Source: a virus. Taken from it: a stretch of 38,369 bases of DNA. A program made the translations under genes and the position numbers. The stretch lies in IMG/VR virus record IMGVR_UViG_3300048589_001602, positions 1 through 38,369 of that record; one strand, 5' to 3'. This document shows, in pieces, positions 1-38,369 of this stretch. The stretch's first letter is position 1. The number at the start of each line of letters is the position of its first letter. Under the pieces are notes generated by a model that saw only the letters and a list, made by a program, of their open reading frames with translations, had not been told where the DNA came from and did no database searches.

Positions 1-921
1 GAAGTTGTTCGAGCAATTCACGCCGAACGTTTCGTACCATTTGATCCAGGCGCGGCGATGCAGACCAATGTCGTTCAGCATGATCGCGAAGTGCTCGGCA
101 TATTCGTCCGGCACGAGCAGCCATAGCGAGCCATCAGGGAGCAGCGTGTCAGTCGCTTTACACAGCCAGTCGTCGCACCATTCCAAATACTGCTGGTCCG
201 GCAACCTGTCTGCCTTCTGTCCGTCGCCATAATCAACACCGATGTTGTACGGCGGGTCAGCAAACACGAGTCGCGCGTTCTCGACCAGCATCAACTCCTC
301 GCAGCAGTCGCCGAGCACCACCTTCCAGTTCGATTGCTTCGCAGGTTGCGACTTGACCTCAGCCGCCTTCTGCTCGAGCTCGCGACGCTTCTGCTCGCGC
401 TTCACTTCCTGCTTGGCCTGCGTGACTTTTAGCTCACCGCTCTTAATCTTCTCGAACGTCTCCGGCGATTCAGCTTTAATCTTCTTGGCGTCGCTAACGT
501 AGCGCGGACTGACGCCGACCTTACTTGCCGCCTTTTCCGATGCCTTGCCTTGCTCCGATAAAGAGGGCATTTGTGCCCTACTTTTCGGCGGCCGCCCCTT
601 GGGTGTGACTTCTGGCTTTTCAAAATGCGGCAGCAGCTCAACCGCCACCGCCGCCTTCTGACTTGGCGTCAGGTGACGACGCTCGCCGTTCAGGGCCCAG
701 ACGTATTCACCAGGCGTTTGGCCCTGGAGGTCGATGTCGACAAACTCCGGCTCGACGCCTGCGATCTTGCACGCCTTGAGCCGGTGCCGTCCGTCGATGA
801 CCTTGCCCTTGAACAGCTCGATGGGAACAAGCAGTCCGTTCTGCTTGATGCTCGCGGCGAGCTCGTTCAGCTCGTCGGCCTGCATCTCCGGCAACGCTTT
901 CGCAGCAGGGTGAATATCCAC
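1..921 (-). CDS. ParB-domain DNA adenine methyltransferase, N-terminal 307 residues (cut by window edge)
   Basis: Reads from a GTG at 921 and stays open to base 1, where the window ends. GGAGG lies six bases upstream of the GTG, which decides the start. Residues about 1-70 form a ParB-type N-terminal domain with the motif GRHRLKAC. A charged helical linker follows (KREQKRRELEQKAAEVK), then the methyltransferase motif IV region ARLVFADPPYNIGVDYG. The DPPY motif lies before the FCGSGTT motif seen in the other copy, an order typical of beta-class N6-adenine or N4-cytosine methyltransferases. It probably methylates phage or host DNA, with the ParB domain aiding DNA contact (inference). If the genome is circular, the gene continues at 37447 and ends at 37055, giving a 437-residue protein. 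The HTH gene at 1084-1323 lies upstream on the same strand. Confidence 0.85.
   Translation of the reverse strand, partial: MDIHPAAKALPEMQADELNELAASIKQNGLLVPIELFKGKVIDGRHRLKACKIAGVEPEFVDIDLQGQTPGEYVWALNGERRHLTPSQKAAVAVELLPHFEKPEVTPKGRPPKSRAQMPSLSEQGKASEKAASKVGVSPRYVSDAKKIKAESPETFEKIKSGELKVTQAKQEVKREQKRRELEQKAAEVKSQPAKQSNWKVVLGDCCEELMLVENARLVFADPPYNIGVDYGDGQKADRLPDQQYLEWCDDWLCKATDTLLPDGSLWLLVPDEYAEHFAIMLNDIGLHRRAWIKWYETFGVNCSNNF
1..921. repeat. Terminal near-repeat, left copy
   Basis: Matches 37448-38369 along its whole length. By eye there are about 34 substitutions and one indel (three G versus four G near 693-695). Most substitutions fall at third codon positions of the methyltransferase frame. 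The repeat begins exactly at base 1, and its partner ends exactly at the last base, as expected for overlapping ends of a circular contig. Identical ends would be expected of a physical terminal repeat, so strain mixture is the simpler explanation. Confidence 0.9.
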
Positions 922-927
922 GCAAAG

Positions 928-949
928 CCTCCGTGCGACGTTCCGTCGC
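928..949 (-). promoter_or_regulatory. Candidate CsrA-binding leader of the methyltransferase gene
   Basis: In the transcript of the minus strand, a 5-bp hairpin GCGAC-GGAAC-GUCGC (949 to 935) presents GGA in its loop. It is followed at once by CACGGAGG (935 to 928), whose GGAGG is the SD of the GTG start at 921. A GGA in a hairpin loop plus a second GGA over the SD is the usual arrangement of CsrA-repressed messages. This phage encodes a CsrA. Binding is inferred. Confidence 0.45.
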
Positions 950-966
950 CGTTTCGATTCCTGGAA

Positions 967-1000
967 GGCTTTCGCTTGGCAGAATGCCAAAAAGAAAGCC
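967..1000. other. Long imperfect hairpin upstream of the methyltransferase gene
   Basis: Two nested perfect stems are visible: GGCTTTC (967-973) with GAAAGCC (994-1000), and TTGGCA (976-981) with TGCCAA (985-990) around a 3-base loop. It lies in the 162-base stretch 922-1083, which holds no convincing gene. No T-run follows on either strand, so it does not look like an intrinsic terminator. It could be a structured leader between the HTH gene and the methyltransferase gene. Confidence 0.5.
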
Positions 1001-1083
1001 GACGATGAGTCGCAGCGCTACGGCTGCTTGTCATGTCGGCTGATGTTATCGAATTCAATTACACCCAGTCAAGAGTGTTTTTC

Positions 1084-1323
1084 TCAGCTCGCGATTTTTT
1101 GCGTCTTCGGATCGGCCAAAAGCCTTTCGAGTGGGACACTTACGGCTACAGAAATTTCCTCGCACCGGTCGATACTGGGCACGTTTTTGCCTTGTAGCAA
1201 GTTGGAAATGTACGCCGGAGAAGTGCCGATTACGCCAGCAAGCGAGCGCACGGACAAACCCTGTAGCTCCATTGCCACTTTCACGTTGTGCCGAAAGTTG
1301 TCGAAGTACTTCACAGTTTCCAT
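1084..1323 (-). CDS. Cro/CI-family HTH transcriptional regulator
   Basis: A 79-residue protein made almost entirely of an XRE-type helix-turn-helix domain. Helices two and three are visible at residues about 25-45 (LSVRSLAGVIGTSPAYISNLL), followed by the GKNVPSIDRCEEIS stretch typical of the family. It lacks the C-terminal dimerisation or cleavage domain of CI-type repressors, so a Cro-like or short repressor role is likely. It starts inside the end of the upstream gene (1311-1586) and is followed by the methyltransferase gene on the same strand. It lies between the leftward early genes and the rightward plus-strand block, the usual place for a lysogeny switch gene. Which gene it controls is not visible. 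Confidence 0.85.
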   Translation of the reverse strand: METVKYFDNFRHNVKVAMELQGLSVRSLAGVIGTSPAYISNLLQGKNVPSIDRCEEISVAVSVPLERLLADPKTQKIAS

Positions 1324-1586
1324 TCCCGCATGTTACTATTTGCAGTGCCACTTGGAAAGGCACATGTCATTCCGTCAATTTTCAAAGGAGCTGCGTCGCC
1401 TTCGACCTCGTTGAATTCGAAGTGCACAATGCCGCCCCGGTCCTTGATTCGGAGTAGCGTGAATGGCGCGAACGAGATTTCGTCGGTCATGCAATGCATG
1501 GCCAAGTTGTCGATTAGTTCCTGGACGGTCCGTGGCTGGACTGGCGCAGGATGGTTAACTGTTATCTGCCTTTTGGAGTGTCCCAT
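1311..1586 (-). CDS. Hypothetical protein upstream of the HTH regulator
   Basis: About 91 residues, not recognised. The middle (for example ISFAPFTLLRIKDRG and IVHFEFNEVEGDAAPL) reads like a folded alpha/beta protein. Codons in this frame favour G or C at the third position, so the frame is probably coding. The start is uncertain: ATG at 1586 shares two bases with the start codon of the divergent plus-strand gene at 1585, and an in-frame ATG at 1625 would overlap that gene. No clear SD precedes either. The stop lies 13 bases inside the HTH gene, suggesting the two are co-translated. Confidence 0.5.
   Translation of the reverse strand: MGHSKRQITVNHPAPVQPRTVQELIDNLAMHCMTDEISFAPFTLLRIKDRGGIVHFEFNEVEGDAAPLKIDGMTCAFPSGTANSNMREWKL
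1370..1390 (+). repeat. 21-base direct repeat, first copy
   Basis: Identical over 21 bases to 1821-1841, and after one mismatch the next three bases match too. The second copy is the spacer plus AAAGGAG SD of the small gene at 1848. The first copy lies in antisense orientation within the 1311-1586 gene and is not followed by a start codon. The length is too great for chance, so it is a duplicated leader fragment or a shared regulatory site. Confidence 0.75.
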
Positions 1587-1812
1587 GCCGATCCATGCCC
1601 CCGTGCTGGTGATTTCAAAAACCATTCTTGTCGCCGCAACGGATGATCCGGATCGGTTCATCGTGCTCGTGTACGTCAACGGGAAGCTTGACGCTTCCTA
1701 CATGGCTACCGACTTGGCCACCGCGAAGAGTCTTGCGATGGACATTGCCAATGACGACTGCCCTCGGTGTTCTCGCATGGCGCTGCTTCGCGAGCGTCCT
1801 GCACTTACTTAA
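1585..1812 (+). CDS. Small hypothetical protein, first gene of the plus-strand block
   Basis: A 75-residue protein not recognised. ATG at 1585 is preceded by GGAG with six bases of spacing. The sequence suggests a small alpha/beta fold: beta-like stretches VLVISKTILVAA and RFIVLVYVNGKL, then a helix ATAKSLAMDIANDD and a CPRC pair near the C-terminus. It starts a run of small plus-strand genes that leads to the integrase. It diverges from the regulator genes, so it probably belongs to the lysogeny side of the switch (inference). Its start codon overlaps the proposed start of the opposite-strand gene at 1586. Confidence 0.65.
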   Translation: MPIHAPVLVISKTILVAATDDPDRFIVLVYVNGKLDASYMATDLATAKSLAMDIANDDCPRCSRMALLRERPALT

Positions 1813-1820
1813 CCCTCAAC

Positions 1821-1841
1821 TTCCGTCAATTTTCAAAGGAG
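1821..1841 (+). repeat. 21-base direct repeat, second copy, carrying an SD
   Basis: Exact partner of 1370-1390. Its last bases AAAGGAG form the SD of the small gene starting at ATG 1848, with six bases of spacing. Confidence 0.75.
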
Positions 1842-1847
1842 ATGCCC

Positions 1848-2034
1848 ATGTCCGAATCCCAACCCAACGAACTTCCGCAGGATATAGCCCACGCTCGCCG
1901 CGAGGCGATCTGGGCAGCGAATCGCATTCTCGAGAAGCAGTGTCCATCGGCTGAGCAGGTCATTGACTTCGCGGGGGAAATCGAGGCGTACCTGCTTAAT
2001 CGAGGCGTACCTGCTTCGCCCGGTTGCCGAATAG
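1848..2034 (+). pseudogene. Small helical protein gene, frameshifted by a 19-bp tandem duplication
   Basis: ATG at 1848 has a good SD (AAAGGAG). The reading frame runs through helical sequence (ARREAIWAANRILEK, then SAEQVIDFAGEIEAYLL) into a 19-bp tandem duplication at 1980-2016. Removing one unit restores a frame ending ...EIEAYLLRPVAE and a TAG at 2032, giving a 55-residue protein. That end matches the related gene at 2483-2668, which reads EIEAFVTRPAVSVSIG and stops. With the duplication the frame misses this stop and continues in frame through the start of the next gene to 2312, predicting a 154-residue fusion. Whether the fusion is made is unknown. Confidence 0.6.
1980..2016 (+). repeat. 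19-bp tandem duplication
   Basis: Unit one spans 1980-1998 and unit two begins at 1999 and matches for 18 bases. The unit is not a multiple of three, so the duplication shifts the reading frame of the small gene that contains it. Confidence 0.9.
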
Positions 2035-2090
2035 TTGCACCAATCGCGATCGTTCCCGATTTTCTTTTCACTGAATCAAAGGAAACTCCC

Positions 2091-2312
2091 ATGTCCGCCG
2101 ATTACGCCATTCCCAGCACTCGCAAAACGACCGAACACCTGACCTACTTGATCCCAAACATCACCATGCGTGTCATGATTGATCGAGAAGAGGACGAACC
2201 GGAACTACATCTCACAAACGAAGAGCTGCAAACGATCGTGCGGCACTGCAGATCCGACGCGATTCTCCTTTCGGCTGAAAGTGTTCGACGCATTCTCAAA
2301 GAAGAAGGTTAG
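2091..2312 (+). CDS. Small hypothetical protein
   Basis: A 73-residue protein starting MSADYAIPSTRK at ATG 2091, with AAAGGAAA five bases upstream as SD. The C-terminal half is acidic and helical (EEDEPELHLTNEELQTIVRHC). Its first residues MSAD match those of the neighbour at 2483, and both are preceded by similar leaders, so the small plus-strand genes probably share a regulatory or evolutionary origin. It also forms the C-terminal part of the read-through frame that starts at 1848. Function not recognised. Confidence 0.65.
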   Translation: MSADYAIPSTRKTTEHLTYLIPNITMRVMIDREEDEPELHLTNEELQTIVRHCRSDAILLSAESVRRILKEEG

Positions 2313-2446
2313 GTCGCCTTCGGCCTGTCTTCCTCCAGCGCTTCGACTACTTCCTTGACTAAGCTCGTTATCATCTCGACCGCTAGGCCTATGTCTTTCG
2401 TTCGCTTCAAATCGTCAAGCCGTAGGTTCGCTTCGTCGATCGTCAT
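2309..2446 (-). CDS. Possible small acidic helical protein on the opposite strand
   Basis: A 45-residue reading frame from ATG 2446 fills the gap between two plus-strand genes. It overlaps the end of the 2091-2312 gene by four bases. The translation is a regular amphipathic helix (DEANLRLDDLKRTKDIGLAVEM, then TSLVKEVVEALEED), more protein-like than expected by chance. A G-rich stretch about eight bases before the ATG could serve as SD. Its orientation is opposite to its neighbours, and no homology is recognised. Confidence 0.4.
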   Translation of the reverse strand: MTIDEANLRLDDLKRTKDIGLAVEMITSLVKEVVEALEEDRPKAT

Positions 2447-2482
2447 TTAATCCGCCCCCTTACCTAAAAAGGAATGGTCCCC

Positions 2483-2668
2483 ATGTCCGCTGACAAACAA
2501 TCGCTTTCCCCCGACACGCGCGCGATGATCCGTGAGAACGCCATTCGCCAAGCTTTGCTGTTGAAGAGGGTCGCCCCGGCTGAGACGCAGGGCCGCTCGA
2601 TCATTGAGATCGCGGCCGAGATCGAGGCATTTGTGACTCGCCCCGCGGTGTCGGTATCTATCGGGTGA
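2483..2668 (+). CDS. Small helical protein, paralogue of the gene at 1848
   Basis: A 61-residue protein. ATG 2483 is preferred over ATG 2474 because the protein then begins MSADK like its neighbours and sits at a usable distance from the AAAAAGGAA SD. The order of elements matches the 1848 gene: a helix around AIRQALLLKRVAPAE, then EIAAEIEAFV followed by a short RP-containing tail. The two are likely paralogues from a local duplication. Function not recognised; small acidic helical proteins at this place may be antirepressors or decoys, but nothing in the sequence proves it. Confidence 0.65.
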   Translation: MSADKQSLSPDTRAMIRENAIRQALLLKRVAPAETQGRSIIEIAAEIEAFVTRPAVSVSIG

Positions 2669-2716
2669 CTCGTTTTCATCTGACCTCTCCGTAACCCTCT
2701 GACATAGGATCCTCCG

Positions 2717-2887
2717 ATGAAGACATTGAAAGTTGGCGATGGACCCGATGAGGTATGGTTTAGAGTGCGGGCCGACGCTGCCGACTGTAAAAACACCAGT
2801 CATCGAACGACTGAAAAGTGGGCGATACTGGACTCCAACGGTAGGGTTTACTGCGTAGAGACGGGGCATCCGTTTCGCCCAGCATGA
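2717..2887 (+). CDS. Small hypothetical protein
   Basis: A 56-residue protein with AGGA seven bases before ATG 2717. It contains a WFRVRADAADCKNTSH segment and a beta-rich end (KWAILDSNGRVYCVETGHPFRP), with two cysteines that could pair or bind metal. It lies between the small plus-strand genes and the integrase and is not recognised. The 77 bases after it (2888-2964) hold no gene that I can support. Confidence 0.6.
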   Translation: MKTLKVGDGPDEVWFRVRADAADCKNTSHRTTEKWAILDSNGRVYCVETGHPFRPA

Positions 2888-2964
2888 ACTAAGCTTAGGA
2901 CGTAGGGACCGCGGAGGCGTGGATCAGGGAGGTTTACTGGCTCGACCTGAATGATTTCCCACCC

Positions 2965-3825
2965 ATGTTCGTTCAAGAATTGGCGGATACCTACCGCCTC
3001 CGGAACCTGCGTTCCGCGTCCTCGGATTCAATCCGGCTCTGGAACATCTCCCTTCGTATGTTCGATCGCTTCCTAGGCCGGCAAGCGACCACTGATGACT
3101 TCGACGATGACGTCATGGCGCGCTTCGTCGTCTGGCGGCGCCAAACGGTGTCAGCTGGCACCGTGAACCGGGACCTCGGCAGCCTGCTGGCCCTCTGGCG
3201 ATGGGCGCACCGAACCGGTCAGGTTGCGCGATGGCCGCAAGTGGAGCTGGAGAAAGTGCCAAACCGGACGCCGATCGCCTGGACCCAGGATGAATTCAAT
3301 TTGCTGCTATCCACCGCGAAGCAGTCCCGTGGATTCGTCGGATGCGTCCAGGCGTCCGACTGGTGGACGGCGTTACTGTTGACGCTGTTTGACACGGGTG
3401 AGCGGATTAACGCGGTTCTGCTGTTGAGCTGGTCAGCTGTGCAGTTGGACTCCGGCTGGGTTCGATTCCCAGCAGAGGCCAGGAAGGGGCAGCGCGAGGA
3501 CAGCCTTGCAAAGATCCATGAAGACACCTGCCAGGCAATCACCAAGCTGCGGGGCAAATGCCGAGAAAGAGTCTTTGACTGGCCTTACACCCGCAACTAC
3601 ATCTGGAAGCTGTACGGCGATCTGCTCACGCAAGCCGGGCTGCCCAACGATCGCAGCCGCAAGTTCCACTGCGTCCGGAAGACGACCGCGAGCTACGTCG
3701 AGGCAGCTGGCGGGAACGCGACCAACGCTCTGAGACATTCCAGCCGAAAGACAACGCTCGCCTACCTGGATCCCCGCATCGTGCAGCCGGCGCAGGCGAC
3801 GGATTTCCTCTGGCGGCCGGAATAG
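2965..3825 (+). CDS. int: Tyrosine recombinase (phage integrase)
   Basis: A 286-residue site-specific recombinase that would integrate and excise the phage genome. An N-terminal SAM-like core-binding domain (about residues 1-90) precedes the catalytic domain (about 105-286). The full catalytic set is visible: Arg in DTGERINAV, Lys in EARKGQ, the HxxR box FHCVRKTT, His in ALRHSSRKTT and the nucleophile Tyr in LAYLDP. The length is slightly below the 300-400 usual for phage integrases, because the arm-type DNA-binding N-terminus is short or absent. ATG 2965 has only a weak SD. The gene converges with the minus-strand membrane protein at 3826 with no gap, so no terminator lies between them. An attP core was not identified. 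Confidence 0.93.
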   Translation: MFVQELADTYRLRNLRSASSDSIRLWNISLRMFDRFLGRQATTDDFDDDVMARFVVWRRQTVSAGTVNRDLGSLLALWRWAHRTGQVARWPQVELEKVPNRTPIAWTQDEFNLLLSTAKQSRGFVGCVQASDWWTALLLTLFDTGERINAVLLLSWSAVQLDSGWVRFPAEARKGQREDSLAKIHEDTCQAITKLRGKCRERVFDWPYTRNYIWKLYGDLLTQAGLPNDRSRKFHCVRKTTASYVEAAGGNATNALRHSSRKTTLAYLDPRIVQPAQATDFLWRPE

Positions 3826-4275
3826 CTACGGCATCCGGTTGATCAACGAGTCAACCGATTTCTGAATCTGTGCTAGACGAGACTCGAGCGTGTCGAACCG
3901 CTCGGTGATCTTGACCTTGTCCGCCTGCCAATCGGCAACGCGGACGTGATCGGCCCGTAGTTGCTTGATGGCGGCCAGCAGCTCGCCCTTGGTCAGCGAG
4001 ACATCGTTGCGGACCGCGTCGAGCGACGTGGCCATGTTGGTGAGCGCGTGCGAATGATCCTGCAGGACGCGCACCACCTCGCTCTGCTCATCGAGCTGCC
4101 GTGCTGCGACCATCTTCCAGGTGCTGGTCGCCCAAACTTCTTTGACGACGAATGTGACGGCACCGCCGCCAAGCGTCAGGCAGGCAGCGATCACCAGCAG
4201 AGAGATTTTGCCGATGTAGACCATCTCCCCATTCGGCTCCTGCTTCATCCCAAGCCACTTTCGTTCACGTGTCAT
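3826..4275 (-). CDS. Membrane-anchored coiled-coil protein
   Basis: A 149-residue protein with a short cytoplasmic N-terminus, one transmembrane segment (about residues 20-45, GKISLLVIAACLTLGGG) and a long helical, probably coiled-coil region to the end (LDEQSEVVRVLQDHSHALTN through RLAQIQKSVDSLINRM). AAAGG stands seven bases before the ATG. It is the last gene of the leftward unit, just after the fibre genes. N-terminal anchor plus periplasmic coiled coil resembles inner-membrane spanin-like or holin-accessory proteins, but this is inference from topology only. Confidence 0.7.
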   Translation of the reverse strand: MTRERKWLGMKQEPNGEMVYIGKISLLVIAACLTLGGGAVTFVVKEVWATSTWKMVAARQLDEQSEVVRVLQDHSHALTNMATSLDAVRNDVSLTKGELLAAIKQLRADHVRVADWQADKVKITERFDTLESRLAQIQKSVDSLINRMP

Positions 4276-4289
4276 CGGATCGCCTTTCG

Positions 4290-7013
4290 CTAATCCGTGA
4301 AGTTGTAAGTGTCTGCCTGCGTCTGCAGACTCACGGCGGCACTGGACGCCGGATCAAAACCGCTATCGGTTGATGTTCCGTCTGCCTGATACCCTCGCAG
4401 GTTGTTCCCCGTCATCAGGACCTGCGTTGGATTGAATACCGTACCGCCAACCGAGAATTTGTTGGTCGTCTTTTGCAGATCATTGAAGGTGATGCGAATG
4501 TTGTCGGGCGTCGATGACTCAATAAAGATTGCACTCGCGCCTTCACCGGAAGCACCCTGCCCGCAGTTGTTGAACTCGCAGTTGCTGACGACGTGGCCTT
4601 CTCCGTGCTCAAGATAGACGCCCGATCCGACGCAGTCATCAATCACACAATTTCGGATCCTGCATCTGTCCAGTCCACGCGTACCACCGGCAGCGTCTTC
4701 GATGACCATGATGCCACGCCAGCAGTTCCGGATGTTGCAGTTTTCGACAACGTTATCCTCACCCTGGATGTAGATTCCGTTCGTCAGTCCGGATCCGATG
4801 ACAGTGCAGTTTCTGAAGATCGTCGCGCGTGACCGAGACTGAAATCCTCGATTCGACGCCCCGTTGATCGGTACCAGTGGATTGGCTTCGCTTGGCGCGA
4901 CGGCAACGCAGTTCTGAAACGTAACAGCGTACCCCGCCTCGTGCGTGTCGAATGGCACGAGGCTGGATGTGGCGGACCCGTTCATGGATGCCTGCACGTT
5001 GTCGACCACCACGTTCCGCGGCGTACCCCAGCGAACACTGCCGGTTGATGGAGCCGTCGTGGTAAACAAGTGTCGGCAGCCGACGCCAACCGAATCGGAA
5101 AACGTGAATCGGTTCACCAGTCCCGCGATGACACCGTAACCCTCGCCCGAGTCGTACGACTTCTTGTTCTGAATCACGCAGTTCGTGACGAGGCAATTTG
5201 CCGAGTAGTTGAACAGTGCTTCGTTGGGCGCCGGGGCCTCCCACTTTACGTTTTGCACCACGACGTTTTCGCATGTCCGGAAGTCCAACGATGCGAGTGT
5301 TGGTGCCGCGGATCCCGACCAGCCGAGCGTGATGTCCTGCACGGTAATGCCGGAAAGCATGTCGAGCTTGACGATCCGGGGATTTACCGTGAGCGGATCG
5401 ATTACGACGTCATCGAAAATAACGTAATCAGGTCCGTCGATCGTATGGGTTCCGCTGCCAACCGACGTAATGTTGATGGCCGTCCCGCCCGGTGTTGCCG
5501 CCAGCTTGAACGTCGTCGAAAACTTCCAGTAGTGGACGCCGGTACCGGCCGAGGTGAGATTTACCGCTGCGCCACCATTGGTCAGAGAGAGCTGGAACGT
5601 GTTGGTTGCGGCATTGATGACGTAGTAGCTTGTACCAGCCGTCAATCCTCCGGGTAGCGTCGCACTGCTCACGACCGTCACGATCTGCCCGTTTGATCGA
5701 CCATGTGCTGTGCTCGTGATCGTCTCGGTACCGGTGTCGATGCTTTCGAGGCGGCCGGTAACGTAGTTCGAGTCCCGCACGTAGTACTCACCGGCCGCGA
5801 GCCCACCTGGAAACGTACCGGATGTGGCAACAGTGACGACCGTATTATCGTCCAGATGGTGCGATTGGCTCGTGCAGACATCCGTGCCGGCGTCCACGGT
5901 GAATGACTGCGGCGAGCTCGTCGCCCGAAACTCCTTGACCTGATGCACCTCCGCGGGTGAATGTTCAAGCGATGGAGAGAACGAGAAGCCCGTCAACACG
6001 TCATCAGCAAGCACGCAGAACCAATCACCTGCTGCGAGAAATCCCCCGGGAACTTCGAGCGTCGAGGCTGACGCGGCTGTCGGGCTGATCTTCCTTGACG
6101 TCTGCGAAAATACGCTGTAGTTGCGATTCCAGCCGATACTGGCATTGTCAACTAACTCTATCTCCGGATCCGTGCCAAGCCTCCCGCGGATCGATACCGG
6201 CGCGAGGAAGTTGTGCGATGCGTTCAGCACGCATTTACCTACGATCTCGACCGCGCCTCTTCCCTTCGCATTGAGAGTCGACACCGCAGCCGCAAACCTA
6301 GCGTTATCGATCGCGGCGACTCCAGCACCTCTAATCGTGATCGTGTCCGTCGAATTTGGCGGACCACGCAGTGCAACTACCGCACGGAAGCTCGACACGC
6401 CGACGCGCATGACCACCAGCACCGGGACAGATTCCTCGACCGCATCAGCCGGCTTCACGGGAACATAATCTCCCACCGACGCGTCCCAGTAGACGTAGCG
6501 ACCGCTGGTAGAGACATCGTACGACGCGCCGCCCTCGAGCATTGAGACCGGCACATCCACCACTCCGCCCATCGGCATCACGCGGATGTTATCGACATCG
6601 ATGGCTTGGACAAGAACCCAGTCCACTCGATGTGCACTGTTGGTGTCATCATAGATCGACGTCCCATGCAGTGGCTTACCGACGTCCCCGCTCACAAGAC
6701 CGTGGGATGTCGCCTCAATCACTTGCGACTGAACCGCAAGCTGGATCTGATCGAGGCCGATGTCCTTTCCGATGCCTGGCGTAGACGCCTGGATGTCCGC
6801 AGCATAGATCCTGATCTTCGATGCATCAGTGACATCATTAGCGTTGAGGTCGGGAACGGATGGGTCGCTAATTCGCTGCCCAAATGCCACGCTGGCCAGC
6901 AGCAGTACTGCGATGATGGAACGCATTGTCACTGCAAGTCCCTTTGGAAATAGCTTCCGGTGCGTGTCACCGCAACGAGCGCAGCCCACGACGTCCAGTT
7001 CGATCACGTCCAT
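4290..7013 (-). CDS. Large beta-helix tail fibre or spike protein with signal-like N-terminus
   Basis: About 907 residues from ATG 7013 (GAGG nine bases upstream). An internal GTG at 6932 with AAAGGGA six bases upstream would skip the first 27 codons and put a Sec-type signal (MRSIIAVLLLASVAFGQ) at the N-terminus. Residues about 380-520 hold repeats of the phage fibre type, e.g. LPGGLTAGTSYYVI and FQLSLTNGGAAVNL. Residues about 590-860 form a right-handed parallel beta-helix, with short recurring N-C strands (VVENCNIRNC, RCRIRNCVIDDC, VVSNCEFNNC). It is probably a receptor-binding spike, possibly with polysaccharide-degrading activity, though no catalytic site was identified. It follows the related fibre gene at 7055. 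Confidence 0.8.
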   Translation of the reverse strand: MDVIELDVVGCARCGDTHRKLFPKGLAVTMRSIIAVLLLASVAFGQRISDPSVPDLNANDVTDASKIRIYAADIQASTPGIGKDIGLDQIQLAVQSQVIEATSHGLVSGDVGKPLHGTSIYDDTNSAHRVDWVLVQAIDVDNIRVMPMGGVVDVPVSMLEGGASYDVSTSGRYVYWDASVGDYVPVKPADAVEESVPVLVVMRVGVSSFRAVVALRGPPNSTDTITIRGAGVAAIDNARFAAAVSTLNAKGRGAVEIVGKCVLNASHNFLAPVSIRGRLGTDPEIELVDNASIGWNRNYSVFSQTSRKISPTAASASTLEVPGGFLAAGDWFCVLADDVLTGFSFSPSLEHSPAEVHQVKEFRATSSPQSFTVDAGTDVCTSQSHHLDDNTVVTVATSGTFPGGLAAGEYYVRDSNYVTGRLESIDTGTETITSTAHGRSNGQIVTVVSSATLPGGLTAGTSYYVINAATNTFQLSLTNGGAAVNLTSAGTGVHYWKFSTTFKLAATPGGTAINITSVGSGTHTIDGPDYVIFDDVVIDPLTVNPRIVKLDMLSGITVQDITLGWSGSAAPTLASLDFRTCENVVVQNVKWEAPAPNEALFNYSANCLVTNCVIQNKKSYDSGEGYGVIAGLVNRFTFSDSVGVGCRHLFTTTAPSTGSVRWGTPRNVVVDNVQASMNGSATSSLVPFDTHEAGYAVTFQNCVAVAPSEANPLVPINGASNRGFQSRSRATIFRNCTVIGSGLTNGIYIQGEDNVVENCNIRNCWRGIMVIEDAAGGTRGLDRCRIRNCVIDDCVGSGVYLEHGEGHVVSNCEFNNCGQGASGEGASAIFIESSTPDNIRITFNDLQKTTNKFSVGGTVFNPTQVLMTGNNLRGYQADGTSTDSGFDPASSAAVSLQTQADTYNFTD

Positions 7014-7054
7014 TTCGTTGATCCTCGTTCGCCGATTCGCGATGCGGGTGGGGG

Positions 7055-10000
7055 TTAGGGGTTAGCTCCTGTGATCCCAGTGACGTTGACAACCGTATCA
7101 GCGGTGACCGTTGTGTTGGTGCCGTTGTCGCTGAACAACACATTGATGAGCGAAATAGGCGATGCACGAAAACTAGTATTTTCAGCAAGCGCAACGTCAA
7201 TGCAATTTTTGAAAATAGCGTTATGAATTGCAAGTTGCTGAGTTGTTCCGTCAGTGTATAGAGCACCACGTGGATTGACCCCGGAAAATACGACGCCGAC
7301 GTTATCAAAAACGACGTCGTCATAGAGCAAGTTGTCGTTGTACGCCAAGCAGTGACCGTAGCAGTCCTTGACTCGCATCCTCCGGTAGACCTGATTGGTG
7401 CCCAGCAACCTAATCACGGATGCCGTAGAAAACTGAGACGAACCATACCAGTTTGTAATTTCCAAACCGTCAAACGTGCAATTGCTTCCGCTAAACACCC
7501 CACTCGATGAGTCGTTTGAGAAAATTGCGGCATTTTGCCGTGAGGTTCGCGGCCCGTTTTTCATTTTAAGATTCTCAAACTCTAGACCAGTGGCGTTTAA
7601 GTACACACCGAGCGAGTTGTCGAATGTTATATTTGCGAATCGACAGTTTTCAAACCCGCCATAGCCCGTGTTTGCATCGCTCCAGTACCCCGACGACATG
7701 CTTGATTTAAAAGTCGTGTTACCAAGAGGATAGATGCCAACGTTGTTCTTGACCACGACTCCATCAATGTCCACGTTCCTGACTTTGAGGCCATTGGTTG
7801 CCGAGTACACTGCTATCTTGCTGTAACCAGTCGTCCAGTCATCGACAGTTCCGTTGCACTCTATCACCACGTTTCTGATTCGGACGTCTTCACAGTCCGC
7901 ACCATTGATTGCTGCCAATGCGATATCTTCGTCGTGCGCAAGTTGCCCCCACGGCTCGTTTGCGAAATGTGAAATAAACGCATCGGTAACAATGAACTTG
8001 CGTGGCGCAGAATACAGAAAGAAACACATGACGTTTTCGCCGCGGAATCCTCTGATTTCGATATCGTGCGTGTCACCGTTTGCTTGATTGCCCCTGTTAA
8101 TTACAAAGCAGTTGCGAAGCATGTTTCGCATTTTCAGGTCAATGAACTTCAGCCCATAGCCGTCCCTTGCTGAAAACGCCCCGCCACCATTGATTCGTAT
8201 CCCAATTCCAAACGGGCCTGATCGAAACAGCGTTGACCCTGTTCCGACCAGCGTGAAACCAGAGAACAAACAGTTGCGGCAGCCCTCCATCACGATCATG
8301 TCGAACACGCCGGGAACTAACGATGTGATCGTCCCGTTGCCAGACATTTCGAAGTCGTCCAGCCCGTTCAGCCACAGCGAACTCCCAATGGAATAATCAC
8401 CATCAATAACGACCTTTTGCCCATTGGACGAATTCACCATTCGCATTATCGCTGGCTTGCTGTCGGACGCGCCTTTGATTGCACCGAACGTCTGCGGCGT
8501 TACGTCCTTTGTCTTTCGCAGCAGGAACCGACCAGTTCCGCTTGTTCCATTGAACATGGAATCCAATGACAACACACTAGCACATGTTGAATCAACCATC
8601 GGCGACACTGAGTTGAGTGTTGCTGTTCGAGTCGATCCAACGTAATCGGTAATTAGCCGCGTCTGCTCGGTATTTCCAAGTTTGTACGTCGTTGATGTGT
8701 CAACGACAATTTGCGGCGCGGCACTGAGTGTTGCAACCTTCGTTGTCCCGTTGTAGTCAGAAACTGTAACGGAGTTCTGACTGCCTGCTGCCACAATCGT
8801 CCATGTGCGACCCGTCAACGACATGGTGATCGTATGGACGCCGGAACCGGCCGACCCAAGGTCGATTGCTGCACCGCCAGCAGTTAGCGATAACTGTACT
8901 GTTGTTGCTGTTCGGTTGATCACGTAATAATTCGTAGCGGCAGACAGGTTTGTCGGAAGAGTTGTCGTTGATGAAACCTGCACGATATCGCCGTTCTGGA
9001 GCGAATGGCCGCGCAGGTTGAGAACATCTGTAGAATCGTTTGCGGTGAAATTCCATCCAATCGGCATCGACTGTACTGTGGCCGTCCGGGTGGAGCCAAC
9101 GTAGTCCGTGATTTCCCAAACACCATCTACGCCGCTGATTTTAATAAACCGCTTGTTGTAAGCATCGTCAGTGCTCTTGCCAGTTCCGAGAAGTACCGAT
9201 GTTGCAGAACTGCTGGCTTGAACCGTGCCAGTTTCTTCGGCTTGGTAAAAGACAATGCCGCGTCCGTTGTAAAAGTCGTCAGACGACGATGCACCGGCAC
9301 CAAGCGTCACCGAAGTCTGGCTTGCAACCGCCGCAAGCGTTCCAGTGGCTTCTGGAACGCTGATTGAGACGTATTTGCCATTGTAAAAGTCATCGACTGC
9401 CGAAGCCGTGTTGGCAAACCGTACCGTATTGCCGACGCTAACTGCCTGCAGGTTTCCAATTGCCGAATCCCAGGATAGCGTGCCACCGACGCCCGGCATC
9501 ACAAACCCACCATCGACCGTGGCCGAACTTAACGAGTCGTAAATGTAGTCTTCGTTGCTCCCGTCCCCGATGGTGTGAGACGCAGAATAGCGGTTCGTTT
9601 TTACGACCTGACCATTCCTGACACCTGATAGTTCGAGCATGTCTGCGACTGTGTCCACATAAACGGGACGCGGATCAGCAGCATTCACAGAGATGTAACG
9701 ACCGACGCCCATTCCGGTTGCTGTTACGACATGCACCCCATCCGCCGTGGCCGCACTGGCCGCGTCGTAGCGGTAGAGGTTCGCGCCGATACCTGGGTGA
9801 GCGTCGTCGTACGCGAGCGTCTGGAACACCTGCCCTTGCTTGGCGTTGTTCACGGCCTTCATGGCCTCGACGTCAGCTACCACGCGCACGTCGCCAAGCT
9901 TCTTCAGTTCGGAAACTGATATTTTCTTGCTATTGCCAGAGGCTGTCACCCCGAAGAACACATCGGCGTCATCCGCGACATCGACAGCGTTGATCGGATC

Positions 10001-10087
10001 TTGCTGGGATATTCGTTGCCCGGTTTGTCCGAGTACCTGGACCGCGAATAGCAGCAGAATCACGATGGATAGACGTCGGAAGCTCAT
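7055..10087 (-). CDS. Large tail fibre or spike protein with signal-like N-terminus
   Basis: About 1010 residues. ATG 10087 is chosen for its SD (GAGGG, eight bases upstream). The first 24 residues (MSFRRLSIVILLLFAVQVLG) look like a cleavable Sec signal, odd for a tail protein. Residues about 220-330 contain three tandem repeats built around DDFYNG or DDAYNK with following SVTLGAG-like turns. A domain like that in the next gene follows (NGDIVQVSSTTTLPTNLSAA, VQLSLTAGGAAIDLG). The C-terminal half is rich in Asn-ladder strands (FENCRFANITFDNS, RMRVKDCYGH) typical of a pectate-lyase-like beta-helix. It lies downstream of the tail genes, so a host-range fibre or spike is likely. Confidence 0.8.
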   Translation of the reverse strand: MSFRRLSIVILLLFAVQVLGQTGQRISQQDPINAVDVADDADVFFGVTASGNSKKISVSELKKLGDVRVVADVEAMKAVNNAKQGQVFQTLAYDDAHPGIGANLYRYDAASAATADGVHVVTATGMGVGRYISVNAADPRPVYVDTVADMLELSGVRNGQVVKTNRYSASHTIGDGSNEDYIYDSLSSATVDGGFVMPGVGGTLSWDSAIGNLQAVSVGNTVRFANTASAVDDFYNGKYVSISVPEATGTLAAVASQTSVTLGAGASSSDDFYNGRGIVFYQAEETGTVQASSSATSVLLGTGKSTDDAYNKRFIKISGVDGVWEITDYVGSTRTATVQSMPIGWNFTANDSTDVLNLRGHSLQNGDIVQVSSTTTLPTNLSAATNYYVINRTATTVQLSLTAGGAAIDLGSAGSGVHTITMSLTGRTWTIVAAGSQNSVTVSDYNGTTKVATLSAAPQIVVDTSTTYKLGNTEQTRLITDYVGSTRTATLNSVSPMVDSTCASVLSLDSMFNGTSGTGRFLLRKTKDVTPQTFGAIKGASDSKPAIMRMVNSSNGQKVVIDGDYSIGSSLWLNGLDDFEMSGNGTITSLVPGVFDMIVMEGCRNCLFSGFTLVGTGSTLFRSGPFGIGIRINGGGAFSARDGYGLKFIDLKMRNMLRNCFVINRGNQANGDTHDIEIRGFRGENVMCFFLYSAPRKFIVTDAFISHFANEPWGQLAHDEDIALAAINGADCEDVRIRNVVIECNGTVDDWTTGYSKIAVYSATNGLKVRNVDIDGVVVKNNVGIYPLGNTTFKSSMSSGYWSDANTGYGGFENCRFANITFDNSLGVYLNATGLEFENLKMKNGPRTSRQNAAIFSNDSSSGVFSGSNCTFDGLEITNWYGSSQFSTASVIRLLGTNQVYRRMRVKDCYGHCLAYNDNLLYDDVVFDNVGVVFSGVNPRGALYTDGTTQQLAIHNAIFKNCIDVALAENTSFRASPISLINVLFSDNGTNTTVTADTVVNVTGITGANP

Positions 10088-10091
10088 GTTC

Positions 10092-10322
10092 TTAACCCTC
10101 GAATTCGATCTCAGTCCCGTCTTCATTCAGCAGCGGCGATCCATCCTCACCAAGAATCGTACTCGGCGGATCGCCTCCACCATCTTCCCAAACAGCAGGC
10201 GTTCCATCTTCCCACAGATGAGGCGTCCCATCTTCCCAGATCCACGCGTTCTCGCCGCCCGGAGATGGCGTGAACGCGCCGGCGTCGGCGGTCGGCAGCA
10301 ACATGATGCGAGCGCGTGACAT
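10092..10322 (-). CDS. Small acidic protein with WEDGTP repeats
   Basis: A 76-residue protein lying between a tail structural gene and the first fibre gene. Residues about 22-75 repeat a short unit: WIWEDGTP, HLWEDGTP, AVWEDGGG, then ILGEDGSP and LLNEDGTE. The repeats suggest a small solenoid or beta-hairpin string with exposed Trp and Asp-Gly turns, which could bind calcium or sugar or connect the fibre to the tail. Not recognised as a named family. It stops five bases before the start of the fibre gene. Confidence 0.7.
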   Translation of the reverse strand: MSRARIMLLPTADAGAFTPSPGGENAWIWEDGTPHLWEDGTPAVWEDGGGDPPSTILGEDGSPLLNEDGTEIEFEG

Positions 10323-10324
10323 CG

Positions 10325-10660
10325 TTAGCCCTTAGTCGTGATTCCGACGTCGACCGAGTTATTCGTTCCGCTCGATGCGACAATCTTCACTTCGTGTGCG
10401 GGAAACAGCGCCGTCGGAGCTTCCCGTGCTTCGTTCGCTGCCACGGTGATCGTTAGGGCGTCGCCGTTCGCGTTTTTGATGATGTTGTAAACGCCGTCGA
10501 CTGGATTTTTCGAATAGAAGGTCAGATCCGCGCTGGTCCACGTCGAAGGCGTGTGGATCATCAAGCTTCCGTCGTCCTTGAACGCGATGACCGCCGTCGT
10601 AGAAATGCTGTTGGTGATGCGGATCTTCTGGGCGTCGCCGGTTCGCTCGATCTTGGGCAT
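10325..10660 (-). CDS. Tail-region structural protein, beta-rich
   Basis: A 111-residue protein with alternating beta-strand pattern (IRITNSISTTAVIAFKDDG, LTITVAANEAREAP, VKIVASSGTNNSVDVGITT). No signal peptide or transmembrane segment. It lies in a tightly packed run of tail genes between tape measure and fibres and is likely a minor tail or baseplate-type component. Not recognised further. Confidence 0.65.
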   Translation of the reverse strand: MPKIERTGDAQKIRITNSISTTAVIAFKDDGSLMIHTPSTWTSADLTFYSKNPVDGVYNIIKNANGDALTITVAANEAREAPTALFPAHEVKIVASSGTNNSVDVGITTKG

Positions 10661-10661
10661 G

Positions 10662-11414
10662 TCAATCCTCGCAGTCTGCGTGCACGATTCGCAGCTCGCG
10701 ATCGGCTGCGTAGTATTTCAAACCGACTTCGACGCCACTCGATATGTCCTGGCCCCCGTGAAACCATTTCAGGCTCGCCGTCATATCGATGCCGCTGTCC
10801 TCATCATTCAGCCAGATACTTACCGATCCACTCGCACCTGCCGTAATCGCGGCGTTTGTCTTGCCGACCAGATTGACATCCGACGGGGGAGCTATACGGA
10901 CAATCGCCCATTTCGTGCCTGTGCCCGATTCCTTCCAGAGGATCTGCCAAGCACCAATAAGCGACGCGTCAAGCTTCGTGCTGTCACCAGGCCCGACGTC
11001 GGCACGCATGATGATCTCGTGCGAGACCTCCACGCGACAGACAACGATACCGTCAATGTAAGCTCGACCGATCTTGCCAGCCGCGATCGGCTCAGAGGTT
11101 ACCGCCAAATTTCCGCGATGCGTTTCCTCTGGCGTCACACCCGAGAATGCAAAGTTAAATTCAAATTCGTGAATATTCGACGAGGGAGTGATGACCGGCT
11201 GACTAATGCCCAGCACTGCGAGACGATCGATGTCCGATCCGCTATCGTTTCGCACCAGCATCTCGACGTTCGGCTTGACGCGCTGGCGCACCTGCCCGGC
11301 CTCGAGGTCACCGCCGAGTCGATGAGCTTTCGCAGCTTCAAGGCACGCGTTCCAATCAGACGCGGACAGTCCGCTGAGTGGGGCGCCGGGCAACACCGGC
11401 TTCAGGTTTGCCAT
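10662..11414 (-). CDS. Tail-region structural protein
   Basis: A 250-residue protein starting MANLKPVLPGAPLSGLSASDWN. Its middle is beta-rich (HEFEFNFAFSGVTPEE, GRAYIDGIVVCRVEVSHE), and it ends with strands typical of tail-tip proteins. Its ATG overlaps the TAA of the previous gene (TAATG), so the two are probably co-translated. By position after tape measure and a distal tail protein it likely contributes to the tail tip or fibre attachment. No family recognised. Confidence 0.65.
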   Translation of the reverse strand: MANLKPVLPGAPLSGLSASDWNACLEAAKAHRLGGDLEAGQVRQRVKPNVEMLVRNDSGSDIDRLAVLGISQPVITPSSNIHEFEFNFAFSGVTPEETHRGNLAVTSEPIAAGKIGRAYIDGIVVCRVEVSHEIIMRADVGPGDSTKLDASLIGAWQILWKESGTGTKWAIVRIAPPSDVNLVGKTNAAITAGASGSVSIWLNDEDSGIDMTASLKWFHGGQDISSGVEVGLKYYAADRELRIVHADCED

Positions 11415-12238
11415 TACGGAATTCCTAGCAGGTCGAAGTCGGTCCGCTCATACGGTCGCGAAATCACGTAGGCCGCGGCCCGCTCGACAATCCGATTCGC
11501 GGTGCCATCGGCATCGTATTCGTGCAGCGGCCAAATCAGGTCCCAGCCATCTTTGGCGATGTCTTCGATGCCGTCGATGGTCAACCCCGTCTCGTTCTTG
11601 CGGACGCCGAACGTGAACGTCAGTTGCCAGTCGTCGTTGTTTCGCGCTCTGCCAGACACCCCCATCAAGAGCAGTTCGCCAGCAGCACGGCCCTTGAATG
11701 TCGCGTTATTCACGCTCGGCACCATGTCCTCGAGCTGCTTTTGATACGCCTCCGTGATGACGGCATTCGCAGGATAGATCGTGATGACGCGGCGAGACGT
11801 CGGGAATAGGATGTCGACGCCCTCGACCTTGCCTTCCGTGTTGATGTTGATCTTATTGCCGACCAGGCTTGCGTAATTCGCCACCGGATCACGCGGATAG
11901 ATGTTGACGGTACTTTTGGCGAAGTAGATGTGATTCGACTCCGTTCCGATGTCGAAACTGTATTCGAACTCACCGGTTTCCGGAGGCGTGTACTCAAACG
12001 CCTTCAGACGCCCGTACTCGACATCCACGTACCAGATGGGTGTAGGGAATAGGCCCTTCTGCTCAATCGTGGAAATCGTGCGCTTCTTTAGCCCGTCCGC
12101 AGTCAATGCAGGCGCGGCCGCGAACACGGCGTCCATCACCTCGGCCTCGTCCTCGGAGCCGAACGCCTGATAGTGCAGCGTACGAGCGTTGTCGTCGCCT
12201 TCGACGTACGGGAATCGTGTTTCGACGGTAACTGGCAT
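11414..12238 (-). CDS. Probable distal tail or baseplate-hub protein
   Basis: A 274-residue protein just downstream of the tape measure, where siphophages encode the distal tail protein. Sequence is mixed alpha/beta (RFPYVEGDDNARTLHYQAFG, GEFEYSFDIGTESNHIYF, WQLTFTFGVRKNETG). No signal peptide or membrane segment. Function assigned by position only. Confidence 0.65.
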   Translation of the reverse strand: MPVTVETRFPYVEGDDNARTLHYQAFGSEDEAEVMDAVFAAAPALTADGLKKRTISTIEQKGLFPTPIWYVDVEYGRLKAFEYTPPETGEFEYSFDIGTESNHIYFAKSTVNIYPRDPVANYASLVGNKININTEGKVEGVDILFPTSRRVITIYPANAVITEAYQKQLEDMVPSVNNATFKGRAAGELLLMGVSGRARNNDDWQLTFTFGVRKNETGLTIDGIEDIAKDGWDLIWPLHEYDADGTANRIVERAAAYVISRPYERTDFDLLGIP

Positions 12239-12239
12239 G

Positions 12240-14270
12240 TTAGGGCCCGAATGCTAGATTGTTCTGTTCTGTCGCTTGGCGAATCTTCTTCTGTTCCTCG
12301 AGCTGAGCCTTTGCGACGTCGAGTGTGCGCCGTGCAACGTCTTGGTCGCGTCCGCCGAATATCTGCTCGAGACCGCGGCCTGCGAAGCTCGGACCCGATG
12401 ACCTGGCGATCGCGGCGCCGGTTGCTCCGCTGATGCCGTCGAGAATCCCCTGGATCTGCTGAGGCAGTCCAGCGCCTCCAGCGCCGCCATTCGCCTCTGC
12501 TTGCTCCCGTGCCTCGGCGGCCGCTGCCAAAGCTTCCGTCCAGCGATCGCGTGCCGCCTGCAGTTCTTGCTGAGATCCCTCGAGTGCCGACCGCTGGCCC
12601 TCGTTGATGGCCCGTTCCTCTGCCTGGCGTTGTTGCTCGAGCGCCTCGCGTGCGGCGATACGGTCTGCTTCGATTCGCTCGAGGCGTTCCTGTCGCGCGC
12701 GTTGGCGGCCGAGAATGGCCTGGTCCTGTGATTCTTGCCGCCGCTCATTGTTCGCGGCCAGATCGTTGCCGAGCTCCTGTGCCGCTGCTGCCGCGTCAAT
12801 CGTCTCGTCGAACAGTGCCAGTACCCGCAGAACGCCCTGAGCGATCACACCGATGACGCTTTCCCAGGTGCGAGCAATGGCGTTGGTGAATACCGTCCAG
12901 CCATCGGACAGCAGGTCAATGGTCTCGAGCCAGGTCGACTGGATGGCAGCCCACGCATCGGTGAAGAACGCAGCGGCTGAGAATGTCGCCTCATTGATCA
13001 CGTTGAGGAAAAAGGCCTTCCACTCCTGCCAGATGTTGTTGAGTGCCGCGACGCCTCGCTGCCATTCGACCTGCAGCGTGAGCCAGAGGATCTCGCCGGC
13101 CTGGGCGATGTTTCCTGCCGCTAGTGCATTCGCGATTCCATCGAATGCACGGAGAGCATCATCACGCAGCGAAATGAACGCGCCCCGCAAAAAGTCAATG
13201 CCGGCCGCTCCTGCACCGGTCAGCGACAAGACAGCTGCGCCAACTCCGGTAATTGCGGCAATGGCGAGACCGATTGGAGACAACAGAAAGGCAAAGGCGG
13301 AACCGAGTGCGGCGACACCGGCACCGGCAGCGGCCATGATTGTTGAAAGCGAGCCAATGACTGCACCGACAGCCACGATCGAGACGCCGATGACCACTAA
13401 GGCGGCCGCGACGGCAGCCGTGATCGCGATCACGCGGCCAAAACCCGCGACGAGCGACTGGTTCTCCGCCAGCCATCGCTCGGTCCAACGAGCAGCGTCG
13501 ACCAGTCCTGACACGACGGGCGTGATTGCCGGGAGGAGTGCCGATCCGACCTGTACCGCAACGTCGCTCACCGCTCCACGCAGTGCCTTCATCTGATTCG
13601 CAAAGCTGCCCGCCGATCGGATCGCGTCGCCCTGTGCGGCCGTCGTGCCTCGCATGATGATCGACAATCGCGCGAACACTTTTTGCTGTTCGGTCGCATT
13701 GGCGACGTCGACGCCTTGGGAAAGCAATTCTTGCTTGACCGCAGCTTCCGACACGATGACGCCATACTTCTTCATGACCTCCCCGGATCCCGTCAGCGCT
13801 GCCTGCAGGTCATTCAGCGCGTCCGCATCGGCCAAGTTGTTAAAGCTCGCCAGGTCAACCGCCAATCCAGTAATTTGCTTGCTTAGATCAGTCGCGGTAT
13901 CAGCGTCGAATCCGATCGGCACCAGCAGATCCTGGGTTGACGCAAGAAAGTCGGCAATTTGAAGCTTTGATCGACCCACCTCCGCAGCAAACTGATTACC
14001 CCATTCTTGCACGATCCCGGAACTTTCCCCGAAGACGACGTTGAACTTGTTCATCGTCTCCTCCATGTTGCTCGCTTCGCGAACTGCAAACGCAAGAGGC
14101 GTTATTGCAGCGGCCGCGAATCCGCCAACGCGGGCGCCAATACTTGCGATGCCTCGGCCGAAGCTGTTCATCTGCCGGCTGATACTGATCAGTCCCTGCC
14201 TGATGCGATTATCACGCAGGAACATCTCAATAAATGCCGATCCGGCTTTAACTGATCTCGCGGACGCCAT
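12240..14270 (-). CDS. Tail tape measure protein
   Basis: A 676-residue protein that sets tail length and is packed inside the tail tube. Residues about 60-270 carry the conserved tape-measure core (ASNMEETMNKFNVVFG, LQAALTGSGEVMKKYGV, SGSFANQMKALRGAV-like order). A hydrophobic, Gly/Ala-rich membrane-active region follows at about 270-360. The end is a long charged coiled coil with RQERLERIEADRIAAREALE. It starts inside the end of the GT reading frame at 14248, the usual arrangement. The length is short for the family, implying a tail of the order of 100 nm by the usual scaling. Confidence 0.92.
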   Translation of the reverse strand: MASARSVKAGSAFIEMFLRDNRIRQGLISISRQMNSFGRGIASIGARVGGFAAAAITPLAFAVREASNMEETMNKFNVVFGESSGIVQEWGNQFAAEVGRSKLQIADFLASTQDLLVPIGFDADTATDLSKQITGLAVDLASFNNLADADALNDLQAALTGSGEVMKKYGVIVSEAAVKQELLSQGVDVANATEQQKVFARLSIIMRGTTAAQGDAIRSAGSFANQMKALRGAVSDVAVQVGSALLPAITPVVSGLVDAARWTERWLAENQSLVAGFGRVIAITAAVAAALVVIGVSIVAVGAVIGSLSTIMAAAGAGVAALGSAFAFLLSPIGLAIAAITGVGAAVLSLTGAGAAGIDFLRGAFISLRDDALRAFDGIANALAAGNIAQAGEILWLTLQVEWQRGVAALNNIWQEWKAFFLNVINEATFSAAAFFTDAWAAIQSTWLETIDLLSDGWTVFTNAIARTWESVIGVIAQGVLRVLALFDETIDAAAAAQELGNDLAANNERRQESQDQAILGRQRARQERLERIEADRIAAREALEQQRQAEERAINEGQRSALEGSQQELQAARDRWTEALAAAAEAREQAEANGGAGGAGLPQQIQGILDGISGATGAAIARSSGPSFAGRGLEQIFGGRDQDVARRTLDVAKAQLEEQKKIRQATEQNNLAFGP

Positions 14271-15050
14271 GGTGTCGGTAATACTCCTCGACGCTGCGAC
14301 GCTGATTCGCGGGCAGCAACGCCATCTTTTGCATGTGCTTTAGGACAAACTCCTCACGCGTCTGCTCTGGCTTGTCGCCATCGTAGAACGCGTGATCGCG
14401 GTACGGATGGATGTCCGCCGGGTGGAGTGGTTCCTCGCTGTCACCCTGCAGGAAGTTCAGCAGCGGCACCGCCCAAAACACGACTCGGTCCCACCGGTCC
14501 TTTTGGATCTCGCCCGACATCATCATCAGTTCGCCGAGGGTGTATCTCCATCGGCCGTCACGCCCTGCTGGCTTGGGGTCGATCCCGATACTGCCAGCGA
14601 GCTCATAACAGAGTCGATAAACGTCTTCGCCTGTTGTTCGGTGTCCACCTTGGCCACTTCCCGCGTCACTTCCGTCTCCACTCTCGACTGTACTGCCCGA
14701 ACAAAGCTGATCATTTTTTCCATGATCATCCTGTGTTCGGGCCGTCTGAAAAAATCGCGGATTGCCTCCAGCAGCGACATGTATGCTTCGGCGAGCACAC
14801 TGCCTGGCAGTGCTCGCAGGAAACTCGTTTGATCGACGCCACATCCTTCGGCATCGCTTTGGCAAATCAGCCAGAGGATGTCGGACAACAGCAGGTCGTC
14901 GGTCTCGATCTTTGCGAATACCTGCTTTGCCTTGTCCTTGTCGACGACGTCGTACAGGTCGACGCCTAGAGCGTCCTTGATCTTGCGGTATTCGTACGGC
15001 GTAACGGCAAGCGTCCATTCCTTGCCGACAGCATCTTTGAAACTCGCCAT
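14248..15050 (-). CDS. Tail assembly chaperone GT fusion made by -1 frameshift
   Basis: The frame that ends at 14248 encodes a convincing T-type domain (GEDVYRLCYELAGSIGIDP, then YTLGELMMMSGEI and a charged helical end). It has no start codon before it, so it is most likely reached from gene G by a -1 shift. The heptamer T TTT TTC at 14748-14754 lies in the correct phase. A slip there gives 101 residues of G, then 166 residues in the T frame. The linker after the slip is rich in Gly, Ser and Asp, as expected of a disordered joint. In lambda the G and GT proteins chaperone the tape measure, whose gene follows here. Confidence 0.65.
14526..15050 (-). CDS. Tail assembly chaperone G
   Basis: A 174-residue protein starting MASFKDAVGKEWTLAVTPYE at ATG 15050, with a purine-rich GGAGG about 13 bases upstream. 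It is helical and lies between the tail tube and the tape measure genes, the place of lambda gene G and its relatives. It stops at 14526, inside the overlapping T frame. The sequence LAVTPYEYRKIKDALGVDLYD followed by helices fits this chaperone class, though similarity within the family is always weak. Confidence 0.75.
   Translation of the reverse strand: MASFKDAVGKEWTLAVTPYEYRKIKDALGVDLYDVVDKDKAKQVFAKIETDDLLLSDILWLICQSDAEGCGVDQTSFLRALPGSVLAEAYMSLLEAIRDFFRRPEHRMIMEKMISFVRAVQSRVETEVTREVAKVDTEQQAKTFIDSVMSSLAVSGSTPSQQGVTADGDTPSAN
14748..14754 (-). promoter_or_regulatory. Candidate -1 ribosomal slippery site (TTTTTTC)
   Basis: In the zero frame of gene G the bases read GAT TTT TTC, a canonical X XXY YYZ heptamer. 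A slip here enters exactly the frame of the T domain. The site lies unusually far (about 220 bases) upstream of the G stop codon. The nearby GGAAAAAAT run at about 14712-14720 is not a canonical heptamer in this phase. Confidence 0.45.
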
Positions 15051-15079
15051 GTGGGTGCGTGAACCTCCTTCACTCGTGA

Positions 15080-15610
15080 TTATGCGAAGACAACGCGACG
15101 AAGCGTCGGTGTCCCTCCGTCGTCGTATACCTCGACCCAATCGGTGTAGCGGATGACCTTCGCCCGTACCTCGATGACCTGCACGCCTTTGACCGGCTTT
15201 TTCTGGCCGAAGTTGATTGTGAAGTTTCCGCAGATGCCGATGGCTCCGACGACGTTCTTCTGCTCGGACAGATCCATCAGTGCAACCTCGAGCTTCTGCA
15301 CTTTCGCTTGCAGCAGCTTTTTGAAGTTGGCATCCGCGGGGTCGAACTGAATCGGAAACGTCAGCTCTCCCTTTTCGATGACGTCAATCTCCGCCGAGAA
15401 TCCGGTGCGCGCCGTTTCTCGCGTGGTCGTGTCGACCGATTCCGGATCGCCGCCGAGCTCGACGTCTCCAATGTTCACCAGCTCCGCCCACGTAACCGTG
15501 GTGAAATCGTAGAGCGGCGTCGGCGGGCTAGATTCGCCCTCCTTGTGGTTTAACGCGTTTGCACCGATGTACAACGCACCCTCGTATCCGAGTCGAAAGC
15601 TTTTGGCCAT
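15080..15610 (-). CDS. Major tail tube protein
   Basis: A 176-residue beta-rich protein between the neck genes and the tail chaperones, where siphophages encode the tube subunit. It starts MAKSFRLGYEGALYIGANAL, contains VNIGDVELGGDPESVDTTTR (a typical tube-protein segment before a domain-swapped loop) and continues with strands (GELTFPIQFDPADANFKKLL, ICGNFTINFGQKKPVKGVQ). Confident from position and sequence style. Confidence 0.8.
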   Translation of the reverse strand: MAKSFRLGYEGALYIGANALNHKEGESSPPTPLYDFTTVTWAELVNIGDVELGGDPESVDTTTRETARTGFSAEIDVIEKGELTFPIQFDPADANFKKLLQAKVQKLEVALMDLSEQKNVVGAIGICGNFTINFGQKKPVKGVQVIEVRAKVIRYTDWVEVYDDGGTPTLRRVVFA

Positions 15611-15622
15611 GCCGCTTATCTC

Positions 15623-16150
15623 CTAGTTCAATGGTTCTTTCTCGAGAAGCTCGATAAACTTGGCGAGAGAATCAGGTTTCGCCAAATCAACGAACGGCCT
15701 CGCTGCGTATCGAATTGTCCGCTTTGTCGTGCGTCCCGATGGGAATCGGGTCACTCGCAAAGCCTGCCCACCTTCGTTCACCAATTGCGGCATGGTCACG
15801 CCGCCTTTGCGATAGTCTGCGTACACCGCGATGCTTCGCGACTTCCTGCGCTGCTCGATCGGCTTATGGCTCGACGCCAGCAATGCGGGGCCGACGGCGA
15901 CCGACATGCTCCTTTCCTCCAGGCCAAAAAAGATCAGCCGCCGTAGCAGTCCGCGACCGTGATACCGCGGAGGTTCGCCCGGTGAACTGACGGCCCCTTT
16001 CTTTCCTCCCGACTTCATGCTGTTACGCATGACCTTCCGCGAATACCCACCGACGCCACGCAGTACCTTGAGCTCCTTCCGCCGAATTTTTGCGATGACT
16101 CCCGCTCTATCGAAAAATGTCTCGACGTGGGCGCCCCAGAACTGTTCCAT
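15623..16150 (-). CDS. HK97 gp10-like neck or tail-completion protein
   Basis: About 175 residues, starting MEQFWGAHVETF (ATG 16150; a TTG two codons upstream is possible). It contains SSPGEPPRYHGRGLLRRLIF, the Pro-Gly-x-Pro-Pro box and following Gly-Leu-Leu typical of HK97 gp10-type neck proteins. The N-terminal region is basic and helical. It lies between the tail-terminator-like gene and the tail tube gene, as expected for a protein that joins head and tail. Confidence 0.75.
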   Translation of the reverse strand: MEQFWGAHVETFFDRAGVIAKIRRKELKVLRGVGGYSRKVMRNSMKSGGKKGAVSSPGEPPRYHGRGLLRRLIFFGLEERSMSVAVGPALLASSHKPIEQRRKSRSIAVYADYRKGGVTMPQLVNEGGQALRVTRFPSGRTTKRTIRYAARPFVDLAKPDSLAKFIELLEKEPLN

Positions 16151-16152
16151 CT

Positions 16153-16602
16153 TCAAAGCTCGGTGTAATACGTGAGCGAAACGACCGAAGCAAACTGATT
16201 ACTTTGCTCGAGCTCAGCCGGCAGAAACGGAGGCAATGTGGTTTCCGTTTCGTCAAGTCGCGTGACGCCGCTGAACTGTGCGTCCCGCAGCAGCTCCTCG
16301 ATCTCCTGCGACAGGTCAACCAGCTCATCTTCTGCGGCGATCTGCTGGGCCTCGGTTTCCGCGACGATCTTCTTCTGAACCGCGACGAATACCTGAAACG
16401 TCCGTGCATGCTTCCTGCGGCCGATCCGATCAAGCGTCCGGGGACCGGGAAACACCGTTACCTCGAGCTCGTTCGACGACTCCAGTTCGCTGAACGGTAG
16501 ATTACGACGCACCGCCGAGAACGAGATGCTTAGCTGGGCCTGCTGCGTAGGATTATTCAGCCAAGTCTTGATCTCTTCGCACAACTCAGTGATCTTCGGC
16601 AT
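16153..16602 (-). CDS. Tail terminator-like (tail completion) protein
   Basis: A 149-residue protein whose mixed helix and strand pattern (ITELCEEIKTWLNN, ELEVTVFPGPRTLDRIGRR, RTFQVFVAVQKKI, EIEELLRDAQFSGVTR, ASVVSLTYYTEL) matches gpU/gp17-type tail terminators. These cap the tail tube and meet the head. Position just upstream of the gp10-like gene supports this. Confidence 0.65.
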   Translation of the reverse strand: MPKITELCEEIKTWLNNPTQQAQLSISFSAVRRNLPFSELESSNELEVTVFPGPRTLDRIGRRKHARTFQVFVAVQKKIVAETEAQQIAAEDELVDLSQEIEELLRDAQFSGVTRLDETETTLPPFLPAELEQSNQFASVVSLTYYTEL

Positions 16603-16604
16603 CG

Positions 16605-16982
16605 TTACGTTCCCTTGACCTCGACGGTATGCACACGAATCATCACGCCGTACTGGTCGACCGGATCGTAATGCCGTTCACCTGCCTGGCTGACGACCTC
16701 AAATTTGCGTTGCATGCCGTTGACGTCGGCATACGTGATCTTGTCGCGCCGCTTCGGCGAAACCACGTTTCCTCCGATGACCAATGACGATGCCAACAAC
16801 ACAAAGTCGCTGTCCTTGCTGGATGTGATCGCACCCTCCGCGGTTTCCGTTCGAGTCGTCCGGCCAGCGGGGACCACCGTCAACTCGACGGTCGACCCAT
16901 CCTGTGAATAGGTCGCAGCAACTCCACCAAACGCTGCTAGGCGTTTCCAGTGGAGCTGCATGTGTCTTGCCACTAGCGACAT
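16605..16982 (-). CDS. Head-tail joining (stopper-like) protein
   Basis: A 125-residue protein right after the major capsid gene in transcription order. It has beta-rich sequence (GSTVELTVVPAGRTTRTETA, DFVLLASSLVIGGNVVSPKR, DKITYADVNGMQRKFEVVS) like gpFII or stopper proteins. A weak SD precedes ATG 16982; ATG 16961 is an alternative start. Confidence 0.65.
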   Translation of the reverse strand: MSLVARHMQLHWKRLAAFGGVAATYSQDGSTVELTVVPAGRTTRTETAEGAITSSKDSDFVLLASSLVIGGNVVSPKRRDKITYADVNGMQRKFEVVSQAGERHYDPVDQYGVMIRVHTVEVKGT

Positions 16983-16996
16983 GACAGAACTTTCGA

Positions 16997-17926
16997 TTAC
17001 GGGACGAGCGCGGTTTCGCCAGGGACGAGCGAATCCGTCGTGATTATCGGAATGCCCATGAATTCCGTGGGCAGCGGTGCCATCGCGCCCGTTGGACTAG
17101 TGAACGTCCGAGAGCGCTGCAGCTGCCAAAGCGATCGCTTGTTCATGACGATCATGTTCGGCATTGCCTCGGCCGGGAACAACTCGAGCCCCTTCGTCAG
17201 CAGGTCGTCATCGCACGTGTCGCCGGTCGTATTGCCGACGTTCGCGATGCGCCCCACCGACTTCGCTCCACCGATCTGCAAGCCGATCCACCCCATGATC
17301 GCAGCGACGTATGCGTGATACTTCAGCCCGCTGCCGTCCTGCACCTCTTGCGGCATGTAGGGATCGATCGTGATCCGGCCGTCATTGCCCAGGATGACCT
17401 GGCAATCCGTCCCCATGTCGTTCGTGCGAACCAAGTAGATCGATGTCAAGGCATTACCACCGGTGTCGCCGTAATGCACCATGGATCCGCCCGCGAGTGC
17501 GTTGGCCAAGCCCGCGAAACCTGCAGCGGCACCGCCGATAGTGCCCATCAGAATCTGCTTTTCGGCAACCTTGAGCGCCGCCCTCAGATGGCGCGAAGCC
17601 TCGCGAGCCATGAAGGCATCGGGGCCAAGCCGATATTGATCGGCCAGGGCCTTGTCCACTCGCATCGACGCATCAAGCAGCTTTAGCGTGACCGTGACCA
17701 GCGTATCGGACGACTTGTCGTATTCGATACCTGCATTCACGGAGCGAAATCCAACGACAGGTGCGCCAGATTCCTTGACGTACTTGTGCGTGTCGCCGTC
17801 GGTTTCCTCCGCAGCAAGCGCGTTGAGGAACGGGACCGCGTCAAAGATATCGGTCGCACCCAAGTCCGATGCGTTGGCGTCATTGATGATCGCCAGATCG
17901 GCCAGTGTTTTGAAGTCATCAGGCAT
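16997..17926 (-). CDS. Major capsid protein
   Basis: A 309-residue protein directly after the protease/scaffold gene. The order protease, scaffold, capsid is the standard one. Features fit an HK97-fold capsid: an N-terminal arm (LADLAIINDANASDLGATDIF), a strand-rich middle (YVKESGAPVVGFRSVNAGIE), a helical spine-like segment (LRAALKVAEKQILMG) and a C-terminal LPTEFMGIPIITTDSLVPGE, typical of capsid ends. GAGG stands ten bases before the ATG. Confidence 0.85.
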   Translation of the reverse strand: MPDDFKTLADLAIINDANASDLGATDIFDAVPFLNALAAEETDGDTHKYVKESGAPVVGFRSVNAGIEYDKSSDTLVTVTLKLLDASMRVDKALADQYRLGPDAFMAREASRHLRAALKVAEKQILMGTIGGAAAGFAGLANALAGGSMVHYGDTGGNALTSIYLVRTNDMGTDCQVILGNDGRITIDPYMPQEVQDGSGLKYHAYVAAIMGWIGLQIGGAKSVGRIANVGNTTGDTCDDDLLTKGLELFPAEAMPNMIVMNKRSLWQLQRSRTFTSPTGAMAPLPTEFMGIPIITTDSLVPGETALVP

Positions 17927-18002
17927 TGTCGTATATCCTCAGAATTTGTTGATTGTGGTATGTCGCTGGGTGCGTCGATTAACCACGCCCACATCACTGA
18001 GA

Positions 18003-18389
18003 CTAGGTGCCGGCACGCTTCACGACAGCGGCCAGACCCTTCTTGGCTTTCTTGCGGCTAGGATCTTCATCGGCGGAGAAGTCCACCGGCTCATCAACGC
18101 CGTCACCGCGACGCGCCGAAAGCTTTTGCTTGAGTGCCTCGTTCTCCTCGCGAAGCTTCTTCGTGAACTGGACTTGAGCGGCTTCAAAGCTCAAGCCCTT
18201 CGCGAAGTACAGCGATCCATCCTGCTCGCCAAACGCCTCGATGAACTGGGCGCCTTCCTTCTTGCGAGCCGACAGCTTGTCATCGCTGGCCGGCTCTTGC
18301 TCGGTCGGCGTTGCCGATTCTGCAGGGGTGTTTACCTCAGTGCTGTCGGCAGGCTTCGTTTCGACGTCGTTCGTTGGTTGATCGGACAT
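18003..18389 (-). CDS. Nested scaffolding protein (in-frame internal start)
   Basis: ATG 18389 lies in frame within the protease gene and has a very strong SD (AAAAAGGAGG, five bases upstream). The 128-residue product MSDQPTNDVETKPADST... is acidic, then helical (QVQFTKKLREENEALKQKL), and ends in a Lys/Arg-rich tail (SRKKAKKGLAAVVKR), as scaffolds do. This mirrors Nu3 inside C of lambda. Confidence 0.75.
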   Translation of the reverse strand: MSDQPTNDVETKPADSTEVNTPAESATPTEQEPASDDKLSARKKEGAQFIEAFGEQDGSLYFAKGLSFEAAQVQFTKKLREENEALKQKLSARRGDGVDEPVDFSADEDPSRKKAKKGLAAVVKRAGT

Positions 18390-19205
18390 GGAGTCCTCCT
18401 TTTTGGATATATGCAGCCCGTGAGACTCCATGAAACGAGCCACGAACTGAGAAACACGTTGCGGGTCGACGCTCAGCGATACCAGCTCCGGCGCCTCCGA
18501 TGTCAGGCCCAGTGCGTAGGACACCAGGGCGTCTGCTTCCTTTGCCAGCGATTGTTCCCGGTAAAACAGTCCGTTGGGATTCGCAGCCGGCTCGTCCACG
18601 ACATCCGCGGCCTGCAGTTCCGCAAGCCTCGCATGTGGCAGGTTCTTCTCGTTTCGCTCATCCGGACTGATGAACGTTCCTCGGCCATCATCATCGAACT
18701 GGGTATGGTCACGCTCGAATTCGCGCTCGGCTTTGCGATCCCCGTAGTAGACGATGGACATCCCGAACATGTCCGGATCTTCTTCGGCCAGATCCATCAC
18801 GTAGGCGCCCAAGTCTCCGTCGGGCGTGTTCCGAGCGGATTTGACGATATGCAGGTCACCAATCGCGGCGCCGTCGATCACCTCGACGTTCTTCGCTCGT
18901 GCGGTCAGCTTGCCTAGTCCGTCGCTTGACAACCCAGGATGGGTAAACCGTACCTTGAGCCCTTTGCTATACCCGCGCGCAGCCGAAGCAGTTTGCTCAA
19001 TGAACTCGTCATCGATCCAGTAACCGTGCCCGAGTGCCTCACCGCGTGCGATCAGCGATGCGCCGCGGATGAGGCCCGCACCATAATCGCCACCGTCTCG
19101 CTCAACGCGGGGAAGTCCGTCGCCAGTTTTGAGACCGCGGACGATCTGCGACCGGCTGAATTTCGGTGGTGATTCCAGCACGCTGGATGGATCAACTTTC
19201 GACAT
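18003..19205 (-). CDS. Prohead maturation protease with C-terminal scaffold domain
   Basis: A 400-residue protein. Residues about 35-190 form the protease-like domain (GYWIDDEFIEQTASAARG, VRFTHPGLSSDGLGKLTARA, GDLHIVKSARNTPDGDLGAY, DPDMFGMSIVYYG). The candidate catalytic His is in FTHPG and the Ser in GMSIV. From about residue 273 it becomes a charged, helical scaffold-like tail. It starts 14 bases inside the end of the portal gene (GGAG with nine bases of spacing). An internal start at 18389 makes the scaffold alone, as lambda C contains Nu3. Confidence 0.8.
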   Translation of the reverse strand: MSKVDPSSVLESPPKFSRSQIVRGLKTGDGLPRVERDGGDYGAGLIRGASLIARGEALGHGYWIDDEFIEQTASAARGYSKGLKVRFTHPGLSSDGLGKLTARAKNVEVIDGAAIGDLHIVKSARNTPDGDLGAYVMDLAEEDPDMFGMSIVYYGDRKAEREFERDHTQFDDDGRGTFISPDERNEKNLPHARLAELQAADVVDEPAANPNGLFYREQSLAKEADALVSYALGLTSEAPELVSLSVDPQRVSQFVARFMESHGLHISKKEDSMSDQPTNDVETKPADSTEVNTPAESATPTEQEPASDDKLSARKKEGAQFIEAFGEQDGSLYFAKGLSFEAAQVQFTKKLREENEALKQKLSARRGDGVDEPVDFSADEDPSRKKAKKGLAAVVKRAGT

Positions 19206-20679
19206 CGCCGCCTTCTCCTTGATTCATTACGACGTCGGGACCAAACGCCGACACGCCCGGCAGTGCAAGCGGGTAATTCATTTTTCGGGCGAACTCCAGC
19301 ACCTTGGCATTCGCCTCGATGTTGTCGAAGATGTCGCCGCCGCTCGTCTCACGGACAACGCGATCGAAAGTTGAGAAACCAGCCGCAACCGCCATCGCAT
19401 GACCTCGGACCTCCTTGACGGGGTCCCACCACGGAACGCCGTCCGGGATCCACTCAAATTCGATGTCGTCGAATTCCCAACCTGATGGCAGTCGGATCTC
19501 GTCGTCCTCAACCGCCAGGCCCATCCGCCATTTGGTCAGTTCGTCCAGCACCTCACGGTTGTCTGCAATCTTGGTCTTGCAGCTCTTGATGTATTGAATC
19601 AGCCCGCCTCTGGATCCATAGAAGTTTGTGAACGACTCGTCCCAGAACGAATACGGGATATCGAGCGCCTTCAAGGCCAGGAGGATCATCAAGTTGAGGA
19701 AGTTGACCGTCTCCATCGCCGGCGTCTTGTTCTCGAGAAACTTCGCGTCGTCTCCCGGGTCCATGTCGAGCAGCACCGGCCCCTTGCCGAAATCAATCTC
19801 GTATTTTGAATCCGCGACACCGTCGCCGTCGGCATCGGCTGTCGGTACGACGTGCTCCAACGATGCTTCCGCCGACCTGGTGATGGTGAGGCCGAACATC
19901 TGAGCGACCTTGATCCGAGCCAGCGAATAGTCGAATCCCTCGTAAACATCCTGCAGCGTGTTCACGGCAGCAGCGAACGGGGACACGCCGCGGACCTGGT
20001 CATGCCGCAGTGTCGAGTCGAAATACGCATGCAGGATCATCGAGGCGGCCGGTACGATCCGACCGAACTCAACGCCCTTGTTCTTCCGCTTGCAGATCAT
20101 GTATTCGACCGCTGCGCCTGCAGCACTGAGCCTGACACCGGACACCCAGTCCGTGTTGCGGATACCCTTTGGCAGAGCGGCCGGTGTGTCGATCAGCTCC
20201 GATTCGATCCCCTGGATCTTTCCGCGAGCGTTACTGCCTGGCGTGGATGCGATCTTCAGAATCCCGAAATCTCCGTCCAGGATCCGCCGTGCTTCGGCGA
20301 TACGCATGAACCGTTGCAAGCGGTGACGCCTCGCGATATCGCACCGGTGCCTTCCGCAGTATTTCTGCATGTAGTATTCGAGGTCTCGATTGAACCCTTC
20401 GTCCTTTGTTTTGGCGCGGAACGAAAAGCAGGTGACGTAGTCGAGGTGTTTGCGGCAGATCCAGCTCGCCAGGATGAAATTGCGGACGACGTCGCGGTTC
20501 GTCGCCATCAGCGTCTTACGCTTGCGACTATCGAGGTGCTCGTCCTCCGCCATCACGCGGACCTTTGGCGGCCTCCGCTTTCCAGATGACTCGACGGCAT
20601 CGTACCCATAGCGGCGAACCTCGCCCTGCTGAGCCAGATCGTGAGCGGCCGATACATCGATGCTTCCGAAGTCGATCAT
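19192..20679 (-). CDS. Portal protein, lambda family
   Basis: A 495-residue protein of the lambda gpB type, forming the dodecameric DNA gate at one capsid vertex. Visible family features are DVVRNFILASWICRKHLDYVTCFSF, the strand-helix core SGVRLSAAGAAVEYMICKRK, HAYFDSTLRHDQVRGVSPFAAAVNTLQD and the helical DIPYSFWDESFTNFYGSRGGLIQ segment. Its ATG overlaps the TGA of the gpW-like gene. Gene order terminase, gpW-like, portal, protease and scaffold matches lambda. Confidence 0.9.
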   Translation of the reverse strand: MIDFGSIDVSAAHDLAQQGEVRRYGYDAVESSGKRRPPKVRVMAEDEHLDSRKRKTLMATNRDVVRNFILASWICRKHLDYVTCFSFRAKTKDEGFNRDLEYYMQKYCGRHRCDIARRHRLQRFMRIAEARRILDGDFGILKIASTPGSNARGKIQGIESELIDTPAALPKGIRNTDWVSGVRLSAAGAAVEYMICKRKNKGVEFGRIVPAASMILHAYFDSTLRHDQVRGVSPFAAAVNTLQDVYEGFDYSLARIKVAQMFGLTITRSAEASLEHVVPTADADGDGVADSKYEIDFGKGPVLLDMDPGDDAKFLENKTPAMETVNFLNLMILLALKALDIPYSFWDESFTNFYGSRGGLIQYIKSCKTKIADNREVLDELTKWRMGLAVEDDEIRLPSGWEFDDIEFEWIPDGVPWWDPVKEVRGHAMAVAAGFSTFDRVVRETSGGDIFDNIEANAKVLEFARKMNYPLALPGVSAFGPDVVMNQGEGGDVES

Positions 20680-20885
20680 CAGAAGGAGTCCAGCCTGATC
20701 CGCATTGCACGCGGCCGGACCCGACCGGCCTGAATTGAGTCGGGATCGAGAGCCCGCAACTCTGCCAAACGTTTCCGAGCATGCTCCAAGTTGACCTTGG
20801 TGCTAGTGCCATCGACTGCTGTCTGATCGACAGAGCTGTTGACAATTTCTTCTAGCTCGGCAATTTCAGCTGAGTAGTCAGGCAT
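20679..20885 (-). CDS. gpW-like head-tail connector
   Basis: A 68-residue protein, MPDYSAEIAELEEIVNSSV followed by DGTSTKVNLEHARKRLAELR. This helix, beta-hairpin (glycine-containing turn), helix pattern and small size match gpW-type head completion proteins. It lies between terminase and portal as in lambda. The start at 20885 excludes 13 unlikely residues. The 83 bases upstream (20886-20968) hold no gene; they contain a 7-bp stem (CCGCGTG with CACGCGG) in the leader. Confidence 0.75.
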   Translation of the reverse strand: MPDYSAEIAELEEIVNSSVDQTAVDGTSTKVNLEHARKRLAELRALDPDSIQAGRVRPRAMRIRLDSF

Positions 20886-20968
20886 GATTATTAATCCGCG
20901 TGGGCCCGATGTATTCAGGCACACGCGGCCCGTGAAGGTAGGCGTTCACGCACCCAGCGAGAACTCCC

Positions 20969-21262
20969 TCACTCTACTGATTCAGGCTCGTTGGCCGTTT
21001 TCTCATCTGCTGATATTCGCCGATTTTCAGCGTTGAGCAGCATGTACTGCATGCCGACGAAGCGTCGACCGCAATCGCGGCACTCATACATGTGTCGCTT
21101 TACGACGTTGTAGCGTTCGCCGGTGTCCCACTTTTTCATGATGGCCCCGCATTCATCAACCTTCAGCAGCCGCACAATGCCGACGTTCGATGACTTGCAG
21201 AATTGACAACGACGCGACGGCACCTCAACCACTGGCGGCTTTGGGCGTTTTTTCTTCGACAA
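20969..21262 (-). CDS. Zinc-ribbon protein next to terminase
   Basis: A 97-residue protein starting at TTG 21262, with GGGGAAAA before it. Two Cys pairs (RCQFCKSS and ECRDCGRRF) frame a treble-clef or ribbon zinc site; the ends are basic and acidic. Directly follows the large terminase in transcription order. It may bind DNA during packaging or act as a small terminase, but no helix-turn-helix is visible. Longer starts upstream would overlap the terminase frame. Confidence 0.7.
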   Translation of the reverse strand: MSKKKRPKPPVVEVPSRRCQFCKSSNVGIVRLLKVDECGAIMKKWDTGERYNVVKRHMYECRDCGRRFVGMQYMLLNAENRRISADEKTANEPESVE

Positions 21263-21272
21263 GGCTTTTCCC

Positions 21273-23339
21273 CTATAGATAGCTGACGCGGCGACGCCGC
21301 TTGGTTCGTGATGATGTCGGTGGCTGGTAGGCTTCCCGTTTAATCCCGCACATCGAAGCGCCGACGGCTGATCCGACCAGGAAGTCCCAGAGGTGATTGT
21401 CTGGCCGGCTCGATGGCAACTCCCACTCGTCGACCTTTCGGCCCGCGTACTCAACGCGTTTGTAGTATTCCGATGTCCAATGCTCGCCGATCATCTTGTG
21501 ATGGTCCAGCGGTGCGTCGTAGAGCGCGACCGCATGCTCATTGCCGATTGGCATCGCGATCGACTCGTAAGAAAATGACTTCCAGTAGTTGGCGTCGAAC
21601 GTTAGTAGACGAAGCGATCCCTTATCCGGCCGCGTGTACATCCACTCCTCGCCCTTGATTCCGCCTGGCGGGGTCCGCCATTCGGATATTGGCCGGTCCT
21701 TTGCACGCACACCGCGACCCTTTGCTGGTACCAGAATCGGTGCGTACCGATGCTCTCGGCAGACTCGCTTGACCGGCTTTGGCTTGTAGCCGGAGTCGAC
21801 GAGGATCTTAGCGACGCGCAGAATCGACCCGTCGTCGGTCTTCCACGAACCGTCAGCGATCGTCGTCACGAGCTCGCTGATCGCGTGGTAAATCACACCG
21901 TCTAGGTCGCTACCCTTGGGCGCCACGTCTCGCATCGTCTTGGTGACTTTGCGGAACAGGAAGTGGCGACGTGGCTGCTCTGGGTACGTTCCGTAGGCGA
22001 TCACCTGGCCGCCGAATCGTTGAGTCCACGCAACCAAGCCCCAGGAAAGCACATCGTCATGGACATCGATCTGGCCAGTGATGCAAACCGAGTCGTTGGG
22101 CGCGACGCCTCGCGGGTACGGCCTGACGCGCGTCGCGATGTCTCGCCAGCCAAGCTTCTCGGTATCGGCTTGGCCCTCCTTCGTGTCGTTCTGGCATTCA
22201 TGGAAGAACACATCGGGACCGTCATCGATCAGGATGTTCATTGCGTGCTGAATTGCGGATATCTCGCACGCCGACGGATCGTCCCACGCATAGCACCAGC
22301 TCCATGACGCTTCGGCTCCTGCGTCCATTTCCTTGCGGTGCTTCTTGTAAAACCGCAGCGACTCCTCGAGTGCCTTCCGCTTCGACTCCGGATTGTTCTT
22401 CTCAAAACCGTGCCGGATCTCCCGGTACTGCCCAAGCCAAAGATCCTCAAGCCTCGTCGGCATCGACTTGAGCATCTTGAATCGAACAGCCATCCAGGCA
22501 GGATCGTTCAAGAAGTTTTCAGCGACGTCGTCTTGCTCAATAACGGTGACGTTGGCGACGGCTGCGACGCTTTTGGAGTGGCCACCGCCCCGCAGCACTG
22601 ACCGCTTGATCTTGCGGACGATCTTCGCGACGGTCTGCGGATTCTCGGCATCCTCATCGGTCTGCGGGTCGTCCAGGATGATAAAGTCCGGCCGAAGCAC
22701 TTTGCCCGTAGCGGTCGTGTGTTGGGCCCCGCGTGACGCGTTGACCGCCTTCGCCTCGAGCACGCTGCCGGAACAAACAGAATCCGGGATGGTCGGCATT
22801 ACGACCTGTGCGGCCTTCCATTTGATCTTGGTCAGCTCGCCGAGGTACGTCTGCGAATGGACGGCCTGCGGCTTGCCTCCCAGGCTACGGATCGGGTGGC
22901 ACACCTCTGGGAACAGGTCGAACAAAATCGGGTTGTTCTCGAGCTCCTGCTTCATCGACTCAACAATCTTCTCGGCGGCCGTGGCGTTGGCACAGTAGAC
23001 AGCGACGAAGGAGCGGTGACCGTAGACCACTGCCCAGATAGCGGCCCTTACAGCGATCGCAGTCTTGGCGAAGCCTCGCGGCAGCGCCTGAGCCAAACGC
23101 CCACCGCGAAGAATGGCCTCCTCGAGATTCTTGACTGCCGCAACCTGGTCTTCACTGAATGGCTTGAGTCCCGTCGACTCCGGGAAGCACTTCGTGAGAA
23201 ATCGGTGCAGGTCCAGTTTGCAAGACTCGCGAAGCGACTTCCTTCTGATCTTGGGAAGCTCGCCGATATCAGCAGTGGCAAGCGTTTTATGCCTGGAGTG
23301 AACTGCTTGGCGACTTGGCGAACGGATTACCTTTTCCAC
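21273..23339 (-). CDS. terL: Terminase large subunit
   Basis: A 688-residue packaging motor. The ATPase domain shows a Walker A-like ALPRGFAKT (about residues 83-91), an adenine-binding region and a Walker B FIILDDPQTDED (about 215-226). The C-terminal half is the RNase H-like nuclease, with Asp residues in ITGQIDVHDDVLSWGLVAW, VAKILVDSGYKPKPV and DNHLWDFLVGSAVG. It cuts concatemers and pumps DNA into the prohead. The GTG start at 23339 follows the HNH stop by three bases and has a weak SD. The HNH neighbour suggests a cos-type packager (inference). Confidence 0.92.
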   Translation of the reverse strand: MEKVIRSPSRQAVHSRHKTLATADIGELPKIRRKSLRESCKLDLHRFLTKCFPESTGLKPFSEDQVAAVKNLEEAILRGGRLAQALPRGFAKTAIAVRAAIWAVVYGHRSFVAVYCANATAAEKIVESMKQELENNPILFDLFPEVCHPIRSLGGKPQAVHSQTYLGELTKIKWKAAQVVMPTIPDSVCSGSVLEAKAVNASRGAQHTTATGKVLRPDFIILDDPQTDEDAENPQTVAKIVRKIKRSVLRGGGHSKSVAAVANVTVIEQDDVAENFLNDPAWMAVRFKMLKSMPTRLEDLWLGQYREIRHGFEKNNPESKRKALEESLRFYKKHRKEMDAGAEASWSWCYAWDDPSACEISAIQHAMNILIDDGPDVFFHECQNDTKEGQADTEKLGWRDIATRVRPYPRGVAPNDSVCITGQIDVHDDVLSWGLVAWTQRFGGQVIAYGTYPEQPRRHFLFRKVTKTMRDVAPKGSDLDGVIYHAISELVTTIADGSWKTDDGSILRVAKILVDSGYKPKPVKRVCREHRYAPILVPAKGRGVRAKDRPISEWRTPPGGIKGEEWMYTRPDKGSLRLLTFDANYWKSFSYESIAMPIGNEHAVALYDAPLDHHKMIGEHWTSEYYKRVEYAGRKVDEWELPSSRPDNHLWDFLVGSAVGASMCGIKREAYQPPTSSRTKRRRRVSYL

Positions 23340-23342
23340 TCG

Positions 23343-23786
23343 TTAATCCGCATTATTGCGATCGCCAGCCCACTTGGATGCTACATCTTCGATATTAAAC
23401 CCAGACTGTTGAACATTCACGGCAATCGCACAGCACATAGACACGAATTGATCAGCAATCATTGTGTTCTTTGCACGATTCACATCCCGATGGAGTACTA
23501 CGAGATTCTCCATCACATGTTTTCCACCTTTAGATACTGGAACAACGTGATCGACGTTGGACGTGGATGGATCAAGATCGACACCAGACAGCATGCAACG
23601 AAACCCTTGAGACTCAACAAGTGCTAAAAGCCCCTTTGCGGTAACTTTAGTCAAATCGCGCCCGCTTGCGAATGCCGCTACTTGCTCGCGATGACCATTG
23701 TTTCCATCGGCTTTCCACGTGGCGTCTATTAGAGTTTGCAAGGACAACGAGCGACCGTTGCATTGACTGCGTCCAAGTTTCGACAT
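23343..23786 (-). CDS. HNH endonuclease adjacent to terminase
   Basis: A 147-residue protein. The HNH core is NVDHVVPVSKGG, NLVVLHRDVNRAKN (about residues 89-122), with the first His-containing strand and the Asn/His/Lys of the alpha-metal finger. No CxxC zinc pairs are seen. In many cos phages an HNH protein next to terminase stimulates cleavage (as HK97 gp74), so a packaging role is likely. AAGGGAAGG stands seven bases before the ATG. The preceding small gene ends four bases upstream of its start. Confidence 0.85.
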   Translation of the reverse strand: MSKLGRSQCNGRSLSLQTLIDATWKADGNNGHREQVAAFASGRDLTKVTAKGLLALVESQGFRCMLSGVDLDPSTSNVDHVVPVSKGGKHVMENLVVLHRDVNRAKNTMIADQFVSMCCAIAVNVQQSGFNIEDVASKWAGDRNNAD

Positions 23787-24138
23787 TGACTACCTTCCCT
23801 TCTCGATCAACAGAACGAACACGGCGACGACGGCAAAGCGAAGACCGTCGAACATAGCTCCAATACTCCCATCCGCTGGCACTGTCGGGCGAGTAAGCGC
23901 CGTGCTTCCCCGATTGTCCAAAACTGCGACGACACCATCGTCGCCACTCACGTTTTGCAACAGCCCGGAGCAGTTCGTCATGATCTCCAGCACAGGAGAT
24001 TCGGACTAGCTTTCCAGATGCATTTAGACACCAGGCGTTGCCGGCAGGATCAACCCAGGCCTCGAAGGTCACACAAGATGTAAAGAAAGTGCATGGATTT
24101 GCGCGTTCCCTTTGGCCTCGCGGTGACCTTCTGGTCAT
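23647..24138 (-). CDS. Hypothetical protein, overlapping
   Basis: A reading frame of 163 residues from ATG 24138, which has AGGGA four bases upstream. The first 50 residues look real (CTFFTSCVTFEAWVDPAGNA, LVRISCAGDHDELLRAV), with four Cys. Beyond about residue 50 it overlaps two better-supported genes (23790-23993 and 23343-23786), and its third codon positions lose GC bias. Either the gene ends earlier through an unseen frameshift or only the start is coding. Confidence 0.35.
   Translation of the reverse strand: MTRRSPRGQRERANPCTFFTSCVTFEAWVDPAGNAWCLNASGKLVRISCAGDHDELLRAVAKREWRRWCRRSFGQSGKHGAYSPDSASGWEYWSYVRRSSLCRRRRVRSVDREGKVVNVETWTQSMQRSLVVLANSNRRHVESRWKQWSSRASSGIRKRARFD
23790..23993 (-). 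CDS. Small membrane protein
   Basis: A 67-residue frame (GTG 23993; ATG 23981 also possible). Third codon positions favour G and C, so this frame is probably coding in this stretch. The C-terminal part (GLRFAVVAVFVLLI) is one transmembrane segment, followed by EKGR. It stops four bases before the HNH ATG and so belongs to the same unit. Not recognised; overlaps a weaker frame on the same strand. Confidence 0.45.
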   Translation of the reverse strand: MLEIMTNCSGLLQNVSGDDGVVAVLDNRGSTALTRPTVPADGSIGAMFDGLRFAVVAVFVLLIEKGR

Positions 24139-24181
24139 AAAGTCCCTTTTTGTTTTTATTTTGTTTCGCATTCCGCGATTT

Positions 24182-24748
24182 TCAGCTAACGATCAGCGAA
24201 GCCGTCAACGCCTTGACGTCTCGAAACATTGAGAAGCTAAATGGATTCAATGGCACCAGCAATAGATTGATCACGTGAGCCGTTGGCCCTGGTGGCATTG
24301 GCGTATAGGAAGGATGTGTTGTGACTGCGTTGACCATCGACACGAGATCCGGCGAAAGATGATCGCTTGGCTGCGGTAGCCATGAGACTGCTGATTGATT
24401 CCAGGCGATCGCTGGAGACGAATCCGGCAAATAGATATCTGCAAATCGCGTGGTCGGATAGTGGGGACAATACCACTCGTAATCTTGGAACGGCTCCGGT
24501 GTTGACGCTCCTCCCTGAAACTGGATCCGTGCCGAGCTGTACGAACCTGCAGGTAGTCCACTGATTGAGAAGCAGACGGCGCTAATTTGAAACGCACCGG
24601 CGTATCGCAACTGAGAGGCAGCCGGAACCCCGGTCGCATTGAACAGCAATGGACCTCCTAGGTTCTCGTACTGAATAACCTCGGCCCCGAACTGCGTGCC
24701 CGCTTCAATGTCGCAACAGCATCGACTTACGCACATGCGCTGTTTCAT
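24182..24748 (-). CDS. Hypothetical protein with N-terminal cysteine cluster
   Basis: A 188-residue protein. It starts MKQRMCVSRCCCDIEAG, a Cys-rich N-terminus, and continues with beta-rich sequence (GAFQISAVCFSISGLPAGSY, ARIQFQGGASTPEPFQDYEW). This resembles a jelly-roll or carbohydrate-binding-like fold. ATG overlaps the TGA of the previous gene (ATGA). It lies between the holin-like gene and the terminase region, and is not recognised. Confidence 0.65.
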   Translation of the reverse strand: MKQRMCVSRCCCDIEAGTQFGAEVIQYENLGGPLLFNATGVPAASQLRYAGAFQISAVCFSISGLPAGSYSSARIQFQGGASTPEPFQDYEWYCPHYPTTRFADIYLPDSSPAIAWNQSAVSWLPQPSDHLSPDLVSMVNAVTTHPSYTPMPPGPTAHVINLLLVPLNPFSFSMFRDVKALTASLIVS

Positions 24749-24942
24749 TCGAGCACCGTGACCCTTAGGACGCACACGCAGGAAACGACGATATAGACAC
24801 CCTCACTAAACACGACAGCATTGCCGTTCTGAACCTTGACGAACTGGCCGAAAATCAGGATGAGTCGCCCACGGTTATCGTGACCGCACTCAATCCGTAA
24901 CTCAGCACCGGACTCAATGTCTTCAAATAGATCGCAGGTCAC
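24745..24942 (-). CDS. Small hypothetical protein
   Basis: A 65-residue protein from GTG 24942, starting MTCDLFEDIESGAELRIECG. It resembles the beginning of its downstream neighbour (CCDIEAGTQFGAEVIQYE), suggesting a shared element. The rest is beta-rich (RLILIFGQFVKVQNGNAVVF) with a hydrophobic end. The start lies right after the stop of the holin-like gene. Confidence 0.6.
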   Translation of the reverse strand: MTCDLFEDIESGAELRIECGHDNRGRLILIFGQFVKVQNGNAVVFSEGVYIVVSCVCVLRVTVLE

Positions 24943-24943
24943 G

Positions 24944-25381
24944 TTACGGCTTGCGGCCGTCGCGAAACTGCATCCGCTGCAGATCCTTTTCGGCGCCCTT
25001 TAGCGTCGCCCGAATACCATCGCCAATGATCCAAGACGACACCGCCATCACGATCGCCGTGATCACCTCTGGATCGACATGAATGCCCCAATGAGCTGCA
25101 ACCGTCACGATGCCACCGGCGACCACTGCCCAGAAGCGGCGCGACGTGAATACGTTGTCAGTCGGCCTGATGCTGTCCGAGACGATCCAGGCAACGATCT
25201 GCGTAACGATCGCAAGTGCCAGTTCCTGGTCCAGGCCAACCAGGTACGGACCGAATACGGCAACCATGCCGGATGCGACCGTGAGCATGAATCGCTTTGA
25301 CTGAATCAGCGACATCAGCCACTTATCCATCAGCCAGCCGCTACCGATTCGCTTTTCCTGTTCAAAACCATCGTGGAACAT
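24944..25381 (-). CDS. Holin-like membrane protein
   Basis: A 145-residue protein with AAAGGAG six bases before ATG 25381. It contains two similar halves, each with hydrophobic segments: FMLTVASGMVAVFGPYLVGL with ALAIVTQIVAWIVSDSI, and FWAVVAGGIVTVAAHWGI with ITAIVMAVSSWIIGDGI. The tail is charged (KGAEKDLQRMQFRDGRK). Multiple membrane segments and a charged tail fit holins, which open the inner membrane at lysis. Next to the tRNA-Met and the protease/CxxCH cassette, it could release the metalloprotease. Assignment is by topology only. Confidence 0.6.
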   Translation of the reverse strand: MFHDGFEQEKRIGSGWLMDKWLMSLIQSKRFMLTVASGMVAVFGPYLVGLDQELALAIVTQIVAWIVSDSIRPTDNVFTSRRFWAVVAGGIVTVAAHWGIHVDPEVITAIVMAVSSWIIGDGIRATLKGAEKDLQRMQFRDGRKP

Positions 25382-25401
25382 TGCCAACTCCTTTGCGTGA
25401 G

Positions 25402-25470
25402 AGGCGGGGGCACGAGTCGAACGTGCAGAGCTCGGCTTATGAGACCGAGAGGAAGCCACTTCTCCCCGCC
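25402..25470 (-). tRNA. tRNA-Met(CAT), contracted D-arm
   Basis: A 7-bp acceptor stem (GGCGGGG with CCCCGCC), anticodon loop CTCATAA (anticodon CAT) on a 5- to 6-bp stem, and a 5-bp T-arm with TTCGACT loop are visible on the minus strand. The gene is only 69 bases. The D-arm region is about three bases shorter than usual and position 8 is A rather than T. No encoded CCA. Possibly functional; a phage translation aid or a remnant. Confidence 0.75.
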
Positions 25471-25530
25471 TTGTGCCGAGCTTGGGTCAGGCGCTCGGCG
25501 GGCCTGGTTCCGCACGCTGCATGGCGTGGA

Positions 25531-25884
25531 TCAGAATAGGTTGCATTGCCCCTGGAGGCATTGGCCTTGGTTAAACTGCTGCGGAGCAAAGTACTGCTGC
25601 ACCTGGGGAGCCACGAAGTACTGCTGTTGAACCTGCGGGACAACGACGGCTTGCGGGACAACGTACTGCTGAATCACTGGCTGCTGGATGACTTGCTGCC
25701 GAATGATCTTTTGCTGCTGGATCACCGGTTGCTGAACGACGCGCTGTCGGATGACCTGACGCTGAACAACGTTTTGCTGCCGAAATCCCTGCCGAAAGAA
25801 CAGACCACCGTTCCCACCTCCACCAGCAACGCACGGCGCCGACAACGCCGCAAGTGCAATCAATGCGATCATGAATCGTTTCAT
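25531..25884 (-). CDS. Secreted Gln/Val-rich repeat protein
   Basis: A 117-residue protein with a clear Sec signal (MKRFMIALIALAALSAPCVA), then a Gly-rich linker. The mature part is built of short QQxVI-type repeats (VVQQPVIQQQKIIRQQVIQQ, then YFVAPQVQQYFAPQQ) and ends CLQGQC. The repeats suggest a beta-solenoid, amyloid-like or adhesive surface protein. The ATG overlaps the TGA of the exported CxxCH gene (ATGA), so they are co-translated. No family recognised; similar low-complexity secreted proteins occur in Planctomycetes. Confidence 0.7.
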   Translation of the reverse strand: MKRFMIALIALAALSAPCVAGGGGNGGLFFRQGFRQQNVVQRQVIRQRVVQQPVIQQQKIIRQQVIQQPVIQQYVVPQAVVVPQVQQQYFVAPQVQQYFAPQQFNQGQCLQGQCNLF

Positions 25885-26456
25885 TCTGACGAATCCTCCC
25901 TGAGCCCGAACAGCTCGCCAACGAGCTGATTCCGCTGCTCCCTTGATAGTTCTCGGTCCTTTGGCATCGCTCCGGATGCGATTGCCTGAATTGCATCGAG
26001 CACGGACGCAGGATCCATGCCGCTTTGCCCATCGATAAAGAATCCGCCGTCGGGCGTGGCGGATCCGTGGCAACTCGCACACGCTTGAGTGATCGTGATT
26101 ACGGCCGCTTGCGGGGCTGATCTGTCGACGCGTGGACGAGGCGAGCGCTTCGGTGCCGCCGGGGGCTGACGCTGGCTCTGGATGTATTCACGCGTGCGTT
26201 CGGCCATCCATTCCTTGTAAGCCTGGTAGCTCGGGTCGTCTTCGAGTCGCTGCTGAATCAACGCGTCGAGCTGGACATGGGCCCCGACCGCGTAATAGAC
26301 CGTCTGCACGGGTGCGACGTAATCATGGGCTACGTGAGCAACATGCTGCTTGACGACTGGTGCCGAATGCGTGATGACGCGCTGCGGCGCGACGCACACG
26401 TTGCTCGAGCAGATGCCTCCACCAATCGCCGCGGTAATCAAGAGTGCATGGATCAT
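25881..26456 (-). CDS. Exported protein with a c-type heme-binding motif
   Basis: A 191-residue protein from ATG 26456 (TAATG overlap with the previous gene; AGGCGGAG just upstream). It begins with a signal-like segment (MIHALLITAAIGGGICSS). The middle is charged and helical with a proline-rich linker. The end contains CASCHGSATPDGGFF, a CxxCH heme site followed by a helix (MDPASVLDAIQAIASGAMPK) ending in a Met that could be the distal ligand. It looks like a small cytochrome c domain fused to an exported linker. Partner gene 26456-27853 has a second such motif. Confidence 0.7.
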   Translation of the reverse strand: MIHALLITAAIGGGICSSNVCVAPQRVITHSAPVVKQHVAHVAHDYVAPVQTVYYAVGAHVQLDALIQQRLEDDPSYQAYKEWMAERTREYIQSQRQPPAAPKRSPRPRVDRSAPQAAVITITQACASCHGSATPDGGFFIDGQSGMDPASVLDAIQAIASGAMPKDRELSREQRNQLVGELFGLREDSSE

Positions 26457-27853
26457 TACTCCGCCTTTCTCCGCTTCCATTCCGCCAAGTACGCACGCCA
26501 AATCTGGTACGCCTGGCGATACTCGCTTGATTCCCAGCTCGTCCTTGGCATTGGCAGACCGTGAGCCATCGACGCGAGCCGTGCCGACATCGGCTTGCCC
26601 AGAGACGACCACCACGCAAGTGCATTCTTCATCAGCTCCGGCTTGGCAGACAGTTCCCTGGCCGCTGCATCCAACGTCAGGTCTTGATCGTACGCCTGGA
26701 TGATTGCCTTGAATGCGATCGCGTTATCGGCCGCCGTCAGCCCGTTGACCATCTTGACGGCCGCCTCGTAATCCTCGTTCGCTCGCTCGATGTATTTGTC
26801 GAGACCGGTCAGGTGAAATCGCTCGATGTCAGCCTGCACGTCATGCTTGGCGAACGCTGCCGCGCCGCTCTGCAGGTAGCTTTTGAGCCCGTTTTGCTTC
26901 AGCGGACGTAATCCCTCGAGATGGCATGCGATGCAGGAGACTGCGTTGCGGATCTCGACGCCACGGATCCGCGTCGAGTCGACCACGATGTTCGTTGGTG
27001 CCTTGACCTGCACCTCACCGGCGCCGTTCGCGAGCAAGTACGCCTGCAGGGCGCCCGTCTGGCCGGTTGTCGCCGACGCCTTGGGAATGCCGACGATCAA
27101 CTCGCTTGCGTCGTGGTTGTGCTCCGCGTCACGGATGCCGCGGTCGAGGTTCTCAATCGGATCGTTGTTCTTGTTCAGCTCGACGAAGTCGTAGGTGATC
27201 CAGCAATCGGTCCGCTTGTTCGTCGGGAACGTGGACACGATGCGTGTGCGATTGATCGCGACGCCGCTGGTCGTCTCGATGTGCCCGAATCGCAGCGGAT
27301 TGCTTTTGTCGACGCCGAACTCCGCCAAGAACTCGTCCAGCGTCTTGATTGGCTTGCCGAACAGCAGCCGCAGATACGCGTCGCCGCCGACCTCCTGATC
27401 GAGAGCGTACTGGATGAACCAATCCGCACGGACAACGAGCTCGGGGCGCCCCGGATGAATTCCGTAGGGATAATCCTGTGCCAGCAGCTCGGGCAGCACG
27501 CCATCCCAACCCAGGTTCTTCGTGTGGATCCGGTAGAGGCCTGGTGCAACGACCACCGGCAGCTGATTCTCCAGCGTCGTCTCGGTGGTGAGCGATGCGA
27601 CCGCGAATCGCAGAATCTTGCCGGCCAGCTCACGCTGTGTCGGATCGATCGTGTTTGTCGTCAGGTAGTACAGGTACGCGTGCTCGTCAGCGGGAAACTT
27701 ATCGCGATCGGCTTTGGCGATCGCCATGTCCGAGCCAAAAGACAGCTTGACCATCCAGAACACGAGCACGCACACGACCAGCAACAACGCGTTTTGGCGT
27801 TTGCGGATTGCGACCATTTCGGCCATCAGCGTGTGGAATTCATTGCTGCTCAC
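26456..27853 (-). CDS. Membrane-anchored protein with a CxxCH (cytochrome c-type) motif
   Basis: A 465-residue protein. It starts at GTG 27853, overlapping the metalloprotease TGA (GTGA). One transmembrane segment at about residues 20-38 (NALLLVVCVLVFWMVKLSF) is followed by a large presumably periplasmic region, with beta/alpha sequence (NQLPVVVAPGLYRIHTKNLG, GRPELVVRADWFIQYALDQE). At about residue 310 lies SCIACHLEGLRPLKQNG, a single CxxCH motif, followed by a helical region. The context CxxCH-x-x-G resembles planctomycete exported proteins with isolated cytochrome c motifs (known type). A host-derived accessory gene is likely. Heme attachment is not shown. Confidence 0.7.
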   Translation of the reverse strand: MSSNEFHTLMAEMVAIRKRQNALLLVVCVLVFWMVKLSFGSDMAIAKADRDKFPADEHAYLYYLTTNTIDPTQRELAGKILRFAVASLTTETTLENQLPVVVAPGLYRIHTKNLGWDGVLPELLAQDYPYGIHPGRPELVVRADWFIQYALDQEVGGDAYLRLLFGKPIKTLDEFLAEFGVDKSNPLRFGHIETTSGVAINRTRIVSTFPTNKRTDCWITYDFVELNKNNDPIENLDRGIRDAEHNHDASELIVGIPKASATTGQTGALQAYLLANGAGEVQVKAPTNIVVDSTRIRGVEIRNAVSCIACHLEGLRPLKQNGLKSYLQSGAAAFAKHDVQADIERFHLTGLDKYIERANEDYEAAVKMVNGLTAADNAIAFKAIIQAYDQDLTLDAAARELSAKPELMKNALAWWSSLGKPMSARLASMAHGLPMPRTSWESSEYRQAYQIWRAYLAEWKRRKAE

Positions 27854-28575
27854 AGACCCCTCACGACAAACGATTTCGGGATCTTGACCCAAATGAACTC
27901 CGCGTCCGGATCGCCGTCTCCCGGGTCGACAGGTGGCGGCTGAACGCGTGGCGGGCCGTAGCGGGCCTGCGCTTCCTGGATGTCGCCGGCCTGCGGCGAG
28001 TGGATCCGCGTGCTGTAGGTCGGTGCCAGCAGATTGCCGCTTCCGATGTGCGGGATGCCGATCACGTGGCCAATTTCGTGGCACGCGACACGCACCAAGT
28101 CGATGCGGTAGTTCGGGACGTTGTCGGCGATCACCCACTGCTCGGACGTGTCGTACTTTTGCTTGAGCTGGCGGTCCTGGCTGCCACACGGAAGTTCGGA
28201 CCACGCAAGGGTCCCAGAGGAGCCATCGATCCGACCCGTGTCGATCACGATGTCGGCGGCCTGACTCGAATCACCGATGTGACTCGCTCGGATGTCGCAC
28301 ACCGCCGACCATCGGTCGAACGCGATCTGAAACGCGCGACGCATGTCGTCACGGCTGATGCCAGGCAGGTCGCCGCGGAAGCCGTAGACCAGGGAACGCT
28401 TGCCCCAACGGCAGATCGAGTTGCCGAGATCCATCCGGTCCGGATACGCACAGAACCGCGGCGCGTCGAGCGACCGCTGCGTGATTGGGCCCACCAGGCC
28501 GTCTGGTACCAGGCCGTGGAAACGCTGGTACGCATCCACCGAGTCGAAGCCGAGGTCTTGAATCGTGCGGTTCAC
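27850..28575 (-). CDS. Matrixin-type zinc metalloprotease with peptidoglycan-binding domain
   Basis: A 241-residue protein. Residues about 8-35 form a peptidoglycan-binding-1-like domain (SVDAYQRFHGLVPDGLVGPI), followed by PRFCAYPD, which resembles the cysteine switch (PRCGxPD) that keeps matrix metalloproteases latent. The catalytic domain holds HEIGHVIGIPH (HExGHxxGxxH zinc site, about residues 165-175). The Met-turn position reads LLAP, not SIM. No signal peptide is seen, so release through the holin is plausible. It may act as an endolysin-like or wall-protein-degrading enzyme, or as a host-modifying protease. GTG 28575 has GGAGG seven bases upstream. Confidence 0.82.
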   Translation of the reverse strand: MNRTIQDLGFDSVDAYQRFHGLVPDGLVGPITQRSLDAPRFCAYPDRMDLGNSICRWGKRSLVYGFRGDLPGISRDDMRRAFQIAFDRWSAVCDIRASHIGDSSQAADIVIDTGRIDGSSGTLAWSELPCGSQDRQLKQKYDTSEQWVIADNVPNYRIDLVRVACHEIGHVIGIPHIGSGNLLAPTYSTRIHSPQAGDIQEAQARYGPPRVQPPPVDPGDGDPDAEFIWVKIPKSFVVRGL

Positions 28576-28781
28576 TCTGACACCTCCACCAGGTCAATCT
28601 CGTAGCCGAGTGAACGCGCCAGTCTGTGAACGTTCTGCAGCGTCAAGTGCCCGTGGCCGTTGATGAACCGCAAGAACGACGCGTGATTGATTCCGGCACC
28701 AACGGCCAAATCGTATTTACTTCGGCCGGTGCTGATCGCGATTTTGCGGAGTCGATTTTGTAATTCTGCTGTTGCGTCCAT
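28572..28781 (-). CDS. HTH (XRE-like) regulator
   Basis: A 69-residue protein. After a basic N-terminal helix it contains DLAVGAGINHASFLRFINGHG, a typical helix-turn-helix, then LTLQNVHRLARSLGYEIDL. Such small HTH proteins often regulate late or accessory genes. The TGA overlaps the GTG of the metalloprotease gene, so it leads the protease/CxxCH cassette. Only a weak SD is visible. An inverted repeat lies 44 bases upstream. Confidence 0.8.
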   Translation of the reverse strand: MDATAELQNRLRKIAISTGRSKYDLAVGAGINHASFLRFINGHGHLTLQNVHRLARSLGYEIDLVEVSE

Positions 28782-28824
28782 TTCATGACGATACCAGCGT
28801 TTTGCATTCCAGCAATATGTTAAC

Positions 28825-28849
28825 TAGTCCACATAGTTCTACGGGACTA
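28825..28849. promoter_or_regulatory. Inverted repeat, candidate operator for the HTH gene
   Basis: TAGTCC at 28825-28830 is mirrored by GGACTA at 28844-28849 in the short gap (28782-28852) between two minus-strand genes. An AT-rich GTTAACATATT-like stretch just downstream on the minus strand could be a -10 region. The position fits autoregulation by the HTH product, which is inference. Confidence 0.35.
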
Positions 28850-28852
28850 CAG

Positions 28853-29218
28853 TCAGAACTCCCATTCCACCGGCTGCATGGCACGCTCAACGTCCTCGAT
28901 GAAGCAACCTGGCTTTAACGGAAGCTCTGACGGCTTCACGTGATTCACCGATTCGCCAAATCGCGGCAGTCGCTCTGGCTCGCGTTTTTCCTTTGGATCG
29001 AACCACAAAGCGTTCTTGTCGCCCAATTTGCATTTGCACGGCACCGCAGCGAACGCGTTGATGGGCAAACCATGATCGTTGACACCTGCTCGAACGATTG
29101 TGCCGTTGAAGTGCCGAAATCCTTCGCAGCCCTCTCGCACAGCACGCACGTCGAGCGGATGGTAAACCGTGACTAATCCCGTGCGATTGCACAATTCGCA
29201 AAATCTAGGGGTTTCCAT
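28853..29218 (-). CDS. Zinc-binding hypothetical protein
   Basis: A 121-residue protein. It has an N-terminal CELC pair (RFCELCNRTGLV) and a CKC pair near the middle (AAVPCKCKLGDKNALWF), which could form one zinc site. The remainder is not recognised. ATG lies 14 bases inside the end of the replication-like gene. Confidence 0.6.
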   Translation of the reverse strand: METPRFCELCNRTGLVTVYHPLDVRAVREGCEGFRHFNGTIVRAGVNDHGLPINAFAAVPCKCKLGDKNALWFDPKEKREPERLPRFGESVNHVKPSELPLKPGCFIEDVERAMQPVEWEF

Positions 29219-30164
29219 TTGCGGCCCTCATCAAGCTTTCGTTGAACGCATGCTTTCGCTGCTCGTCGCTGTCGCCGTCTCGCGGTGGCGGCGCTCGAAA
29301 CGCGGTGCTTCTCGCGATGTCGGACGGACTTGCCCTTGCCTTGCGGCGTTCTTCCTCGGCCTCTCGCCTCGATGCCTCCGCAGCGATTGCACGATTGCGT
29401 TCGTCGGCCTGTCGCTTTGCGTCGTCACGTGTTCCCGACGACCGATCGTTCGCGTGAGAGAGCCAAAAAGTGCAAAACCGGACCATTCCCGACTTGGTCT
29501 TTCGCTTGGGCGGATTATCCACGCACCACTGGCGGGCCTTGCGCAGCTCGGACTGCACGTCGATGGCGTCGCCGAACGTCTGCTGGTACTCGTCGAGCTT
29601 CGCCTGCGGTAGCTCCCAGGTCTTGCCCTTGCCCTTGATTGGAAATTGAATCCCAGAGCCGTCGGTCCGGTCCGGTTCCGGAGCCGCTTGCGGCGGAGGT
29701 TCCGGACAAGCGTAAGCAATCTCTTGTGAATCTGGAGATGGAGATGGAGATGGAGATGGAGATGGAGATGGAGATGGAGATGGAGATGGAGATGGAGATG
29801 GAGATGGAGGGTTGAATTTTGCTTGAGCGTTTGCTTGAGCGTTTGCTTGAGCGTTTGCTTGAGCTTTACTACCTCCCTTACTTCCAGCCTCGGCCCGGGC
29901 GAGCATCTTTTCCCGAACAGCTTCTAGCCTAGCATTCCTATATCCGCCATCTCCCAATTCAAACTTTTCCAGCACCTCGGACAGTTCATCATCGCTCACG
30001 TCCCGAACGAAACGGCGGATCTTGGCCATGTCCGAAGGCACAGCGCCCTTCGTCCACTGAATGCACAGCAGCCGAATGTAGGCACCGACTTGGCCATCGG
30101 TCATCGTGATAGTGCCTGCGAAGAAATCGTCGGCGTACAGCTGAAATGCGGGTGCCTTAGACAT
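29205..30164 (-). CDS. DUF1376/YdaU-like replication-associated protein with repeat linker
   Basis: A 319-residue protein. AGGAAG is followed six bases later by ATG 30164. The N-terminal domain (about residues 1-100) matches the YdaU/DUF1376 type often found in phage replication modules (FQLYADDFFAGTITMTDGQV, GAYIRLLCIQWTKGAVPS). A low-complexity linker follows: four QANA-type units, then about twelve Ser-Pro dipeptides. A second domain (about 185-240, WELPQAKLDEYQQTFGD, ARQWCVDNPPKRKTK, FCTFWLSHAND) is typical of DnaD-like C-terminal regions, and a charged tail ends the protein. It probably helps initiate phage replication. Confidence 0.75.
   Translation of the reverse strand: MSKAPAFQLYADDFFAGTITMTDGQVGAYIRLLCIQWTKGAVPSDMAKIRRFVRDVSDDELSEVLEKFELGDGGYRNARLEAVREKMLARAEAGSKGGSKAQANAQANAQANAQAKFNPPSPSPSPSPSPSPSPSPSPSPSPSPDSQEIAYACPEPPPQAAPEPDRTDGSGIQFPIKGKGKTWELPQAKLDEYQQTFGDAIDVQSELRKARQWCVDNPPKRKTKSGMVRFCTFWLSHANDRSSGTRDDAKRQADERNRAIAAEASRREAEEERRKARASPSDIARSTAFRAPPPRDGDSDEQRKHAFNESLMRAANGNP
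29734..29805. repeat. Hexanucleotide repeat, 12 copies of GGAGAT
   Basis: Twelve perfect tandem copies of a 6-bp unit encode the (Ser-Pro) linker of the replication-like protein on the minus strand. Copy-number change would lengthen or shorten the linker without shifting frame. Confidence 0.95.
29821..29864. repeat. 12-bp tandem repeat, 3.7 copies
   Basis: Three perfect copies of GCTTGAGCGTTT and a partial fourth encode the QANA repeats of the same protein. They sit just before the hexanucleotide repeat in transcription order. Confidence 0.9.
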
Positions 30165-30191
30165 GCTGATCTTCCTAATAGACTCATGAAA

Positions 30192-30290
30192 CAGCAACGG
30201 CGGGACTCGAACCCGCAAGCCGGATCTCCCCCGGCTTCTGCCGCATGAAGCGGTTTAACACCCCGCGGCCCGTTCGGGGCAACGTTGCTG
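30192..30290 (-). tRNA. tRNA-like element, anticodon ambiguous
   Basis: On the minus strand: an 8-bp perfect acceptor-like stem (CAGCAACG with CGTTGCTG), a perfect T-arm (GCGGG-TTCGAGT-CCCGC), and a 7-bp variable-arm-like hairpin (AAGCCGG with CCGGCTT). The middle can fold two ways. In one, GCGG/CCGC encloses GTGTTAA, giving anticodon GTT (Asn). In the other, CCG/CGG encloses CTTCATG, giving anticodon TCA (Sec-like or UGA-reading). D-arm folding is poor in both. No CCA is encoded. The 99-base length and long variable arm recall class II or selenocysteine tRNAs. It could also be a degraded tRNA. Confidence 0.55.
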
Positions 30291-30299
30291 ATGGACGAG

Positions 30300-30542
30300 C
30301 TACTCAGCCCGCAAAAACGAAACAATCTCATCCTCAGTCGCCATGTCGATCCGCTGCACTGCGATCTCGCGCGCAGCTCGCAGCTCCTGACCGCGGAAGC
30401 CCTGACGACGCAATCCGCGCGTGACGGCCGCCCGTAGTCGCAGTGGCGAACGAACCGCTTGGATCTTTGCGACTTCATCTCCGTCGCATCCGCCAATCAG
30501 GTCCGCCAAAAAGTCGAACAGCATTGCCCAGTCGATATTCAC
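30300..30542 (-). CDS. Small hypothetical protein
   Basis: An 80-residue protein. GTG 30542 has GGGAGA six bases upstream. It begins with a hydrophobic acidic stretch (MNIDWAMLFDFLADLIGGC) and continues with a basic helix (RLRAAVTRGLRRQGF) that could bind nucleic acid. It lies next to the tRNA-like element, and is not recognised. Confidence 0.6.
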   Translation of the reverse strand: MNIDWAMLFDFLADLIGGCDGDEVAKIQAVRSPLRLRAAVTRGLRRQGFRGQELRAAREIAVQRIDMATEDEIVSFLRAE

Positions 30543-30602
30543 TTCGTGTCTCCCTTAGCTATCGTCCCGTTCGTCACAGCACGCCGCGTGCTTGTGAATC
30601 AA

Positions 30603-30689
30603 TCACGTGCGACCGTTCACGTTGATCGCACCATCGACGACGACATGCTCGTCAACCATGCAAGGCATGCCGCAGACCTGATCGCTCAT
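30603..30689 (-). CDS. Possible very small protein
   Basis: A 28-residue frame, MSDQVCGMPCMVDEHVVVDG followed by AINVNGRT. It starts 11 bases after the stop of the next gene upstream and has a leader (GTGAGCC before ATG) like that of its neighbour. Two Cys are spaced by four. The remaining 60 bases to the 30542 gene hold nothing supportable. Confidence 0.35.
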   Translation of the reverse strand: MSDQVCGMPCMVDEHVVVDGAINVNGRT

Positions 30690-30700
30690 GGCTCACTTCA

Positions 30701-30928
30701 TCAAAACGTCGGCTCATGTCCCACGAATAGCCCGGCGTCATGTTTCTTCCAACATTCTTCGCACGCTGGTTTCGCAGCCCAGTCGCCACTGAAATCGTTC
30801 GCGGCGATCAATGCCGTCGCGGCATCCACTGGTACGCCCCATCTGCTTACGTCGACTCTTCCGCAGATGCAGCAAGTCACCTCCATGTATTTCAACTCAA
30901 TGTGAGTGACCTCAAGTCCATCACTCAT
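30701..30928 (-). CDS. Small zinc-binding protein
   Basis: A 75-residue protein with two Cys pairs, TCCICGRVD and ACEECWKKHD, spaced as in a zinc ribbon. It has a GAGGTGA leader before ATG. One of several small zinc-ribbon proteins in this module; exact role unknown. Confidence 0.65.
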   Translation of the reverse strand: MSDGLEVTHIELKYMEVTCCICGRVDVSRWGVPVDAATALIAANDFSGDWAAKPACEECWKKHDAGLFVGHEPTF

Positions 30929-30939
30929 CGCTCACCTCG

Positions 30940-31146
30940 CTAAATAACGGTTGCTCGCAATTCATCAACGAACGCATCGGGGAACTCTCGATACTCTCTT
31001 GCTTTCGCTAATGCTTGCTCTGCCATCTTCCGAGACTTAAACCTTTGGGCGTTTTCGAGCAAAGTAGTCCTGCCTGGATCACCGTCCCAAGGGGCTAGCC
31101 AGCAGTCAAAACACAGCTGGACAATCCAATACTTTCTAAACGCCAT
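30940..31146 (-). CDS. Small hypothetical protein
   Basis: A 68-residue protein. GAGGTGA stands three bases before its ATG. Starts with an aromatic-rich stretch (FRKYWIVQLCFDCWLAPWDG), then a helical basic region (RFKSRKMAEQALAKAREYRE). It overlaps the stop of the previous gene by one base. No family recognised. Confidence 0.6.
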   Translation of the reverse strand: MAFRKYWIVQLCFDCWLAPWDGDPGRTTLLENAQRFKSRKMAEQALAKAREYREFPDAFVDELRATVI

Positions 31147-31472
31147 TACTCACCTCGCTCGTGTAATTCCATCATGCGTGCGTGCAGCCCGTCGTACGTC
31201 GATTCCTCCAGGCACGCCAAGAGGAGTTCGGAACGCATTGTCCTGTTTTCGCAAAGCAACTGAGCATTGTCGGCGGCCAGTGCGTCTAACTGCGTCACCG
31301 TGTCCAGGTAGGCGTGGGCGACGTGCAAGCAATCCACGCAAAACGCTGACCATGGAAGCCCATCGTCTGGATACGCGTCTCGGAGTTCCGCACCATCACG
31401 TACCTTCGCCACCCGCTCGGCGGCTTGCCGTAGGTCAACCTTTTTCCCAGCATCGGGAACATGGTCGTTCAT
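31146..31472 (-). CDS. Hypothetical helical protein
   Basis: A 108-residue protein starting at ATG 31472, which overlaps the TGA of the previous gene. It has a FCVDCLHVAH segment and a coiled-coil-like helix (LDTVTQLDALAADNAQLLCE). Not recognised. Confidence 0.6.
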   Translation of the reverse strand: MNDHVPDAGKKVDLRQAAERVAKVRDGAELRDAYPDDGLPWSAFCVDCLHVAHAYLDTVTQLDALAADNAQLLCENRTMRSELLLACLEESTYDGLHARMMELHERGE

Positions 31473-31882
31473 TCCATCCACCTCACGCACTTCTCAGTGC
31501 TGCAAGCCGCGTGAATGTGACCGTTGTATCCGGATCGACTGAATCGCAGCGTCTCATGGCCAGAACACACGGGGCAATCAATCGCCCCGCTTGACCCGGG
31601 CGTACCACGCTTCCACGGACCGCCCAGAGCAGCCACGATCGCCTGTCTCGCGGTGCCGATTGCCGCGAATCGCTCCTCGCGCCAACAATCAATCGCCGCC
31701 AGTTCGGCCGCTGTTGGGTATTCGGCCTTGCCGCACTGACCGGTTGCGGCGGGACCGAAGCACGGACACGAGTCGTAGAACCCACGCACTCCGTAGTTGG
31801 TCAGCGAGTCGAAGCGTACACCTGCGTCGCACTCGTCTTTTCCAAGCATCCCGCGGTAGTGCTTGCACCAAGCTTTAGCCAT
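31469..31882 (-). CDS. Cys-rich zinc-binding protein
   Basis: A 137-residue protein with GGAG eight bases before ATG. The N-terminal part has scattered Cys (WCKHYRGMLGKDECDAG, YDSCPCFGPAATGQCG). The C-terminal zinc finger reads DCPVCSGHETLRFSRSGYNG, then AACSTEKCVRWME. The latter type of finger is common in phage early proteins and primase-like zinc domains, but no catalytic domain is present. Confidence 0.65.
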   Translation of the reverse strand: MAKAWCKHYRGMLGKDECDAGVRFDSLTNYGVRGFYDSCPCFGPAATGQCGKAEYPTAAELAAIDCWREERFAAIGTARQAIVAALGGPWKRGTPGSSGAIDCPVCSGHETLRFSRSGYNGHIHAACSTEKCVRWME

Positions 31883-32267
31883 GGACGTTACTCCTTAAAT
31901 ACCCATCACCGCCGCAGTATTCGCACGCACCTGCCCAAATCATGGACTCACCGGTGCCGTGACACGCATCGCATCGCTTCCGGCGCTCAATGCGATCCCC
32001 CGTCGCGATTCGCCACAGCTCATCAACCTCTTGCGACGTTAGCGGTATGCAGTGATGTACCTTCGGCTTGATCGCCTGGATGAACGGTCGGTCACTGTCT
32101 CTCGGCCGAGATTCACCGAGCAGCGCCCGCAACTCCCGCAGTTCGGCCTCCGCGGCATCGATCCTAGATCGAAGCACCTCATTTTGCTTCGCCCATGCCA
32201 TGGAAAACACGTCTCGCGGTTGCATTGCCGCGAGCGGCACAACATCTTCAGCTTTCGCGTCATCCAT
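31875..32267 (-). CDS. Protein with coiled coil and DnaJ-like zinc motif
   Basis: A 130-residue protein. A helical region (SRIDAAEAELRELRALLGES) precedes CDACHGTGESMI and CEYCGGDGYL, which match the CxxCxGxG repeats of DnaJ zinc centres. ATGA overlap with the previous gene. May act as a chaperone-like or nucleic-acid-binding adaptor. Confidence 0.65.
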   Translation of the reverse strand: MDDAKAEDVVPLAAMQPRDVFSMAWAKQNEVLRSRIDAAEAELRELRALLGESRPRDSDRPFIQAIKPKVHHCIPLTSQEVDELWRIATGDRIERRKRCDACHGTGESMIWAGACEYCGGDGYLRSNVHG

Positions 32268-32676
32268 CGCTCACCCCTTTCGCCAAATTGCGGTCCACCC
32301 ACTTCCGCATCCGCACCCACCTTTGTTCCGGTGTTTCATTCCAAGGATCTTCGTCATTCTCCCACTCGATTTCTGCCGCCAGCTGCTTGGCAATTCCGAC
32401 TGCGTTGCCGACTTGCTCCGGATCTTCGATGTCGATCTTGCTGACGTCGATCTGCCGAGCCTTGCACACGACGCCAATCGTGCAGCAGTCGCCGTTTTCG
32501 TCGATCAATTCTTTCGCGATTAGTGATTTGTCGGGCATGGCATCCATCGCAGCTGCAAGCTCACGCAGGAACGCTTGGCCGCGCTTGCCGCGTATCGCAC
32601 TTTTTACTTGCGCCCGCCATCGGCCATAGTAGAGCGGGTCATCAGAACAGTCGTCTGTGTATCCACTGCGGTTCAT
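32260..32676 (-). CDS. Phage hypothetical protein of a widespread type
   Basis: A 138-residue protein, MNRSGYTDDCSDDPLYYGRW followed by VKSAIRGKRGQAFLRELAAA. I recognise the RSGYxDD...SAIRGKRGQxFLREL pattern from many unrelated phages, where the function is unknown. It is usually near replication and recombination genes, as here. ATG 32676 is preferred, with GAGG seven bases upstream. Confidence 0.75.
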   Translation of the reverse strand: MNRSGYTDDCSDDPLYYGRWRAQVKSAIRGKRGQAFLRELAAAMDAMPDKSLIAKELIDENGDCCTIGVVCKARQIDVSKIDIEDPEQVGNAVGIAKQLAAEIEWENDEDPWNETPEQRWVRMRKWVDRNLAKGVSDG

Positions 32677-32680
32677 CGCT

Positions 32681-32788
32681 TCACCTCGTGAACGCCTCGA
32701 GTAATCCAAACGTCAGCAGCCCGACCGCCGCACCGTAAACGGCAGCCGCCAGAACCACCGACGCCACAAACACAATCTTTCCACTCAC
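32681..32788 (-). CDS. Tiny single-span membrane protein
   Basis: A 35-residue protein from GTG 32788, overlapping the RusA TGA (GTGA). Almost the whole length is one hydrophobic helix (IVFVASVVLAAAVYGAAVGL). It stops four bases before the next ATG. Tiny membrane proteins are common in phage early regions; it could be a membrane-acting or exclusion peptide. Confidence 0.55.
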   Translation of the reverse strand: MSGKIVFVASVVLAAAVYGAAVGLLTFGLLEAFTR

Positions 32789-33300
32789 GCGTCAGCCCTC
32801 CTGACAATGGCCTCGATGTGCGGCAGCTCCTGGCCAGCCGCGATGACCTTCCGTAATCGCATGTCGCTAATCTTCGCGTCATCGGTCCACAGCAGGCCGT
32901 TGCACGCGTCCAGGAAACTCTTTGCCAGGTTGTCGATATCTGGCTTGGCGACGTGCGGCCGTCGCGGCATTGGCTTGGTCTTCCATGTGATGGACCCAGG
33001 CCGCGGCATCACGAACAGCAGATCGACAGCGACGGCAGAATCAATCGGCACTCCCGCAAATGCTCGACGCGCCGAAAACCGCACGATCTGCTTGAACGCG
33101 TTCACCGGATCGTCCTCAAATGCGGAGACAATCTGCACATGCCTGCCGCGACGTACCGCACGCGGTCGCGGCTGTGCTATTGGTGCGGCGTCGACGACGA
33201 ATCGGATTTCGGCTTCTTGCTGATCCGTGCTGCCCGGATCTCGTCGCGTCGAGCCTCGCACAAGGCTCGGACGTAATCCCTTTCTTCGTCTTCCTTGCAT
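32785..33300 (-). CDS. RusA-family Holliday junction resolvase
   Basis: Up to 171 residues; the start is uncertain (ATG 33300 or GTG 33261), since the conserved domain begins near EIRFVVDAAPIAQPRPRAV. RusA features are visible: the basic PRPRAVRRG segment, and the catalytic Asp cluster in KPDIDNLAKSFLDACNGLLW followed by TDDAKI. It would cleave Holliday junctions during RecT-driven recombination. It overlaps the end of the RecT gene, which supports a joint recombination module. Confidence 0.85.
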   Translation of the reverse strand: MQGRRRKGLRPSLVRGSTRRDPGSTDQQEAEIRFVVDAAPIAQPRPRAVRRGRHVQIVSAFEDDPVNAFKQIVRFSARRAFAGVPIDSAVAVDLLFVMPRPGSITWKTKPMPRRPHVAKPDIDNLAKSFLDACNGLLWTDDAKISDMRLRKVIAAGQELPHIEAIVRRADA

Positions 33301-34400
33301 TCTTCTACGGTCCGTTCTTCGAGTGCCGCGACCTGACCAAGGTTAACGCAACCCGCCAGGTCCAACGCGAAATGTCCGCCGGGCGTCCGCGTATCCACCG
33401 CGTCCGCGACCGACAATTCGGGGACATGCTCCGGCTCATATTCCTGCTCATGGACAAGCGTCGCAACGTTACCAGAAGCGACGAGAGTATCGACGTCCGT
33501 TGCATCCTTTGCCGGTGGCGTGTTGGACTCGATCAACGTTTGCTCGTCGTGATCGTTCGCACCGTGCTCATCCAACAGCTGCTCGAAATCCTGCTGGTAG
33601 CTGATCTGCTTGGCTTCACCCTGCACCACCTTGTCCGATGCTTCGACTGGCTCGTCCCGATTGATCATGTCCTTGACCGCATCGCTGAGTGGCAGACGGC
33701 CGCGGTTAATGGCATCACGCACCAACGTTTTGAACGCCATCACCGCCCAGTTTTTGTGCCAGGGCGATAGCTTCTTGTCGTCAACATGCTGCTGCTTCTC
33801 TTCGCACTGCTTAATGTATCGCTCCGCCCGCCGATACCCTTCGCTGTACGCATCACGGTGAGCGTTGATCTGTGCAGCAGTCCAGACGTTGCGGACCTTG
33901 CTGCCATCCGTCATGTGAAAGATGACGTAGACATGCGTGACCGGCATTGACTGTCGATCCGCGGCCGTGCTCGGCACGTGTCGCAAGCGGACGTTGTCGC
34001 CCTTCTCCATCTCGAACGTGTCGCCCTCGTGCACCAGCTCCATCGTGACATCCGTCAAGAGGCCCGTGCGACGCACCAGTGAGATCAGGCCCTTGTACCC
34101 GGGGATCAGTTGCACCTTGTCGCCGTATGGCACGAGGTAGGCTTCGCTTCGAATTCCGCCGATCTCGAGGCCGTTGACCGCTGACTCATAGACTGCCATG
34201 AAGAGCGAGTCTTTGTCGCAGTTCAGCAAGTTCGGGTTGTTCTGGATTGCGAAGAGTGCTTTCTTCACGAGGGCCGCTGGGTTTACACCCTGCGGAGTGT
34301 TCTCAAATATCAGGTCCTGATTCGCCTTGAGCACTTTCGACAGCAACCGAATCTTCGGATGAGCGTTGATCTTCGTCGATTCTTGTAACGCGTTCCCCAT
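33177..34400 (-). CDS. recT: RecT-family single-strand annealing recombinase
   Basis: A 407-residue protein; GGAAG precedes ATG 34400 by six bases. Residues about 10-200 carry the RecT core (NTPQGVNPAALVKKALFAIQ, NLLNCDKDSLFMAVYESAVN, GLEIGGIRSEAYLVPYGDKV, GYKGLISLVRRTGLL, KLSPWHKNWAVMAFKTLVRD). It anneals complementary single strands during phage recombination. The C-terminal 140 residues form an acidic, low-complexity extension that ends in a basic coiled tail, longer than usual for the family. No exonuclease (RecE) partner is recognised nearby. Confidence 0.9.
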   Translation of the reverse strand: MGNALQESTKINAHPKIRLLSKVLKANQDLIFENTPQGVNPAALVKKALFAIQNNPNLLNCDKDSLFMAVYESAVNGLEIGGIRSEAYLVPYGDKVQLIPGYKGLISLVRRTGLLTDVTMELVHEGDTFEMEKGDNVRLRHVPSTAADRQSMPVTHVYVIFHMTDGSKVRNVWTAAQINAHRDAYSEGYRRAERYIKQCEEKQQHVDDKKLSPWHKNWAVMAFKTLVRDAINRGRLPLSDAVKDMINRDEPVEASDKVVQGEAKQISYQQDFEQLLDEHGANDHDEQTLIESNTPPAKDATDVDTLVASGNVATLVHEQEYEPEHVPELSVADAVDTRTPGGHFALDLAGCVNLGQVAALEERTVEECKEDEERDYVRALCEARRDEIRAARISKKPKSDSSSTPHQ

Positions 34401-34761
34401 GTCGTTCTTCCAATAGCTGATAGAGTTCGTGAATCCACCGGTCGATCATGCCGTCCAGCGAGTCACGCTGCCACCGCACGATCGCCGCCATTTCCGTGTT
34501 CGTAAGTGCCCGTCCGTTGAAGCTCAACGAACCGACATCGTTAAACCGTGCGTCGCTGAGCAGGTCCGCGGCGGCCTCAATCGTCGCTTCATACCACTCG
34601 TGAAACTCAAGGTCGTCCGGTACCCAAGTCCCTCCGATGTAGCTGCCACCTGGCTGTGAGCAGTCCGCGGCTGGCAAGCAGCTCATCGCACGGCCGCGGT
34701 GCATCGGGGCTTCCTGCTTGCCCAACCACGCAAAGTAGTCCAACGAATCTGAATTGCTCAT
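34303..34761 (-). CDS. Hypothetical protein overlapping recT
   Basis: A 152-residue protein. ATG overlaps the TGA of the HHH gene (ATGA). It is helical and acidic (DYFAWLGKQEAPMHRGRAMS, SLDGMIDRWIHELYQLLEER). Its last 98 bases overlap the start of recT, so co-translation is likely. It sits where an exonuclease or single-strand binding partner might be expected, but no motif supports that. Confidence 0.6.
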   Translation of the reverse strand: MSNSDSLDYFAWLGKQEAPMHRGRAMSCLPAADCSQPGGSYIGGTWVPDDLEFHEWYEATIEAAADLLSDARFNDVGSLSFNGRALTNTEMAAIVRWQRDSLDGMIDRWIHELYQLLEERHGERVTRIDEDQRSSEDSVAVESAQGESGPDI

Positions 34762-35270
34762 CCGTCTCCGTCCTCTCCATCACCGACCGCTTCGTCATCG
34801 ATCAAGTCCGGATTGTTCTCCCAGAATCGATGCATCGAATCCTCGATCTGCTCAGCGGCCTTGGGGCCAATACCTTTGATGTCCGTCAGCACCGCTTCGT
34901 CCGTCCAGCACACCAGATCGCCGACGGTCTCGATTTCGGCGTCCTTGAGTGCCTGCATGATCTTTGGCGGCAAGTCGTCGAGTGCCTGGTGCAGCTCGAT
35001 TTCCTTCCACGACTGCGGCTTTTTCTCGAACAGCGTCAGTTGCGCGTCCGGTCCGCGCTCGATCAGGAACGACAGCTCGGCTGCTGCTTCGTCGTATCGG
35101 TCCTTTGCTGCCTTCGCTGATGCCTTGGCCAGGATCATGGCTTGCTCGAATCGTTTTACGGTCCGCTGCATCGCCTTGATTTCTTCGTAGTGGTCGAGCT
35201 GACGCCTTTGGTCCTGCTCGACGGTTACTGTCTCTCCCTGCGGAGCCTGCGTTGCTGTTGTGTCGTTCAT
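34758..35270 (-). CDS. Coiled-coil protein with helix-hairpin-helix domain
   Basis: A 170-residue protein from ATG 35270. The N-terminal half is a coiled coil (YEEIKAMQRTVKRFEQAMIL). The C-terminal part (about residues 105-145) is a helix-hairpin-helix (LKDAEIETVGDLVCWTDEAV, LTDIKGIGPKAAEQIEDSM), like those of RNA polymerase alpha or DNA repair proteins. A DNA-binding accessory factor in recombination is likely. Confidence 0.7.
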   Translation of the reverse strand: MNDTTATQAPQGETVTVEQDQRRQLDHYEEIKAMQRTVKRFEQAMILAKASAKAAKDRYDEAAAELSFLIERGPDAQLTLFEKKPQSWKEIELHQALDDLPPKIMQALKDAEIETVGDLVCWTDEAVLTDIKGIGPKAAEQIEDSMHRFWENNPDLIDDEAVGDGEDGDG

Positions 35271-35566
35271 TCCCAATCGTCCTCCGGAATATAAATCGAG
35301 CGCACCGTCATCTCACGGATCGCCGGTTCCCGATTGCTCGGTCCGCGGCGAATCTCGTGCGGTTGCACCCCCTCGCAGTTGTCCTTGTCGTCCTCGTGCC
35401 ACAGTTCTTCGCCGCGTTCGACTCGCTTCATCAACGCGACAATCTTCGCCGAGCTGCCGGGCGGGGCCTTCGTCGGCCGCTTGCACTGCCTTGGAGCGAA
35501 TGGCCCCTCGTCACCGGTCGTTGCGATGACATTGAAAACGTTCATCTGCATTGCTGTCTTGCTCAT
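35267..35566 (-). CDS. Small hypothetical protein
   Basis: A 99-residue protein starting directly after the TAA of the upstream membrane protein. It is charged (KIVALMKRVERGEELWHEDD) with a basic patch (PRQCKRPTKAPPG). Not recognised. Confidence 0.6.
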   Translation of the reverse strand: MSKTAMQMNVFNVIATTGDEGPFAPRQCKRPTKAPPGSSAKIVALMKRVERGEELWHEDDKDNCEGVQPHEIRRGPSNREPAIREMTVRSIYIPEDDWE

Positions 35567-35755
35567 TTAATTCTTCTCACAAACGTTGCGGATGATGTCG
35601 CGGCGGATCAGCTGAGCGCACCGCGATTCCCAGTAGTCCGCACTGTCGTTCGCGTCCTGCAGCTCGTTTTGCATGTGCGATACCGTGCGGCTCAAAAACG
35701 CAGCAGCACAGCACGCACCTACAACGCAACCGCAAAAAAACCATTCCAGCATCAT
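35567..35755 (-). CDS. Small membrane protein with coiled tail
   Basis: A 62-residue protein. Residues about 3-25 are a Cys-rich membrane segment (LEWFFCGCVVGACCAAAFLS), then a polar helix. GGAG stands eight bases before the ATG. It follows CsrA by 12 bases. Role unknown. Confidence 0.6.
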   Translation of the reverse strand: MMLEWFFCGCVVGACCAAAFLSRTVSHMQNELQDANDSADYWESRCAQLIRRDIIRNVCEKN

Positions 35756-35767
35756 GGCACAGACTCC

Positions 35768-35974
35768 TTATGCCGCGTCGCCGTCCTTGTTTCGCTCGAT
35801 CGCCGCGTGTACCTCATCGCGGTGCACGGGCAATGACTTGTCGGCGTCAATCCCGATCCGCACCTTACCGCGGCCCTCTTCGACAATCACGATACGAATA
35901 GGACCGACGTGTTTCCAGGTGCCGCTCTCGCCGATGATGATGCTCTGGTTTCTCTTCCGTGATAATACAAGCAT
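35768..35974 (-). CDS. csrA: CsrA-type RNA-binding translational regulator
   Basis: A 68-residue protein. It starts MLVLSRKRNQSIIIGES and continues through RIVIVEEGRGKVRIGIDADK and SLPVHRDEVHAAIERNKDG. The N-terminal Leu/Ser/Arg strand and the VHRDEV motif hold the RNA-contact residues of CsrA dimers. Compared with E. coli CsrA there is an insertion of about eight residues between the second and third strands (ESGTWKHVGP). CsrA binds GGA motifs in hairpin loops and at SD sites. Here its own leader and two others carry such motifs, so it likely autoregulates and controls phage genes (inference). Confidence 0.9.
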   Translation of the reverse strand: MLVLSRKRNQSIIIGESGTWKHVGPIRIVIVEEGRGKVRIGIDADKSLPVHRDEVHAAIERNKDGDAA

Positions 35975-35999
35975 GAGTCAACCCTTCCGTGAAAAGATA
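35975..35999 (-). promoter_or_regulatory. csrA leader with CACGGAAGG at the SD
   Basis: The message leader reads CACGGAAGG with seven bases to the ATG. CACGGA matches the core of CsrA sites and overlaps the SD. No hairpin was found around it. Points to autoregulation (inference). Confidence 0.4.
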
Positions 36000-36005
36000 G
36001 AGAAT

Positions 36006-36356
36006 CTAGTTCAGCTTCTGCATGTTGACCCGAAGGTCTCGTATGCGGGACCACGTTGCCTCCCTCACGTCATGCGAATCGCATAGGATCTCGAGCACCG
36101 CGTGCATGCCCACCAAAACATCGCGGAGAACCACTGAGTCAACCGCGTTTGACGTTGACCTGCGAACGTTGAGCTCAACGCCGCAGACCTTTGCTTGATG
36201 TCGCGCGATCTCGGGAGACACCGGACGGTGAATGACAGTGGACAATACTGCAGCAAGCTCGGCAGCCGTCATTGTCCGCAGTGCATCGCCGCTATTTCGA
36301 ATGGCGTCAAAGCACTGCAGCTTCTCGGCGTCGGTCAGTTTCGTTTGTTTTGGCAT
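36006..36356 (-). CDS. Hypothetical protein with a CsrA-like leader
   Basis: A 116-residue protein. GGAGGG stands four bases before the ATG. It is helical at both ends (KLTDAEKLQCFDAIRNSGDA, LEILCDSHDVREATWSRIRD), with a possible helix-turn-helix-like region (TMTAAELAAVLSTVIHRPVS). Not recognised. Its leader has a hairpin presenting GGA in the loop, so it is a candidate target of the neighbouring CsrA. Confidence 0.65.
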   Translation of the reverse strand: MPKQTKLTDAEKLQCFDAIRNSGDALRTMTAAELAAVLSTVIHRPVSPEIARHQAKVCGVELNVRRSTSNAVDSVVLRDVLVGMHAVLEILCDSHDVREATWSRIRDLRVNMQKLN

Positions 36357-36390
36357 TTAACCCTCCGTGAAAAATGGCCATCCGTGGCCA
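36357..36390 (-). promoter_or_regulatory. Candidate CsrA-binding leader (hairpin plus SD site)
   Basis: On the minus-strand transcript a 5-bp hairpin UGGCC-ACGGAU-GGCCA (36390 to 36375) presents GGA in its 6-base loop, a textbook CsrA site. Six bases further down CACGGAGGG (36369 to 36361) overlaps the SD of the gene starting at 36356. Spacing between the two GGA cores is about 17 bases, suitable for one CsrA dimer. Confidence 0.5.
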
Positions 36391-36440
36391 CGATGCATTC
36401 CGTTAAGGCAGTGACGTGACGAGCTACTAACCTCATCACT

Positions 36441-36531
36441 CACGAGGCAACGCACCTCGTGTACGGTAGCCGCGGCGAGCTTCGTGAAACGGATGTTTGC
36501 TCGCCGCGGCTGTGCGGGGAACACCCCCGCG
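36441..36531 (-). other. Three consecutive hairpins in a non-coding stretch
   Basis: Within the 185-base gap 36357-36541 three perfect stems stand in a row: CACGAGG/CCTCGTG (7 bp, 36441-36461), AGCCGCGGCGAGC/GCTCGCCGCGGCT (13 bp, 36468-36511, 18-base loop) and GCGGGG/CCCCGC (6 bp, 36514-36530). No T-run follows, so it is not a plain terminator. It could be a structured RNA, a regulatory leader or a protein-binding or replication site. Confidence 0.7.
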
Positions 36532-36541
36532 TCCAAGCGGA

Positions 36542-36967
36542 TCAAAGTGTCATGCCTGATTGCAAATATTCTTCAATGGTCATGTCTCGCCGCTGGTTGT
36601 TATGGCCGCGACACTCGATCATCGCATTCTCAACAGTCAACTCGCCGCCCTGGCAACGCGGCACCAAGTGACCGGCTTCGGCTTCATTCGTGCACGGCCC
36701 TTTTCCTCGACCATGCCAAAAACAGCGGTAACCATGCGCAAGCGCGATGTCGGCCTTCACGCGGTTGTTCTTGCCTTTACGTAATAGCGTCTTCAACCGG
36801 ATCACATCATCGACGCTAAACGGAAAGCGAACGTCTTGCGTAATGAGCGTATAGCTATCGGCAACCTTTCGCGCAAACGCGACGCGCTCAGCGTCTAGCA
36901 GCAAATCACCCCAGTTGCCGCCCGCCCTCCGTATTGCTGTCAACAACACCAGTTCGTCGAACGTCAT
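36542..36967 (-). CDS. HNH endonuclease downstream of the methyltransferase
   Basis: A 141-residue protein from ATG 36967 (GTG at 36979 possible). The HNH zinc finger is HGYRCFWHGRGKGPCTNEAE, AGHLVPRCQGGELTVENAMI and ECRGHNNQRRD: Cys pairs, the His of GHLVPR, and the Asn/His. It probably nicks or cuts DNA. Lying right after the methyltransferase, it could form a modification-dependent or restriction-modification-like pair, or act in packaging or mobility. It overlaps the Com-like gene by about 60 bases. Confidence 0.8.
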   Translation of the reverse strand: MTFDELVLLTAIRRAGGNWGDLLLDAERVAFARKVADSYTLITQDVRFPFSVDDVIRLKTLLRKGKNNRVKADIALAHGYRCFWHGRGKGPCTNEAEAGHLVPRCQGGELTVENAMIECRGHNNQRRDMTIEEYLQSGMTL

Positions 36968-37058
36968 TTCGCGCCCCACATCTCATGCAAGAAAAACCAA
37001 GCAACCGCTTATCGATGCTCCGATGCGACTTGCCACACCGGACACAGCGGACAATCAC
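36906..37058 (-). CDS. Com-like zinc-ribbon protein
   Basis: A 50-residue protein beginning at GTG 37058, which overlaps the methyltransferase TGA (GTGA). It carries two Cys pairs, RCVRCGKSH and SCMRCGARND, with 16 residues between them. This matches the size and layout of phage Mu Com, a zinc-finger protein that activates translation of the mom modification gene, and Com-like proteins often lie beside DNA modification genes in phages. A role in translational control of the methyltransferase or HNH is inferred. Confidence 0.65.
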   Translation of the reverse strand: MIVRCVRCGKSHRSIDKRLLGFSCMRCGARNDVRRTGVVDSNTEGGRQLG

Positions 37059-38369
37059 GACGTCGCTATTCTCACATTCGCCATTTCCCAATATCGTTCC
37101 CCCTTCTCGATGCCGATAAATCGACGGTCCAGCTCTTTCGCGACGACGCCCGTCGTGCCGCTGCCGCAAAACGGATCGACAACCAGATCGCCTGGCTCTG
37201 TCGCGCAGCCGATGATTGGGCGCAGGAGGTCAAGCGGCAGCTGCGTGGGGAAGTCTGGCAAACGTTCGCTGCTGGTACCTGTCAGCCGCGGGATCTGCCA
37301 AACGTCGTCAAGAATCTTTCCGCCGCCAGCAGCACGCTTGTCGTTGTATTTCGTCTGCCGGTCGCTTGCTCGCGTCACGGCGTCCGCATTGAAAACGAAT
37401 CGCTTGGGATCCACGACGTAATAGAACAGGTGTCGCGAAGTGCGATTGAAGTTGTTCGAGCAATTCACGCCGAACGTTTCGTACCATTTGATCCAGGCGC
37501 GGCGATGCAGACCAATGTCGTTCAGCATGATCGCGAAGTGCTCGGCATATTCGTCCGGCACGAGCAGCCATAGTGAGCCATCAGGGAGCAGCGAGTCAGT
37601 CGCTTTACACAGCCAGTCGTCGCACCATTCCAAATACTGCTGGTCCGGCAACCTGTCTGCCTTCTGTCCGTCGCCATAATCAACACCGATGTTGTACGGC
37701 GGGTCAGCAAGCACGAGTCGCGCGTTCTCGACGTGCAGCAACTCCTCGCAGCAGTCGCCCAGCAACACCTTCCAGTTCGATTGCTTCGCAGGTTGCGACT
37801 TGACCTCAGCCGCCTTCTGCTCGAGATCGCGTCGCTTCTGCTCGCGCTTTACTTCCTGCTTGGCCTGCGTGACTTTTAGCTCACCGCTCTTGATCTTCTC
37901 AAACGTCTCTGGCGATTCGGCTTTGATCTTCTTGGCGTCGCTAACATATCGCGGGCTAACGCCGACCTTACTTGCCGCCTTTTCTGATGCCTTGCCTTGC
38001 TCCGATAAAGAGGGCATTTGTGCCCTACTTTTCGGCGGCCGCCCCTTCGGCGTCACTTCTGGCTTTTCAAAGTGCGGAAGCAACTCCACTGCGACCGCCG
38101 CCTTTTGACTTGGTGTCAGGTGACGACGCTCGCCGTTCAGGGGCCCAGACGTATTCACCAGGTGTTTGGCCCTGGAGGTCGATGTCGACAAACTCCGGCT
38201 CGACGCCTGCGATCTTGCACGCCTTGAGCCGGTGCCGTCCGTCGATAACCTTGCCCTTGAACAGCTCGATGGGAACAAGCAGTCCGTTCTGCTTGATGCT
38301 CGCGGCGAGCTCGTTCAGCTCGTCGGCCTGCATCTCCGGCAACGCTTTCGCAGCAGGGTGAATATCCAC
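37055..38369 (-). CDS. ParB-domain DNA methyltransferase, second copy, with a frameshift
   Basis: The frame begins at GTG 38369, the last base of the window, with the same ParB domain as the other copy. A G-run of four instead of three at about 38138-38141 shifts the frame. The methyltransferase part then reads on to TGA 37055 and includes RLVLADPPYNIGVDYG and the C-terminal motif DPFCGSGTTGVVAKELDRRF with GIEKGERYWEM. The motif order (DPPY then FCGSGTT) marks a beta-class methyltransferase. Outside the G-run the protein is nearly identical to the copy at 1-921, with only about six amino-acid changes seen. The frameshift may be an assembly error at the contig end. Confidence 0.8.
37448..38369. 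repeat. Terminal near-repeat, right copy
   Basis: Partner of 1-921. Its end coincides with the window end and with the start codon GTG. The extra base relative to the left copy is the fourth G of the run near 38140. Confidence 0.9.

What the first reader, a model, noticed from the sequence alone, without database searches (positions are those of the whole stretch)
35768..36390. Phage-encoded CsrA with a possible self-contained regulon
A CsrA homologue (35768-35974) sits near three leaders carrying CACGGA over the SD: its own (35975-35999), the upstream gene at 36006-36356, and the methyltransferase gene (928-935). The last two also have a 5-bp hairpin displaying GGA in its loop (36375-36390 and 935-949), placed before the SD site as in CsrA-repressed messages. 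The hairpins and SD motifs are seen directly; CsrA preference for such sites is established; regulation is inference. A phage that uses its own CsrA to time methylation and early genes, or to redirect host translation, would be unusual.
Basis: partly seen in the sequence, partly recalled or inferred. Interest (0 to 1): 0.75.

Follow-up and report, generated by a model that had tools for sequence, protein, structure and literature searches.

The report
Phage CsrA linked to methyltransferase gene
An uncultivated phage carries its own copy of CsrA, a bacterial protein that switches translation off, and in it and its relatives the leader of the neighbouring DNA-methyltransferase gene carries more CsrA-type binding sites than other genes do, so these phages may use a borrowed bacterial switch on their own genes; no binding has been tested.

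Summary
The CsrA gene is real: PF02599, AlphaFold2 pLDDT 89, closest solved folds RsmE and CsrA, RNA-contact residues conserved. On their own they mean little: CACGGA is near chance in the window, and ACGGA is no commoner among csrA SDs than other ANGGA SDs. The orphan gene upstream of csrA (36006-36356) has the best leader: three ACGGA sites 17-18 nt apart, one in a 7-bp hairpin with a CGGA loop. The methyltransferase hairpin is weaker; its predicted fold leaves a GAA triloop. Relatives support the methyltransferase part. csrA is found in 12 of 32 ParB-methyltransferase phage records against 1 of 46 control records, always on the same strand, once with overlapping stop and start codons. ParB-methyltransferase leaders are enriched in multiple ANGGA sites (6 of 11 protein clusters against 8% of background), while 11 control motifs are not enriched. 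'Self-contained' is not supported: the sites are as common in records without csrA, and three sampled planctomycetes (host phylum inferred) have 6-15 csrA copies each. Autoregulation is plausible but weak. Phage csrA genes were already known; the methyltransferase link was not found in the papers searched. Regulation remains inference.

The parts
35768..35974 (-). csrA gene, 68 aa; insertion of about 8 residues after IIIG compared with most phage CsrAs in the alignment
   Evidence: PF02599 58.8 bits vs cut-off 27; phrog_9500; invariant L4, R6, K7, R52 in 21 phage CsrAs; AF2 pLDDT 89.4, top PDB matches RsmE and CsrA
35983..35991 (-). CACGGAAGG over the csrA SD
35956..35961 (-). second CACGGA inside csrA (codons 5-6), 30 nt from the SD site
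36006..36356 (-). ORF upstream of csrA, 116 aa, orphan, mainly helical in a low-confidence model
   Evidence: no PHROG or Pfam match, no IMG/VR relative, no match in 294 planctomycete genomes; AF2 pLDDT 53
36361..36369 (-). CACGGAGGG over the SD of the upstream ORF
36374..36391 (-). hairpin GUGGCCA[CGGA]UGGCCAU, CsrA-type site in the leader of the upstream ORF
36399..36403 (-). third ACGGA in the same leader, 18 nt upstream of the hairpin site
36357..36545 (.). intergenic leader region with five successive hairpins, more stable than all 200 shuffles on either strand
   Evidence: z -3.90 for 36340-36545 minus, -4.35 for 36357-36545 plus
1..921 (-). ParB-N6/N4 methyltransferase gene, GTG start, runs off the contig's left end
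   Evidence: PF01555 2.4e-12; ParB_N below its cut-off; ParB-like PHROGs
927..935 (-). CACGGAGGC over the MT SD
935..949 (-). GCGACG-GAA-CGUCGC hairpin holding ACGGA; poor CsrA presentation
828..847 (-). hairpin CAAGCAG[AACGGA]CUGCUUG in the early MT coding sequence
35756..35774 (-). hairpin GGCAUA[AGGAGUC]UGUGCC holding the SD of the small gene 35567-35755 right after csrA
37448..38369 (-). second copy of the MT stretch (96.2% identical to 1-921), frame-shifted in the ParB part

Best explanation
The phage carries a genuine CsrA. The most likely mechanism is the classical one: a CsrA dimer binds a leader GGA site and bridges to an ANGGA site over the SD, blocking ribosome entry. In this phage the best candidate targets are the orphan gene upstream of csrA and the ParB-methyltransferase gene; in relatives the ParB-methyltransferase leader is the recurrent candidate target and csrA is a frequent neighbour on the same strand. 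Host CsrA may bind the same sites, so the phage protein would add to or replace host control. Shown: the protein family, the sites, the enrichment and the genetic linkage. Inferred: binding, repression, timing and the host phylum.
For: CsrA fold and conserved RNA-contact residues. Upstream ORF leader meets the published CSRA_TARGET rules (ANGGA at the SD, three or more sites, two or more pairs 10-60 nt apart; PMC4066749) with ANGGA sites only, one of 3 of 50 genes; the MT gene meets them only if AGGA counts, one of 9 of 50. csrA in 12/32 ParB-MT records vs 1/46 control MT records. Same strand in 12/12, within 6.2 kb in 11/12; G029 csrA stop overlaps the MT start (TAATGG), G038 gap 214 bp. ParB-MT leaders with two or more ANGGA: 13/27 vs 35/657 other genes in the same contigs (p = 2e-9); after clustering proteins at 65%, 6/11 vs 8% (p = 2e-4); ANGGA upstream of the SD p = 2e-4 unclustered, 0.011 clustered; hairpins p = 0.0055 unclustered, 0.011 clustered; 11 control pentamers p 0.083 or higher. 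In csrA+ phage G024 the only genes with hairpin plus SD site are ParB-MT (GUGC[AUGGAA]GCAC + ACGGAGG) and csrA (GCCGC[ACGGA]GCGGC + ACGGAG). Spacing of 17-18 nt lies in the 10-63 nt range for dual-site bridging (PMC7652899).
Against: No binding data. MT sites do not depend on csrA being in the record. Across csrA phages, ANGGA leader hairpins are not enriched over several control loops (34 vs 33, 33 and 32 of 780). The MT hairpin in the window is not a clean CsrA loop, and the 85-nt leader of the upstream ORF is no more stable than shuffles. An automated family scan with homology-quantile starts showed no MT enrichment. The csrA gene fails CSRA_TARGET. Several test definitions were tried.
Confidence: 0.45

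Rival explanations
1. The phage CsrA mainly acts on host mRNAs, as plasmid RsmQ does, and most GGA in the phage leaders is just SD sequence.
For: RsmQ acts chiefly on the host (PMC9928087); CACGGA and ACGGA SDs are at background; no general leader-hairpin enrichment in csrA phages.
Against: Does not explain the ParB-MT leader enrichment with flat control motifs, the csrA-MT linkage, or the three-site leader of the upstream ORF.
Confidence: 0.3
2. Host CsrA controls the phage ParB-MT leaders; the phage CsrA is a competitor or back-up.
For: Three planctomycete genomes have 6, 9 and 15 csrA matches; MT sites are as common in records without csrA as with it (9/15 vs 6/10; tally).
Against: Does not explain why csrA is frequent and close in ParB-MT phages. 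Records are fragments, so csrA absence is uncertain. The host phylum is inferred; no ParB-MT prophage was found in 294 planctomycete genomes.
Confidence: 0.17
3. The leader hairpin of the upstream ORF is a DNA operator, terminator or processing signal in a structured intergenic region, and its GGA is incidental.
For: TGGCCA is itself a palindrome repeated on both sides of CGGA; the region holds four further hairpins without GGA in the loop.
Against: The loop and its A-U closing pair fit the CsrA consensus, and two further ACGGA lie at 17-18 nt spacing.
Confidence: 0.08

Closest known systems
CsrA/RsmA/RsmE family (PF02599)
   Same: Fold, length, conserved RNA-contact residues; leader sites of the ANGGA type with one over the SD
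   Different: Insertion of about 8 residues after IIIG relative to most aligned phage CsrAs; encoded on a phage; no CsrB-like sponge RNA found by Rfam
csrA alleles in phages (Sobrero and Valverde 2020, PMC7366521)
   Same: csrA on phage genomes (30 of 2517 phages)
   Different: Those listed are mainly proteobacterial; here a divergent csrA in uncultivated phages with a recurrent ParB-methyltransferase neighbour
RsmQ of plasmid pQBR103 (PMC9928087)
   Same: CsrA-family regulator on a mobile element
   Different: RsmQ is reported to act mainly on host mRNAs; here the candidate targets are phage genes
glgC and hcnA leaders repressed by CsrA/RsmE
   Same: Hairpin-loop GGA upstream of a GGA over the SD, spaced for dual-site bridging
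   Different: Regulation not tested here; target genes are phage genes

Membership tests
CsrA/RsmA family | PF02599 match above the curated cut-off | tested here: met
   58.8 bits vs 27
CsrA/RsmA family | Conserved RNA-binding residues (L4, R6, K/R7, R44 of E. coli = R52 here) | tested here: met
   invariant in the 21-sequence alignment
CsrA/RsmA family | CsrA fold | tested here: met
   AF2 pLDDT 89.4; Foldseek best matches are RsmE, CsrA and RsmA, probability 1.00 but E 6e-3 or higher for this small protein
CsrA/RsmA family | Dimer that binds ANGGA RNA | not testable with these tools
   needs biochemistry
CsrA-repressed leader (CSRA_TARGET rules) | ANGGA at SD, 3 or more sites, 2 or more pairs at 10-60 nt: upstream ORF | tested here: met
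   sites -45, -27, -10; 3 of 50 genes pass
CsrA-repressed leader (CSRA_TARGET rules) | same: MT gene | tested here: inconclusive
   passes only if AGGA counts as a site, when 9 of 50 genes pass
CsrA-repressed leader (CSRA_TARGET rules) | same: csrA itself | tested here: not met
CsrA-repressed leader | GGA displayed in a hairpin loop: upstream ORF | tested here: met
   (short fold; competing pairings in the long fold)
CsrA-repressed leader | GGA displayed in a hairpin loop: MT | tested here: not met
   GAA triloop in the predicted fold
Self-contained phage regulon | Sites found only or mainly where the phage has csrA | tested here: not met
   6/10 with csrA vs 9/15 without (tally)

The most novel reading that the evidence does not exclude
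A family of phages, probably infecting Planctomycetota, took a host csrA and placed it beside a ParB-methyltransferase gene whose leader became a CsrA target, giving a phage-borne translational switch that sets when the phage genome is methylated, with a second, phage-specific target gene just upstream of csrA.
Probability: 0.25. Interest if true: 0.75.

Novelty: new variant of a known kind. Interest (0 to 1): 0.5.

Why it matters
CsrA homologues on mobile elements are known, but what they regulate is mostly open; the studied case, RsmQ, is reported to act on the host. A recurrent csrA-methyltransferase pair with CsrA-type sites in the methyltransferase leader would give a specific, testable phage-gene target, and an example of a phage using a bacterial translational repressor on a gene tied to DNA modification.

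Tried and rejected
CACGGA at the SD as evidence by itself: rejected, background level. General enrichment of ANGGA hairpins in leaders of csrA phages: not found. csrA autoregulation as a class: hairpin plus SD 6/61 vs 17/1342 (p = 3e-4), but 6/53 vs 17/355 (p = 0.06) once an ANGGA SD is required, and no hairpin enrichment in the cluster-level scan. A stricter minimum-energy criterion: 2/24 MT and 1/53 csrA leaders vs 7/692 others. Family scan with homology-quantile starts: no MT signal (2, 6 and 1 of 25 clusters); ParB-MTs form only 11 clusters at 65%, so that family is mostly other methyltransferases, and the starts differed; the ParB-motif-anchored starts were used instead, which is a choice of mine. 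CsrB-like sponge RNA: no Rfam match; of the hairpins between 36357 and 36545 only one shows GGA. Upstream-ORF relatives: none in IMG/VR or 294 planctomycete genomes. RecT and the leader DNA as probes for relatives: none. ParB-MT prophages in planctomycetes: only MT-domain matches. One near-identical phage fragment (L003) does not reach this region.

Full report
What is there. The window is an IMG/VR virus record of 38,369 bases, 57.4% GC, with tailed-phage head and tail genes (terminase, portal, major head protein, tape measure) and RecT, RusA and a primosomal protein. Most genes with family matches lie on the minus strand. The ends, 1-921 and 37448-38369, are 96.2% identical, so the ParB-methyltransferase (MT) gene at the left end is the same gene as the one at the right end (frame-shifted in the ParB part), and the order on the minus strand is MT, HNH, orphan ORF, csrA, small gene, and on towards RecT.

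The protein. csrA (35768-35974) matches PF02599 with 58.8 bits against a cut-off of 27 and PHROG 9500. L4, R6, K7 and R52 (R44 of E. coli CsrA) are invariant in 21 aligned phage CsrAs. AlphaFold2 gives pLDDT 89, and the top PDB matches are RsmE and CsrA, including RsmE-RNA complexes (E-values 6e-3 and above, as expected for so small a protein). It has an insertion of about 8 residues after IIIG relative to most of the aligned phage CsrAs. Among the few bacterial relatives found were Planctomycetaceae and Planctomycetales, and one of them (L019) also has a CACGGAGG SD before its csrA. The host phylum remains inferred.

The sites in the window. All three SD-overlapping ACGGA sites exist. ACGGA or CACGGA as such is not unusual. 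The leader of the orphan ORF is the best of them: three ACGGA at spacings of 18 and 17 nt, the middle one in GUGGCCA[CGGA]UGGCCAU. In a scan of 780 leaders it was the only one with three ACGGA in 70 nt. It passes the published CSRA_TARGET rules (PMC4066749) when only ANGGA counts as a site, one of 3 of 50 genes. In the fold of the longer leader other pairings compete and the energy is no lower than in shuffles. The MT leader passes only if AGGA counts, and its hairpin is predicted with a GAA triloop. The csrA leader has one SD site and one site inside the gene, and fails the rules. The intergenic region 36357-36545 is strongly structured on both strands.

Relatives. A CsrA alignment found 57 csrA loci in IMG/VR. 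The ParB-MT found 32 loci: 12 of those 32 records carry csrA above the family cut-off, against 1 of 46 records drawn with other phage methyltransferases (48 searched, two of them ParB-MT relatives without csrA). In all 12, csrA and MT are on the same strand, and in 11 within 6.2 kb. In G029 the csrA stop overlaps the MT start; in G038 the gap is 214 bp, with a small reading frame between them. Phage gene modules cluster, so proximity by itself does not prove a functional link.

Leaders of ParB-MT genes. Against 657 other genes in the same contigs, two or more ANGGA sites occur in 13/27 MT leaders versus 35/657 (p = 2e-9). Starts of six of these leaders were set by hand; a ParB-motif-anchored automatic choice gave the same picture, and with homology-anchored families as background and MT proteins clustered at 65% identity it is 6/11 versus 8% (p = 2e-4). 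ANGGA upstream of the SD: 15/25 versus 44/196 (p = 2e-4), or 7/11 clustered (p = 0.011). Hairpins: 7/25 (p = 0.0055), or 4/11 clustered (p = 0.011), against 7.7% of background. None of 11 control pentamers was enriched (lowest p 0.083). Clear cases are L099, L104 and L128. A family-wide scan with a different start rule did not show this, and a minimum-energy criterion gave 2/24 against 7/692, so the result depends on careful start calls and needs a fresh data set. Several definitions were tried, and p-values should be read with that in mind. The sites do not depend on csrA being in the record: counting an ANGGA between -65 and -16, I find 6 of 10 csrA+ leaders (L227, L231, L235, L238, L241, window; not L229, L233, L234, L239) and 9 of 15 others (tally). 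The records are fragments, so absence of csrA is uncertain.

csrA leaders. Individual phage csrA genes have good sites: L077, an 11- to 12-bp stem with ACGGAGA in the loop; L137, two AGGGAU hairpins plus AUGGAGG; L136/L231, GCCGC[ACGGA]GCGGC plus ACGGAG. As a class the evidence is weak once the strong ANGGA SDs are allowed for.

Reading. The simplest account is classical CsrA repression: a site in the leader tethers the dimer, which bridges to the SD site (PMC7652899). I think it likeliest that the orphan ORF and the MT are targets of CsrA, with phage and host proteins possibly sharing the sites: three planctomycete genomes carry 6, 9 and 15 csrA matches. Phage csrA is not new (PMC7366521). 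I found no report of the csrA-methyltransferase link in the papers searched; most subscription papers are not in that library.

Noticed in passing
window 1-921 and 37448-38369: Imperfect terminal repeat (96.2%): the contig probably closes on itself from two strain variants; the right copy of the MT gene has a frameshift in the ParB part.
   Followed up: partly
G016, G017, G018 (genomes of L019, L024, L027): Three planctomycete genomes have 15, 9 and 6 matches to the CsrA family.
   Followed up: no
window 36357-36545: Five successive hairpins between the HNH gene and the orphan ORF, far more stable than shuffles on both strands; could be an origin, terminator or structured leader.
   Followed up: partly
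window 35756-35774: The SD of the small gene right after csrA lies in a 6-bp hairpin loop with AAGGA. A short, seemingly membrane-type reading frame also follows csrA in G038 (L236); judged by eye, and a scan for such genes after other phage csrAs returned none.
   Followed up: partly
family of L239 (AAA ATPase-like, 301 aa) and family of L056 (308 aa): In the family scan two other families had ANGGA upstream of the SD more often than average: 7/12 clusters (p = 0.016) and 8/14 (p = 0.011); uncorrected for 26 families.
   Followed up: no
L137 (G031 csrA leader): Two AGGGAU-loop hairpins plus AUGGAGG SD before csrA: a good autoregulation candidate.
   Followed up: partly
L104/L231 ParB-MT gene: The reading frame from the ParB start stops after 98 codons although homology continues; frameshift or assembly error.
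   Followed up: no
window 34758-35276: Protein with a helix-hairpin-helix stretch resembling the RNA polymerase alpha C-terminal domain (PF03118, 26.4 bits vs cut-off 23.8).
   Followed up: no
window 25401-25470: A tRNA-Met gene (anticodon CAT) on the minus strand.
   Followed up: no
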